DNA of 50,714 nt, taken from IMG/VR virus record IMGVR_UViG_3300032156_000016, positions 1-50,714 of that record; one strand, 5' to 3'. The stretch is from a virus. The notes beneath the pieces were generated by a model. It ran no database searches, was not told the DNA's origin, and saw nothing but the letters and a program-made list of their open reading frames with translations. Position 1 is the first letter of the stretch; every line of letters starts with the position of its first letter. Both the position numbers and the translations under genes were made by a program. Positions 1 to 50,714 of this stretch are shown here, piece after piece.

Positions 1-127
1 TCGCGGCAGTAGATGGAGCAGTAGCCGTCGATGCGAAACTCCTCGTCCTTGCATCCTTCCCTCGCGCACAAACGTACGCCGTTGACCATGCGAATCGGCC
101 AACCGAAGTCGTCTCTATCGTTCATGG
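1..127. repeat. 127-bp exact direct repeat, left copy at window edge
   Basis: Every base of 1-127 is identical to 49102-49228; position 128 (t) is the first mismatch against 49229 (c). The repeat begins exactly at the first base of the window. This suits an assembly-graph junction or a genome-end redundancy better than an ordinary gene duplication. Confidence 0.95.
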
Positions 128-506
128 TTTCTCCTTTGCCGCGTCCCTGGCACTCTCGGGTGCAATCGACCGTGTTGGCAAAGGCGCGAAGCAAATCGCT
201 GTCGGCCTCGCATACCCACTTGCCCAATTCGCGCTGGAGGATTAGTTGACGTAGCGCAAGCGCGGCTCGTGCTAGCGGCCCGACGTCGGCGCGGGGGTAG
301 GAGTTTGCGGCCCCGTTGCGAACGACATATTCCAATTTATCGCCCATTACTAATTTATGTCCAGCTAATATTAATGCTTCTTTAATTATGCCATAATGAT
401 TTACATCATATTCTACTGCTTCCATAATATGTTCTCTATCTATTGTCTCATGCATTGATGCTTGTATCATTAAGCCAGCAAATATTTCAGCTTGTCTCTT
501 CAACAT
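1..506 (-). CDS. Partial composite ORF running off the window start
   Basis: An open frame starts at ATG 506 (MLKRQAEIFAG...) and stays open for 168 codons to the window edge. Residues 1 to about 60 are encoded by AT-rich DNA like the neighbouring genes. From about position 325 down the DNA is GC-rich, with no stop at the junction. The middle (YPRADVGPLARAALALRQL, later TRECQ) resembles part of the 146-residue product at 48786-49226 (YRADVEPVLRATLSL, SRECQ). The last 41 codons are identical to the start of that product (MNDRDDFGWPIR...). It overlaps the end of the upstream gene by 20 bp. The function is unknown. It may be a fusion, or part of it may be a separate gene starting at ATG 125. If 1 joins 49101, the ORF would end at 48786 and be 273 residues long. 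Confidence 0.5.
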   Translation of the reverse strand, partial: MLKRQAEIFAGLMIQASMHETIDREHIMEAVEYDVNHYGIIKEALILAGHKLVMGDKLEYVVRNGAANSYPRADVGPLARAALALRQLILQRELGKWVCEADSDLLRAFANTVDCTRECQGRGKGETMNDRDDFGWPIRMVNGVRLCAREGCKDEEFRIDGYCSIYCR

Positions 507-750
507 CGGTGCTACCTCTTGACAGTAATTCGGCCTCTGCAATATCTACCAAGTCCATGCTCTTTTCTTTTAACAGTAATGTTAATAAACTACTCTCAGC
601 ATTAATACCTTTCCAATAATTTTTAAACACACTTATAAAAAGAACTAAGCTTTCCTCACTAGATTGTACCATATTCTCTCTATATGTTCCCTTTGGAATA
701 AGCAGTATATTTAGAAGTTCTCCAACACCTTTCCAATCTACATTGCCCAT
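487..750 (-). CDS. Hypothetical early protein, 87 aa
   Basis: I do not recognise this gene. The product (MGNVDWKGVGELLNILL...) is mostly helical-looking with hydrophobic stretches (LLNILLI, LVLFISVF) but has no clear membrane segment or motif. ATG 750 overlaps the upstream stop as TGATG, which suggests translational coupling; AAGGGA lies about 12 nt upstream. A TTG three bases earlier is also possible. It is part of the leftward early operon. Confidence 0.65.
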   Translation of the reverse strand: MGNVDWKGVGELLNILLIPKGTYRENMVQSSEESLVLFISVFKNYWKGINAESSLLTLLLKEKSMDLVDIAEAELLSRGSTDVEETS

Positions 751-1094
751 CAATTTTTTCCCTTCTTATCAGATATCCACTGAAGGTATGACTTGTAATA
801 AAACATGAACTCAGACTCAGATAATGTTTCTATTTCTTTTCCATTAGGTAATCTATGCATTATAAATTCTCTATTATGATAACAGTAATTTGCTAACGAT
901 AAGAATGTTTTCATTAGTTTATACAGTTTATTGTGCATTGCATATTTAATTGGAATGTCTTGATTATCATGTGCCATATCAAATATATCATCAAATGCTT
1001 CTGCCTCTATCTTATATTGAGATATTAGTATTCCATTATATAAAAACGCAAGATAACATCTAGTAGCATCGTTTATTCTTTCGTAATTATCCAT
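750..1094 (-). CDS. Hypothetical early protein, 114 aa
   Basis: This gene is not recognised. The product begins MDNYERINDATRCYLAFLYNG and is rich in Tyr, Phe and Lys, with predicted alpha-helical character and no visible catalytic motif. The start overlaps the end of the small membrane-protein gene upstream by 22 bp, and the stop overlaps the next start (TGATG). This is typical of a tightly packed, co-translated phage early operon. Confidence 0.7.
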   Translation of the reverse strand: MDNYERINDATRCYLAFLYNGILISQYKIEAEAFDDIFDMAHDNQDIPIKYAMHNKLYKLMKTFLSLANYCYHNREFIMHRLPNGKEIETLSESEFMFYYKSYLQWISDKKGKN

Positions 1095-1282
1095 GCTATA
1101 ACCACTCCAATTTCGAGTAGTATTACCAAAGACATTCTATATATATTCTTTGTCATTGAATATTTAAAATCTTTTCCTTTAATCACTGGAGAAGAATAGG
1201 TTGCCAGTATTTCGGCAATAAGTATTAATGCTCCTATGCTAGCCAATATAAAAATAATGATCTTATTTATCATGTTCATCAT
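1073..1282 (-). CDS. Small membrane protein with two TM segments, 69 aa
   Basis: Two hydrophobic segments are visible: residues about 7-27 (IIIFILASIGALILIAEIL) and about 50-66 (MSLVILLEIGVVIAWII). A short basic segment separates them. This predicts a two-pass inner-membrane protein. It sits in the early operon, away from the lysis genes, so I do not call it a holin. It could be an early host-modifying or superinfection-exclusion protein, but nothing in the sequence decides this. Confidence 0.7.
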   Translation of the reverse strand: MMNMINKIIIFILASIGALILIAEILATYSSPVIKGKDFKYSMTKNIYRMSLVILLEIGVVIAWIITKE

Positions 1283-1586
1283 CCCTTCTCATTGAGTCCA
1301 TTATTATCTGAGCATGTTCCGAGCAAGCTTTAACTTCTCTCTTAGGTTTTTTCCCAATCTCGTAAAAGTAATAATAAAGAAGTCTATCATCCAAAATATC
1401 GCCACTAGTGTAAGCAAAATTATCGCGATTAGTAAACTTATTATTCCCTTCACAAGATTTGCTACCATGAATTTTATCCTTTGTCATTACTATTAGCATT
1501 TCATCTATGATCGACCATCCTAAATTTATAATGCCAATAGTATCAGGGTCTATTCCATACCTTTCAATTACGATTTCCTTCTCCAT
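1263..1586 (-). CDS. Hypothetical early protein, 107 aa
   Basis: This gene is not recognised. The product starts MEKEIVIERYGIDPDTIGI and ends in a charged tail (MRRDDEHDK). ATG 1586 was chosen because the upstream reading frame ends nearby; an in-frame ATG at 1595 would add MCN. The 3' end overlaps the membrane-protein gene by 20 bp. No motif is visible. Confidence 0.65.
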   Translation of the reverse strand: MEKEIVIERYGIDPDTIGIINLGWSIIDEMLIVMTKDKIHGSKSCEGNNKFTNRDNFAYTSGDILDDRLLYYYFYEIGKKPKREVKACSEHAQIIMDSMRRDDEHDK

Positions 1587-1765
1587 ATTGCACATCCTGT
1601 ACTAAGTTTCCTCCACTCGTTTTTCTTAGATATATCAACCATATCTTCTTGCTTATCTACTATTCTACATTCCTTCATTATTTCATCAATTACTTTTAAG
1701 CAATTATTTAAGTGAGAGTTTTCCCTTTCTGCCTGCTCTGCTTCCTTTTTGTTGTGCAAATTCAC
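1568..1765 (-). CDS. Hypothetical coiled-coil-like protein, 65 aa, GTG start
   Basis: GTG 1765 is preceded by GGGAGAGT at good spacing. The N-terminal half (NKKEAEQAERENSHLNN) is heptad-like and highly charged. The gene lies within the last 62 bp of the upstream HTH-like gene in another frame, which is a longer overlap than usual. Both frames look coding, but this one is less certain. The function is unknown. Confidence 0.5.
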   Translation of the reverse strand: MNLHNKKEAEQAERENSHLNNCLKVIDEIMKECRIVDKQEDMVDISKKNEWRKLSTGCAIWRRKS

Positions 1766-2012
1766 ACTCTCCCATATTAGGAAATCTATTCAGTAATAAT
1801 TTGTATATTTCAGATTGTATCATTGTTCTCTTATCATCATGCGCTCTTCTAAATGCGCTAAGTATCGTATCTTTTCTTAATCCCAATAACCTTATTTCAC
1901 CTGCCATTGACGAACCATAACCATAAACTTCATTTTCAATACATATTACTTGCTCTCTGGTAAGCCAATAGTACTTTATATTTCTACCTTTCCTTAAATC
2001 TGTAGTACCCAT
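1704..2012 (-). CDS. HTH-like putative DNA-binding protein, 102 aa (paralogue of 2104-2349)
   Basis: It aligns end to end with the next upstream gene product. Shared positions are YY-LT--QV--I near the N-terminus, then E---L and T---AFRR, then Y--L--RF--MG--E. The central part looks like a helix-turn-helix of the lambda-repressor/Cro type, which would make both proteins small transcriptional regulators; this is inference from pattern, not a proven family match. The C-terminal extension (QKGSRAGRKGKLSLK) is basic and absent from the paralogue. It is preceded by AGAAAGG and a structured 71-nt element. Confidence 0.65.
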   Translation of the reverse strand: MGTTDLRKGRNIKYYWLTREQVICIENEVYGYGSSMAGEIRLLGLRKDTILSAFRRAHDDKRTMIQSEIYKLLLNRFPNMGECEFAQQKGSRAGRKGKLSLK

Positions 2013-2024
2013 ATTGCCTTTCTA

Positions 2025-2095
2025 TAAAGACGTAGGCTGCGAAACGCATTTAACCTAAATGAATAATTATATCTTTTCAGGCACCTACGTCTTTA
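2025..2095 (-). ncRNA. Intergenic RNA element closed by a 12-bp perfect helix
   Basis: Positions 2025-2036 (TAAAGACGTAGG) and 2084-2095 are perfectly complementary over 12 bp and enclose 47 nt. Inside is a tight hairpin TGCG-AAA-CGCA (2038-2048) and a second possible helix (CCTAAA/TTTCAGG region). No U-tract follows, so it is not a standard terminator. It lies between the two paralogous HTH-like genes, just upstream of the SD for the gene starting at 2012. It may be an RNA-processing site, a translational control element or a binding site for the HTH proteins. Confidence 0.55.
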
Positions 2096-2103
2096 CAAAA
2101 TAA

Positions 2104-2349
2104 CTACACTCTTTCGGATTTTCCCATACCGTGAAAAAATCTAATCAGTGGTTTATAAACAAACGTACTAATAGTAGTTTCTCCATTAGCATCTACTCGT
2201 CTAAATGCTTGAACAAATGTACTTGAATTTACTCTTGCTTTTTCTGCTAGTTCTAACATGGTCATTTCTTTTCTTTCCATTTGTTTTCTGATAAACATGA
2301 CTTGTTTTGCTGTAAGTACATAGTACTCTTCACCTGTATGCCTAGCCAT
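2104..2349 (-). CDS. HTH-like putative DNA-binding protein, 81 aa
   Basis: The product (MARHTGEEYYVLTAKQVMFI...) contains an HTH-like segment (TMLELAEKARVNSSTFVQAF) followed by a conserved tail shared with the product of 1704-2012. In phages such small proteins usually act as repressors or activators of early promoters. The start at ATG 2349 has an excellent SD (TAGGAGGATACA), the same leader used at 8191. It is the first gene left of the large palindromic region, so it is well placed to regulate or bind there (inference). Confidence 0.7.
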   Translation of the reverse strand: MARHTGEEYYVLTAKQVMFIRKQMERKEMTMLELAEKARVNSSTFVQAFRRVDANGETTISTFVYKPLIRFFHGMGKSERV

Positions 2350-2401
2350 TGTATCCTCCTACAGTTAAAAGGCTAGTAAGCGCGGGCCTTTCACCCTACC
2401 G

Positions 2402-2480
2402 GCGATTTGATCGCTACTGGAAGGGAAAGACAGAGGCTAGTTATACACTCGCTACCCAGACCTTCTAGCTTGTCCTTCCC
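2402..2480 (-). ncRNA. Structured leader of the HTH-like gene
   Basis: In leftward RNA sense, 2471-2480 pairs with 2423-2432 over 10 bp (one G-U). This encloses a second helix 2465-2469/2436-2440 (GCTAG/CTAGC). It is followed by a hairpin GCGAT-loop-ATCGC (2402-2414). Together they form a folded 5' leader ending about 50 nt before the start codon at 2349. It could control translation or RNA stability. Nothing else is seen in 2350-2401 beyond the SD and repeated CTAGCC words. Confidence 0.45.
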
Positions 2481-2764
2481 TAAACCCTATAAACCCTCTC
2501 TAAACCCTCTCAGAAGGGTTTACGTTGTATTAAACAAATCGTATCTTATGATCGCACGCGATCTTATAAGCTTGTGAAACATTTCACGGAAAACCCTTTT
2601 TACCCTTCCGGTTAGATCAAGGCTTAAAATTCGTGTTGATTCATTAAACTTATTCATTAAAACTACCTTATCTTTTTTATTGATATATGGTTACGCTTAC
2701 CGCAAGGGGGGGGGTATCGGACTGACCCCTTGCGGAAACAGATTCATTAGGCACTTTTCCAATC

Positions 2765-2825
2765 CTTTGCGGTTAAATAAGTTATCTGATTCATATTTAA
2801 TTAATTCCTTTTACCGCACAGGGTT
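2765..2825. repeat. 61-bp direct repeat, copy 1
   Basis: It matches 2884-2944 at 53 of 61 positions. The unit is itself a hairpin: TGCGGT (2768-2773) pairs with ACCGCA (2813-2818). The flanks ctttgcggttaaataagtta and taccgcacagggtt are identical in both copies, whereas the loop differs. Confidence 0.85.
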
Positions 2826-2883
2826 AGGGTTAAATGCTTATAACTCAACACTTTGGTTATATTATATAGAGTTACACTCAAGT

Positions 2884-2944
2884 CTTTGCGGTTAAATAAG
2901 TTACTCGTTCCATATTTAAGTAACTCCTTCTACCGCACAGGGTT
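2884..2944. repeat. 61-bp direct repeat, copy 2
   Basis: This is the second copy of the unit at 2765-2825. TGCGGT (2887-2892) pairs with ACCGCA (2932-2937), and an inner helix AGTTACT/AGTAACT is better formed than in copy 1. The conserved stems with a variable loop suggest selection on the hairpin or on stem sequence. Confidence 0.85.
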
Positions 2945-3222
2945 GTATTTTACTCTAATGAACATTCTTCCGCAAGGGGTACATCCCTGACCCCCCCCTT
3001 GCGGTTCTAATAAGTGATTGCAATATATACATTTAACCCTTGTTTAATGAATGAGTTTAATGAATAACCGTGTAAAAACATAGGGTATCTCCCCAGAAGG
3101 GTAAGAAGGGTTTTCTGTGCAACATTTCACAAGCTCCCAACGCTATACATGCACACTCTTTACCTCTCGATTAATACACCATAAACCCTTCTGAGAGGGT
3201 TTAGAGAGGGTTTAGTAGGGTT

Positions 3223-5907
3223 TCAGTCATGGCCGATTCCTTCTGGTATGTCTGAACCTGACCCCTCTATCTCATCGAGTATGTCTTGCGGTATCGGTTC
3301 CTCTTGTGGTTTCTCAATTATATGTTCATCACCAGTGATCGGATCGTAAATCTTTTCTCCATACATATCATTAAATTGTGCCGCAATTTCATTCGCCGTT
3401 GGCAAGAAGCCAGCGTAAAAATCTTTATCAATAGGTATTAATCGTGTTTCTTTTCCACGCCCACCGCCATGATCTAAGTAATCAAGATAGCCATGATCTC
3501 TTAATGGCTTCGACCATTTATAAATTTCTTCTTTCTTCATGTGCATTATTTCTGCTATGTCTTTATATGTTATTGAGAATTGTTCATTAGATTCTACTCT
3601 TTCATATTCATCTCCAAATAAAGTATTATTAACAGAAGGCTCATATTCTTTCCATTTATTTTTTTCCTCTATAATTCTATAATAAATATCTTTAGCCTTC
3701 GGTGGTAATTCATATAGAGTTTCTACAAGTATTTCGTTAAGAAGTATTCTAGCAATATTGTAATCGCACAAATTTGCTATTACAAATCTCCCTTCATCGG
3801 TGTCTATAATTTTTCTACCAGATTGAAACTGGTGGAAAATTGCTATAGTCTCAAGAATAGTAAGAAACCTAACTCTATCACGCATGACGCGGATTGGACT
3901 AGATGGAAATGCATCGAGTATTGATTTAACATATGGTATTCGTACTCTTAATCCCTTTTCTAAACAGCGTTGTGCATTATGAAATAATATAATCTCTTCC
4001 TTAGATAATCCTGCTGCTGTTCCTAAGTACTGTTCTTCGAGAACAACAGCAGTTTCCTGTACCTTCTCTGGACTTACCTGTACAAAGATAGAAAAGTTTC
4101 TCGTTTCATTCTCTGGGTTAATCTCAGGATTTGTAGTAGAAGTAATGAATCCACATGGGCCTTTAACTCTCTTAGTTACAGTTACCATTTCATTAGTGTC
4201 TGAATCTTTCTGCACTGTCATAATAATAAGATCGCCTTCACCTATCCCATCCTGTGCTTCCCTAATAGAATATTCTGAATCTTCAGTGCCATGCATTTCG
4301 CCAATTACTATCATCTTATGCATCAAATCATTCTCTCCAAGATAATAGAATGCTTTGGCGGTAGCTTCTTGAATCATAAATACGCCCTCTGGTGGAAAGA
4401 GGGTCATTGTTTTTTTCATTAAGTGGGTCTTTCCAGAAGATGATAAGCCTTTTACTATTGCTGATATTGGTTGTGGCATGATTCGTGATGTAAATATTAA
4501 GTACACTAAGATTTTATTAATGTCTTCTCCTACTACTTGTTGTTTTCTTAATGCTTCCTTTACTTTAAACAACAATCTACCAGAAGACAAGAACGAAATA
4601 GCCTCGCGTTTTTCATCCTCACTCATTACATATTCTTTTTTGGCTTCCTTGTCTTCCTGTTTTTCCTCCAGTTGTTGTGCGACTCCAATATTTAAATCAT
4701 TAAGTAAAGATTTTAATTGCTTCTTATCTATAGTATTATTTGTATCATACAAGTGAATAGCAAACGACGCTCTTGATCTTACATTTGAAAGATCAACAAC
4801 TCCACGATACTTAAAACCGCCCCTGTATATAACGTCAACCGTTGCACGAATTACTTGTTTTCTTTCTATTATATCTCTGACAGCAAATATTATATCATAA
4901 TCTTTTGGTACGCCATATCCAAAAAGAATTAAATTGTCACCCGATCTAATGTACATTAATTCTTTTTGTACGATACTTTTTCCAACTTGTTTCTCTACTA
5001 TAGAACCACCATTAAATAAATGATCTGATACATCATGTCCTTCTGGTAAATCAACTAAAGTAATTTCTATGTCATGTTCTATTAAGTATTCAATAGCTTT
5101 TGATTTACCAGTAATTCCAGCAGAGTCATTATCAAATATTAATACCGCCGTTTTACCTTTAAATTTTTCTGCTATTTTCTTTGGAAAATTTCCCGCCCCA
5201 AGAACAGCAATACATGAATCATATCCAGCAGTTTCCATTGCTAATGCATCTGGTATACCTTCACATACATAGATTTTTTTGGAACTCCCGCAAAGTAAAT
5301 CATAATTAAATACAGGGATATGCTTACCAAAATTATGTGTGTTAATAAATTTTGCTTCTGGTTTTAATCCAGTACATGATCTACCAGTTACGAATGTCCA
5401 TTGCTCTTGTATCTTTATGGGGAAAATGATACGTCTATAAAATTTGTTAGTATATTTTTCATTATCATAATTCATTAATCCAATCTGTACTGCTATATCT
5501 AAATCGGGATATTTTGGCCTGTCAATACTATGTCCTATACAATACTTCTTAATTATATCCATGTCTACATTACGATTAGTTGAGAAATATTCTTTTAATT
5601 CTTTAGTAATTACTAATGAGTCAATAAGTATTTGTATATACTCATTAAGTACTGTGCTATCTATTGATATTATTTCCTCTTCATACTCCTGAATATCTGC
5701 CGAATTTGCTATCTTTCCAGTTATTCCACAATGAAAACATTGAAACGCTCCCTTGCGTGTTCCTTTATTAACATAGAATTTTAGTTTATGTTTCTCTCTA
5801 CTGCCACATTCTTCATTAGGGCATAAGCATATAGATTCTGGCCCGAATCTTCCATGCTCCACCCTTTCTTCTTCTGTATCTCCGAAGCCAGGAACAATAT
5901 ATTTCAT
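3223..5907 (-). CDS. DNA primase-ATPase (zinc finger, TOPRIM, P-loop ATPase, C-terminal winged helix)
   Basis: This 894-residue protein is the likely replicative primase-helicase. The N-terminal DnaG-like zinc finger has C29-x4-C34 and C57-x2-C60. A TOPRIM domain follows, with EGIPDAL near residue 217 and FDNDSAG near 259. The C-terminal half has a Walker A (GLSSSGKTH, about 489) and a Walker B-like segment (MIVIGEMHG, about 535). A later NPENETRNFS segment is typical of the primase-linked AAA-type ATPases of phages and mobile elements; its NETR Arg is a probable trans-acting or sensor residue (family knowledge from memory). A C-terminal winged-helix-like region (ITYKDIAEIMHMKKEEIYKW) could bind DNA. 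It lies two bases downstream of the nuclease gene and reads into the palindromic origin-like block. Confidence 0.88.
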   Translation of the reverse strand: MKYIVPGFGDTEEERVEHGRFGPESICLCPNEECGSREKHKLKFYVNKGTRKGAFQCFHCGITGKIANSADIQEYEEEIISIDSTVLNEYIQILIDSLVITKELKEYFSTNRNVDMDIIKKYCIGHSIDRPKYPDLDIAVQIGLMNYDNEKYTNKFYRRIIFPIKIQEQWTFVTGRSCTGLKPEAKFINTHNFGKHIPVFNYDLLCGSSKKIYVCEGIPDALAMETAGYDSCIAVLGAGNFPKKIAEKFKGKTAVLIFDNDSAGITGKSKAIEYLIEHDIEITLVDLPEGHDVSDHLFNGGSIVEKQVGKSIVQKELMYIRSGDNLILFGYGVPKDYDIIFAVRDIIERKQVIRATVDVIYRGGFKYRGVVDLSNVRSRASFAIHLYDTNNTIDKKQLKSLLNDLNIGVAQQLEEKQEDKEAKKEYVMSEDEKREAISFLSSGRLLFKVKEALRKQQVVGEDINKILVYLIFTSRIMPQPISAIVKGLSSSGKTHLMKKTMTLFPPEGVFMIQEATAKAFYYLGENDLMHKMIVIGEMHGTEDSEYSIREAQDGIGEGDLIIMTVQKDSDTNEMVTVTKRVKGPCGFITSTTNPEINPENETRNFSIFVQVSPEKVQETAVVLEEQYLGTAAGLSKEEIILFHNAQRCLEKGLRVRIPYVKSILDAFPSSPIRVMRDRVRFLTILETIAIFHQFQSGRKIIDTDEGRFVIANLCDYNIARILLNEILVETLYELPPKAKDIYYRIIEEKNKWKEYEPSVNNTLFGDEYERVESNEQFSITYKDIAEIMHMKKEEIYKWSKPLRDHGYLDYLDHGGGRGKETRLIPIDKDFYAGFLPTANEIAAQFNDMYGEKIYDPITGDEHIIEKPQEEPIPQDILDEIEGSGSDIPEGIGHD

Positions 5908-5909
5908 TA

Positions 5910-6929
5910 CTATTCCCCTTCATCGGAATCCTCGTCCTCAACTTCTACTACTTGTGCGTATCCATCTGTTGTACCCATCAAACATAACGAAGAATAATCA
6001 CACATTGATATACACATGCCTGTTTTATTTTTAGTTAGCATCATATTAGAAATTTGATTAAGAGATATTTGTGCTTCATCTAAAAATTCCATACATTCTT
6101 TATATGATATTGGGCGATGGAAAGATTCGACTCCAATTATTCCATCGGTTTCTACTGAGTCAGACGGCTCTCCACTTTTCTTTACCACCGATCTAACTAT
6201 CTTTGTGTTAATAGGCCATTCATACAAACCAATCCCTTTATCTCCAAAACTTTTCCAAGCGGCCCAAGCATAAGATATAACAGCATCATTAGTCCTGGCT
6301 TCACTAATACCATCTTTTACTGCATACTTACGCATTCCAATTTTCCAATCATATACAGATGTAGTTCCGTTACTTGTGTCTATTCCTATCATGTCCACAA
6401 TATTCTTTACTTGTATTTTTGTAGTTAGCGGATAAGTTAATGACAATTCAATCGCCGGAACTCCATTGACAACTACTGGATATATATTTCTACTTGTGAT
6501 ATACTTCCTAAGTAAAAAAATAGAAGTAATCATTTGTTTATGGAACTCTTCCCAAGAATAAAATCCTCGTTTATCATGTGGAAATTCATATCTAGATTGA
6601 ATAGCATCATACACATCATCAGTCCTATATGCATATTCCCAAAGAATAATTTTGACTAATTGTTCTATCGGCATGTCCGCGTACTGTTCCCATCCTGGCA
6701 TTGCAGATTGCTTACTCATTAACCATAACTGCATAGCACGATGAACAACGCGACCACGCAATAATGATGCACTCTCTTTTAATGGCTTAATTCTTTTGAC
6801 ATATTTGTAAAAGAATTTTTGTCCGCAACTCTTACTGGTGGAAAGCATGGTAGGCGACAAATGAAAATGAATAGGATAAAAAGTTTCAGGGCGAGATAGG
6901 TCAATTATTTCTCCGGTCTTTAGTTTCAT
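5910..6929 (-). CDS. RecB/Cas4-like PD-(D/E)xK nuclease with Cys cluster
   Basis: The 339-residue product has the Cas4/AddB-like layout: a first Cys near the N-terminus (SKSCGQKFFYKY, C35), a nuclease core with YDWKIG (the DxK of PD-(D/E)xK, about residue 195), and a C-terminal cysteine group (GMCISMCDYSSLC, about 305-320). Such proteins usually carry a 4Fe-4S cluster and act as 5'-3' DNA exonucleases in recombination and replication. The coupling to the primase gene (2-bp gap) and to a zinc-ribbon gene upstream fits a replication/recombination module. The family call is strong; polarity and substrate are inferred. Confidence 0.82.
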   Translation of the reverse strand: MKLKTGEIIDLSRPETFYPIHFHLSPTMLSTSKSCGQKFFYKYVKRIKPLKESASLLRGRVVHRAMQLWLMSKQSAMPGWEQYADMPIEQLVKIILWEYAYRTDDVYDAIQSRYEFPHDKRGFYSWEEFHKQMITSIFLLRKYITSRNIYPVVVNGVPAIELSLTYPLTTKIQVKNIVDMIGIDTSNGTTSVYDWKIGMRKYAVKDGISEARTNDAVISYAWAAWKSFGDKGIGLYEWPINTKIVRSVVKKSGEPSDSVETDGIIGVESFHRPISYKECMEFLDEAQISLNQISNMMLTKNKTGMCISMCDYSSLCLMGTTDGYAQVVEVEDEDSDEGE

Positions 6930-6930
6930 T

Positions 6931-7134
6931 TCATACCTTCTTCATTTCTAAATATTCAGATTGGAACTTATACTCTGGATCATAACTTGGAAGTTCATTA
7001 CTATTTAATATTTCAATTCCACATCCTCTACATTTAAAACGATCTGCTGGATATACATGACCATTCCCAAAATCTGCACCCACACTATTTTTATCACAAA
7101 ACATTTCCCTTCTACATTTCACACAAATTTTCAT
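6931..7134 (-). CDS. Small zinc-ribbon protein, 67 aa
   Basis: CVKC at residues 4-7 and CRGC around 34-37 form two CxxC knuckles separated by a loop with a His and a further Cys, consistent with one zinc ribbon. The gene ends one base before the nuclease gene, so the two are probably co-translated. No catalytic motif is visible. A DNA- or protein-binding accessory role is possible. Confidence 0.7.
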   Translation of the reverse strand: MKICVKCRREMFCDKNSVGADFGNGHVYPADRFKCRGCGIEILNSNELPSYDPEYKFQSEYLEMKKV

Positions 7135-7139
7135 CTCTT

Positions 7140-7325
7140 TTATTTTTCCTTCTCTGTGTCTGTCTCTACATTATACTCACACTCAGGGCATATCGACTCA
7201 TCTTCTGGAATATCCACAGCACCACACTTCGGACAATCCCACGGTTTAAATTGATCTTCTCCATAGTGTCCAGTAATATAATTGTCTAACTGATTTCGTT
7301 CGAACTTATTCATATCACTACTCAT
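7140..7325 (-). CDS. Small zinc-ribbon protein, 61 aa
   Basis: The C-terminal half has CPKC and CPEC (CPKCGAVDIPEDESICPEC), a classic rubredoxin-like/zinc-ribbon spacing, followed by an acidic-basic tail. It is the second of two successive CxxC-pair proteins upstream of the nuclease gene. A structural or nucleic-acid-binding role is inferred. The start ATG 7325 overlaps the end of the preceding membrane-protein gene. Confidence 0.7.
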   Translation of the reverse strand: MSSDMNKFERNQLDNYITGHYGEDQFKPWDCPKCGAVDIPEDESICPECEYNVETDTEKEK

Positions 7326-7467
7326 GTTTATCTCTCCTATTAATTATTCCAGTAAACTGAAAGATTGTTTTAATGAATGTAAAGAAGAACACGCATACAA
7401 CAGAAAGCGCAAGAACTGAAAATATCACGCCAATGATCATTAAAGCATTTAATATAAATTGCATCAT
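7318..7467 (-). CDS. Very small membrane protein, 49 aa
   Basis: The frame ATGATG (7467) to TAG (7318) encodes a product that is almost all hydrophobic: MMQFILNALMIIGVIFSVLA followed by LSVVCVFFFTFI, then a short basic tail (NRRDKHE). It is a one- or two-span membrane peptide. ATG overlaps the upstream stop (ATGATG/TGA), and AAGGAG lies upstream. The stop overlaps the zinc-ribbon start. The coupling on both sides supports a real gene despite its size. Confidence 0.6.
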   Translation of the reverse strand: MMQFILNALMIIGVIFSVLALSVVCVFFFTFIKTIFQFTGIINRRDKHE

Positions 7468-7727
7468 GGTAAATCATCTTCTCCTTCTAATAAAATCGCT
7501 TCATGCTCTTTTTGTTTTCCCTCTAGTAATGCTAGATATGTAACTTTATAATCTCTAGCACAAAGATCACTCATTAGAAATTTATGCACAATACCAGCCG
7601 CCAAATATTCAAATGTACTGAGTGAAGGATAGATAGGTTTTCCCTCTTTATTAATTATTTCAATTGTTTCGCCTTTCAAATATTCCTCAATCACCTGCTG
7701 AAATTCGGTAATCTTTTCTAAGAACAT
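7464..7727 (-). CDS. Hypothetical early protein, 87 aa
   Basis: This gene is not recognised. The product starts MFLEKITEFQQVIEEYL, is mainly helical and has an acidic end (EGEDDLP). It starts on the last base of the upstream stop and ends overlapping the 49-residue membrane-protein gene. No motif is visible. Confidence 0.65.
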   Translation of the reverse strand: MFLEKITEFQQVIEEYLKGETIEIINKEGKPIYPSLSTFEYLAAGIVHKFLMSDLCARDYKVTYLALLEGKQKEHEAILLEGEDDLP

Positions 7728-7915
7728 TACTCCACTCTCCTAAGCATTTCCAATTCGCTTTCTCGCATTCTCTTTTCCCCTTTTGATGTGAGATATCTAA
7801 TGTAACCTTCAGATTTACAAAGAAGATCAGCGCATTCTCTGTATCCAATGCGCCTAATCATAAGCTTATCATTATTATTCAGATTAACCATCGTATCATT
7901 TATTACTTTCGGCAT
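7727..7915 (-). CDS. Small HTH-like protein, 62 aa
   Basis: The segment IGYRECADLLCKSEGYIRYL looks like a short helix-turn-helix (xis/MerR-like or sigma-region-4-like), followed by a basic helix (SKGEKRMRESELEMLRR). A DNA-binding role is plausible but unproven. Its SD (AGG in ACAGGTAAC) lies inside a possible 8-bp helix with 7947-7954, so translation may be controlled by RNA folding. Confidence 0.55.
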   Translation of the reverse strand: MPKVINDTMVNLNNNDKLMIRRIGYRECADLLCKSEGYIRYLTSKGEKRMRESELEMLRRVE

Positions 7916-7987
7916 GTTACCTGTCTACTTTATGGTTAATTAACAACAAGTAACTGAAGTGGGGGCCAAAAATATCTTGACCCCCAC
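7916..7987 (-). promoter_or_regulatory. Leader with SD-sequestering helix and a 7-bp GC hairpin
   Basis: In leftward RNA, 7954-7947 (GUUACUUG) can pair with 7923-7916 (CAGGUAAC) over 8 bp (one G-U), covering the SD of the gene at 7915. Immediately upstream is a hairpin GTGGGGG (7987-7981) with CCCCCAC (7965-7959). No U-tract follows, so the GC hairpin is not a typical terminator. Confidence 0.45.
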
Positions 7988-7999
7988 ACCATTAAAGTA

Positions 8000-8191
8000 C
8001 TAAGTAGTAATATACTGCTTAAACTTCTTTGCCTTTTCAGCATATTGCTCAAATGCCCAACCAAATACTAATCCCAACTGTTTCTCAGAAAGATTCTCAA
8101 ACATCCATGAAAGAGATTTCATTCCCTTAATTGTTGGGTCGGTCGGACTTTTTGGCTTCCGCACTTTCCTATCGTCTACCTGAGCAGACAT
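8000..8191 (-). CDS. Hypothetical early protein, 63 aa
   Basis: This gene is not recognised. It has a basic, proline-rich N-terminus (DDRKVRKPKSPTDPT) and an amphipathic C-terminal region rich in aromatics (MFENLSEKQLGLVFGWAFEQY). Its strong leader TAGGAGGATACA is the same as at 2349, suggesting high translation. It lies 15 bp downstream of the 354-residue gene. Confidence 0.68.
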   Translation of the reverse strand: MSAQVDDRKVRKPKSPTDPTIKGMKSLSWMFENLSEKQLGLVFGWAFEQYAEKAKKFKQYITT

Positions 8192-8205
8192 TGTATCCTC
8201 CTATA

Positions 8206-9270
8206 CTAAGATTGTTCGGCAGGAAATTCTGTATCCTTATCACTTTTCTCTTTCATTTCCTGAAGAACGAGTGCTTGGTTCCTGATAAATTCGCTTTCCC
8301 TTTCTTCAAACCATTCGACCACAGGTTTCATTACGCTGTAATCAGATTCCTTTCCAGTATTTGTGATTACAGGAATAACGTATGCTGATACAACTTCGAC
8401 TGAAAGAAGAGAAATATATCTATACAATGGTATACCCTTCTTTCCAGTCGGCCCTGAACTTCTTTTAAATCCAGCCAAAAAACTATCAGCCTTACTCAAA
8501 GAAGCTCTCTTATAATACACAACAAAGAGAAGTTTTCTAGTAAGGTGCCAACAATACATAAGTATGTGTTCGTCGCATGATGGTTTTGTCTCTACTGATC
8601 TGATACCATATTTCTTTCTATCTTCTGCTGTCATTGTGTTACCCCAACGGGCGCGGGGGCATTCTCCACAACATTCTATCTTAGTTTCTTTAGGTAAATA
8701 TGAGTAATCTTTGTTTGTAATTACTGACGTGTCGGTGTCAAGAGATTTAACAACTCGTTCACGTTTATTAAACTCTGTTGCTTGTGAACACATAGCATAA
8801 GGTTTGCTGGTGAAAGGATCAATACAGGATTGAAAATATTCTCCTTTGGCGTTCGGTGTTGGCCTGATTCCATCAAGAGAATATCCTACTGTGCGTTCCC
8901 ACGGTTCTAATCCTCTCGATTCATTATAAGGGACACTCTCAATATTCGGGCGTACTCTCTTGAGAACTACACATTCTATGCTGTCCTCTGGTTGAAACTG
9001 AGAGTAATCCCTACCAATACAAAGCTTATGATAGCCTGGATTTTCCTGTCCATTTTCTAAGTATTGATTGTTAGGAATGGTAAGTGTAAAAATATTTCTT
9101 GTTACTTCGCTGTCCCGTCTATCATAAACATCATTCTTTACTTCTTCTGAATCCCAAGGATTTGTTGTTAGGATAACTCCAGGAATATCTTCTGGTTGTT
9201 TCAAGATGTCACCAGCAAGATCATCTTCAATCTTTCCAATATCTTTTGTCTCTCTCTCGTTTTTCATCAT
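8206..9270 (-). CDS. Cys-containing replication-associated protein, possible ssDNA-binding role, 354 aa
   Basis: The product has a central Cys/Trp motif (CCGECPRARWG) followed by KPSCDEH, then a beta-rich segment with SLSKADSFLAGF. In my memory, phage proteins with a CxxCP-x-W..KPxC pattern next to RecB-like nucleases are common, uncharacterised, and often guessed to bind single-stranded DNA. The position in the same operon as the primase and nuclease supports a replication/recombination role. The C-terminus is charged (MKEKSDKDTEFPAEQS), loosely like the acidic tails of SSB proteins. The family is not certain. Confidence 0.7.
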   Translation of the reverse strand: MMKNERETKDIGKIEDDLAGDILKQPEDIPGVILTTNPWDSEEVKNDVYDRRDSEVTRNIFTLTIPNNQYLENGQENPGYHKLCIGRDYSQFQPEDSIECVVLKRVRPNIESVPYNESRGLEPWERTVGYSLDGIRPTPNAKGEYFQSCIDPFTSKPYAMCSQATEFNKRERVVKSLDTDTSVITNKDYSYLPKETKIECCGECPRARWGNTMTAEDRKKYGIRSVETKPSCDEHILMYCWHLTRKLLFVVYYKRASLSKADSFLAGFKRSSGPTGKKGIPLYRYISLLSVEVVSAYVIPVITNTGKESDYSVMKPVVEWFEERESEFIRNQALVLQEMKEKSDKDTEFPAEQS

Positions 9271-9448
9271 GAATCCTTTTCATTTCTTTTATAAAATAAC
9301 TGTTGTCTATCTCTTCGTCCAATTTATTATTACTCTCTCCTAATAAAATAATTATAAACACAACTAGGAATACTAGTATCTCAATACTATCACTCCTCTC
9401 TCGAAGATCGTACTGTATATGTACTAGTAGATTCAGTAGCACACACAA
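9227..9448 (-). CDS. Small single-span membrane protein, start uncertain
   Basis: The frame encodes a hydrophobic helix (IEILVFLVVFIIILLGE) followed by a charged cytoplasmic-looking tail (FIKEMKRIHDEKRERDKRY). The first start of the frame (TTG 9448) lies inside the upstream gene. The upstream gene stops at 9390, and GAGAGGAG sits just before; the real start may be a rare codon near 9385 or GTG 9361. The end overlaps the next gene by 44 bp. Membrane topology suggests one TM. The function is unknown. Confidence 0.45.
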   Translation of the reverse strand: MCVLLNLLVHIQYDLRERSDSIEILVFLVVFIIILLGESNNKLDEEIDNSYFIKEMKRIHDEKRERDKRYWKD

Positions 9449-9713
9449 AAGCTACGACCTCCATCCTATCAAGGATACTGTTAATCACTTGATTAACACT
9501 TACCCAATGCCCGTGTTCGAGTGGCCCACCCCCTCTCCGGCGAAACCCATGTATAGTAAAATGATCTTGACGACCCAGAAAAAAATTAACACCAGTGACA
9601 ATAACCTCTATACTGTCCAACTCTAATGCTAGTGATGTACTAAATTCTTTAATAAATTTATTAAAATCTGGGGATGGATTACCCCCTATTGATCTAACTC
9701 GCATTGTATACAT
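9390..9713 (-). CDS. Hypothetical early protein, 107 aa
   Basis: The product (MYTMRVRSIGGNPSPDFNKFI...) looks alpha/beta, with IEVIVTGVNFFL and a basic Gly-rich turn (FRRRGGGPLEHGH). I do not recognise it. It has a good SD (CTGGAGCAATC) and is the first gene after the predicted promoter at 9744-9772. It is therefore probably the head of a leftward sub-operon that includes the replication genes. Confidence 0.65.
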   Translation of the reverse strand: MYTMRVRSIGGNPSPDFNKFIKEFSTSLALELDSIEVIVTGVNFFLGRQDHFTIHGFRRRGGGPLEHGHWVSVNQVINSILDRMEVVAFVCATESTSTYTVRSSREE

Positions 9714-9743
9714 GATTGCTCCAGGTGCTTAATGAATAACCCT

Positions 9744-9772
9744 AGTGTAGAGCCAAGGCAAAAATCGGTCAA
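9744..9772 (-). promoter_or_regulatory. Sigma70-type leftward promoter
   Basis: On the minus strand, TTGACC (9772-9767), then a 17-bp spacer, then TACACT (9749-9744). Spacing is ideal; the -35 matches TTGACA at 5 of 6 and the -10 matches TATAAT at 4 of 6. It lies in the only gap (9714-9779) between the 273-residue gene and the 107-residue gene, so it would feed the nuclease-primase section. Confidence 0.7.
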
Positions 9773-9779
9773 GATTTAT

Positions 9780-10601
9780 TTATGTTGCAAGTCCAAGTCT
9801 TGTACGGATATAGCGTAATAAACTACGGTATATCTGATGTTTTGCGATATCCCTCCAGTGGTCAAGTGCTTTTGGGTTATAGGGTTCCAGCTTATTCTCT
9901 TTCCAATACCAAATTCTAGCTACAGTATCCTTCGCAACCATGCTCATTAATGCGCGGCTATCTGTCATTGCATTATAAAGTAGAGATGGTACATAATATT
10001 TTTCTTTGATGTGTGACTTGATATGTGACTCTCCAGAGTGGAGCATTCCACTACTATCTCCAAGTGTTTTACCAGTAGCTTGATCTTTCATAGAGCAGAA
10101 GAAACAATCACCGGCTCCAGGTTTTTCTATCTTACCAGCAAGGAATAGCTCAATAAACTTCTTACAATAAGCTACGGCTTTCTTGTCTAACTTTAGTAAA
10201 GCATCGGGATTCTTTCCGGCGTACTTTATTGTACCGCGCCAAGTAATTATCATTCCATCTGCAAATGGAACCGTTCTTTTGCCACATATTACATACCAAA
10301 TCTTTTTATTCTGCCATACATTAATACCACGCCCTGCAAATCTATTGATACGATCTTTAGTAGTAATAATACGCCATCCACCGCTATTCAAAATTACAGA
10401 ATCATTCTCAAGAATCTCAATAATAATAGTATCATGTAATTTTATTCCTATTGATTCATTTGGCATACCTATTACTTTAGTATTATTAGCAATAGGGCGA
10501 GATAATTTATTCTTTCCTTGTTTAAGAAACTCTACCCATGTAGCATATCTGACGCAATAATCTGAATTTATTTTTGGATTAGTATAGGGATTCGTACTCA
10601 T
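9780..10601 (-). CDS. Phage protein with C2H2-like metal site, 273 aa
   Basis: The product has a likely zinc site: CFFC near residue 165 (GDCFFCSMKDQ) followed by GMLHSGESHIKSHIKEKYY with three histidines, then PSLLYNAM. I recall proteins with this Cys-pair/HLxxH arrangement in many phage genomes as conserved hypotheticals. The function is unknown; nucleic-acid binding is inferred from the metal site. It starts one base after the upstream gene's stop (10603) and ends just before a promoter. Confidence 0.68.
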   Translation of the reverse strand: MSTNPYTNPKINSDYCVRYATWVEFLKQGKNKLSRPIANNTKVIGMPNESIGIKLHDTIIIEILENDSVILNSGGWRIITTKDRINRFAGRGINVWQNKKIWYVICGKRTVPFADGMIITWRGTIKYAGKNPDALLKLDKKAVAYCKKFIELFLAGKIEKPGAGDCFFCSMKDQATGKTLGDSSGMLHSGESHIKSHIKEKYYVPSLLYNAMTDSRALMSMVAKDTVARIWYWKENKLEPYNPKALDHWRDIAKHQIYRSLLRYIRTRLGLAT

Positions 10602-10602
10602 T

Positions 10603-10887
10603 TTATTCCACTTCCTTTAATGAATCAAAGAAACCCGAATCATCAAACGTAACTGAAGCTCCAGGTTCTTTTAATATTGTTGTAAGCATCGCCCCAAATT
10701 CTTCTTTAAGTCTTGCTTGTGTAATAATTTTACTCTCTCCTTTATTCCTAATTTCATTCTGCCATATACTGTTAAGATGAAACTCATCCTTTCCGAGTAG
10801 AGAAAATTCATCACCATTCGGAAAGTAAACGCGCCAATTTATTCTGCGTCCGTGTGTGGATGGTAATACTTTTATTGTTACTTTCAT
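10603..10887 (-). CDS. Hypothetical early protein, 94 aa
   Basis: The sequence (MKVTIKVLPSTHGRRINWRVYF...) starts with a beta-rich section and ends with an acidic tail (FFDSLKEVE). It is not recognised. ATG 10887 overlaps the upstream stop by 4 bp (ATGA-type coupling). Confidence 0.68.
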   Translation of the reverse strand: MKVTIKVLPSTHGRRINWRVYFPNGDEFSLLGKDEFHLNSIWQNEIRNKGESKIITQARLKEEFGAMLTTILKEPGASVTFDDSGFFDSLKEVE

Positions 10888-11081
10888 TGCTCCTCATATT
10901 CTGCCTTCCGTGATAATTTCCCAGGCTTATGTGTGGTGTTGTAATTATTACAAATAGTACGAGCTTCAAATTCTGTCTTCACATTTTTTCTAATGGTGTG
11001 TTTTTTCCCTGGGCATGGCTCCCGTCTGTCCGGCCAACTTGGATTATTTTTCCACCAGGTTCTAGTGAATACACGGTACAT
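10884..11081 (-). CDS. Conserved small phage protein, 65 aa
   Basis: It begins MYRVFTRTWWKNNPSWPDRR and continues CPGKKHTIRK, then a helical part with ARTICNNYN and a basic C-terminus. From memory, this MYRVFTRTWW...PCPG pattern is a widespread conserved hypothetical in tailed-phage genomes; its function is not known. The conserved Trp and Cys positions argue for a folded domain rather than a spurious frame. Confidence 0.75.
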   Translation of the reverse strand: MYRVFTRTWWKNNPSWPDRREPCPGKKHTIRKNVKTEFEARTICNNYNTTHKPGKLSRKAEYEEQ

Positions 11082-11083
11082 TA

Positions 11084-11182
11084 CTATTCTCCCTTCGCCT
11101 TGGCAATTATCAAACGAGCATACATTAAACCGGCAGTATCTTTACACCAATAATCTCCATCATCTGCCAATTGTCTATTCAC
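11084..11182 (-). CDS. Possible very small protein, 32 aa, GTG start
   Basis: GTG 11182 (directly after an in-frame TGA) to TAG 11084 encodes (V)NRQLADDGDYWCKDTAGLM followed by YARLIIAKAKGE. It fills the gap before the 65-residue gene, whose SD (GGGAG) lies in its last codons. AGGAAAA about 14 nt upstream is a poor SD. The composition is plausible for a real peptide, but the evidence is thin. Confidence 0.3.
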   Translation of the reverse strand: MNRQLADDGDYWCKDTAGLMYARLIIAKAKGE

Positions 11183-11245
11183 TCAATTGGCTTTTTCCTG
11201 AAAGAACAATAACATACATAAAGATTTCCTTTCTAAGAAACCGTA

Positions 11246-11360
11246 GGGCCAATAGAGGCTAGTCTACTTCTGATGGGAGCTACCCTTTCACTAGCATAAT
11301 GGCCCCAAAACAAATTGATATCGGCGCGGCCAGCGAAGGGAGCATACACCAAACCGCGCC
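11246..11360 (-). ncRNA. Two strong intergenic hairpins
   Basis: In leftward RNA the first hairpin pairs 11360-11354 with 11329-11323 (GGCGCGG/CCGCGCC, 7 bp). The second pairs 11305-11300 with 11251-11246 (GGGCCA/TGGCCC) plus 11295-11290 with 11263-11258 (GCTAGT/ACTAGC). Neither is followed by a U-run. They lie between the 193-residue gene and the 65/32-residue genes, where an RNA-processing or stability role is possible. Nothing else is seen in 11183-11374. Confidence 0.5.
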
Positions 11361-11374
11361 GTGATAATTCAAAG

Positions 11375-11956
11375 TTAACAGTGAAATAATTCAGTATCTT
11401 TCACTGGAATTAATGGCGGATCAACCGCATCTATAATACTATTCGCTTCCTGTTTTGCAGCATCCACTCCATAATATCCCCAACATGAATCAGAAACTTC
11501 GCCTTCTTTGCCGAAGATTATATAACCATATACATCCCAAACAAGATACTGATTGTAGATTTTTACCTCTTGTTCCATACATTTTAATGCTTTTTCTTCC
11601 AGTTCTTTTTCCGAAAGCTTACTCCCAAATTCTTTTCTCGCATTCTTGCGAGTAATAAATATATACCCAATCATTCCAGAATCCCAGCGACAATTGAATG
11701 GCCATCGTCTACTGGTGGAAATACTTATCCCACTATGGTCGTATATATATACTGGAAGGCGAAAGCAATTGCTCCGCACCATAAAATCTTTAAGACTCTC
11801 CACAGAAAAATCATGCTTATCACCTAAAGTATATTTGTTATGGAAAAGAGCCATAATACAAGCGTTGCTCCAATCTCTAGGAGAATTTGGATTGTCGTCC
11901 TGATGAATTTCTACCTTGTATCCATTATGCATGTAGCGTTCTACTAAAGTATTCAT
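11375..11956 (-). CDS. Conserved hypothetical phage/plasmid protein, 193 aa
   Basis: ATG 11956 has an ideal SD (GGAGG, 7-nt spacing) and overlaps the upstream stop (TAATG). The product contains NPNSPRDWSNACIMALFH and KYTLGDKHDF. This PR-W-N--M--FH--Y-LGD-H pattern is one I recall from a family widespread in phages and plasmids, annotated only as hypothetical. The mixed alpha/beta look and regular aromatic spacing suggest a soluble globular protein. A longer ATG extension into the upstream gene is unlikely. Confidence 0.72.
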   Translation of the reverse strand: MNTLVERYMHNGYKVEIHQDDNPNSPRDWSNACIMALFHNKYTLGDKHDFSVESLKDFMVRSNCFRLPVYIYDHSGISISTSRRWPFNCRWDSGMIGYIFITRKNARKEFGSKLSEKELEEKALKCMEQEVKIYNQYLVWDVYGYIIFGKEGEVSDSCWGYYGVDAAKQEANSIIDAVDPPLIPVKDTELFHC

Positions 11957-12156
11957 TATATTTCCTCCGTTTCTTTCTCTATTTTTTCTGTAAGTATTGT
12001 GCGTTCTTCTCTGACCCGTTCTTCCCATTTATGCAATTCATAGAGTAATTCATCTAAATATTCTAATGTTATCTCAAATCTTGGATCGAGAAACCCTGTT
12101 CTTGCCTGACTTATTCTCAACCTTGCGTCATTTGCTATGAATTTTTCTTTTACCAT
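11956..12156 (-). CDS. Hypothetical coiled-coil-like protein, 66 aa
   Basis: The second half (YLDELLYELHKWEERVREER) is strongly heptad-like and charged, predicting a coiled coil or helical hairpin. The SD GAAGGGAG precedes ATG 12156, a leader shared by several neighbours. Its stop overlaps the next ATG. The function is unknown. Confidence 0.65.
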   Translation of the reverse strand: MVKEKFIANDARLRISQARTGFLDPRFEITLEYLDELLYELHKWEERVREERTILTEKIEKETEEI

Positions 12157-12184
12157 GATATTATTACTCCCTTCTAAAAAATTC

Positions 12185-12270
12185 TGGTGCCGGAGAAGAG
12201 ACTCGAACTCTTATAGCATTACTGCCGACAGATTTTAAGTCTGTTGTGTCTACCATTCCACCACTCCGGC
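12185..12270 (-). tRNA. tRNA-Leu(UAA), CCA encoded
   Basis: The minus strand folds into a full class II tRNA: acceptor GCCGGAG/CTCCGGC, D-arm GTG...CAC, anticodon stem ACAGA/TCTGT with loop CTTAAAA (anticodon TAA), a long variable arm, and a T-arm AAGAG-TTCGAGT-CTCTT. Discriminator A and CCA are encoded (12188-12185). It reads UUA, a codon very common in these AT-rich genes, so it probably supports late translation. It lies between a coiled-coil-like gene and a 79-residue gene in the leftward operon and is likely cut from that transcript. Confidence 0.95.
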
Positions 12271-12275
12271 AGTAA

Positions 12276-12515
12276 TTATTTGTCGCTTAGATCAGGATAA
12301 AGGGAAAAACACATGCAATTGCGTTCAGTTAAGTACAGATAATCTCTAAGTCCATGCTTAATTGGAACGCAAAATTCATTTGGTCTTGTTTTCCATGTTT
12401 GTATTTTCCCATTAATTCTCCATCTTTGCGGCGAACCATCGGCATTCTTATATACCTTATCGTAAATAATTCTGCCGTGCGTGCAAAGATTAAGTGCCTG
12501 AAATTTTGTGATCAT
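12276..12515 (-). CDS. Hypothetical early protein, 79 aa
   Basis: The start ATG 12515 (MITKFQALNLCTHGRIIYDK) was chosen because GAAGGGAG lies 9 nt upstream. Longer starts would run into the structured element. The product has several Cys and aromatic residues (RNCMCFSLYPDL) but no clear metal motif. It is not recognised. It ends six bases before the tRNA. Confidence 0.65.
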   Translation of the reverse strand: MITKFQALNLCTHGRIIYDKVYKNADGSPQRWRINGKIQTWKTRPNEFCVPIKHGLRDYLYLTERNCMCFSLYPDLSDK

Positions 12516-12541
12516 CACGTTACTCCCTTCAAAAAAATCTA

Positions 12542-12681
12542 GTGCGGAGTCCATATTCGTCGCGGAAATCACCGCCGCCTACACCCTATATGGTGGGTAT
12601 CTACCTATTGGTCATACATTACAAAGCATTATGCTTTGCGTATGCCTGTGATTAGCAGGAGAATTTTCGCACACTCCGCAC
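12542..12681 (-). ncRNA. 140-nt multi-helix RNA candidate closed by a 9-bp stem
   Basis: GTGCGGAGT (12681-12673 in RNA sense) pairs with ACTCCGCAC (12550-12542). Inside are four local hairpins: CCTG-CTAATCA-CAGG, a long one with CAUAC/GUAUG and CAAAGC/GCUUUG, one with UACCC/GGGUG, and GCGG-TGATTT-CCGC. The layout resembles a multi-way junction like a tRNA or riboswitch, but no T-arm consensus or CCA is present, so it is not a canonical tRNA. It sits directly after the 12696-12829 element and before the SD of the gene at 12515. Confidence 0.5.
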
Positions 12682-12685
12682 ATTA

Positions 12686-12829
12686 CTTCAGTAATTTCTG
12701 GCGTGCAACTCCGAAGTAAGTAGACGGCCATCATCTATTATTGTCTTACATAACCCAGGTTGAGTCGCATCCCCTTTCCCCACTCCAGTAACTATTATAG
12801 TGAGCGGATAATTACTGAAGACGCCAGAA
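12686..12829 (-). ncRNA. Structured RNA with two mutually exclusive long helices
   Basis: CTTCAGTAAT (12686-12695) is complementary to ATTACTGAAG (12811-12820), and the adjacent TTCTGGCGT (12696-12704) to ACGCCAGAA (12821-12829). The pairings cross with no linker bases, so both full helices (10 and 9 bp) can hardly coexist. A third option is the local hairpin ATTAC-TTCA-GTAAT (12682-12695). Inner helices are visible, including GCGACTC/GAGTTGC and GTAAG/CTTAC. No coding frame is supported in 12516-12853. Confidence 0.5.
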
Positions 12830-12835
12830 GAATTT

Positions 12836-12861
12836 AAGGATAATTTTATATGATTATCCTT
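12836..12861 (-). terminator. Hairpin at the end of the 12854-13177 gene
   Basis: AAGGATAAT (12836-12844) and ATTATCCTT (12853-12861) form a 9-bp stem with an 8-nt loop, overlapping the stop codon of the gene. It is AT-rich and followed in leftward sense by only AAATT, so a processing or 3'-end-protection hairpin is as likely as a true terminator. Confidence 0.4.
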
Positions 12862-13177
12862 TGCTATTCGCCATGAGTTTCAGTTCTTTCTTGATTTTCT
12901 TCGCTGTTTCGCCGCGCCACGTATTCGCATTACTGAGAAAATATAACACGATGGACATACCACTATCCATCATGTAATTGTCAGTAATTTTATCAAGCGT
13001 TTCCATAGCATCAAGGTATGGTTTCGCTGCATAATTTACCTTACTCCCCCAATCTTTGCGAATTTCCCTTGCGATTTCATATAGTGGACGATGAATGGTA
13101 GGCATTTTATTACTCCTTTTACTTGACATAAAATGATTCCAACTTCTAAAATCTCTAAGTAAACTTTTTTGGCTCAT
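12854..13177 (-). CDS. Conserved small phage protein, 107 aa (83 aa from internal start)
   Basis: The core (IHRPLYEIAREIRKDW ... YLDAMETLDKITDNYMMDS ... LSNANTWRGETAKKIK) matches a pattern I recall as a very common conserved hypothetical in environmental phages. Two starts each have an SD: ATG 13177 (GAAGGGAG) and ATG 13105 (AAAAGGAG, MPTIHRPLYE...). The shorter form matches the usual family N-terminus. The longer one adds 24 basic residues. Function unknown; it is helical and probably cytoplasmic. Confidence 0.75.
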   Translation of the reverse strand: MSQKSLLRDFRSWNHFMSSKRSNKMPTIHRPLYEIAREIRKDWGSKVNYAAKPYLDAMETLDKITDNYMMDSGMSIVLYFLSNANTWRGETAKKIKKELKLMANSKG

Positions 13178-13465
13178 ACACTACTCCCTTCAGAAAATTG
13201 TGTAACGAACGCCAAGTAACTAATAATAAATAATAGAAAAATAGGGGGAGTAATCTCGTCGGCTACTTAATCTTTCACCACGATACTCGCTACTCCCCCC
13301 GTGAGATAGCAGTAACAAAAGTACTGGCGAAGTTAATGTCTATAAACTCCGCTTCACGCTGACACGCTGGACGATTTGTACTAAGAATCCTGTCAGGAAT
13401 TCTCGTTTTGTCGTCCCATAATTCAGCCAGTAATGACGCTCTCCCAAAAAGTGATAATACTTACA
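13178..13465 (-). promoter_or_regulatory. Structured leader with alternative pairings over an SD
   Basis: This 288-nt gap has no supported gene. In leftward order, TACTGGC (13432-13426) pairs with GCCAGTA (13328-13322). Inside are a GGACGA/TCGTCC helix and a CCTGACAGG-centred hairpin. Then GGGGGAGTA (13299-13291) pairs with TACTCCCCC (13252-13244). TACTCCC could instead pair with GGGAGTA in the SD of the gene at 13177, and the 13328-13322 arm could pair with 13219-13209. This layout fits a translational switch, by inference only. Confidence 0.45.
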
Positions 13466-13660
13466 TCATTTCGCATGAATTGCCGAAGCAATACGCGCAA
13501 TTTTTTCTGGTTTCATCGGACGAGTACAGACATGGCCCAAAGAATCTTTGGTAATCCCGATAGGAATTACCTTCATTGTTAATTCGTTGATCGTTTTCAC
13601 TATGTCGTCACGCTTGTAACTCCGAAAATTCCTGACATGCAAGCAAAGTTTGCGTGACAT
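13466..13660 (-). CDS. Hypothetical early protein, 64 aa
   Basis: The product is basic (MSRKLCLHVRNFRSYKRDDI...) and ends MKPEKIARIASAIHAK. It is not recognised. Its SD AAAGGAG lies before ATG 13660. It follows the 105-residue gene by only 3 bp, so the two are probably co-translated. A basic charge could mean nucleic-acid binding, but no motif supports that. Confidence 0.62.
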   Translation of the reverse strand: MSRKLCLHVRNFRSYKRDDIVKTINELTMKVIPIGITKDSLGHVCTRPMKPEKIARIASAIHAK

Positions 13661-13663
13661 TTT

Positions 13664-13981
13664 TCACTCTCCTTTCGCAATAAGAAATCCAATGTTGTGA
13701 AGTGCTCTCTCATGATTTAATTCGCCTTTGAAACTACCACCCAATTCACACCAGCTTATTACATTTCCATCATGATCTGCTGGAAAAATGTAAGTCTCAG
13801 GGCCAGAAAACGCGACGCGAAGAGCAGAAACTATCACATATTCTGTGTGTTTCAAGAAAATTTCTGTGTCCCAATCCCAATCATACCCAACTTTTTCACT
13901 GAGTCTGTAAAGTTTTGCGTCACCGCTAAATTTACTACTACCAGTGAAATCTTTGATGAATATCGCTATCTTGTCACTCAT
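13664..13981 (-). CDS. Hypothetical early protein, 105 aa
   Basis: The product starts MSDKIAIFIKDFTGSSKFSG and contains WDWDTEIFLKHTEYVIVSAL and ETYIFPADHDGNVISWCEL. The alternating beta pattern suggests a small beta-sandwich or barrel. It has the GAAGGGAG leader seen at several neighbouring genes. I recall similar phage hypotheticals but no function. Confidence 0.65.
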   Translation of the reverse strand: MSDKIAIFIKDFTGSSKFSGDAKLYRLSEKVGYDWDWDTEIFLKHTEYVIVSALRVAFSGPETYIFPADHDGNVISWCELGGSFKGELNHERALHNIGFLIAKGE

Positions 13982-14014
13982 GATTTTTTCTCCCTTCTAT
14001 AAAAAATTACAGTG

Positions 14015-14125
14015 TCACCCTACGTTTACTACGTCGCATCCAAATTTTTTCTGCAACTCAATACAGATTAGGTAGCGATACGGAAGCCGGAATTCTGGTA
14101 TGTAGGATAGTCCGGCAACACCCAT
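14015..14125 (-). CDS. Possible very small protein, 36 aa
   Basis: ATG 14125 follows the stop of the membrane-protein gene by 11 bp, with AAAGGGAAA as SD. The product (MGVAGLSYIPEFRLPYRYLI...) ends KKFGCDVVNVG. A longer frame from GTG 14221 would lie inside the membrane-protein gene and is less likely. It is not recognised. Confidence 0.42.
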   Translation of the reverse strand: MGVAGLSYIPEFRLPYRYLICIELQKKFGCDVVNVG

Positions 14126-14136
14126 AACACTGTAAA

Positions 14137-14319
14137 TTATTTCCCTTTCCGTAAAGCAACAAAGAAAAATGCTCCCCAAAGCCCTATAATCATGGGAATA
14201 TTCCATCCCATAATCTGCCACTGAGACTCAAGTAACAATTTAGACGGAAAGCAGAACGCCACGAATGTTACCAAAAAATCTGTAACATTCGCCAAAATAT
14301 TTGTTTTATAACCGTACAT
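14137..14319 (-). CDS. Small membrane protein, 60 aa
   Basis: Two hydrophobic stretches (ILANVTDFLVTFVAFCF and IPMIIGLWGAFFFVAL) separated by a short polar loop, then a basic end (RKGK), predict a two-span inner-membrane protein. The SD GGGGAG is well placed before ATG 14319. It overlaps the preceding gene by 14 bp. Early position argues against a lysis role. Confidence 0.65.
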   Translation of the reverse strand: MYGYKTNILANVTDFLVTFVAFCFPSKLLLESQWQIMGWNIPMIIGLWGAFFFVALRKGK

Positions 14320-14521
14320 TTTGACGCTCCCCTGTTAAGATTAATACAGCAACTTCGGGATTTATTGTTTCGATACGCTTGAAAATCCTGGTTCGTTCTG
14401 CAAGTAATCTTTTCATTTCTCCACTGTCGTTCGAGTCCTGAAATTTTTCTAGATTTCTCTCGAAAGCGACCATGAGATTTTCTAGAAGCATTTCATCACG
14501 AAGCGAAACTAAAGTAAACAT
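14306..14521 (-). CDS. Hypothetical helical protein, 71 aa
   Basis: The start MFTLVSLRDEMLLENLMVAF at 14521 was chosen because AAAGAGAGCAG precedes it. An upstream in-frame ATG (14584) would add 21 residues without a clear SD. The product is alpha-helical and charged (KRLLAERTRIFKRIETINPE). It is the second gene of the leftward arm and may be read from the hub through or past the terminator at 14739. The function is unknown. Confidence 0.6.
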   Translation of the reverse strand: MFTLVSLRDEMLLENLMVAFERNLEKFQDSNDSGEMKRLLAERTRIFKRIETINPEVAVLILTGERQNVRL

Positions 14522-14585
14522 TACTGCTCTCTTTTCTGGAAAGAAATCCAAAAAACTTGGGAAAATCGCCAAAGTAGTCCCCAAG

Positions 14586-14736
14586 AAGTAGTTTTTTCAG
14601 CTATATCGCAATTATCTTAAGTGGGTTAAAAGACCCAAGTGGGTTAAAAGACCCATTTGAGATATAGTGCCGTTTTTAAGGTATATCTCAATTGAGATTT
14701 AACATATTAATTACGGTATAGCTGAAGCATAGGCAC
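14586..14736. promoter_or_regulatory. Repeat-containing gap, probable operator/promoter zone
   Basis: This gap carries two tandem copies of the 16-bp palindrome TGGGT-TAAAAG-ACCCA (14622-14637 and 14640-14655). It also holds the inverted words TGAGATATAG and GGTATATCTCA, and one TTACGGTATA (14711-14720). The same words recur on the other side of the 161-residue gene. It lies just downstream of that gene's terminator and upstream of the remaining leftward genes, so it probably holds their promoter under shared control. Confidence 0.6.
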
Positions 14737-14738
14737 AA

Positions 14739-14767
14739 AAAAGAGGAGCTTATTAGACTCCTCTTTT
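14739..14767 (-). terminator. Rho-independent terminator of the 161-aa gene
   Basis: A 10-bp stem, AAAAGAGGAG (14739-14748) with CTCCTCTTTT (14758-14767), and a 9-nt loop lie 17 bp after the stop codon. In leftward sense the stem runs directly into TTTTTT. This isolates the 161-residue gene as its own transcription unit. Confidence 0.85.
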
Positions 14768-14784
14768 CGCGTGCCGAAAGCGCC

Positions 14785-15270
14785 CTATTTCGACTTGAGC
14801 AAAACGGACGCGATTTGATCAGCGTCAAGACCCGCGTCCTGCAAGCTTCTCGCAAGATTCGAGAGCTTGTCGATTGGATCGATGACCTTTTTGAGCGGAC
14901 GATGGTTATCCGCCTCATTGCGAGCCTTTTCCTGCTCTGCTTGCGCCGCGGCCTCGTTCGCCTTACGCTGCGTTTCGATACTTGTCCGGTGTTCGTCGAG
15001 CGCCGCGATGATGTTGTCAACTCCAATTGACTCGACCATCGCTAGCACACCGAGAAGGTTCGGAACCGAACACGAAATGAAGCGCTGCTTAAAGCCACGT
15101 TTCACTTGTACGACTGGGTTAGTTGTACGTTGTGAGATCGCTGCGGTATTCGTGTCATCGAAATACTTGTCGCCGGTATGGAGCAGAACCGATTCCATAC
15201 CTTGCGTCAAGTTTAGTTCTCTCGCAAGATCAACAAGGGTCTGCAAAGTGACGACGATCTTTTTTGGCAT
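14785..15270 (-). CDS. Unrecognised 161-aa GC-rich gene next to the repeat hub, possible DNA-binding protein
   Basis: The product begins MPKKIVVTLQTLVDLARELN. It has a central KRGFKQRFISCSVPNLLGVL and a long Ala/Glu/Arg helix (about residues 95-125), ending LDADQIASVLLKSK. I do not recognise it. The base composition is clearly GC-richer than its neighbours, a sign of separate origin. The same palindromes and TTACGGTATA words occur on both sides of it, and it has its own terminator. This is the usual layout of a regulator or replication/partition protein with its binding sites. The SD GGGAG is displayed in a hairpin loop. Confidence 0.7.
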   Translation of the reverse strand: MPKKIVVTLQTLVDLARELNLTQGMESVLLHTGDKYFDDTNTAAISQRTTNPVVQVKRGFKQRFISCSVPNLLGVLAMVESIGVDNIIAALDEHRTSIETQRKANEAAAQAEQEKARNEADNHRPLKKVIDPIDKLSNLARSLQDAGLDADQIASVLLKSK

Positions 15271-15271
15271 G

Positions 15272-15346
15272 TTACACGCTCCCCGTGTAATGGGTTATTG
15301 AAACGTATAGGCGCAACACTTACTAAAGTGTTACGCTTGCGTTTCA
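15272..15346 (-). promoter_or_regulatory. Hairpin-rich leader of the 161-aa gene
   Basis: TTACACG (15272-15278) and CGTGTAA (15284-15290) form a perfect 7-bp hairpin whose 5-nt loop is exactly the SD (GGGAG on the coding strand), one base before ATG 15270. Just upstream, TGAAACG (15299-15305) pairs with CGTTTCA (15340-15346) and encloses AACACTT-ACTA-AAGTGTT (15315-15332). Both hairpins would precede the start codon in the mRNA. Confidence 0.6.
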
Positions 15347-15352
15347 GTTATC

Positions 15353-16270
15353 AATGAACGTACTAACACCGAAGCGCTCACCGCTTCCGGCGTCGCGACG
15401 GGCTACTGCAAGCTGCATGCCAAGCGAAGCGACGATTGCGTAAGTGCTTTGATTGCAACGAGTTAAAGATGCCGGCATGGTTTGGCATGGCTTATGAATT
15501 GCGCTATAGTTGAAAAGCGCGCGTTCATTGGGTACGCAGCCCCAACGCTAAGTGACGTAACGACAACGGTTTAAGTTATACCGTATCTTTTACGCCCCTA
15601 GCATATACCGCGCCAATCGGGTTCGGGTCATTTGACCCAGGCGAGAGCGGCGCAACCGCTTTAATTGGAACGGGTTGCACTATACCGTAACTTATAGACA
15701 GCAACGATCCACTTGCGTCATTTTACCCATGGGCCAAGTGCTTTGTTTACAATGAGTTGACGATTGGTGTGGGTGCTTTGACCCAAACGGGACGTATCGG
15801 CATGAGATATGCGCCGAGTTAAGTGGAGTGGTGACAAGCAGTTACGGTATATCGGAAGGATTACGACGACGCCGTTTCGTGGGTGCTTTGACCCATTACG
15901 GTATGTCATAAGATATGCGATAAAGACTGATCGCCCGCGCCTGAGCGCAAAGAATACGCGATGATACTTACTAATCACAGCAACGCCATATGTGACAACG
16001 ACTTACAACGACTTCGCGCCTATACGTCACATTAATTATTGCGTCATAGTTTAACCTGCTGTCGCATATAGCGTTGGGTGCGTAGGCCCAGGGGCGATCT
16101 CACACATGGCGACACTCTCGGCGCACCGCTGGTTGAATATACACACCAAAGATAGTTTTGCATTTGAAGTTATTTCTTTACGTTTCTTTATATTCTTTTT
16201 TATTCTATTATTAAAACAAACAAACAGTGCTTATAAGCGCATATAAGCGAATCGTAGTTTCTTTATATAA
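15353..16270. promoter_or_regulatory. Divergent hub with iterated palindromes, candidate operator cluster or origin
   Basis: No gene is supported here. Repeats seen: the TGGGT-N6-ACCCA family at 15529-15544 (variant), 15624-15639, 15770-15785, 15880-15895 and 16075-16090 (variant); TTACGGTATA or its complement at 15577-15586, 15681-15690, 15842-15851 and 15896-15905; AGATATGCG near 15805 and 15911; and a longer direct repeat AAGTGCTTTG...GAGTT at 15443-15465 and 15736-15758. The region is GC-rich to about 16.13 kb, then AT-rich. It separates the two transcription arms, so operators, an origin or a partition site are all possible. Confidence 0.65.
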
Positions 16271-16275
16271 AAGCA

Positions 16276-16303
16276 TTGACACAAGTAACGTATTTGTTAT
16301 CAT
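16276..16303 (+). promoter_or_regulatory. Sigma70-type promoter of the rightward (late) arm
   Basis: TTGACA (16276-16281), a 16-bp spacer and TATCAT (16298-16303) form a near-consensus promoter at the left edge of the rightward arm. Transcription would start near 16310, exactly where the first leader hairpin begins. It is the best promoter seen for the structural genes. Confidence 0.75.
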
Positions 16304-16309
16304 GCGAGT

Positions 16310-16401
16310 AAGGGTTCTCCTCCAGTTCCAGGCTGCGAAACCCTTGTGTGCATGGACGGCGGGTGCCGGTTCGATTTCCTCCCTTCCTCGTTCCGGCACC
16401 C
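16310..16401 (+). promoter_or_regulatory. Two consecutive leader hairpins after the late promoter
   Basis: AAGGGTT (16310-16316) pairs with AACCCTT (16339-16345), and GGGTGCCGG (16361-16369) pairs perfectly with CCGGCACCC (16393-16401). Two stem-loops at the very 5' end of a long operon resemble in layout the PUT antitermination RNA of HK022. The comparison is positional only; I see no sequence match. Confidence 0.45.
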
Positions 16402-16428
16402 ATTACAAACGAAACAAACATATAACGA

Positions 16429-16839
16429 ATGTATAATGAAACCATTGAATCGTTACGAGATCAGATGAATATAGACCATACATGCTTAGGGAAATATGCA
16501 CTTGATGGATATATACATGATTTAAAAGCGGCGGTAGCGTTATTATTGAAGGAATATAATAGTAGAAAAACTGAAACGAAAAAAGAAGCGAAAGTAACAA
16601 CTAAAGATAAGGCTACTATTAATGATTTGTTAGAGTTATGTCCCGAAGAACATATGATTGAATTAAGAAAGAAATTTGACGGCGCGAAGATTGGTTCTGT
16701 TGAACGGTGGAAGATAGCGAAAGAAGCGTTAGATTTGACGGTAAATGAAGAAACAGGGAAATGGCGCATTGTTTTAGCGAGTAAGTTGTTGAATGTTTCT
16801 TTTCAGACTTTGTATTCACTTGCAAGAAAGAATAAATGA
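16429..16839 (+). CDS. First rightward gene, possible regulator, 136 aa
   Basis: The product (MYNETIESLRDQMNIDHTCL...) is helical with a Lys-rich linker (KTETKKEAKVTTKDK). Its C-terminal section (GKWRIVLASKLLNVSFQTLY) could be a helix-turn-helix. It is followed by a strong terminator-like hairpin, so it forms a short unit of its own. A late-gene regulator or a small terminase-like DNA-binding protein is conceivable, but neither is shown. The SD before ATG 16429 is weak; GAGATCAG before an internal ATG at 16465 is an alternative. Confidence 0.6.
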   Translation: MYNETIESLRDQMNIDHTCLGKYALDGYIHDLKAAVALLLKEYNSRKTETKKEAKVTTKDKATINDLLELCPEEHMIELRKKFDGAKIGSVERWKIAKEALDLTVNEETGKWRIVLASKLLNVSFQTLYSLARKNK

Positions 16840-16895
16840 TAAATATATGTACGATTCATTGTAGAATTATATGCCAATCGTTCGGCAGCCGCGTG

Positions 16896-16946
16896 GGGCG
16901 GTACTTCAGTTTGGGCGTGCTGAGTACCGCCCTATTTCTTTTCTTT
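16896..16946 (+). terminator. Terminator or attenuator after the first rightward gene
   Basis: GGGCGGTAC (16896-16904) pairs with GTACCGCCC (16924-16932), extended by TCAG/CTGA, and is followed by a pyrimidine-rich run TATTTCTTTTCTTT. It would limit read-through from the promoter at 16276 into the virion genes unless antitermination occurs. Confidence 0.7.
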
Positions 16947-16965
16947 AGTAGAGAGGGATTGTAAT

Positions 16966-17469
16966 ATGAAAATGGTGTTTACTGATTCAACGACTTTTGC
17001 GTTCCCAAATTTGGCTACAAGTAATACAGCTATAACGGCGACAATCCCGATGGCGATTAGAAAAGGGAGACACCCACAAGATTGCGATGTTAGTAGTTTA
17101 ATAGATGTTCTTATTTCATATAATTTTAGTCATGCAAATGAAACCGGAAAATTTTTAATTATAACTGGATATGTGGGATATGGGACTTCATATGTTGTAG
17201 GCCCACCTGCTAATGGAGTTCAAGTTTATTTTCGTAAACATTCGCTTATGACAAATCATGCTTCTCCTTTGACATTACAAAATAGTGCAGCACCAGTTAG
17301 CGGAATAGAAAGACTTACAGTTGTTCCTCCAGTTACGGCCCTTGCTGCTACATATTCAGATTCATTTATGAATGCTTCATTATATCCCTGGGATTATCTT
17401 TATCTTTCTGTAGCCCCAACATATACTGTTGGTTCTATTCAAGTAGTTGTTCGTGGGTATTCAATATAA
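16966..17469 (+). CDS. Putative virion-associated beta-rich protein, 167 aa
   Basis: ATG 16966 has the SD GAGAGGG. The product is rich in Thr, Ser, Val and Tyr with alternating beta pattern (FLIITGYVGYGTSYVVG, LYLSVAPTYTVGSIQVVV). This is typical of capsid decoration or fibre-like proteins. It lies first in the virion gene string. The product of 18970-19431 has a similar style and C-terminal pattern (YTGGTITACPVGWIE). The family is not recognised. Confidence 0.6.
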   Translation: MKMVFTDSTTFAFPNLATSNTAITATIPMAIRKGRHPQDCDVSSLIDVLISYNFSHANETGKFLIITGYVGYGTSYVVGPPANGVQVYFRKHSLMTNHASPLTLQNSAAPVSGIERLTVVPPVTALAATYSDSFMNASLYPWDYLYLSVAPTYTVGSIQVVVRGYSI

Positions 17470-17476
17470 ATATAAT

Positions 17477-17710
17477 ATGGCAATTCATTATGATTTAAAA
17501 CGCGACGTTGTAATTATAGACGAACGAGAGATTAAGTCTGAAGTTATTAAATTAGTATTCCCATTATTTCTAAGAGAGGCATGTAATCGAAAAGTTAAGT
17601 ATATTGGAAAGCACACAATAGGAATAGACAATCATTCAATATTAAGAGATATAGCATTCTTTTATCAACTAGACGAAATGTTTCCTGAAATGTTTACAAT
17701 AAATGCGTAG
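17477..17710 (+). CDS. Hypothetical protein, 77 aa
   Basis: The product (MAIHYDLKRDVVIIDEREIK...) ends LDEMFPEMFTINA. ATG 17477 was chosen over an in-frame GTG at 17447 that lies inside the upstream gene. It is not recognised; it looks alpha/beta. The stop codon lies within the first stem of the structured element at 17705. Confidence 0.6.
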   Translation: MAIHYDLKRDVVIIDEREIKSEVIKLVFPLFLREACNRKVKYIGKHTIGIDNHSILRDIAFFYQLDEMFPEMFTINA

Positions 17711-17805
17711 CGCGGATTATAATATATCCTCGCGAGCAAGCGAATCCTGTTTCTATACTTTTTTGTGGGGAAAAGTGTGGACTGGTGGATTAGTCTGCGC
17801 TACGC
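17705..17805 (+). ncRNA. 101-nt multi-helix RNA candidate closed by a 9-bp stem
   Basis: GCGTAGCGC (17705-17713) pairs perfectly with GCGCTACGC (17797-17805). Inside are GGAT/ATCC (17714-17729), CGC-GAGCAA-GCG, ACTTTT/AAAAGT (17757-17776) and GACT/AGTC (17780-17795). The ring of short hairpins inside a closing helix resembles the element at 12542-12681. It overlaps the upstream stop codon and ends about 15 nt before the SD of the next gene. Confidence 0.5.
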
Positions 17806-17829
17806 GCTAAATTTAGACGGAGGATTAAT

Positions 17830-18012
17830 ATGGCGTACATTTGGGCAGAATTTATTGCTGAGATTACAGATCGAAAGGATGCGCTTCAAGCTCAGTATGA
17901 TTCACTTGAAGCGCAAAATGCGATTGTAGAAGCAAATCTTCTTGTTGTAACTAACCGATTAGCAAAACTTGAAGACCTTCTTGATGATGTAGAAACATTT
18001 ACTGAAGGTTAA
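17830..18012 (+). CDS. Small coiled-coil protein, 60 aa (tandem paralogue 1)
   Basis: The product starts MAYIWAEFIAEITDRKDALQ, then AQYDSLEAQN, and ends LEDLLDDVETFTEG. The heptad spacing of Leu/Ala/Val predicts one long coiled-coil helix. It has the strong SD ACGGAGGA. The next gene encodes a close relative of the same length. It is probably a small structural or assembly protein. Confidence 0.68.
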   Translation: MAYIWAEFIAEITDRKDALQAQYDSLEAQNAIVEANLLVVTNRLAKLEDLLDDVETFTEG

Positions 18013-18039
18013 TGATATAATAATTCACGGAGGATTATC

Positions 18040-18219
18040 ATGGCCTTGAAATGGCAAGCATATGCCGATGAAATACAGAACAGAATTGATGCTGCAACTG
18101 CGGCGTCTGATTCACTAGAAGCCCAGAGCCTTGTTCTTGAGGGTCAAATGACTGTGCTTCTGGCCGATATCGTAGAACTTGATGATCTTATTGATGATCT
18201 TGAAACATTTGAATCATAA
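18040..18219 (+). CDS. Small coiled-coil protein, 59 aa (tandem paralogue 2)
   Basis: It is encoded from ATG 18040 (SD ACGGAGGA) to TAA 18219 and begins MALKWQAYADEIQNRIDAAT. Shared features with the preceding product are the initial MA--W-----EI--R-DA, the central DSLEAQ and the acidic end DLETF. It is a tandem duplication that has diverged in sequence but kept its length and coiled-coil form. The stop overlaps the next start. Confidence 0.65.
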   Translation: MALKWQAYADEIQNRIDAATAASDSLEAQSLVLEGQMTVLLADIVELDDLIDDLETFES

Positions 18220-18968
18220 TGAAGAGAAATTATTTTAATATCGAAAATAGAAAAGATTTTGCCGACCGCCTTGAAAAGTTAAGAGCAAGAAAAGAAAGAA
18301 TACAAAAGAACAAAGAAGCAAAGCTACAAAAAATAGCTCAACGCAAGGCGGGTATTAAAGAGATTTCTCCACCAGTAGATGTCCATGATTCTGATCTTAA
18401 GGAAGTTATGGGCATTGATGTGAAGAAGTTTATCCGCTTGATTAAGAAACGATCTGGTGGAAACGATCTTCATATGATGGTGGATATGGTACAGGCGCAA
18501 TCTGCGCTTTCTACTTTAGCTATTGTTGAGAGTATACAGAATAATATTAATAGGAAAGGTATTGATAACATATCGACTGATGATAGGGTTAAGATGCTTA
18601 ATTCTATTAAGGGGGCGATATCTTCATCCAATGAAACATTAAAGGCATTAGGTATAAGTAAAATATCACGCGAGTCTGATGCGCCTGATGATAATGCATT
18701 AAAGATACTTCTTGATGAAGATTTAAAGTATAACATACCTCCAAGTTTAAAGCAAGAGTTTCTTTCTTTTAGTGGCGATATAGAGAGAGCGTCGGTTCCT
18801 ACCATCTCTGACATCTCCTCATCAGAGAAATCTGCTGCACCTGACTCGACAGCCGATGCTCTCTCGCTTATTAAGAAGCCAATTGAATCGTATGAAGAAG
18901 AAAATAAAGAAGGTCGTTCTGCTGGAATTATTAATGCTGATAAAGTAACCGTTAGGGAGCTTGGTTAA
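18219..18968 (+). CDS. Lys-rich helical protein, 249 aa, possible small terminase or scaffold-like
   Basis: The N-terminus is a very basic coiled-coil-like helix (RLEKLRARKERIQKNKEAKL). A central conserved-looking helical domain follows (MGIDVKKFIRLIKKRSGG ... MVDMVQAQSALSTLAIVESI), and the tail is acidic and Ser-rich (ISDISSSEKSAAPDSTADAL). Its position upstream of packaging genes and its DNA-binding-like N-terminus make a small-terminase role conceivable, but I see no family signature. Confidence 0.6.
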   Translation: MKRNYFNIENRKDFADRLEKLRARKERIQKNKEAKLQKIAQRKAGIKEISPPVDVHDSDLKEVMGIDVKKFIRLIKKRSGGNDLHMMVDMVQAQSALSTLAIVESIQNNINRKGIDNISTDDRVKMLNSIKGAISSSNETLKALGISKISRESDAPDDNALKILLDEDLKYNIPPSLKQEFLSFSGDIERASVPTISDISSSEKSAAPDSTADALSLIKKPIESYEEENKEGRSAGIINADKVTVRELG

Positions 18969-18969
18969 T

Positions 18970-19431
18970 ATGGCTCAACTTTTGGTGTTGCCTACTTTTG
19001 AGATTGCATTACCTAATGACGATGGCGTTCCGAGAGGAAAAAAACAATTATTTAGAGAAGAATCTCCAACATCTCCTGTTACATTTCTTCAGGTGTGGAT
19101 TAAATGGGTTAATGTAACTGGTGGCAATACCGATAGTATTGGAAATTTAAGTGCATTTGTATATGGGACAGCATTTGGTGAATCATATCCTATAGAACTT
19201 TTCTTTTCTGATGTTGATGAAGATGAAGTTACTACTTATCAACCCTTTGAATTATTTGCATTGGCTGATCCGGCAGACGGATTTAAATTACTTCGATTGG
19301 GTAATTTTAATATACAAGACGGAAGATCATTAAGAATGTTTGGAGAGAATATTTATTTTAAGTTAGATGTTGCGGGTACAGCATATACTGGTGGAACGAT
19401 TACAGCATGTCCAGTTGGGTGGATAGAATGA
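18970..19431 (+). CDS. Putative virion beta-sandwich protein, 153 aa
   Basis: ATG 18970 (MAQLLVLPTFEIALPNDDGV) has AGGGAG upstream. The product is beta-rich with acidic loops (FFSDVDEDEVTTYQPFELFA) and a Gly/Thr end. This style fits head decoration or tail-adaptor proteins. The family is not recognised. The stop overlaps the next ATG (ATGA). Confidence 0.58.
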   Translation: MAQLLVLPTFEIALPNDDGVPRGKKQLFREESPTSPVTFLQVWIKWVNVTGGNTDSIGNLSAFVYGTAFGESYPIELFFSDVDEDEVTTYQPFELFALADPADGFKLLRLGNFNIQDGRSLRMFGENIYFKLDVAGTAYTGGTITACPVGWIE

Positions 19432-19676
19432 ATGAAGTACTTAGTAAATGTTCAATTAGAGATATAGAGTTCAGGTTAGGATTAATTAATGCTGTTATTG
19501 AAGAAGCGCAACAAGCTGGAGATGAACGCTGGAAGAATTTGGTTTCACAGCAAACAGAATTAAGTGAAGCTTTGGTTGAGAAGCGAATTGCTAATGGAGA
19601 AAAACCAGAGCCGATTGTTGTTAACTTAAAAACTCTTAATTTCAAGGCAACAAAAATGCCATTAAAGAAGGAGTAA
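19428..19676 (+). CDS. Small helical protein, 82 aa
   Basis: ATG 19428 overlaps the upstream stop. The first half is helical and charged (IRDIEFRLGLINAVIEEAQQ), the second half basic (KTLNFKATKMPLKKE). It is a possible assembly or chaperone factor. It is not recognised. Confidence 0.6.
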   Translation: MNEVLSKCSIRDIEFRLGLINAVIEEAQQAGDERWKNLVSQQTELSEALVEKRIANGEKPEPIVVNLKTLNFKATKMPLKKE

Positions 19677-19680
19677 TAAA

Positions 19681-20112
19681 ATGGCAGAAGGCGACGGAGC
19701 TATATTTAACAATGCGAAAGAACAATTGCTTCTTGGCGCACTTCATTTAACTACGGATACTATTAAGATTATTTTAGTAGCTGCGTGGACGGCTACTGTT
19801 GATGGAGAAATTACATATACTACATTTCAGGGAGTTACGGAACTAACTACTGGTAGTGGGTATAATGTAGGCGGGGAAACTTTAAGTAATAAAGCAGTAA
19901 CACAAGATGATGGTGCTAATACTGCATATTGGGATAATACAGTAGATATTACATGGACAGCGTTAAATAAAGGAACTCCGAGTCACGCAGTTATTTATAG
20001 TGATACTCATGCAAGTAAGGCTGCAATTTGTTATTGGATATTAGGCCGTGCATCAAATGGTAGTGATTACAAAGTAGCATTTGGTAGTGGTGGAATTATA
20101 GTATTATCATAA
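19681..20112 (+). CDS. Widespread phage virion protein family (MAEGDGAI...), 143 aa
   Basis: The start MAEGDGAIFNNAKEQLLLG, the middle GSGYNVGGETLSNKAVTQDD and DITWTALNKGTPSHAVIYSD, and the end YWILGRASNGSDYKVAFGSG match a pattern I recall from a very common family of small beta-rich tailed-phage proteins. It is often annotated as hypothetical or structural. It probably decorates the capsid or forms part of a fibre; its exact place is unknown. It lies 5 bp after the preceding gene, in front of the repeat protein. Confidence 0.75.
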   Translation: MAEGDGAIFNNAKEQLLLGALHLTTDTIKIILVAAWTATVDGEITYTTFQGVTELTTGSGYNVGGETLSNKAVTQDDGANTAYWDNTVDITWTALNKGTPSHAVIYSDTHASKAAICYWILGRASNGSDYKVAFGSGGIIVLS

Positions 20113-20119
20113 GGAAATT

Positions 20120-22375
20120 ATGGCCTTTCCCGCAGTATCAGGAACTCCTGCTGAGGGAGCCGTTACTTCGGCAGGCACTAGCCATGCCGTTACGTTTACG
20201 CAGACGACGGGGCATCTTGTCGTTATCGTAATCGCAACGGCGGTCACTGTCGAGGTGGTCAGCACCGATGAGGTATTCACTAATCTATTTCCAACCGTAG
20301 GGAATACTCACCGTCTCCATATCTTTTATCGGTATTTAACCGGCTCCGAGGGCGGGACGCACACATTTACGACGGCAAGCACGAAGTCGGCGTGGATTTC
20401 GTTTAACATTACGGGAGCGGATACGGTATTGACGCCTATGGTCGGCACCGTTGCAACTGCGACAAGTAATGCTCCAGATTCTCCGTCATTATCTCCAACA
20501 GGAGGTAGTAAAGATTATCTCTGGATCGCGTGTTTTCAGCAAAACGGCGAAGAAGACGATGACAACACTTGGCAGAATAATACACCGACTGGAACAGGCG
20601 GTGGGTCGTATTCTCCCGCGCTAGGTTATCAGAAAACTACGGGTATCGCTTCAGCCGCTACTACTAATACCCAGGTATGCGCGGCGTATCGTCAATATAC
20701 GGGCGCAACCGAAGACCCGTCAGCATGGAGTACCGATCAATCATTAGCTTGGCGGGCGCAGACAATTGCAATTTATCCCGAAACTCTTATTACTATTTCA
20801 GCACAAAGTATTCCACTTGCAGGATCAGTACCATCATCTACTATTACTGCTCCAGGCACGGCAACTATTAATACTGCTGCTATTTCATTAGCAGGGTCGA
20901 TACCATCTTCTGTTGTTACTGTTCCTGGCGTAGCGACAGTTACAACTACCGCTCTTCCACTAACAGGGTCAATATTATCATCTGTTATTACTACTCCAGG
21001 TATAGCTACGGTTAACGCTGCTGCTATTTCATTAGCAGGGTCGATACCATCTTCTATTATTACCGTCCCAGGAACAGCCACAATAACATTAGATGATTTA
21101 TCTCTAGTAAGTACAATAAATAATATTGCTATATGGATTACGGAGACTATTAGTTTAAATAGTTTGTCTCTAGCGTCTTCTGTAGAAAATTCTGTTATTA
21201 CAACACCAGGAATAGCGACGATAACATTAAGTAATATTTCACTTATAGGATCAATACCAAGTTCTTCAATAACTGTTCCTGGTGTTGCCACTATGACTCT
21301 TAGCGAATTAACCGCCGCGCTTGCTATTCAGAATACTATTGTTTCTGTCCCAGGAGTGGCAAGTATTCCTTTGAATTCTCTTAGTTTAAGTAGCATTGTC
21401 GGAAATATAACTATAGTTCCAATTGGTACAGTTACAATAAACCTTAATGGATTGTCATTAATATCTAGTATTGAATCAGTTATGGTAACTCCACTTGGAA
21501 CCGCAACGGTAACATTAAGTGCGTTATCTATTGGTAGCGCGGTGTATACGATAACAATTGAAATTGGTGGCGGTGAATTAGTTGAGATATCTCTTGATCA
21601 ACTTGATCTTACTTCTTCTATAAATAACTTAATTGTTAGTGTTCCTGGTACTGCAACAATACAATTAACTGGATTGATTGCTAGTTTATCACTAGAAGAT
21701 ATAAGCGTTGTTGGTGTTGGTAGTACAATTATAAGTCTTGATGAATTGTCTTTAATTGCTGATTGTAGAAATATAGCAATATATAGTGTTGGTACTGCAA
21801 TTATAGGATTAAATACTCTTGATTTAATATCTTCAGTAGAAACTATTACTGTTGCGTTAACATACTTACCATTATCTGAAAGATTACCAGCCACCACAGA
21901 AGCAATAATGCCGATTGGGGACATTTCTAAAGAATGGAATATTGCAGTTCCGAATTCAGATCATTTTTCTAACATTAATACGGGAGTAGAAGGCCCAAGC
22001 GCGCCCGATGATGCTTCTTATAATATGACTAATGCTGCTAATAAAACAGATTCTTACGTCTTAAGTGCGGGCATGAGTGGAAAAACAAGAATAGATGAAT
22101 TTACCTGGCAGTTTAGATATGCTGGAGAAGTTATTAATAAAGCCCCAGGTCTTACAATAGAACTTTGGGTAAAAGGAATATTAAGAGCTACATCTTCTGT
22201 TGATGTTAGTACGAATGGTCTTACTGATTATGTCAATGGTCAGGTATCATGGACTGGTTTGAACATAAGCGGAATAGATTGGTATGATGGGCCTAGAATA
22301 ATTAAGCACATAAGTACTTGGAATGTTCCACATGAGCTTGATGAACCAGAAGTATATTATGTTCCGGTGGAATAA
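20120..22375 (+). CDS. Fibre-like protein with about fifteen 24-residue repeats, 751 aa
   Basis: Three parts are visible. Residues 1 to about 215 form a beta-rich domain encoded by GC-richer DNA (SGTPAEGAVTSAGTSHAVTF ... SAWSTDQSLAWRAQTIAIYP). Residues about 218-590 consist of roughly fifteen 24-residue units of the type TITL--LSL-SSI----I-VPGTA. The C-terminal part (about 600-751) is a non-repeated domain (DEFTWQFRYAGEV). Regular short beta repeats suggest a solenoid or stacked beta fibre, as in receptor-binding or head-fibre proteins. Overlap of the stop with the next ATG shows co-translation. Confidence 0.7.
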   Translation: MAFPAVSGTPAEGAVTSAGTSHAVTFTQTTGHLVVIVIATAVTVEVVSTDEVFTNLFPTVGNTHRLHIFYRYLTGSEGGTHTFTTASTKSAWISFNITGADTVLTPMVGTVATATSNAPDSPSLSPTGGSKDYLWIACFQQNGEEDDDNTWQNNTPTGTGGGSYSPALGYQKTTGIASAATTNTQVCAAYRQYTGATEDPSAWSTDQSLAWRAQTIAIYPETLITISAQSIPLAGSVPSSTITAPGTATINTAAISLAGSIPSSVVTVPGVATVTTTALPLTGSILSSVITTPGIATVNAAAISLAGSIPSSIITVPGTATITLDDLSLVSTINNIAIWITETISLNSLSLASSVENSVITTPGIATITLSNISLIGSIPSSSITVPGVATMTLSELTAALAIQNTIVSVPGVASIPLNSLSLSSIVGNITIVPIGTVTINLNGLSLISSIESVMVTPLGTATVTLSALSIGSAVYTITIEIGGGELVEISLDQLDLTSSINNLIVSVPGTATIQLTGLIASLSLEDISVVGVGSTIISLDELSLIADCRNIAIYSVGTAIIGLNTLDLISSVETITVALTYLPLSERLPATTEAIMPIGDISKEWNIAVPNSDHFSNINTGVEGPSAPDDASYNMTNAANKTDSYVLSAGMSGKTRIDEFTWQFRYAGEVINKAPGLTIELWVKGILRATSSVDVSTNGLTDYVNGQVSWTGLNISGIDWYDGPRIIKHISTWNVPHELDEPEVYYVPVE

Positions 22376-22560
22376 TGGCAGATGCATCTATTAAAATAAC
22401 AGAAGTGCAGGGGATTGGTAGGTATTCTATTGATCCCCCAAGAAAACCAATTGACATTATAGTTAATAATCCCAGCGTGGTAAATGAATGTGTTTCTATA
22501 AAGTGTTGTGATATTTGTGAATCGTTCCCTCCAACTAATCTAGAGATATCAGTACAATGA
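22375..22560 (+). CDS. Hypothetical protein, 61 aa
   Basis: The product (MADASIKITEVQGIGRYSID...) has a Cys-rich end (CVSIKCCDICESFPP). A metal site is possible but the spacing is not canonical. The start overlaps the fibre gene stop and its stop overlaps the next ATG, so it is coupled on both sides. It is probably virion-associated. Confidence 0.6.
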   Translation: MADASIKITEVQGIGRYSIDPPRKPIDIIVNNPSVVNECVSIKCCDICESFPPTNLEISVQ

Positions 22561-22940
22561 TTAAGCTAGAAGATATGACATATGGTGATCGTTGGCCGTT
22601 CCCATACTTTAGATTGTGGGAATGGAAGTTTTCTGGTGGACAGTTCTCAAAAGTAGAAATGTCTTTAGCTTCAGATTTTTCTGTGTTAAAGTTTTCTACT
22701 AGACATGAAGATAATAGAGAAGATATTAATGATCATTCAAAGGATAATATATATTCTGACATGACTTCTGATGGAGACGGTCTTTGTCATTATCAATGGG
22801 GAGCAAATGATACAAATAAAGTTGGAAAGTTTATAGGCAGATTAACAGGGACGAGATCAGATGGTAGATTATGGCATTCTAAAACTTGGTTTTATTATTA
22901 TGTGACTCCTAAATCAAGAGTAGGCACGGAAAGTATTTAG
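22557..22940 (+). CDS. Hypothetical protein, 127 aa
   Basis: The product is rich in aromatics and beta-strands (RWPFPYFRLWEWKFSGGQFS). It is not recognised; a small virion or fibre-associated protein is likely from its position between the repeat fibre and lysis genes. Confidence 0.6.
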   Translation: MIKLEDMTYGDRWPFPYFRLWEWKFSGGQFSKVEMSLASDFSVLKFSTRHEDNREDINDHSKDNIYSDMTSDGDGLCHYQWGANDTNKVGKFIGRLTGTRSDGRLWHSKTWFYYYVTPKSRVGTESI

Positions 22941-22956
22941 TATTTTAGGAGATAAT

Positions 22957-23298
22957 GTGAAGAATAAAACAATTGTACTTAATGGTAATGTAGCAACATT
23001 ACTTAATTTGCTTAAAATTGGAACGATGATTGCAGCGGCATTCATTGTTGTGAGTCACTTTGTTAATAAAACAAATAATATGGCGAAACAGTTAGATACG
23101 ATAGAGCAAAACCAAATTGTGATGCAGACGGGATTGACCGCCCTAGCCACGACAATGACCAATCATTTAGCGTGGACGGACGCCCGCAATGCTCAGATTG
23201 ACCAGACGTTTGAATCTCATTTAAAGAGGATCGAACGAATAGAACAAACACTTAGTTTAAAAGATGCACTGGACAGAACAGAAAAATATAGGAATTAG
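22957..23298 (+). CDS. Single-span membrane protein with coiled coil, 113 aa, GTG start
   Basis: GTG 22957 follows TAGGAGATAAT. A hydrophobic segment (about residues 13-37, LLNLLKIGTMIAAAFIVVSH) precedes a soluble helical part (LDTIEQNQIVMQTGLTALA ... FESHLKRIERIEQTL). The topology N-in with a helical periplasmic domain fits an i-spanin or a holin-like accessory, and it lies just before the endolysin gene. The lysis role is inferred from location. Confidence 0.6.
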   Translation: MKNKTIVLNGNVATLLNLLKIGTMIAAAFIVVSHFVNKTNNMAKQLDTIEQNQIVMQTGLTALATTMTNHLAWTDARNAQIDQTFESHLKRIERIEQTLSLKDALDRTEKYRN

Positions 23299-23311
23299 AA
23301 GTTGGTGAATT

Positions 23312-23725
23312 ATGCCTAAGTTTGGAAAAGGATCATTGGCTCAACTTGAAACCGTACATGATGATTTATCTAAAATTGCAGAAGTACTTATAAGGTATTA
23401 TGATTTTACTGTGGTGTGTGGTTTTAGAAATGAACAACAACAAAACGAAGCATATGAAAAAGGATTTAGTACTAAGAAATGGCCAAAAAGTATGCACAAT
23501 AAGTATCCATCATTGGCTATGGATTGTGTTCCATATCCTTCTATGTGGGAAGACAAAGATAAACTTTTGATTATGTCTGGGTTAATCATTGGAGTGGCAA
23601 TAAACTTATTTGAAGAAGGTAGGATTTGTCATTTGATTCGATGGGGTGGAGATTGGAATAGAAATTGGGAAATCAAAGACGAAAAGTTTTTCGACGTAGC
23701 TCATTTCGAGTTAGTAAGCGTGTAA
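23312..23725 (+). CDS. Endolysin: L-alanyl-D-glutamate peptidase (M15-like)
   Basis: The 137-residue product has the LAS/M15 peptidase signatures: VCGFRNEQQQNEAYEKG, a zinc-binding SMHNKYPSLAMDCVPYP (SxH..(x)AxD, about residue 60), and a final DVAHFEL with the last zinc His. Enzymes of this family cleave the L-Ala-D-Glu bond in peptidoglycan stem peptides and act in phage lysis. There is no signal peptide, so a holin is needed for export. The length is typical of single-domain phage endolysins. Confidence 0.88.
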   Translation: MPKFGKGSLAQLETVHDDLSKIAEVLIRYYDFTVVCGFRNEQQQNEAYEKGFSTKKWPKSMHNKYPSLAMDCVPYPSMWEDKDKLLIMSGLIIGVAINLFEEGRICHLIRWGGDWNRNWEIKDEKFFDVAHFELVSV

Positions 23726-24069
23726 TTATATGGTTGATTATAGTTATATCTTATTTCTTATTTAGTATTATTCGCGCAAAAGAACCAAGTAAGAAATTGG
23801 TTCCGATGTATACTCCATATCGTATAGAGAATAGTGAAAGTTTATTTAATATTGGATACAACACGAGATGGAGAACAAAGGCAGGGGTTGAAGGATTTCT
23901 TTTCACCAGAAATCCTCATGCCTTAATTAGTAGTTTACCAAAGAATATGTATATCTTTGAAATTATAGCAGTAAATAAATCTGGATTTATTAGTGAGTCT
24001 AATTGTAGTTTATTAGAAATACTTCACCCACTTACTAAGTACGGAAGAGTACAAAAAGAAAATAAGTAA
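23665..24069 (+). CDS. Membrane-anchored protein overlapping the endolysin gene, 134 aa
   Basis: TTG 23665 (GGGTGGAG upstream) opens a frame overlapping the endolysin gene by 61 bp. It encodes a basic N-terminus, a TM helix (VIIWLIIVISYFLFSII) and an outside domain with LFTRNPHALISSLPKNMYIF. The overlap with the endolysin and the topology suggest a lysis-cassette protein (spanin or holin class). The soluble part resembles a small fibronectin-like beta domain (IFEIIAVNKSG), which is also seen in surface adhesion proteins. The start is uncertain. Confidence 0.58.
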   Translation: MGNQRRKVFRRSSFRVSKRVIIWLIIVISYFLFSIIRAKEPSKKLVPMYTPYRIENSESLFNIGYNTRWRTKAGVEGFLFTRNPHALISSLPKNMYIFEIIAVNKSGFISESNCSLLEILHPLTKYGRVQKENK

Positions 24070-25358
24070 TGTCTATTTTTTATATAAAGCAAGACGGAGA
24101 TGATTTAAAGTCTGGAAACAGTTGGACAAACGCATGGAAAACGCTTGATAGACTTACTATATATCATACACTTGTTGATAATGATGTTGTTGTTGTTCGA
24201 CCTGGCATAAACGGATCACCATATTATCCATCATTAACTATTAGATGGTGGTGTCAGAATGTAATTTATATTAGTGAAGAGCGAGCTTTAATTACCGGCG
24301 TTATTAGTACGAAAGATAATTATTATATTGGTGGTATGGTTAAAGTAGACGGTACTTATTCTACTGATGTCGGAGATGGAGAGGGAGATATCTTCGGTAG
24401 TGATATTCAAGGTATATGGATACCAGGCGGGCCACATAATTGTAGTGGATTTATACTTGATGGATTTGATTTTAATAATGCAAATCGTTCAGCCGTCTGG
24501 TCTTCAATGCCAGTTTCATATAGTAGAAGTTTATCACAAGATTATGAAATGAGATATTGTAAAATTGATAAAACTGGAAGTAATGGATTATATATTAGGA
24601 ACGCTGATGGGTTTTTATTAGAACGTTGTGAATTTACTAGATGTGCTAAAGAAGATTATTTGCTGGGTCATGCTACTTATTTTCAATGTTGTGATAACAT
24701 TATAATGCAAGATAATGTAAGTCATCATAATACAGGGCGTAATGGATTTTACATTAATGGTGGGCATGCTCCAGAAACAGGAGCGCAAACATTTTGTACT
24801 AATCCAATAGTTCGTAGAAATATATCATTTAGTAATCCTTCTAATGGAATGACATTTGTAAATGTGATAGGTGGAAGATGTGAAAGTAATCTTGTGTATG
24901 ATGTTCTTCCATTATTTACCGATGCAGATGCAGGGATTCGTGTTTGTACTGATAAACTTGCATCTCCTAGTGATCCTACAGATGGATTGATATTATGTAA
25001 TAATACGGTAGCTGTCAATGGAATAAGCATGAGAGGAATATGGTTACAAGGCGCACTTAGTAATCCGAGTATTGTAACAGAAACTAAAAATTGTATTGTG
25101 TTTAATAATATAGCTTTTAGTTATAATGCAGGTGTTGCTATTTTGGATTCATCTCCAGGTGGCTTAAATTTTATAGATACTGTTAGTAATAAAAAATTAA
25201 GATATAGTATGTCATTACTTAGAGAATATTTCATTGATCCTGATAATGGAAATTATAAATTAAGATTAGATTCTCCGGCAAGAAACTTTGCAGTATCTAA
25301 TTATCATGGAGCAAATTCTGCTTCTGATGATTTAGATCGAGTGATAAGGCAGGTATAA
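24069..25358 (+). CDS. Right-handed beta-helix protein, likely tailspike/depolymerase-like, 429 aa
   Basis: The N-terminus (SIFYIKQDGDDLKSGNSWTN) is typical of pectate-lyase-like beta-helix proteins. Many rungs follow (GSNGLYIRNADGFLLERCEF, VSHHNTGRNGFYING, NISFSNPSNGMTFVNVIGG) with repeated N/G turn positions. A short closing part holds DSPARNFAV. Phage proteins of this fold often cleave or bind surface polysaccharide. It is small for a full tailspike and lies in the lysis cluster, so a virion-attached depolymerase or a cleaved fibre part is possible. Confidence 0.72.
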   Translation: MSIFYIKQDGDDLKSGNSWTNAWKTLDRLTIYHTLVDNDVVVVRPGINGSPYYPSLTIRWWCQNVIYISEERALITGVISTKDNYYIGGMVKVDGTYSTDVGDGEGDIFGSDIQGIWIPGGPHNCSGFILDGFDFNNANRSAVWSSMPVSYSRSLSQDYEMRYCKIDKTGSNGLYIRNADGFLLERCEFTRCAKEDYLLGHATYFQCCDNIIMQDNVSHHNTGRNGFYINGGHAPETGAQTFCTNPIVRRNISFSNPSNGMTFVNVIGGRCESNLVYDVLPLFTDADAGIRVCTDKLASPSDPTDGLILCNNTVAVNGISMRGIWLQGALSNPSIVTETKNCIVFNNIAFSYNAGVAILDSSPGGLNFIDTVSNKKLRYSMSLLREYFIDPDNGNYKLRLDSPARNFAVSNYHGANSASDDLDRVIRQV

Positions 25359-25359
25359 T

Positions 25360-25533
25360 ATGCCTAATATAAAAGACCTTGCCCCAAAAGATAGACAAAG
25401 ATTATTAGGTTGTGTTGCTAATAAGAATAGTAAATGGAGAAAGGAGAATAAAAAAACAGATAACGACAAAGTTCCACAAGAAGTAAATCAGAAACATTAT
25501 TCAGAATGTGCAAAAGATTTAGGATTGGAGTAA
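25360..25533 (+). CDS. Small basic protein, 57 aa
   Basis: ATG 25360 to TAA 25533, SD AAGGCAGG. The product MPNIKDLAPKDRQRLLGCVA is followed by a Lys-rich hydrophilic stretch (KWRKENKKTDNDK) and ends ECAKDLGLE. It fills the gap between the beta-helix gene and the next gene. The function is unknown. Confidence 0.55.
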   Translation: MPNIKDLAPKDRQRLLGCVANKNSKWRKENKKTDNDKVPQEVNQKHYSECAKDLGLE

Positions 25534-25535
25534 TC

Positions 25536-25775
25536 ATGGCAAACGTAGATGGTCTTCATAATGTTGGAAAGAAAGTTTGGGATGTTATCCAAGCTGCACG
25601 CGACGGGGTACAGTTTAAAGATGCAGTTGAAGTACAAGAATTATTTATGGCCTGTATTGCCGTTAAAGATGATCTCGATACAAAACCGGAGCTTGTTGCT
25701 TCTGCATTAAATATTGAAGCTGGATTTGCTGATGCCATTGCTGATATGTTACGCGGAAGCGCGACTCCAGTATAA
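25536..25775 (+). CDS. Small helical protein, 79 aa
   Basis: ATG 25536 (MANVDGLHNVGKKVWDVIQA) has GGATTGGAG upstream and starts 2 bp after the previous stop. The product is all-helical and mildly acidic, with a conserved-looking ELFMACIAVKDDLDTKPEL. Such small proteins are common near lysis and packaging genes, but I cannot assign one. Confidence 0.62.
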   Translation: MANVDGLHNVGKKVWDVIQAARDGVQFKDAVEVQELFMACIAVKDDLDTKPELVASALNIEAGFADAIADMLRGSATPV

Positions 25776-25786
25776 AGGAAGTTACA

Positions 25787-26071
25787 ATGACAATTCCAAA
25801 CGAAGGAAGAGATATCATTTGGGTTGCAGTTTCCACTGTTGCTTCAATGTTATTAGGATGGTTACAGAAGAAGATTAAGAAACCCGACCCGAAAATTCCT
25901 AATAGTACTATTCCACTTGTGAATACTACTGCATCCGGCGTAGTCGGTACGTTGGCCGGTGGGCCTATCGGTGGATTGTTAGCTATTGGCGGGTCTGTAA
26001 TTGGTAATATTGTTCATGAAGTTTATAAGAGTAGACAGGTCGCTGACGCTGTTACTCCAGATAGTAAATAA
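25787..26071 (+). CDS. Putative holin, 94 aa
   Basis: Two hydrophobic regions (IIWVAVSTVASMLLGWL and a Gly-rich VVGTLAGGPIGGLLAIGGSV) are separated by a basic-polar linker (KKIKKPDPKIPNS). A charged C-terminal tail follows. The size, topology and position between lysis genes and TerL fit a class II or III holin or a pinholin-like protein. The stop overlaps the TerL start (ATG/TAATG). Confidence 0.6.
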   Translation: MTIPNEGRDIIWVAVSTVASMLLGWLQKKIKKPDPKIPNSTIPLVNTTASGVVGTLAGGPIGGLLAIGGSVIGNIVHEVYKSRQVADAVTPDSK

Positions 26072-27795
26072 TGAAATCAAATTGGGCATCAAGGAATCTT
26101 ACTTCAGTTGACAGACTGGAGAAGATTCATAATCCTAAGATATTTGCAAAGACATTTGGTTTAAAAGAGCCATTTATGTTTTGTGCGAATGAGGATTGTA
26201 TTTATATGCCCAAGTCAGCGTGTCCTGCTGGTAAGTTGAAAGATTCGTGTCAAAACTGTTCTTCATTAGACTATGCATTTGGATGTGATCACTTTATAGG
26301 TAAGCCCTTTCAATCTGCTGTTCTATCTTCATCTGTATCTGGCAAGTATAATATTATTACTATAGTAACAGGAAGAGGAACCGGAAAATCTAGTGTTATT
26401 AATACACAAAAAGCAATAATGGAATCTACAACAGAGCCGTATATAAGGGCTTACCTATCTAAATCTAGAATTCCAATACCAGCAAAGATTCTTGTTGTTG
26501 GAAATACTAAGGCAACATCTTTATTACTTAGACATTCTATACATAATACATTTCAATCCAGTGAAAGTTTATATAGCTTTGTTAAGGATGATACTAAAAC
26601 TTATATATCTACTAATGATGGATCGTGTGAGATGTTCTTCCTTACTGCCGGAGTGGATGGCCGTGGTCTTCGCGGACATCATGCAGAGGTAGTTCGTAAT
26701 ATAGAAAAGCTTTCTGTTAAATCGACTATAATATTTATACTCGATGAAGGTATGTTTACAAGAGCAACGAATGTTATAAGTGAAGTAATGATGCCATCAT
26801 TACAAGTTGGAAATATATTCTCCCAAGTTCTTACCACCAGTACTCCGTATGGAAACAAAAATGAAATATCAGAAATGCGTAAGAATCCGATAAAGTCTCA
26901 GCTTGATTTACAATTTGCTTCTTACCATAATAGATTTACTAATTTAAAACTATTACATAGTTTAAGAGAAAAGATGGTCAATGCTGGTCAAGGTACTATA
27001 TATAATAGAGAAGTACTTGGCCTTGAAGTATCAGATGATTCATTGTATTGGTCTTTTAAGGTTTGGTCTAAATCAATAGATGATTCAGTTGATTGGCTAG
27101 ACATAGAAGAAGTAGAAGAATTAAAACGGTCTGCTTCTTCTCTTCCTATACCTGGAGCATATTATTGCGGTATTGATCCTAACAAGTTCAGGCAAATACA
27201 AGGTGGAGATTTTGCAGCATATCATTTAGTGCAAGTAACACAAGATAGAAGAAGAGTAAGGGCATTATCTTTTGGAAAGTATTTAATGGATACTGATGAT
27301 AAATTTATTGATAAACTTGAAATAATTAATGATGTGTTTCGTCCAGTATTTTGTGTTGATGAAAATAGTGGATATGCTCAAAAGCTTAGGTCTAGGGGAT
27401 TTGATGTTCGCAACTGTTCTAATAAACGAAGTGAAATGAATCCAGCAATGAGAATTTGGAAACAAGATATCATTGATGGTATATATAAGCAACCATTTTC
27501 TCAAGCATGGGAAGATGAGAGGCAATGTTTCGTTCCAAAGGAAGATGGTATATCAAACATTCCAATATTAGATCATAAAGGAAATTGGGGACAAGGATTC
27601 TCTAGTGATTTAATGAGAAGCTGTGGATATATATATGAACAGTTAGTGAAAGATTATTCAATAGATGGTTCTAGTCAGATTGTCGTACATTCTTTTGAAG
27701 ATAATGTTGATATTGTACGTCCTAATCTTTCCGATAATGTGTTTGATAGAATTCTCAAATCGTCAGAATCAAGATTCACAAGGCTAAAAAAATGA
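26071..27795 (+). CDS. terL: Terminase large subunit
   Basis: This 574-residue packaging motor has a Walker A (VTGRGTGKSS, near residue 101) and a Walker B with catalytic Glu (IIFILDEG, near 221), then a motor coupling motif (TTSTPYG). A C-terminal RNase H-like nuclease has acidic positions GIDPNK (near 367) and FCVDENSG (near 427). It cuts and pumps DNA into the procapsid through the portal. The N-terminus has an extra Cys-rich patch (CANEDCIY ... CPAGKLKDSCQNC), unusual for TerL and possibly zinc-binding. The end overlaps the portal start by 4 bp. Confidence 0.9.
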   Translation: MKSNWASRNLTSVDRLEKIHNPKIFAKTFGLKEPFMFCANEDCIYMPKSACPAGKLKDSCQNCSSLDYAFGCDHFIGKPFQSAVLSSSVSGKYNIITIVTGRGTGKSSVINTQKAIMESTTEPYIRAYLSKSRIPIPAKILVVGNTKATSLLLRHSIHNTFQSSESLYSFVKDDTKTYISTNDGSCEMFFLTAGVDGRGLRGHHAEVVRNIEKLSVKSTIIFILDEGMFTRATNVISEVMMPSLQVGNIFSQVLTTSTPYGNKNEISEMRKNPIKSQLDLQFASYHNRFTNLKLLHSLREKMVNAGQGTIYNREVLGLEVSDDSLYWSFKVWSKSIDDSVDWLDIEEVEELKRSASSLPIPGAYYCGIDPNKFRQIQGGDFAAYHLVQVTQDRRRVRALSFGKYLMDTDDKFIDKLEIINDVFRPVFCVDENSGYAQKLRSRGFDVRNCSNKRSEMNPAMRIWKQDIIDGIYKQPFSQAWEDERQCFVPKEDGISNIPILDHKGNWGQGFSSDLMRSCGYIYEQLVKDYSIDGSSQIVVHSFEDNVDIVRPNLSDNVFDRILKSSESRFTRLKK

Positions 27796-29210
27796 GCTTC
27801 ATTTCTGATCTTATGGATAGAATAAGGCCAGTAGAAGTATATCCGGTTGAACCGGATAGTACTAGTAAGTTGGTAGGCTCTGCTGATCCACTTTCGATAT
27901 CTTATGGTTTCTTCAGTAAGATGAATGAAGTAGTAAGAAACTATGATAGATCAAAGTTTCTTGCATCAATAAAAGATATGACTACTGATTTTGCTATAGC
28001 AGATAAAGCATTGGGTAGACTTTGCGAAGATGCTACATGCAAACCAATTTCAGTAGATGCTCCAGGAAGAAGAAAAAGAATTATAGAAGATATGATTAAA
28101 CAAATAGGATACGAAGAACACCGAATGTCATGGATATATGGGATGCTTAGTCAAGGAGATTTATTTTTACAAAAAGAATATGTTAAGTCTGTTCAACCTG
28201 GCAGGATGGCATTTATATCGCGTGTATTAAAAATGCCAACCGAAACAATGATTAGGAATACCGATGATCGTGATGAATTTTATAATCCGAACGAAGCATT
28301 TTATCAAGTAAATGATATATCAAATATGTCTTCTACAATAAAGACTCCATTCTCAATAGGAAAGATACAACACGCCAGAAATGACTGGGAGCGTAGTGAA
28401 TATTTTAGATATGGAAGATCAATATGGCATAGCGCGGTAAGAGTATTTAATATGGCAGTAATGACCCTTGAAGATTCTGCAATACAAAGACATCAAAGTA
28501 CACAGAATGTATTGTGGCATTTTGTTGGCCGTCATTCAGAAACAAGACCAGGCGAAACTGTTATTAATGAATATGCCAGGAGAGTTAAAAACTCATATAC
28601 AGAATCTACTAATCAAATGTTTGTAGATGGAAGTACACAAGTAGAACAAATTGGCGGTACTAAAAATATAATTGGAACCGTAGATGATATCAGATTAATA
28701 CTTTCTATTCTTGCTATTGCTCTTGATTATCCTCTTGATTTATTGAGTGTGGGTTTGACTGGGCAAAGTGGCGGTGAAGAATTGTTTAGGAAAGAAGTAG
28801 TATTAAAAAGAACCGTAGAAAGTATAATCAAAAGAGAAATTAATTATATATTAAAACCACTAATTGATACTGAGCTTCATCTTGCTGGACAAACAGGAAA
28901 GTATAATTTAATTGCATTTCCAGCTTCATTTGAAGATGCAAACAAGAGAGCGACACGCGGCATATTAGAAGTACAAGCTGGATTGAAATCGTTTCAAACA
29001 TATCACGAAGAAAACAATCCAGAAATATCATTTGAAGAAGAACAAAAGAGAATAAAAAAATGGCAAGCATTCAAAAAAGAATTTGAGGTCGAACCCGAAC
29101 CGACAGAGGCTAGTCCATCAGCGGGAGAGCGTGGGGCGACGGCTGATAAAGAAGATCAGCAGCAACGTCTTACCCCTGGTTCTTTAGGTACTGACAATAG
29201 GAGCGATTAA
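27792..29210 (+). CDS. Portal protein
   Basis: The 472-residue product directly follows TerL and precedes the protease and capsid genes. It has the portal-like layout: an N-terminal helical part (MTTDFAIADKALGRLCEDAT), a wing with LQKEYVKSVQPGRMAFIS, the crown/stem region (LSILAIALDYPLDLLSVGLT) and an acidic, Pro/Ser-rich tail (EVEPEPTEASPSAGERGA). It forms the dodecameric ring for DNA entry and exit. The assignment rests mainly on synteny and size. Confidence 0.8.
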   Translation: MSFISDLMDRIRPVEVYPVEPDSTSKLVGSADPLSISYGFFSKMNEVVRNYDRSKFLASIKDMTTDFAIADKALGRLCEDATCKPISVDAPGRRKRIIEDMIKQIGYEEHRMSWIYGMLSQGDLFLQKEYVKSVQPGRMAFISRVLKMPTETMIRNTDDRDEFYNPNEAFYQVNDISNMSSTIKTPFSIGKIQHARNDWERSEYFRYGRSIWHSAVRVFNMAVMTLEDSAIQRHQSTQNVLWHFVGRHSETRPGETVINEYARRVKNSYTESTNQMFVDGSTQVEQIGGTKNIIGTVDDIRLILSILAIALDYPLDLLSVGLTGQSGGEELFRKEVVLKRTVESIIKREINYILKPLIDTELHLAGQTGKYNLIAFPASFEDANKRATRGILEVQAGLKSFQTYHEENNPEISFEEEQKRIKKWQAFKKEFEVEPEPTEASPSAGERGATADKEDQQQRLTPGSLGTDNRSD

Positions 29211-29212
29211 CT

Positions 29213-30583
29213 ATGATAGTTATACCCATGAACGAAATTCATTCTGGAGATACGAAACAAATCGAGCTTGTTGCTGGTGGAAAGGTAGTAGCGAATATCT
29301 CATTAGACAATGGAAGTATAGTTAGTTTTGCTTTTAATGGTTCTGATTGGAACGAAGCTAAAGCTAGAAAATGGATTAAGAATAAAGGAATCAATGAGAT
29401 CATGTATAGAAAGCATAAAGATGGATCGGTTATGATTAACACAATTAGAATGTCTTCTTCTCCAGTATCTTTAATGACTGGTGAGGCGGAAAAAATACTA
29501 GGTTCTGAAGTGTATATGAAGTTAATGAAAATAGAATCTTCGCATGGAAGTGATAAGCCATTCCTTGTTAATAATCTAGCTATGGATTTTAAGGGCGAAG
29601 ATTTTATAGTTGGCAATGGATTGCGTTTTGATCGCAAGAAAACAATTAGGATGATAGACAAGTTTGGTGGACTTCCTATATATCCTGGCCATATTGGTTT
29701 CTTTGAGGGTCACAAGGAACCGATTGGAAATACGGTAAGCCCATATGTAGATGAAGCTGGAAATCCAGCTAATTATATGTACATTTACCCGCATGGTAAC
29801 GGAAAGGTTTATCGAGAGAATCTTCGTATTGCTGAAGCTCAAGGATTGCTCAAGAATTATCCGGTATCAATGGCCGGTCGTCCTATTAAAATGAAGATAT
29901 TGGATGAAGAAGAGCTAAAAGAGTGCGGTTTCAAATTCCATGCTGAGGTTAATGAATGGGAACCGAAGACTATGGATATTGTAATCGAACCAGCATTAGA
30001 AGGAAGCGGCCCTGTTTCAATAGTAAATCAGTTGATATCAGATGATGGAAGGAGACATAAGATGGATGGTTCGATGAGCGAGATTCTCGCTGCTCTTTCT
30101 GATCATTCTGTCATTGCGCTTAGTGATTTAATGAAGGTTGATGCTGTTAAGAAAGCAATAGAATCTTACGTTGAAGAAAGAATTAGTGTATCTAATAACA
30201 CTATTCTTAATGATGAAAAGATTTCTATTATTATGGCATCGAAACTCCCTAAAGATAAACTTGCTTCTCTTGATTTAGTGAAATCTATCGTTGACGAATC
30301 TATCAAATCAAAACTTGAGCAGATTGAATTAACGAGAGATATGGTTACTAAAGTAGCCGCTAACTCTAAGATTGAGTTAAGTAAGACTCAGGAGCTTTTC
30401 CTTCGTGGAAATATTAAGGACGCAATGAGTGAACAAGATGTTCTTAGGATGATCACGAAAGAAAAAGAGACTGGTAATCTTGATAAGGTTAATGAATTCA
30501 CTCTTGAACATAAAGATGCTGAATCATTAGATGGTGTAGTAATCACAGAAGTAACACTTGAAGAAGTAATGAAGCATATCTAA
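29213..30583 (+). CDS. Putative head maturation protease fused to scaffold, 456 aa
   Basis: It lies between portal and major capsid genes. Residues 1 to about 270 are alpha/beta with a core (YPGHIGFFEGHKEPIGNTVS ... YPVSMAGRPIKMK ... PKTMDIVIEPALEGSGPV) compatible with a phage prohead protease. Residues about 280-456 are a long helical region rich in Lys, Glu and Asp (LDLVKSIVDESIKSKLEQ), as in scaffold domains. A protease-scaffold fusion is a common solution in phages. I cannot mark the catalytic triad with confidence. Confidence 0.55.
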   Translation: MIVIPMNEIHSGDTKQIELVAGGKVVANISLDNGSIVSFAFNGSDWNEAKARKWIKNKGINEIMYRKHKDGSVMINTIRMSSSPVSLMTGEAEKILGSEVYMKLMKIESSHGSDKPFLVNNLAMDFKGEDFIVGNGLRFDRKKTIRMIDKFGGLPIYPGHIGFFEGHKEPIGNTVSPYVDEAGNPANYMYIYPHGNGKVYRENLRIAEAQGLLKNYPVSMAGRPIKMKILDEEELKECGFKFHAEVNEWEPKTMDIVIEPALEGSGPVSIVNQLISDDGRRHKMDGSMSEILAALSDHSVIALSDLMKVDAVKKAIESYVEERISVSNNTILNDEKISIIMASKLPKDKLASLDLVKSIVDESIKSKLEQIELTRDMVTKVAANSKIELSKTQELFLRGNIKDAMSEQDVLRMITKEKETGNLDKVNEFTLEHKDAESLDGVVITEVTLEEVMKHI

Positions 30584-30595
30584 GGAGGGATTACA

Positions 30596-32236
30596 TTGGA
30601 CGGAAAGCCGTTTGTTGGAAGTGAATTTCAAATGATGTCCAATAGAATCGCTTTATGGGATATGCAGAATCCTAATGCCAAACCTAGAGAACGACTTCGC
30701 TTTTTACTTGCTCAATATGAGAAGCATAACTGGGGAGTATCATCTAGGGATTTAGCACTTGGCAAATCAGTTGATTATGTCAAGGATGGGGATAAGTATC
30801 TTAAAGTCGAATCCGATGTTCGTGGATACTTCTACTGCAATCCAAATACAAAAGGCGATCTTCCTGAGTGTCATGTTGAGAGAACTCGGTTCAAACTTGC
30901 TAATGGTAAGAGAATGTCTGAAAAGGAATATCTTATTGATAGTAGGCGTGAACAAGATGGAAGGAACTTTAAATTAACTTATACTATTACTCCTGATGTT
31001 CATACTACTGGAGAGCAAACTGACGTTTCATCTAAGTCAGTTATGGAATCTGCTATTCCTACTGGTTTTGGAAGTACGTCTGGTATTATTACTCCTGTAT
31101 ATATGAATATGCTTATGGAATTAATGTCTCTTCATGCATTTATGACTCCGTTTGTTACTGTTCAGCCAATGCCTAGTATGTCTTTTTACTTTCCTATTAA
31201 GCTTACGAAAGTAGAAAGTGATCCTGATTATCAGCTTGCTTCTAAGCCTACCCCTGAAGGACGAGCCGGTATGAGTGGATATGAAATTGACTGGACAAAA
31301 TGGGAAGTCAATGGATGGAAATATCTTCGTCATTTTGAACTTACAGATGAAATATCTGAACTTATGGGTCAGTTTTTACCTGTTACTCAAAAGTATATTG
31401 AAGATATGGGTATTGGAATGGCGATGCTTTGGGACTATTCAATCGTTGAGGGTATGCAGCAAATGTTATTATCTGGGTATTGGAGATATCCTAAATATAC
31501 TGCTGGTACTCCTGGTGATTATGCATGGGTAGTCAATGAGAAAGAAATTCCGTGGGGTAAAGCAAGCGTACTAACGACAAATGCAAAATATAATTATTTA
31601 TTTCAAGACCTTAGTGGTGGAACTTATGATGGAAAAATTTATTATCCAGGTTCAACCACCGGAGATGAATTCGAGTATCAGACATCTGGATATGCGCGTT
31701 TGCAGACTACCACAGCAGACGATCTTATTGAAGGAATTCTTGCTTTGGGTACATTGCTTAAGAATAAGGGTTCTACTCTTGAGTATGTTATCCTTACTGA
31801 TTCCTTACAAACAGAGAGGCTTTTTAGGGATGCTAATATGAGGAACCTACAGATTCGTACTGGCGATCTTAAGTTCCAAGATGCTACTGGATATCTTGGC
31901 AAGCTCGCTATTGGTGGATCGGTTTCTTATGTTGATCTTTGGGAAGCTCCTGTTGGACATATTCCTTCGCGTGCTACTACTGACGCTGCTCCTATTACTG
32001 TCTATCCTATTATTGGTGGAAAGTATGGGATGGCATGGAATCAAGGAATCTTTAGTCCATTAACAATGAGAATTGATGAAGGGTTTGAAGCAGTAGCAGA
32101 CGCGGGTTCTGTTGCTCGTCTTCGTCCTACTCAGTCAAAGGTTACGACGGCTTCTAGTAAGGGGTCGTCATGGCCTGGAGATTATCATCATTTAGTTATT
32201 CTCTGGACAAGTAATACTACTCGTCTTAGTGCTTAA
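30596..32236 (+). CDS. Major capsid protein, TTG start
   Basis: This 546-residue protein starts at TTG 30596 behind the very strong SD AAGGAGGGA, and a large hairpin follows the gene, as expected for the most abundant virion protein. The sequence has HK97-like features: an N-terminal helical section, MMLELMSLHAF-type spine helix (MNMLMELMSLHAFMTPFV), a P-domain-like region (YLRHFELTDEISELMG) and a Gly/Pro-rich C-terminal beta part (LAIGGSVSYVDLWEAPVGHI). The function is assigned by position and size. Confidence 0.8.
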   Translation: MDGKPFVGSEFQMMSNRIALWDMQNPNAKPRERLRFLLAQYEKHNWGVSSRDLALGKSVDYVKDGDKYLKVESDVRGYFYCNPNTKGDLPECHVERTRFKLANGKRMSEKEYLIDSRREQDGRNFKLTYTITPDVHTTGEQTDVSSKSVMESAIPTGFGSTSGIITPVYMNMLMELMSLHAFMTPFVTVQPMPSMSFYFPIKLTKVESDPDYQLASKPTPEGRAGMSGYEIDWTKWEVNGWKYLRHFELTDEISELMGQFLPVTQKYIEDMGIGMAMLWDYSIVEGMQQMLLSGYWRYPKYTAGTPGDYAWVVNEKEIPWGKASVLTTNAKYNYLFQDLSGGTYDGKIYYPGSTTGDEFEYQTSGYARLQTTTADDLIEGILALGTLLKNKGSTLEYVILTDSLQTERLFRDANMRNLQIRTGDLKFQDATGYLGKLAIGGSVSYVDLWEAPVGHIPSRATTDAAPITVYPIIGGKYGMAWNQGIFSPLTMRIDEGFEAVADAGSVARLRPTQSKVTTASSKGSSWPGDYHHLVILWTSNTTRLSA

Positions 32237-32253
32237 CTAATGATTGGGAATGT

Positions 32254-32302
32254 GGGAGAGGGCAATGTATCCTCCTAATAATACATTTCTTCGCCCTCTC
32301 CC
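32254..32302 (+). terminator. Hairpin after the capsid gene (attenuator or processing site)
   Basis: GGGAGAGGGC (32254-32263) pairs with GCCCTCTCCC (32293-32302) over 10 bp, extended inside by AATGTAT/ATACATT. It is followed by CTTCCCTAC rather than a U-run, so partial termination or RNase III processing that raises capsid mRNA relative to downstream genes is more likely than full stop. Confidence 0.6.
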
Positions 32303-32331
32303 CTTCCCTACTAATATAAAGGTGGTAAATC

Positions 32332-32592
32332 ATGGCCGGTGGACACATGACTTTTCTAGCAATATGGACAGGTCGTGGGAAGAGACAGAAGAAGTTTGTC
32401 AGAGGAAGAGTGCTTAACTTATATGGAATGAAACTTGAGTTAAATAAAAAGACAATTCTTACTAGTGCATTTGTAGAGGCGTGTAGTCTTGATACGGTAG
32501 CTACACATGATGCAGTAAAAGAAAATCTAAGAACAGATTACGGAATAACAATTCTAAAGCCTATTTCTCCGTTAGATGCAGAGGTTGGTTAG
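32332..32592 (+). CDS. Small head/neck-region protein, 86 aa
   Basis: The product (MAGGHMTFLAIWTGRGKRQKKF...) is basic at the start and beta-rich, with KLELNKKTILTSAFVEACSL. It lies between capsid and neck genes behind AAAGGTGG. It is a possible head-closure or decoration subunit. The family is not recognised. Confidence 0.58.
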   Translation: MAGGHMTFLAIWTGRGKRQKKFVRGRVLNLYGMKLELNKKTILTSAFVEACSLDTVATHDAVKENLRTDYGITILKPISPLDAEVG

Positions 32593-32594
32593 TA

Positions 32595-33509
32595 ATGTTA
32601 AGACAATCTTTGTTTACCGATTTAGTTAATGAAGTAAAAGATAATATAGCTGATGTTACAGGTCAGGAAAAGTATAATCCACAGTATATAATGAAGGAAA
32701 TAAAAAGATGTTTGGGCGATCTTCCTTTAGTATATGGACTATCTAATAATACTAGAGTGTCATTTTTATTCGAGCCAATTAGTATGACAGATGTTCTACT
32801 ATATAATAAAGACGTATATGAAAATGCATCTAACATAGAAGTAAATTATTATTTAAAATTATCTAATATTGCATTGCCTGGCCATATAGAATGCAAAGCA
32901 TGGACTATTAATAGTATGAGCCTTGCATTATTAACGCTTAGATGGAATCAAACTGGTACTATAAAGCCACCCACTATTGATATATCATTAGATAAAGATG
33001 TAACTTCTGGTGATTACTTATCAGGAACATGGTTAGTAAGTGGGGCAAGAATAGACCCAATAGTATCGGATAAAGAAATTGACTTAACAGCTTTTCCTTC
33101 CTCCAGTTTTTCTATTAGGTGGAATTTTGAAGCAACATCGGATTATAAGATTCATGATACTATGGCTGACATTGTTCTTATTGATAGAGCAAGATTAATG
33201 GAACATAAAGAGAATATTGTGTATACATGCGCTTCAAATATCTATTCAAAAGAAGCGGCAATAGAAGCAAAGAATGGTGCAATACAGTATGCAGAATTTT
33301 TGAGTAAACAATCAGAGTTATTACTTGCAAGAGCTAAAGGCAGTCGTGGTGGCGGTAAAAGTGTTTCAGTATATGCTGATTCAATGGATAGTGGGTATGA
33401 TAGAGATACTAGATCAAATAAAGTATTTGGACGTAAACTAGAAGCTGGAGATTGGGTAGAGATAGTCGGTAATACAGTAATTGGAAGGCGTATTAGAAGG
33501 ATTTATTGA
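32595..33509 (+). CDS. Head-tail connector/adaptor candidate, 304 aa
   Basis: The product begins MLRQSLFTDLVNEVKDNIAD, has a beta-rich middle and a C-terminal helical part (YAEFLSKQSELLLARAKGSR) with a Gly/Ser linker. The position after the capsid gene and before the gp10-like gene fits an adaptor (neck) protein. It is larger than usual adaptors, perhaps because of an inserted beta domain. Its stop overlaps the next start. Confidence 0.5.
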   Translation: MLRQSLFTDLVNEVKDNIADVTGQEKYNPQYIMKEIKRCLGDLPLVYGLSNNTRVSFLFEPISMTDVLLYNKDVYENASNIEVNYYLKLSNIALPGHIECKAWTINSMSLALLTLRWNQTGTIKPPTIDISLDKDVTSGDYLSGTWLVSGARIDPIVSDKEIDLTAFPSSSFSIRWNFEATSDYKIHDTMADIVLIDRARLMEHKENIVYTCASNIYSKEAAIEAKNGAIQYAEFLSKQSELLLARAKGSRGGGKSVSVYADSMDSGYDRDTRSNKVFGRKLEAGDWVEIVGNTVIGRRIRRIY

Positions 33510-34084
33510 TGCTTCAAGCAACAAATCAAGTTATAACTGTTAGATTCAAAAGAGAGGATATCATTTTAGTAATGAAAGTAGTTAAGGGCGCGTGTAATAT
33601 GTCTCATATATTTAATTCAACAGAGTTACACGGAGATTATCAGAGAGCATTTAGAATGATGCGCGATACTACAATGGTTGCTACTGGAGAACTAAGAAGC
33701 AAAGCTTTCATAACTAGATCAATAGAAGGAACTGGAGCTAAATTTGTAATGGGATATGATAGAACTTCTAATAATCAATCAGAGTTACAAGAATTTGAAG
33801 GTGGAAGAGTACATAGAACAGAGAAGTCTCATTATTTTAATGGCGTATATCCAATGTGTTCGAGATATCCAGAAGATTTATTTAAGAAGTTTGGTGGGTA
33901 TACTTCTAATCCAAGAGCTTCAAGAAGAGCTATGGCAACGTCAATACAAATAGCATTTAACACAAGAGTAAGAAGCGCAACAAGAAGTGGAAGTGATTTA
34001 TATTATACTCCAAATCTTTCATTATATGTAATGAGAAGAGCAGATAGAACAGCCAAACTATTTAAGACGGTTGGTTTAACATGA
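33509..34084 (+). CDS. Neck/head-closure protein (HK97 gp10-like position), 191 aa
   Basis: ATG 33509 overlaps the preceding stop (TGATG). The product has RAFRMMRDTTMVATGELRSK followed by a beta part and a basic C-terminus (RADRTAKLFKTVGL). The position between adaptor and tail terminator matches the head-closure/gp10-like protein of siphoviruses. Assigned by synteny only. Confidence 0.5.
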   Translation: MLQATNQVITVRFKREDIILVMKVVKGACNMSHIFNSTELHGDYQRAFRMMRDTTMVATGELRSKAFITRSIEGTGAKFVMGYDRTSNNQSELQEFEGGRVHRTEKSHYFNGVYPMCSRYPEDLFKKFGGYTSNPRASRRAMATSIQIAFNTRVRSATRSGSDLYYTPNLSLYVMRRADRTAKLFKTVGLT

Positions 34085-34635
34085 GTATAGAGGCAATACA
34101 TTCTTACCAAGTATGCATTGGTGATGAATTTATTTATAATGTTAAGTGGACTATCTTATCTCATCTAAGATATATGATGTTATCTGAACCACTCAATTAT
34201 ATTTGGGGAGAAGAGAGATTATCGGATGAAAGTTTTGTAGATTCTACTCCAGCTAGGTTATCATCAAGGCCATTATTCGGAGTAGAGTTTATGGGGTTGG
34301 AGAGAGTAATAGCCAAGAATACTTTTAATGAAGGATTAGTATTTGTAATATCATATAGATCAAGGCGTGGTAATGTAAGACTGGAATCAGAATATGGAAC
34401 TATTAGTGATAGTAGAAAACTAATATTAATACACGATACTATAATTACTAATTTTGGTATGCTTAGTGGTGAAAATAAATTAGAAGTATGGGATTTTAGA
34501 TCAGAAGCAGACATACCAAGAAAACTAAACAAACTTATTAAGATGGATTTACGCGAGTCTTCATTCGACATGGATGAAGTAACTGGCGAACGTGCTAATG
34601 GAGTAGACTTTGTATATGCAGTTAATGAAGGTTGA
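34081..34635 (+). CDS. Tail terminator candidate, 184 aa
   Basis: The product (MSIEAIHSYQVCIGDEFIYN...) is alpha/beta and lies immediately before the major tail protein. This is where the gpU/gp17-like terminator is normally found. It overlaps the previous stop (ATGA). There is no sequence signature; assigned by order. Confidence 0.48.
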   Translation: MSIEAIHSYQVCIGDEFIYNVKWTILSHLRYMMLSEPLNYIWGEERLSDESFVDSTPARLSSRPLFGVEFMGLERVIAKNTFNEGLVFVISYRSRRGNVRLESEYGTISDSRKLILIHDTIITNFGMLSGENKLEVWDFRSEADIPRKLNKLIKMDLRESSFDMDEVTGERANGVDFVYAVNEG

Positions 34636-34729
34636 TCTGTCCACCAACATAGATCGATATTGCTATAGTCTATTTAATTCCGGCCAACTTAATTGTAGTG
34701 AATTGACACCCGAAAGGAAGGATAGATAG

Positions 34730-35731
34730 ATGAAGACGAAACCTTTCTCTCCGGTGCCTGGACTGGCAGAGAATACATATGTATATGTATTTAACTATGC
34801 CGGTAGTGAAATTGATTTCGTTGCTGACAAGGCAGCATATTTAGCTGAATTAGACAAACATTTTGCAGGTTCATCTGCTTATACAGGGATGAAAGAAAAT
34901 GGTATCGCTGTAACTGGTACTGCTGTTGCTGGCGTTGATCTTACTGTTGGTTCTTCTGGTAATAACGCAACAATAGCTATTGGCGCAGGAGCAGTAGTTA
35001 CTACAGCTATGCAATATGGTTCTGAATCAGCCAAGAAGATTATTCCAATTGTTTTGTATAAAGGTTCTGCTGTTCCGTTTAGTGATTATGTTTTGATTGA
35101 TGAAGCTACCTCAAAAATTACATTAAAGAATAGTGTAATTAATGTTCCTTATAGCACTACGTCAGCAGTAGATTATATAATATATTGGTCTGATCATTTG
35201 TCGGGATATCTTGTCAGTATTGAAGCTCCTAATATTTCATTACCGATTGAATCATCTTCGTTTAGTGCCGTTGGCCATTCTGAGCCAGTCATTAAAATTA
35301 CTAAACGTGGAGAGCCAGAGGCAACCGGAAGTTTGACTGTCATGGAACACATGACGGCATTCATGGATAGTACTAATGCTTTACTTAACGTGCCAGGTGA
35401 AGAGTTACTTTATCGTATTTATGGGCCTGATTGGACTACTCCTAGTAACGCAGGATATACTCAATCACTCTGGAATACATTAAAGGCTCCGACTAGACCG
35501 TTCGGTATTGCTATCTTAACTGTTACCGGCAATCCGTTTGATGGTGGATCAACCGCTTATCAGAACAAGCTTTGGGGAACAATGAACTTTATCTACCATT
35601 GCAAGGTAACAAGCATTGGCCCAAAGCAGAATATTTCTAATGACAGTACCGATCCCATTCTTCGGACTGTTGAATTTACTTGTGCATGGCCCGACCAGAA
35701 TGCTCAGACTAGTATTCTGTGCGGCGTTTAA
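34730..35731 (+). CDS. Major tail (tube) protein, 333 aa
   Basis: The gene follows the tail terminator candidate and precedes the G/GT chaperone pair. It has a strong SD (GAAAGGAAGGATA). The sequence is beta-rich with PNISLPIESSSFSAVGHSEP, repeated Gly/Ser/Thr loops and a C-terminal YHCKVTSIGPKQNISNDSTD. Siphovirus tube proteins with an extra Ig-like domain reach this size. The 34636-34729 gap upstream holds a short hairpin (GATCT/AGATC) but no clear terminator. Confidence 0.72.
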   Translation: MKTKPFSPVPGLAENTYVYVFNYAGSEIDFVADKAAYLAELDKHFAGSSAYTGMKENGIAVTGTAVAGVDLTVGSSGNNATIAIGAGAVVTTAMQYGSESAKKIIPIVLYKGSAVPFSDYVLIDEATSKITLKNSVINVPYSTTSAVDYIIYWSDHLSGYLVSIEAPNISLPIESSSFSAVGHSEPVIKITKRGEPEATGSLTVMEHMTAFMDSTNALLNVPGEELLYRIYGPDWTTPSNAGYTQSLWNTLKAPTRPFGIAILTVTGNPFDGGSTAYQNKLWGTMNFIYHCKVTSIGPKQNISNDSTDPILRTVEFTCAWPDQNAQTSILCGV

Positions 35732-35762
35732 TGTTCTCTAAGTAATAAAGCAGGAGGATACC

Positions 35763-36236
35763 ATGAGTAGCGAAGTAAAAATTATTTCTATTGGAGATTA
35801 TGTCAAAGATGTTGATAACATCATTACGATTCCCGTAATGCAAAAGAGCCAAGTCTATAATGTTGAACTAAGAATTAAGAAACCTATGGCAGAACATTCG
35901 CATAGGATTATGAATCTCTTAGCTGAGACATTTGGAGATAGATTAGAATCTCTTGCTAATCGTGGAGAGATAACAAATATAATGACATTACCATTAGAAG
36001 AACGCAAGGAAGTATTATTATTTTCTTGGCTTAACTCTGCTACTTTGATATCCTCCTGCTGTTATCATCCAGATCGCAATGAGGATGGTACTCCTATTGA
36101 CGATCCGCGTAGAATTTGGGAAACGGCAGATGAAGTAGGTAAACAATGCCCTAAAGATTTGTTTGATGGGATTAGATCATATCTTGAAGGCGTTGGTATA
36201 GATAAAACAGTAAGCGAAATCGAAGCAAAAAAATAG
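35763..36236 (+). CDS. Tail assembly chaperone, G-like, 157 aa
   Basis: The product (MSSEVKIISIGDYVKDVDNI...) is helical, with a C-terminal QCPKDLFDGIRSYLEGVGID, and ends EAKK at a slippery heptamer. Its position between tube and tape measure, and the shifted downstream frame, match the lambda G/G-T system. In that system the chaperone binds the tape measure and recruits tube protein. The SD is GGAGGA. Confidence 0.78.
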   Translation: MSSEVKIISIGDYVKDVDNIITIPVMQKSQVYNVELRIKKPMAEHSHRIMNLLAETFGDRLESLANRGEITNIMTLPLEERKEVLLFSWLNSATLISSCCYHPDRNEDGTPIDDPRRIWETADEVGKQCPKDLFDGIRSYLEGVGIDKTVSEIEAKK

Positions 36237-36625
36237 CACGCCACCCGATTGTACGACTGGCCTACATGATGTGCAAGCATGGTCATTCAGGTGGCAAGAA
36301 TTTATTTGAGGTTTTGTATTGTAGGCCGTACATACCACTCGATTATAATTTACAAAGAATAATAGTAGAGTGTATATCATATGATAGTGACATAGAGGCC
36401 GACCACTATGAGCAAGCAAGAACTATTCAAAATGACTCTAATGAGAAATATATAGTAAGAAGTAAAAAGGGAGTGAGAGAACTAAGAAGTGAATTGAAGA
36501 TGGCAACAAAATATCCTCAGTATGTAAATGCTGAAGTCACGCTCCTAACTACAAAGGAGTACAATAGCATTGGTAAATCCGCGAATTACTATAGAGACAT
36601 TACTTCAGCGCGTACAGCCAGGTGA
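35763..36625 (+). CDS. Frameshifted tail assembly chaperone (GT-like), about 287 aa
   Basis: A -1 shift at A-AAA-AAA (36227-36233), directly before the in-frame TAG, joins residue 157 to codons ATA GCA CGC... This frame is open through 36266 (MMCKHGHSGGKNLF) to 36625, adding 130 residues. The T-like part has IPLDYNLQRIIVECISYD and a charged C-terminus. It also overlaps the tape measure gene by 56 bp. The independent ATG at 36266 has no good SD, supporting expression by frameshift. Confidence 0.78.
36227..36233 (+). promoter_or_regulatory. Slippery heptamer for -1 frameshift
   Basis: A AAA AAA is in the correct phase (frame-0 codons GCA AAA AAA TAG). The -1 frame continues open into the T-like segment. 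The stop codon immediately downstream would favour slippage. Confidence 0.82.
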
Positions 36626-39600
36626 TATTAACGCACTAGAGCGGCAGCTTGCTTCTGTTTCGGCTTCGTCAAATGTCGGGATGAAGGCTTTGACGGACAA
36701 ACAGTTAATAGCTGCCGCTTCTGTTCAAGAACTTTCGCGTGCGTATAGCTTAGGGCTTAATCGACAAATGATAGTCAATTCCGCTAAAGTAAGAATAGCT
36801 ACTGGCGAAATAGCCGATATGAGAGAAGGATTACAATTAACTAGTATTGTACTAAAGAATATGTCTACTCCTCTTGGTATGCTAAATGCCGCTCTTAATA
36901 TTGTTATATCACGATTCGGAACTATGGTTCTTGTATTCGGTGTTTTCAGAGCTATAAGTAGTTTTATCGCAAGAATGAAAGAAGGTTTTGAGGCAATAGA
37001 TTCTGAAATGAGAAAGGTAGCTTCTGTTGTTATTCCCACCAGTGGTGATATGTCAAAGGCCATGACGACTCTTGGTATTGACATGATTACATTTGCAATG
37101 AAGACCGGCGTAGCATTGAAAGAGGCCGGAGATGCTATGTACTATATGGCATCTGCTGGAATGCAATCAGATAGAATTCATCGCAACTTTATACCAGTAA
37201 TGAAGTTGATTATATCTACATCAAAAGATTTAGCTGCTACTACAGAAGAAACTAAAAAAGTATCTGAAATCTTCATGGGATTAGTAAAAGTATTTGGAGA
37301 AGATGTATATCCAAGATTTAATAGCGAACAAAAAGCTACTGAGTATATGGCTGGAGTTATGTATAAGACATTTCAAAGAGAACAAATATTACTTGAAGAA
37401 CTTGCAATGAGTTTGACCTATTCTTCAGAAGAAGCACATAAAGCTGGAATATCATATGAAGAATTAGTTGTTACATTAGGATTTCTTAATACTTATATGC
37501 TTAAAGGATCGAAAGCTGGAACATCATATGCTAATTCTATTCGCGATGCAATACAGAATGCAGATAAACTTCAGTCTGTGTTTGGTGTTAATCTAAAGAA
37601 TGTTGGACAAGAAGGGTTTAGTTTTATTAATGAAGTTATTGTTCCTCTTAATAAGAAGTTTAAGGAGACTGGATTTAACTTAAAAACAATAACCGACTTG
37701 ATGCAAATATGGAATCTTCGATCTATTAGAGCTATGTCATTAATGATTTCGCTTGCTGACCAATTAAATATTAAATTAAATGATGTTGTTACTGGCGAAG
37801 AGGCTATGAATAAAGCGTTTGAGATTATTAATGATAGTTATAAAATACAGAAGCAAAGAACAGATGCATTAACTAATGCATATGCAACTATGTTTGCTGT
37901 TGGAATTACTGGAGGAAAGGGATTTGGATTAGTATTAAAAGATATTAATAATAATTTGGAACATACCGATAGGGTTATGGCTAGACTTGCGGCTACAATT
38001 GGTATGTGTGTAGTAATGTTGAAAAGCATATTTAAACTTTTGTTTGAAATCATAAGACTACCAGGAAAAGGATTAGATTTAATACTTAAAATTAATCAAC
38101 GCTTAGAAAAAACATTAAGTATCTTTAGTAAGATTAATGAATTTAATAAAAATTTACATGAGTGGATAAATCTTATTGGTTGGGCAGAGAAACTAGCAGA
38201 AAAATTATCTATTGTTGGAGATAAAACAGGAAACATATATAGATTAATAAAATATGCAAAAGGTGATATGTCTAAACTTGTTGAAGTGGTAAGTGATATT
38301 ACTCCAGAAGCAGAAAAAGCACTTAAAAAATTTCAGGAGTTTGAGGATACCACTGATCATGTGGCCGATTCTGTTCGATCATGGAATACATTATTAGATA
38401 GTAGTTATAAAATAGTAAGTAAGATATCTGGTGTGAGAATTACTGGACAGGAATTAACTACTGATCTAAAGGCTAGTCTTGCTAGTCAGAAACAATTTGC
38501 AGTAGAACTTTCTAAAACCTATGGGGCTATGTATGATTCTGGTCTTTCTGGAGCAGAGAATTATCAAGATGTTCTTAATAAGGTAACTGATTTAATAAAG
38601 AAACAGAGTATAGATTTAACTGTTCTTGGTGCAGCAGAAGCAAATCAGCTTAATCAATTATTTGACGCCCTTGAGAATTCTTCTTCTACTGCTGCTAAAG
38701 CACTAAGAGATACATTTACTGTGGAGAAAAAGACAAGAGCAGAATCTATTCATGATTTAGATATATCATTAAGAAATAAATTGCAATTATTAGATACTGA
38801 GTATCAAGCAGAATTACAGAAGCTAGATTTATTCCAAATAGACAAAGATATTCTTGAAATGAAACATCAGAGAGATAGAACCATTGCACTTGAAGAGTGG
38901 CTTAAATCCCTTAGTGAATTGAACATTCAATATTTAGATAAGTTAATATCAGATATGCAATCTAAATGGGATAAGATAGATTCACAATTCAAGAGATTTC
39001 GCGAGAACTTTAATAAACATATACTTGGGATTCCGTTAAGCGATATTACTATTGATCTTGGATTCAAGATTAATTGGGATATGATTGTTCCACCAGATAT
39101 GAGTCAATTTCAGAAAGAGATATATGAATCTCTAGCTTTATTTGAAGTTAAAGATGATCTTGAAACAGCGTGGAAAACAGATATAGCAGATATAATTGAT
39201 GCTGGACTTTCTATAATGAATGAGAATGTAAGAACCAGGGGAAGGGAAAGAGCTAAACTTACCGAAGATCAAGAAGAACTAATAAGAAATATGTATTATG
39301 CTTCAATGAAAGACATAAACGCGATGATTGAAGCTAAATATAAGGAACGCGGGAAAATATTACTAGATAGTTTATATGAATTTATTGATGCATCAAAAGA
39401 ATTTAACGAAGAACAAAAGAGACTTTCCAAGGCTGTGTTAGGCGGGATTTCCATTACAGACGAAGAAAGAAGAAAAGGAACTAAAGCGTTAGACGAAATC
39501 ATGTCGGGACAAAATCAAACAATGAAGGATGCCATATTACAAGTTAGATCATTGGGCGAAGAGATGGATGCTATCAAAAAGAAACTTGGTGATTTGGGTC

Positions 39601-40199
39601 TTAGTGATGTATGGGAGCAATTGGCAGTATCACTTGGAATTATTACTGCTGGAGTAAGAGAAGACCGCAAAGAATTAGAAGATTTTACTAGAAAGTGGGA
39701 AGGGATAAATGATGCAATAAGTAATACAATAAGAATCTTTAGTAGTTTAGCAACCATAATGGATGCTGATATAAGTCCAGCCACAGAAAGATTTTTAAAA
39801 ATAATGGATGCGCTTGCTGGTACAATTAATGATGTCACTGGTGCTATGGAAAGATTAAAAGATGCTAAAATAAAAGATGATATATTTGGACAAATAGCAG
39901 GAATTACTGGAATTATATCTGGAGTAGCCGGTGGAATAGCTGCAATATTCAGTGCTATGCATAAAGAAAAAGAAGACATAGAGAAACTTGCACAAGAATA
40001 TATACCAGAAGATTTTACAAAACAAATCGCTCCAGACTTCGGACAAGCGAGAGTAATTCAAAATAGGATCACTCTTCAGCCAGTCTTTCAATTCTTAGAT
40101 GCTGAACAGTTGACTCCAGCACGGCAGAGAAGTCTTGCCGAAACTATTTGGGATGAATTAGTAGAGATATCCAAATCAAAGGGTGAGGCATTTGTCTAA
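36570..40199 (+). CDS. Tape measure protein, TTG start, 1209 aa
   Basis: TTG 36570 has SD AAAGGAG at 36553-36559. The product is long and almost wholly helical, with a hydrophobic N-terminal third (LGMLNAALNIVISRFGTMVL) and a TIGR01760-like core (AMYYMASAGMQSDRI, LGFLNTYMLKGSKAGTSYAN). It also has extended coiled coil (QEELIRNMYYASMKDINAM) and a C-terminal hydrophobic segment (IAGITGIISGVAGGIAAIF). It sets tail length and is probably ejected into the cell envelope. The size predicts a tail somewhat longer than that of lambda-like phages with about 850-residue tape measures. Confidence 0.88.
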   Translation: MVNPRITIETLLQRVQPGDINALERQLASVSASSNVGMKALTDKQLIAAASVQELSRAYSLGLNRQMIVNSAKVRIATGEIADMREGLQLTSIVLKNMSTPLGMLNAALNIVISRFGTMVLVFGVFRAISSFIARMKEGFEAIDSEMRKVASVVIPTSGDMSKAMTTLGIDMITFAMKTGVALKEAGDAMYYMASAGMQSDRIHRNFIPVMKLIISTSKDLAATTEETKKVSEIFMGLVKVFGEDVYPRFNSEQKATEYMAGVMYKTFQREQILLEELAMSLTYSSEEAHKAGISYEELVVTLGFLNTYMLKGSKAGTSYANSIRDAIQNADKLQSVFGVNLKNVGQEGFSFINEVIVPLNKKFKETGFNLKTITDLMQIWNLRSIRAMSLMISLADQLNIKLNDVVTGEEAMNKAFEIINDSYKIQKQRTDALTNAYATMFAVGITGGKGFGLVLKDINNNLEHTDRVMARLAATIGMCVVMLKSIFKLLFEIIRLPGKGLDLILKINQRLEKTLSIFSKINEFNKNLHEWINLIGWAEKLAEKLSIVGDKTGNIYRLIKYAKGDMSKLVEVVSDITPEAEKALKKFQEFEDTTDHVADSVRSWNTLLDSSYKIVSKISGVRITGQELTTDLKASLASQKQFAVELSKTYGAMYDSGLSGAENYQDVLNKVTDLIKKQSIDLTVLGAAEANQLNQLFDALENSSSTAAKALRDTFTVEKKTRAESIHDLDISLRNKLQLLDTEYQAELQKLDLFQIDKDILEMKHQRDRTIALEEWLKSLSELNIQYLDKLISDMQSKWDKIDSQFKRFRENFNKHILGIPLSDITIDLGFKINWDMIVPPDMSQFQKEIYESLALFEVKDDLETAWKTDIADIIDAGLSIMNENVRTRGRERAKLTEDQEELIRNMYYASMKDINAMIEAKYKERGKILLDSLYEFIDASKEFNEEQKRLSKAVLGGISITDEERRKGTKALDEIMSGQNQTMKDAILQVRSLGEEMDAIKKKLGDLGLSDVWEQLAVSLGIITAGVREDRKELEDFTRKWEGINDAISNTIRIFSSLATIMDADISPATERFLKIMDALAGTINDVTGAMERLKDAKIKDDIFGQIAGITGIISGVAGGIAAIFSAMHKEKEDIEKLAQEYIPEDFTKQIAPDFGQARVIQNRITLQPVFQFLDAEQLTPARQRSLAETIWDELVEISKSKGEAFV

Positions 40200-42798
40200 T
40201 CAATTAAAGATCGGTGGAGATCGTCCAATACCATTTATATTTGCAAGTATGAATTATGCATCGTTATCTAATGGTGCTACTGTAACCGATGCTACTTCTG
40301 GAACAGCAGACTTTGATTCTCTGTATCCATTAGAAAATATGTTTAAACCCAACAAGCATTCTTTCACCAGAATGTCAGGACTAGCATCTCGAACTGGTAA
40401 TCATATAACAATTAGACTTAATCTTTCTGCTACTATATTTGCCACTAGTGCCGGAGTAGATGGAGAACTTAATTTAGTGTGTGTTGATAGTAATTTATTT
40501 AATGGAGTTAGGGCATTTAGATTAAGATCATATACCGATGCTAACTATAGTGCTAATGTTGTATACCATACCAATAGCGCAATATCTATCGACTCTGGAT
40601 TTTTTAAGTATGGAGCGGAACCAAGAATTGATACTAAACAAGGGCATAGAGCATTCTACGATTTGTGGGGAACTGGAGGAAATAAGAATACGTTCGATGG
40701 ATTTGATGGGAAGAATTCTGTAATACTATTATCTAATGGAATACAATATGATCATCCATACGTCGTACTCGAACTGATAGCTGGTTCGTATAATATGTTT
40801 GGACACGATGGAACATTTGATAATGGACTTTGGGATTCTGCGTGGAGAGATTATGCAAAGACTACTAGACAAAATAACACAGATGAGAATTCAAACTGTT
40901 CTCATCAGGTGTTAGGTACAACTTTACCATGTACTACTAATCATGGCACTACAGACAATTATATATATCTTTCTAGTACTAGTAAGACAGTACATCAAAC
41001 TACTGAATGGATTAGAATACCCATGAGAAGTAATCACGAATATGTACTAAAGTTTTGGGAAAAAACCATTGGCACTGAAAGTAGCGGAAGACACCCATAT
41101 GAGATAGAAGCTGTTGTTAACCCACTCTTTTATAGTAGCGGTGGAAAATATCAAGAGCTAAACAAAAGAGACATATGGTTTGATCACGGAGAACTGAGTA
41201 GCAATATTTATTATGTGGAGACAGAAGAAGCCTCTCCATATAATACTATTATATATAAATATAATGAAGAGGGAGGTTCGTCTTATACTCTTAAGCCAAG
41301 TGGAGCGAGTTATAAGTATTGTAAGGTTGACGAGAGTAATGGTGTTATGTTTTATGTGTGGAATAATGTAATATGCAAACTTAATCTATCTACGCTTAGT
41401 ATTACTCAAATTAAGAATGTCGGAGCGGCCATAGGTGGAATCGCATTAGATAGGTCTGGTAAGAAAGTATATTATACAGTTACGGGAAGCTCGACAATGT
41501 ATTGTGTCGGGTATGATTCTCCATATACTACTGTACAAATAACAATTACTGGTCTTTCTAGTCCATATGGGTTGTGCCTAGATATAACTGGAAACAAGAT
41601 TTATTGGATTAATGGTACTTCGATATGGAAATGTAATCTTGATGGAAGTAGTCCAGCATCGGTGGTATCAGTCACATCTGGTTCATATAATATAGATGTA
41701 GATTTAACTAGTTCTCCAAACAAATTATATTGGACTGATACTACTAATGATCGAATTAATAGAATTAATGTTGACGGTACTACCAACGAAATATTTGCGA
41801 CAGAACTTAGTCAAGTTACAGATGTATCAATTCCAGAGAGCGGAACATATTGTTATTATTCTACTAAAGGTAACAGTGATATAAAGAAAAGTCTCAGGTC
41901 TGCATCTGCGCCAAGAGAACAATTTCTAGTTATGTCTGGAGTGAATACAGTATTCCAATTACATAAGATGATCGGGTCTGAGCATACATCATGGACTCAA
42001 AGCGTTTTATACTTTAACATTTTAGATTCAGATAATACTAGAGTAATATTTCATTCAATAGCAGGAGCCACTCCAGCTACAGATATTGGATATGTAAAGT
42101 TTAATCCAGATCGAATCGGAACATTAATGGATGTATGGATTAGATTTAAAATATATAATCAGATTAACTTTTCTCCATCATCATATCAATGGTACATTGA
42201 TGAACTTGAATGTTATGATGCTAATAAATTCTTTCCTCCAGAAACTTATGAGTATGTAAGAATTAAGAAATCTGCATCTGAATTTCTTGATAAGAATCTA
42301 CCGAACAGTCACGATTTCACTGGCTCTGCTGACATAGCAAGATTTGGTTTGTTCTCTTTTAAGTTTGCTTTATCTTCATCAGCCAGAAAATCACAATTAT
42401 TACAAGACCTTGCTGGAAATTCGGGGATTATAACTAATATACAAGATACTGTTGAGGGCGGTGTCACATCTAATAATGTTCATGGAGATGTAGTTGGTAC
42501 ATTTATATCATCATCTGGAACAAAGAGAGCATTTAATATTGATACATTAGGCAACGCAATATGGAAAGCATACCTTGAAAGTACTTGTTCTATTTCTAAA
42601 ACTATTACTATCATAGACCCAAAGGGAGAGTTTACTGAATGTATTATACTTCCTGGTTCTATCCAATCTGTCAATACGGACACACAGAGCGAAACTGTAG
42701 AAAAAGTTTCGTTTACTCCACCAATAAGCGATACTTATAAAGTTAGAAGTGCATTAGAATATATGTATCAAATTACTTTTACGGCGAAGGAAGTATAA
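40183..42798 (+). CDS. Tail tip/fibre protein with YWTD-type beta-propeller, 871 aa
   Basis: The N-terminal part (about 1-200) is beta-rich (LYPLENMFKPNKHSFTRMSG). From about residue 340 to 570 there are repeated units ending in YWTD/YYST-like strands (KIYWINGTSIWKCNLDGSSP, KLYWTDTTNDRINRINVDGT). These are the signature of LDL-receptor YWTD/NHL-like six-bladed propellers. The C-terminal domain has YVRIKKSASEFLDKNLPNSH. It is probably a distal tail or receptor-binding component. The start is uncertain: GTG 40183 or TTG 40192 (MSNQLKIGGDR...). Confidence 0.68.
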   Translation: MRHLSNQLKIGGDRPIPFIFASMNYASLSNGATVTDATSGTADFDSLYPLENMFKPNKHSFTRMSGLASRTGNHITIRLNLSATIFATSAGVDGELNLVCVDSNLFNGVRAFRLRSYTDANYSANVVYHTNSAISIDSGFFKYGAEPRIDTKQGHRAFYDLWGTGGNKNTFDGFDGKNSVILLSNGIQYDHPYVVLELIAGSYNMFGHDGTFDNGLWDSAWRDYAKTTRQNNTDENSNCSHQVLGTTLPCTTNHGTTDNYIYLSSTSKTVHQTTEWIRIPMRSNHEYVLKFWEKTIGTESSGRHPYEIEAVVNPLFYSSGGKYQELNKRDIWFDHGELSSNIYYVETEEASPYNTIIYKYNEEGGSSYTLKPSGASYKYCKVDESNGVMFYVWNNVICKLNLSTLSITQIKNVGAAIGGIALDRSGKKVYYTVTGSSTMYCVGYDSPYTTVQITITGLSSPYGLCLDITGNKIYWINGTSIWKCNLDGSSPASVVSVTSGSYNIDVDLTSSPNKLYWTDTTNDRINRINVDGTTNEIFATELSQVTDVSIPESGTYCYYSTKGNSDIKKSLRSASAPREQFLVMSGVNTVFQLHKMIGSEHTSWTQSVLYFNILDSDNTRVIFHSIAGATPATDIGYVKFNPDRIGTLMDVWIRFKIYNQINFSPSSYQWYIDELECYDANKFFPPETYEYVRIKKSASEFLDKNLPNSHDFTGSADIARFGLFSFKFALSSSARKSQLLQDLAGNSGIITNIQDTVEGGVTSNNVHGDVVGTFISSSGTKRAFNIDTLGNAIWKAYLESTCSISKTITIIDPKGEFTECIILPGSIQSVNTDTQSETVEKVSFTPPISDTYKVRSALEYMYQITFTAKEV

Positions 42799-45700
42799 TG
42801 AATACTGTTTTTCCATCCAGCTTAACAAGCAATGAAATAAATAATATTAATCTCTTTGGCAAAAAGTATGAGTTCAGAGTTTTGCTTTGGAGAAACGTAG
42901 CGGCTTCTCATGAATTAGATCAAACTAATAGATACAATACATCGAGTGGTGAATACACTTTTGAATGGATTGATCAATATAATAATAATCCTAGTCCAGT
43001 ATGGATTAAATCTTTGACATATACTCAGTCTAGTGCCGTTACATATCCAGTACATCGTATGGAGTACATGGATGAAAATGGAAATTTTATATTACTAAAG
43101 GAATGGTATAGTAAAGTCACTTCTTCATCATTAGTTATTATAGACAATCCTGTATTTGCTAGTACATATAGAATTAGATCATATAGTGAATCTAATTTAT
43201 CATCATGGATTGTTATGAATAGTGTTACGTTTTATTCAGATACTTTTTTTGATATTACAAAATATGTAAGTTCTATTGATATAGATCAGAATGCTTCTGC
43301 TTTTATTAGTGACTTTGATATTCCATATACATCATTAGGATTAATAAATTCTAACGGAATGTGGAATAAAAATACTGATGCTAGTCTTATCCCATACTGT
43401 GACCGCAGGAACACAGACGGAACGTGGCAATGGATATCATACGCCGCTACTAATATAAAAACTTACAAGGTTCAAGGATCGCGCATAACAATAGAAATAA
43501 AATTCTTAGGAGATAATTTTGAAGAATCTAATTTTATTATACTTTCTTGTTTTAACGCTAGGAACTGGAAAGGAAATTCTGTATCAGGCGAATCTGGATG
43601 GACAGCCAAAGTAAAGATTGATACTCCGTTGATAGAGGGAATGGCCGTTGATGATATAATAGAAAATTATATAGTAAAGAAAGAAGACGGAACATTATTA
43701 TTGCAATTAAATAAAGATAGAAAAAAAGAAATAGTGACCGTAGTTAATGAAATAGTTGGCGATGCTACTCTTAATCCAGAAAATCCAGTAAGATTAATTG
43801 AGGGGTCGCAAGTACTATCTCATTGCTCTGATGGGACGTTTACTTACTATGCGATAAGAGGAAGTACAGATCATGCAGATACATCTCCAGGTGTGGGCAT
43901 AGACATATGGCGGGGAATGATCGGTGGTGTGCAGGAGTTTCTTGGAACTATAAGACCAAAGTATCCAACAACAATAACGTGGGGTGGATACAATTATAGT
44001 TTCTGGAGTATATTATATAATCAACACTCGTCTTTTTATGGTGGGAATGTATCTAGGTATGTTGCTCATATTTTCCAAATGTCAGTAGATCAAGAGTACT
44101 TATATATCCCATGTGTTCATTATATGTATGGAGATTATCGCGCTGCCGGTGGTTCTCCTGTTCAATGGCTTTGTGAGATTACAGATAGTGTATTATATAA
44201 ACTTCCTAAGAATGGAGCATGGGGAAATATATTTAGCACTAGTGCAGAAAGTTCATTATTATCTGGCTCTTATCCTCTTACGGCATCTTCTACATATAAC
44301 TTATCTCTTGGTAGTAATTGTTATGCCATAAGTACGGCATTAAATATACAAGCATCTGCATTTGCAGGATGGCCAGTACCCGATCCACTAGAAAGTGGCA
44401 ATTCTATATTAGCATGGATGGGATGTGAGTTAATAAATGATGGCGGTACTGAAAAATTATTGGTAATGAAGAAATTAAAAGATAGAGCCAATATAACTAC
44501 ATCTCCATTAACAGGATTCATTAAAATTAATAAGAACTTTTCATCAGCAACACAAATAGGAACATCCGGTGGAAGAGAACTTGTTCTATGCGCTAAGAAA
44601 ATGGGAGATTCTATTTCTGATACATCTTTATTTTGTTCATATTATGACGAACAATACTTAATTAATTACTTAAGCATGATTGATATCATTGGGTCAACAT
44701 ATGTATTACAAAATACTATGCATGCCGATCTCGGAAAACGGATAATGTCATTAACTAGACAATCAGATGGATTATATGGCTCTGGACAAGGATATCAATT
44801 TGATGCAGAATTCTCATTACCTAGTACGGAAAGTCCATATGGTATAGTACAATTATATAACACAGTATTTAATATTAATGCATGTAATATATGTCATATT
44901 AGCGACCCATATAACAATGAATATGTATCGTATCCAGTTCCAGAAATAACATCAGGAGCAGATAGACTTGACAATAATTATATTAGATATGGATCATACT
45001 CATATAAAGATGGAATATATAGTACGCTTGGTTTTAAGCTTAATACCAAGACTGGAGAATTAGTATTAAGAGATATAATTCCATCATCATCTCCAAAACA
45101 AATAAGAGCTAGTTATGATTTTGTTAATTCAATAAAGTTTTATGAATCTAATGAAAAGTCCAGACTAAGCAATAATGTTATTGGAAAGCTACAAGAGACT
45201 ACTGATAAAATATATTTTATAAATGAGTATGGTGCATTATCAAATCTTCCTTCATTAAAATCACAGGCCATATCAATGAAGAGCGTGTCTAATGAATATT
45301 TAACCACGTTCCCATCTGATGAAGTTACCAATCCAGAATCAGAACAGTTCTTTCGTATTACGGAGGTTGGAGTACAATTAAATTCTGTTAGCGCAATAGA
45401 GTTTTGTCCACTCCATACCGGAATATTAAACTCAGTATCTATTGCATTCGCATTAAGAAATATGCCACCTAATGCTATAAAAACTAACTTTAGTGTTAAG
45501 CTTGGTATTTCAAATAATAATACTGACAACGTATTTTTAACAAGAGACACAGGAACAAGTAAGCCAATTCTTCCACCAGTAACAGCAAACATAACTGAGA
45601 TACTATCATCAACGATGGTATTTCATAACGCAGCAAAATTATATTCCAGAACTGGTGGATATAATCAGAGTGAATACTATTGGAATAAATTTGACGTTTC

Positions 45701-47606
45701 CGCTGCTAATTTTACTGTTAGTAAGGGACAACATTATTCAATTTTAATCATGCAAGCAGCAGAAGTTAATACTGGTAATTATTTTGGGATACTCGCAAAG
45801 AAAGCTTTAACCGAAAGTCCTATCTCTGGATATTGCGATGCGGGAGCATATGAATATAATGAAGGATTTTTAAATAAGGGGTGTTATCAATTAATAAATG
45901 ATACTGCATGGACTAGTTTGGTATCTGGAAATTGGTACTGTGGGTGTGGAGATGGACTTGGGGCTACCTATGATTCTGTTCCAATGATGGAAATAAATAT
46001 TAGGAAAAAAATTCAGACATTAGATGCTGTTAATATGATAGACCCTACTAATAAAAACATTACTGGTGATTACAATTCATTAATGTTTGGAAGTAATACA
46101 GCATTAGTAGTTAGAAATACTGACTTTACTACAACTTATACAAGGAACACTCATTATACTATATCTAATATTGGTGGAGAATTTACACTGAACTTTCCTG
46201 CTGGTACAGGAACATTAACTATTAATGATAATATTGTCGCTCAGTGGCTAGAAAGTAAACATGACTTATTATCTATTATAGATAGTAGATATAAAAATAA
46301 AACCTCTCTACTCACAGAATCTTCTTCGTTCGGTGATGATACTAGATATCTAAGAACTACTATTAATGGTTTAGTATTAATGCCATCTTCTATTAGCACT
46401 GGAATAAATAGACGGTTTGATATGTTCCCTGGAATGAGTAAGCTAATAGAAGCTACAGTACAAGAATCTAAGAAGATTGAATCCGTTGGAATGTATAAGT
46501 GGGATGATCAGCAGAACAAATTCATAGCAGTAGATGATGATTTTTCTAGCGAGTCTAAAAATTTCGTTGTAGAATTTTCAGACCCTATGTTAGTTGGTAC
46601 TACTAAATATATAGTAAGAGAAGGTAAATGGAAAAGTACTGATACTCTTAATATTGGGTCTAAATCTGGCACATCGAAGGATGTTCCATATTTCTTTAGA
46701 GTAACATTGTCAAGTGCATTAGATTTACCATACAATATAATGATAAAACCAGAACATTGTGTTGAGTGGAGGGTCGCCACCGATGCCGATTGGAATGATA
46801 TGACAGTAAGTAGCAATGCATACTGTGATTATCCACCTACCGACCCTACAAACATAAAAACATCTACACAATTTTATTTAAAGCATATGAATAAAAGGTA
46901 TGGATTTAATACTTGTGATTATGTGGCGTATAATGTACATGATATAGTATTCTTCGTAGATGACAACGGCACAGTAATTGAAGACCAATCATTTAATAAC
47001 AATGATCAGAGGAACCCAATATCAACATCTTATTCTGACAAGAGAATATTTGTACGACTATCTCCAGTTGATATATATGGAAACCCTTTGCTTAGATATC
47101 ATAAGTATGTCTCTCAAACTAATGGATATAGTTCAGAAGCATATACAGGAATCATGCCGTGGATGTCCGGAAATATTCAAAGAGCAGACATAAATAATTA
47201 TGGCGTTAATGCTATATATAATAATTATGATATGGTTAATAAGAAATTTCTTGACATAGAAGTAGTGGGATATATTTTAAATAACATTACTAACATAATG
47301 TGTGACATAAAAAACCCTGGATATACTCATGCTGACGCAAGTACAATAACTATAACTAATGAATTTATGCAGAATATACCACAGTTAGAGCTAAGGACTA
47401 GAACTATTAATGCATTTTGGAATCTTAATAGAATAGAATACTCAGCATCTTCTACATATGACCCAAGACTCAGACCTGGGACAATAGTTAGAATTACTTC
47501 AGAACGAGAAAATCTTAACAATGCTTTGTTTATCATACTAAAGCCGAAACATTCTATGAGCAATAGTCAATTAATAACTAATCTTGGAGATATGCTTCAG
47601 TTATGA
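42798..47606 (+). CDS. Large tail tip / central fibre protein, 1602 aa
   Basis: The gene starts on the last base of the preceding stop and ends the rightward arm. The product is beta-rich throughout, with NTVFPSSLTSNEINNINLFG at the start and many aromatic/Asn-rich stretches, and no transmembrane segment. Order and size match the baseplate-hub or J-like host-specificity protein of siphoviruses. I recognise no catalytic domain. The final part (LDIEVVGYILNNITNIMCDI) looks alpha/beta. Confidence 0.62.
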   Translation: MNTVFPSSLTSNEINNINLFGKKYEFRVLLWRNVAASHELDQTNRYNTSSGEYTFEWIDQYNNNPSPVWIKSLTYTQSSAVTYPVHRMEYMDENGNFILLKEWYSKVTSSSLVIIDNPVFASTYRIRSYSESNLSSWIVMNSVTFYSDTFFDITKYVSSIDIDQNASAFISDFDIPYTSLGLINSNGMWNKNTDASLIPYCDRRNTDGTWQWISYAATNIKTYKVQGSRITIEIKFLGDNFEESNFIILSCFNARNWKGNSVSGESGWTAKVKIDTPLIEGMAVDDIIENYIVKKEDGTLLLQLNKDRKKEIVTVVNEIVGDATLNPENPVRLIEGSQVLSHCSDGTFTYYAIRGSTDHADTSPGVGIDIWRGMIGGVQEFLGTIRPKYPTTITWGGYNYSFWSILYNQHSSFYGGNVSRYVAHIFQMSVDQEYLYIPCVHYMYGDYRAAGGSPVQWLCEITDSVLYKLPKNGAWGNIFSTSAESSLLSGSYPLTASSTYNLSLGSNCYAISTALNIQASAFAGWPVPDPLESGNSILAWMGCELINDGGTEKLLVMKKLKDRANITTSPLTGFIKINKNFSSATQIGTSGGRELVLCAKKMGDSISDTSLFCSYYDEQYLINYLSMIDIIGSTYVLQNTMHADLGKRIMSLTRQSDGLYGSGQGYQFDAEFSLPSTESPYGIVQLYNTVFNINACNICHISDPYNNEYVSYPVPEITSGADRLDNNYIRYGSYSYKDGIYSTLGFKLNTKTGELVLRDIIPSSSPKQIRASYDFVNSIKFYESNEKSRLSNNVIGKLQETTDKIYFINEYGALSNLPSLKSQAISMKSVSNEYLTTFPSDEVTNPESEQFFRITEVGVQLNSVSAIEFCPLHTGILNSVSIAFALRNMPPNAIKTNFSVKLGISNNNTDNVFLTRDTGTSKPILPPVTANITEILSSTMVFHNAAKLYSRTGGYNQSEYYWNKFDVSAANFTVSKGQHYSILIMQAAEVNTGNYFGILAKKALTESPISGYCDAGAYEYNEGFLNKGCYQLINDTAWTSLVSGNWYCGCGDGLGATYDSVPMMEINIRKKIQTLDAVNMIDPTNKNITGDYNSLMFGSNTALVVRNTDFTTTYTRNTHYTISNIGGEFTLNFPAGTGTLTINDNIVAQWLESKHDLLSIIDSRYKNKTSLLTESSSFGDDTRYLRTTINGLVLMPSSISTGINRRFDMFPGMSKLIEATVQESKKIESVGMYKWDDQQNKFIAVDDDFSSESKNFVVEFSDPMLVGTTKYIVREGKWKSTDTLNIGSKSGTSKDVPYFFRVTLSSALDLPYNIMIKPEHCVEWRVATDADWNDMTVSSNAYCDYPPTDPTNIKTSTQFYLKHMNKRYGFNTCDYVAYNVHDIVFFVDDNGTVIEDQSFNNNDQRNPISTSYSDKRIFVRLSPVDIYGNPLLRYHKYVSQTNGYSSEAYTGIMPWMSGNIQRADINNYGVNAIYNNYDMVNKKFLDIEVVGYILNNITNIMCDIKNPGYTHADASTITITNEFMQNIPQLELRTRTINAFWNLNRIEYSASSTYDPRLRPGTIVRITSERENLNNALFIILKPKHSMSNSQLITNLGDMLQL

Positions 47607-47613
47607 GTTTTCG

Positions 47614-48273
47614 TTAGCCTTCTCCCCCATTCTTATATTGTAAATACCTAGTTCTTACTTCATCAGCAACACCATGAAAGCGATGATCAAACATCATCTG
47701 ATTCATAGCATTACGTTCATATGTTTTAATTTTTAAGGATGATGGACTAATGCAATACGCAACAAAATATCTTGCAACATGAACAGCACACAAAGCATCA
47801 TACTGATGCTCATCTGGCATAGAAGTTTTATATATATTCCATATAGCCTTAATCATTTTTACTTTTTCTGAGTGTCCAAATCCTGTTACAAAATATTTCA
47901 TCAATGATGCTGATGGTTTGATAACTGGTATCTCCATCTTAGCAAGAGCAGCTAGTATTACTCCATGTGTTTCTGCTAACTGAAGTGGACTTCTATCCCT
48001 ATTCTTTACATCTTCATCTGTTGCGTCTTTATCGCCATAGATATAATCTTCAACTGAGGCAAGTATTATTTCTTTGCCTAAATTAGACAGTATTCCTACT
48101 AACATTGATGCTATTAAATTATTCCTAAAATGTTCAGAGTTATAATCACGAATAGACCTTGCCTCTCCAAGAGAAATGTTTATGGTTTCATTATGATCCA
48201 CTTTTTTCTCCAGCAGATTCCAAGATACTACTCCGGTATGTTGCCTTCCTACATCTATGCCTATGATTCGCAT
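47614..48273 (-). CDS. RuvC-like Holliday junction resolvase, 219 aa
   Basis: The product starts MRIIGIDVGRQHTGVVSWNL, with catalytic D7. A second acidic residue lies in ILASVEDYIYG (near residue 74). A later PSASLMKYFVTGFGHSEK basic motif and the MPDEHQYDALCAVHVARYF motif supply the last acidic pair (near 156). This is the RuvC RNase H fold, which resolves branched DNA before packaging. Start ATG 48273 (SD GAGAGG) is preferred to 48288. The 3' end faces the end of the tail gene with only 7 bp between, and no terminator is visible. Confidence 0.82.
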   Translation of the reverse strand: MRIIGIDVGRQHTGVVSWNLLEKKVDHNETINISLGEARSIRDYNSEHFRNNLIASMLVGILSNLGKEIILASVEDYIYGDKDATDEDVKNRDRSPLQLAETHGVILAALAKMEIPVIKPSASLMKYFVTGFGHSEKVKMIKAIWNIYKTSMPDEHQYDALCAVHVARYFVAYCISPSSLKIKTYERNAMNQMMFDHRFHGVADEVRTRYLQYKNGGEG

Positions 48274-48319
48274 TTGCGTGCCTCTCATAAGGAAAAGTCC
48301 AGGCTACCCTCCTACTGGC

Positions 48320-48484
48320 CTATCTTACAATATCTGGTCCCTGCTCCGTCCGTTTGTAGTGTACGTCCTCGAATGGCACACCCCATTCCCACTGACACCC
48401 CATCGTTGGACAACGCCACCCAATCCAGTCGCGCCTAAGCTTTGCGCCACAGAACTTGCAATAGATCAATCGTTCTCGCTTCAT
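48320..48484 (-). CDS. Small zinc-ribbon protein, 54 aa
   Basis: ATG 48484 to TAG 48320 encodes MKRERLIYCKFCGAKLRRDW, followed by RCPTMGCQWEW. The CxxC-x(n)-C-x4-C spacing predicts a zinc ribbon. The start overlaps the previous stop (ATGA). It is the first gene of the GC-rich block next to the RuvC gene. A DNA-binding or protein-contact role is possible. Confidence 0.65.
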   Translation of the reverse strand: MKRERLIYCKFCGAKLRRDWIGWRCPTMGCQWEWGVPFEDVHYKRTEQGPDIVR

Positions 48485-48789
48485 GTCTTGTCCTGCTCCG
48501 TCAGGCGACCAACCGCCGACATAAGCGGGTCAACCATCCCTTTGATATTCGCCTCGTATGTCATCTGGTCATCATGTCTCGCAAGGAAGGCAACGAAGTC
48601 CTTCGCCGCCTCGATCACGTCCTTGACTCTCTCCGCGTGGGCGTCCCAACCACGTTTAGCGTGAAAGTGGGCGTCCTCGTGATACCGCGAAGCTGTACGA
48701 AGGGAGCTTGTTCCGCCGTTATCCCACCATGCCTCAAACTCCTCATCCTTCTGGGCTGATTGGGCCGTTTCTGAGCCGTTGTTGTTCAT
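48481..48789 (-). CDS. Small phage protein (FEAWWDN-type), 102 aa
   Basis: ATG 48789 (MNNNGSETAQSAQKDEEFEA) overlaps the preceding stop (ATGA). FEAWWDNGG followed by a helical part with WDAHAERVKDVIEAAKDF is a pattern common in small accessory proteins of phages, with no known function. It is GC-rich, unlike the structural genes. Confidence 0.65.
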   Translation of the reverse strand: MNNNGSETAQSAQKDEEFEAWWDNGGTSSLRTASRYHEDAHFHAKRGWDAHAERVKDVIEAAKDFVAFLARHDDQMTYEANIKGMVDPLMSAVGRLTEQDKT

Positions 48790-49226
48790 GGCTTGGCCTC
48801 CGGTTCTTTTCCTGTTCCCATGCACTGGTAGCAGTTCATTGTTCCAAGTTGACTAGATACGGTTAGCTTGCCGTTACAAACTCGACACGGTTTCTCTTCC
48901 TCTCCATGTGGTTGAAGTTTCTGGCACTCGCGGGAGGCGGCGACGGTTTGGCGCAGGTGGTCGTATGATGCTTGTTTCGCCACTCCACAACGTATTGACT
49001 CAATAAGCGACAGCGTCGCCCTCAACACCGGCTCCACGTCGGCGCGGTAGGCGGCGAAGGCTTGCTCAATCTCGCGCTTCTCGATCTCGGCATCATTCTG
49101 ATCGCGGCAGTAGATGGAGCAGTAGCCGTCGATGCGAAACTCCTCGTCCTTGCATCCTTCCCTCGCGCACAAACGTACGCCGTTGACCATGCGAATCGGC
49201 CAACCGAAGTCGTCTCTATCGTTCAT
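48786..49226 (-). CDS. Zinc-knuckle phage protein, 146 aa
   Basis: The product starts MNDRDDFGWPIRMVNGVRLC and has N-terminal Cys positions (CAREGCKDEEFRIDGYCSIYC), suggesting one metal site. A helical middle follows (YRADVEPVLRATLSLIESIR). A C-terminal CRVCNGKLTVSSQLGTMNCYQC forms a second CxxC pair. Its first 41 codons are duplicated exactly at the window start. ATG overlaps the previous stop. It is probably a conserved accessory protein; its function is unknown. Confidence 0.7.
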   Translation of the reverse strand: MNDRDDFGWPIRMVNGVRLCAREGCKDEEFRIDGYCSIYCRDQNDAEIEKREIEQAFAAYRADVEPVLRATLSLIESIRCGVAKQASYDHLRQTVAASRECQKLQPHGEEEKPCRVCNGKLTVSSQLGTMNCYQCMGTGKEPEAKP

Positions 49227-49228
49227 GG
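49102..49228. repeat. 127-bp exact direct repeat, right copy
   Basis: Identical to 1-127. It lies inside the 5' part of the 146-residue gene and extends two bases beyond its ATG. Upstream (leftward sense) the contexts differ: here a 50-residue gene with a poly-Asp end, at the left copy a continuing ORF. A further short similarity (GACGCGGCAAA-GAGAA-CC) persists beyond the mismatch. Confidence 0.95.
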
Positions 49229-49375
49229 CTTCTCTTTTGCCGCGTCGTCATCATCGTCGTCGTCATTGGGTCGTTCTCGTTTCCGAACGTCTCTGTCGGT
49301 ATCTCTTCCGCTCACAGCGTCAGCAATTGCCTTCCCGGGATTGCTTAACAATTTCCATAGCCACCATTCTCCCAT
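49223..49375 (-). CDS. Small acidic-tailed protein, 50 aa
   Basis: ATG 49375 (SD AAAGGAG) to TGA 49223 encodes MGEWWLWKLLSNPGKAIADA, then a charged part ending in a run of seven Asp and AAKEKP. The amphipathic/aromatic start could attach to membrane. Starts and stops overlap both neighbours. Poly-Asp ends can mimic DNA, but that is speculation here. Confidence 0.6.
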   Translation of the reverse strand: MGEWWLWKLLSNPGKAIADAVSGRDTDRDVRKRERPNDDDDDDDAAKEKP

Positions 49376-49698
49376 TAGCTTTTCTCCTTTGCGTCGAGGG
49401 CGGGCCGCAGAATGTTGGCCGCTTGCTCCATTCCAGTGTCAACGCCATAGCCATACACGTCGTCAGAGTTGCCCCAATCCCCATATTCGCAGTCCGCTTC
49501 GTAATTCTTAGGAGCGCGAGACAGCACTTCCCGTGCTGCGCTCTCAATCCCCCGTAGCCTCTCGATCTCTGCGCGTTGAAGGGCGTCGTGGGCGCGTATC
49601 GCGTTGCGGTGTTCTGCTATCCACGGGGGCCAGTAACTACCAGCCCCAAGCATTTTCTCTAGCTCATCCTCCGTCAGAATCTTGCTCTTGTCGGTCAT
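49375..49698 (-). CDS. Hypothetical phage protein, 107 aa
   Basis: ATG 49698 (MTDKSKILTEDELEKMLGAG) overlaps the upstream stop as TGATG. The product has GSYWPPWIAEHRNAIRAHDA and a helical continuation, typical of small conserved proteins in gammaproteobacterial and environmental phages. The function is unknown. Confidence 0.65.
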   Translation of the reverse strand: MTDKSKILTEDELEKMLGAGSYWPPWIAEHRNAIRAHDALQRAEIERLRGIESAAREVLSRAPKNYEADCEYGDWGNSDDVYGYGVDTGMEQAANILRPALDAKEKS

Positions 49699-49889
49699 CA
49701 CAGCTCCTCGGTTTCCGTTACGCCGTAAAGGCGGACACTCTCCCTAACGATTGTTGGGCTGTTGTCAACGTGCTCGATGATTGAACTCACGGGCGTATCG
49801 CCTGGAATAATCCAGTGATGCGTCTCGCGTGTGAGACCATCAAGGATGTCGTACTGGAACAGCACTTTGTCTTTTACCGCGTCGCTCAC
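49698..49889 (-). CDS. Hypothetical protein, 63 aa, GTG start
   Basis: GTG 49889 ((M)SDAVKDKVLFQYDILDGLT...) is preferred because GGAGGAAGAA lies just upstream. The upstream in-frame extension to ATG 49982 is Arg-rich and unlike coding sequence of the region. The product looks beta-rich with THHWIIPGDTPVSSIIEHVD. It is not recognised. The stop overlaps the next ATG. Confidence 0.6.
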   Translation of the reverse strand: MSDAVKDKVLFQYDILDGLTRETHHWIIPGDTPVSSIIEHVDNSPTIVRESVRLYGVTETEEL

Positions 49890-50002
49890 TTCTTCCTCCG
49901 TTTCTCGACGACCCTCACGCAGCCGTCCTCTCAATTCTTGGTGGCGCTGGCCGCTAGTCCATCTAGCGTGAGCTGGCAGCATCCAGATACCAGCGCCATG
50001 TC

Positions 50003-50440
50003 TTAGCTCTCCCCACGCTTCCAGCCGTGAACCTCGCAGATGATCTTCCGCTTGAGCGAGGCGATCTTGTCACCGTCTCGTTGAATCGGCGGGTAAAGGG
50101 CCACAAGCCACAGCCGGTCGCCTTTCCATTGACTCGGATTGAACGTTCCGTGAAGAGCGCGCGGAGTGCAAATCTCTAGTGGCCCAGCAATCTCCTGCAC
50201 GCTTCCGGGTATCACGGGCACGCCCTTTCCGCCGTTGCAGGCTTTCCCTTCGGCGTCCGAGAACCAGAACGCATACTCAGCGTCGGTGTCGGTTTCTCCG
50301 CGTTCCCTTGCTAAGTGCTCTGCAAAAGTTTTATAGCCGTCGCCGTAGCCGTCGCCGGAGCCGTCGCCGTCGCCGGAGCCGTAGCCGGAGCCGGAGCCGT
50401 AGCCGTAGCCGTAGCCGTAGCCGGAGATTTCCGCTCTCAT
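50003..50440 (-). CDS. YG/DG-repeat protein with a conserved C-terminal domain, 145 aa
   Basis: Residues about 6-36 are a dipeptide-type repeat (YGYGYGYGSGSGYGSGDGDG), encoded by hexamer repeats. The rest has LEICTPRALHGTFNPSQWKG, then LWLVALYPPIQRDGDKIASL and KRKIICEVHGW. I recall that domain pattern (CT-RALH ... W-GDR-W-VAL ... D K-ASLKR-I) from a family of phage proteins of unknown function (possibly DUF7666). The start overlaps the upstream stop (ATGA). Confidence 0.62.
   Translation of the reverse strand: MRAEISGYGYGYGYGSGSGYGSGDGDGSGDGYGDGYKTFAEHLARERGETDTDAEYAFWFSDAEGKACNGGKGVPVIPGSVQEIAGPLEICTPRALHGTFNPSQWKGDRLWLVALYPPIQRDGDKIASLKRKIICEVHGWKRGES
50336..50425 (-). repeat. GCCGNN hexanucleotide tandem repeat
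   Basis: About fifteen imperfect 6-bp units (gccgta, gccgtc, gccgga) encode alternating Gly with Tyr, Ser or Asp in the gene at 50003-50440. Slippage could change the number of units in steps of two residues without breaking the frame. Confidence 0.8.
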
Positions 50441-50697
50441 TGTTTATATGTTTCCGCTGAGATCCACGCTTGCTCAGCACCAGACGTGCATTTCACAACC
50501 GCAGTCACTTTTCGAAGTTCGATATCTGCCGCTGCTCCGATCCTGCATTTTTTTGTTGGACCAGTGCTAGCGAGGCCCATAAATCCGCCGACATCGGATG
50601 ACCAGTAAATTGCACACCTCGCATCCTCGAGTGTGATTATATCTCCAGCCGTGTCCGCAGCGTACCCGGCGAACACGCCGCGAAATTCTGTTGTCAC
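50437..50697 (-). CDS. Conserved small phage protein (DUF6948-like), 86 aa
   Basis: The product has MTTEFRGVFAGYAADTAGDI, CAIYWSSDVGGFMGLASTGP and CRIGAAADIELRKVTAVVKC. This R-I-A-Y ... I-L---RCAIYW---GGF-GLA--GP ... RIGA-A--V--V--V-EC pattern is one I recall from phage proteins annotated DUF6948, function unknown. It is beta-rich and probably single-domain. The stop overlaps the next ATG. Confidence 0.65.
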   Translation of the reverse strand: MTTEFRGVFAGYAADTAGDIITLEDARCAIYWSSDVGGFMGLASTGPTKKCRIGAAADIELRKVTAVVKCTSGAEQAWISAETYKQ

Positions 50698-50714
50698 AAG
50701 AACGAAACGCTTTT

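Follow-up and report, generated by a model that had tools for sequence, protein, structure and literature searches.

A mirror-symmetric repeat array downstream of a primase gene is a probable replication origin in a virus of about 50 kb

Introduction

Several mobile elements keep the site at which their replication begins next to the gene for the protein that acts on it. The Rep protein of SaPI elements is a self-loading initiator helicase that binds, through its C-terminal domain and apparently as two hexamers, an iteron origin located directly downstream of its own gene, and Cch2 of SCCmec binds the region directly downstream of its helicase gene, a putative origin (PMC7581432). In the plasmid pRN1, a stem-loop 3' of the primase-helicase-winged-helix gene is needed for replication, and a similar stem-loop is found in phage BIP-1 (PMC4234260). 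The ssi sites of RSF1010, ssiA and ssiB, are 40-nt hairpins, one on each strand (PMC4434180). A site of another kind, the minimal target of the PY54 protelomerase, is a 42-bp perfect palindrome (PMC3540006).

The locus described here is a mirror-symmetric array of repeats in a virus record from IMG/VR (50,714 bases, 37% G+C), which is called the window below. The array adjoins the gene for an 894-aa primase and is probably the replication origin of the virus. A first-pass annotation, made from the sequence alone, had offered a replication origin, a single-strand initiation zone and a terminal or resolution site as the main options for this region, and each is weighed below at the point where the relevant evidence is given.

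Results

Symmetry of the array

The array is a non-coding stretch of about 740 bp (2481-3223) bounded on one side by the primase stop codon (3223) and on the other by a small helix-turn-helix (HTH) gene that starts at 2349. Neither neighbouring gene runs through it, and the open reading frames inside it are short and lie on the opposite strand, in keeping with the annotation that no coding frame uses the region. Alignment of positions 2460-3240 with their own reverse complement gives a score of 269, compared with 25.7+-4.6 (maximum 47) for 200 dinucleotide shuffles and 40 for the best region of the window not overlapping it, so that the annotated mirror symmetry beside the primase gene is real. 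When all possible centres in the genome were scanned, the dyad at 2852 had 200 of 371 ungapped mirror matches (genome mean 98.5, s.d. 9.5). There are four arm pairs, as annotated, but their centre is one base from the position first given (2851). It is exactly 2852.0 for pairs A, B and C and within one base of 2852 for pair D, the offset arising because the G run of D differs by one base.

Blocks A, B and C are 84-96% identical between the arms, whereas the spacers that separate the blocks are equally long in both arms (35, 21 and ~35 bp) but match, ungapped, at only 10/35, 5/21 and 11/36 positions (24-31%), which is chance level. Since spacers would have stayed similar under gene conversion or after a recent duplication, we infer from this sequence pattern that the blocks are under selection; their spacing is probably selected as well. 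The two arms serve as each other's control, and comparing them already reveals which bases and spacings are important.

Table 1. Features of the array and its flanking genes (window coordinates)
Feature	Position	Strand	Description
Small HTH protein gene	2104..2349	-	Weak match to HTH_35 and the phrog_769 repressor; downstream of array
A, left outer block	2481..2533		AAACCCT iterons, three direct (2482, 2491, 2502) and one inverted (2515)
Inverted iteron of A	2515		Forms 8-bp dyad TAAACCCT..AGGGTTTA
B, left	2569..2617	+	TTGTGAAACATTTCACGGAAAACCCTT; dyad and iterons; 41/49 against mirrored B'
C, left	2639..2661	+	Two ATTCATTAAA units; 22/23 against mirrored C'
D, left	2699..2750	+	10-bp stem CCGCAAGGGG/CCCCTTGCGG (2700-2735), unrelated loop, then TTCATTAG
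E1, direct repeat	2760..2825	+	Imperfect dyad GCGGTTAAATAAGTTA..TTTTACCGC
Mirror centre	2826..2878		Dyad at 2852, no palindrome of its own
E2, direct repeat	2879..2944	+	Repeats E1 in direct orientation
D', right	2955..3005	-	Mirrors D; same 10-bp stem (2970-3004)
C', right	3043..3065	-	Mirrors C
B', right	3087..3135	-	Mirrors B
A', right outer block	3171..3223		Mirrors A; iterons at 3183, 3196, 3207 and 3217
Primase gene, putative initiator, 894 aa	3223..5907	-	DNAG_N and Toprim (Pfam); predicted MCM-like AAA+ domain and winged helix

Blocks of the array

The outer blocks carry AAACCCT, the commonest heptamer of the array, which contains 10 of its 16 genome copies. The A arms are identical at 42 of 44 positions when mirrored (2490-2533/3171-3214), and A' terminates at the primase stop codon. 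The B block, TTGTGAAACATTTCACGGAAAACCCTTTTTACCC, has a GTGAA..TTCAC dyad, and one compensatory pair was seen between its arms (CGGAA/TTCCG versus CAGAA/TTCTG). Mirrored with the one-base offset, D is conserved in its 5' arm (15/16) and in its 3' arm and tail (22/28) but not in its loop (3/11). The two central direct repeats of the first-pass annotation are present, although they measure 66 bp rather than 61 bp and each is an imperfect dyad; E1 and E2 are 85% identical and flank the mirror centre. The most A+T-rich 40-bp stretch of the array (85%, in the top 0.3% of the genome) falls within E1.

A relative with a mirrored region in the same place

A query with the terminase, and no other query, identified the relative IMGVR_UViG_3300028920_000008 (50,071 bp), whose terminase and primase are 50% and 47% identical to those of the window; repeating the terminase search as an alignment returned the same contig. 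Searches for close relatives by DNA, by the primase alone, by a primase alignment in viral contigs and by exact E-repeat and iteron patterns returned none, and no cultured relative of the lineage was found in this analysis. About 20 genes match between the window and the relative in the same order, and because one of them runs across the relative's contig ends, that genome is probably circular.

The first-pass annotation had suggested looking for the array in related genomes, and this relative keeps a mirrored region 3' of its primase, ~0.4 kb past the stop codon and beyond two short open reading frames. Its arms (27821-27879/28143-28201) are 59 bp long with 54/59 mirror matches, compared with 32 for the next best arms at that distance anywhere in the relative's genome, and no other palindrome in that genome scores as high (93, next 65). 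The symmetry is simpler than in the window, consisting of a single 59-bp arm pair with near-random mirror identity elsewhere, and no equivalents of blocks C, D and E were recognised in it. The B element TTGTGAAnnnTTnCACnGAAAACCnTT is common to both arrays; in the form TTGTGAA...TT.CAC.GAAAACC.TT it has five copies across the two viruses, three of them in the relative. The commonest array heptamers, found independently, are one base apart: AAACCCT in the window and AAACCGT in the relative, where 8 of 18 genome copies lie in the array. This one-base shift between related viruses invites a test of initiator-site co-evolution.

The relative bears directly on two other explanations. Long terminal-like inverted repeats could mark the chance insertion of a MITE or fold-back element, a mobile element of palindromic form, but the relative has its own array of different sequence in the same place, the window has no second copy, the arm patterns were not found elsewhere in viral contigs, and the outer flanks have neither a mirror (8/41 matches) nor an obvious target duplication, all of which makes an insertion scarcely credible. 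Nested inverted repeats around a single dyad also recall the telomere- or dimer-resolution sites targeted by the N15 and PY54 protelomerases. A palindrome at the dyad of the PY54 kind is, however, absent from both genomes, with 5/10 to 14/40 mirror matches in the window, where no perfect inverted repeat nearby exceeds 5 bp per arm, and 2/10 to 8/40 in the relative. No protelomerase-like match was found among the open reading frames scanned, and gene content suggests a circular contig in the relative. The terminal or resolution site of the first-pass annotation is therefore highly improbable, and telomere resolution was rejected for want of a central palindrome.

Hairpins and folding

The annotation had described most arms as hairpins. 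This holds for D, whose stem is present twice, and for A, whose arms hold an 8-bp hairpin, but B pairs well in its left copy only and C is not a hairpin. Local folding (span <=70 nt) of the array halves gave z-scores of -2.2 to -4.1, compared with values down to -5.7 elsewhere in the genome, so that neither strand folds in excess of the genome background. Selection on structure, which the annotation had suggested, is weakly supported by the D stems kept with differing loops and by the compensatory pair in B, whereas two observations speak against it: the blocks shared between arms and between viruses take in non-hairpin sequence, and the folding is at background level. Hairpin function is not specially supported. 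Double-stranded protein-binding sites are the simpler reading of the blocks.

A primase hairpin site of the RSF1010 ssi type is possible for D. In a single-strand initiation zone, the D hairpins would be exposed in single-stranded form and recognised by the primase, as ssiA and ssiB are by RepB'; the identical stems in the two arms, the one hairpin per strand and orientation that the mirror provides (as in the RSF1010 pair) and the adjoining primase gene are all consistent with this. However, no counterpart of the D stem was found in the relative, and a scan of viral contigs with the D-stem pattern returned six hairpins only, all unrelated. The folding result weighs against such a zone on either strand, and the window primase is of the DnaG type whereas RepB' is of the archaeo-eukaryotic type. 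A zone of this kind, which would be a sub-function inside an origin, is considered unlikely.

The hairpins might alternatively belong to a structured non-coding RNA encoded between the primase and HTH genes, given that the D hairpins are strong and that gene orientations would have the array transcribed with the leftward operon if that operon is continuous. The two strands fold alike, though, the array has no Rfam match, and a long-range mirror with random spacers is unlike a local RNA fold; an RNA is accordingly very improbable.

The primase and the neighbouring HTH gene

The N-terminal half of the 894-aa protein matches DnaG structures in the PDB, and its primase domain (DNAG_N plus Toprim) is of the DnaG type and not of the archaeo-eukaryotic type. 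The C-terminal 470 residues were modelled by AlphaFold2 with 39 homologues (mean pLDDT 79, pTM 0.77). Foldseek matched the model best to MCM helicases (E 2.4e-9, TM-score ~0.44) and also to PriRep1 (2.4e-5), and the model ends in a family-conserved helix-helix-wing unit, a winged helix at model residues 357-401. On this evidence the protein is a DnaG-type primase to which an AAA+ domain and then a winged helix are joined, the AAA+ domain being like MCM helicases in fold and not necessarily in activity.

Plasmids and bacterial genomes commonly encode homologues of the primase (25-33% identity), frequently beside HTH and tyrosine recombinase genes. A comparable array downstream of the primase gene was found in 0 of 63 testable distant homologues, so the family as a whole does not combine this protein with such an array. 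In plasmids and bacterial contigs, the C-terminal AAA+/winged-helix region is shared by a broad family of CHC2/Toprim primases, whose genes often adjoin those for an HTH protein and a XerC-like recombinase (for example in Lonsdalea 11-kb and Leptospira 13-kb plasmids); this is probably a family of self-replicating mobile elements.

Across the array from the primase, the HTH gene starts about 130 bp away, and the B dyad is typical of dimeric HTH sites, so the dyads could be repressor sites in an operator or regulatory array serving the downstream HTH repressor or early transcription. Yet the relative retains an array without any match to the HTH gene, so the array goes with the primase rather than with the HTH gene. 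Positions 1900-3400 contain no sigma-70-like promoter (shuffles give 4), and the size and mirror symmetry of the array are far beyond those of an operator. An operator role is consequently improbable.

Other features of the window

The region at 15300-16200, which separates the leftward genes from the rightward genes, is repeat-rich, G+C-rich and apparently non-coding; it has TTACGGTATA repeats and dyads such as GTGGGTGCTTTGACCCA, present as two exact copies and two variants. It is a candidate divergent promoter/operator region or alternative origin, its repeat-rich non-coding part at ~15.3-16.1 kb being the second candidate origin of the window. A 145-bp repeat with 98.6% identity occurs at 1-145 and 49102-49246, in a G+C-rich stretch 1.6 kb from the right end, and is not a terminal redundancy. 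Near the right contig end, a six-base TAGCCG-like tandem repeat has 15 copies (50334-50423) in a region of ~56% G+C, compared with 37% for the genome. Tandem repeats of 72 bp (3.3 copies, 20811-21088) lie within the 751-aa open reading frame at 20120-22375. The window has a single tRNA-Leu (taa) gene (12185-12270), and no tRNA gene was found in the relative.

Discussion

The array is probably the replication origin of a ~50-kb, probably circular dsDNA virus, placed directly 3' of its own initiator gene. This first-pass option gains support because a mirrored, iteron-bearing region sits 3' of the primase in a relative whose primase is 47% identical and because the primase has a predicted AAA+ domain and winged helix. 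Against it count the single relative (n=1) with its simpler symmetry, the failure to recognise C, D and E there, the 0/63 homologues with an array, and the second candidate origin at ~15.3-16.1 kb. A DnaA-dependent origin was rejected, as DnaA boxes (TTWTNCACA) are absent from the array; the window has two matches. The GC skew of the window tracks gene orientation and cannot place the origin.

In the proposed mechanism, the 894-aa protein would be the initiator, combining a DnaG-type primase, an AAA+ helicase-like domain and a C-terminal winged helix. In each arm, the AAACCCT iterons and the B element would be binding sites for the winged helices. Through the base-exact mirror, the two initiator assemblies would face opposite ways, one to each side of the A+T-rich E repeats. 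The duplex would then open near E, two hexamers would depart in opposite directions, and the fused primase would prime both forks, leading to bidirectional theta replication with host polymerase. We infer all three of the elements on which this scheme depends, namely the origin role, binding by the 894-aa protein and the two-hexamer geometry.

A more specific proposal is tentative and rather doubtful: that a base-exact mirror in the origin of a bacterial virus loads a pair of oppositely oriented MCM-like hexamers, each carrying a DnaG-type primase of its own as a fusion. If true, bidirectional initiation by one protein at one site would be a prokaryotic counterpart of double-hexamer loading in which the symmetry is written in the DNA. 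If the scheme is right, one fused primase-helicase-binder and one symmetric site make up a compact, testable initiation module.

Comparison with known systems

The arrangement found in SaPI, SCCmec and pRN1-type systems recurs in the window, with repeats just 3' of the gene, multiple iterons and, in the model, an AAA+ domain and a winged helix. The likeness to SaPI and SCCmec lies in a non-coding region with iterons that directly follows the initiator-helicase gene and in a C-terminal DNA-binding domain, which in the window is the predicted winged helix; SaPI primases are archaeo-eukaryotic, however, whereas that of the window is of the DnaG type (CHC2/Toprim) and fused. With pRN1, pRN2 and BIP-1 the window shares a palindromic structure 3' of a primase-helicase-winged-helix gene, and among these elements too the sequence diverges while the arrangement stays (PMC4234260). 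The pRN1 and pRN2 structure is a single ~100-bp stem-loop beside a gene for an archaeo-eukaryotic prim-pol with an SF3 helicase, whereas the window has nested blocks over 742 bp with no continuous stem, beside a gene for a DnaG-type primase. Like the array, the oriV of RSF1010 (ssiA/ssiB) has iterons and opposite-strand hairpins, which in RSF1010 serve a plasmid primase (PMC4434180, PMC4234260). It relies on three separate Rep proteins, and RepB' is a primase of another type than the window's.

Phage P4, with its ori1 and crr sites and its alpha protein, has a fused primase-helicase-origin binder, iterons and long repeats, but its crr is distant from ori1 and its primase differs in type from that of the window. 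Set beside SaPI and SCCmec, the window alone has a 742-bp base-exact mirror built of five block types.
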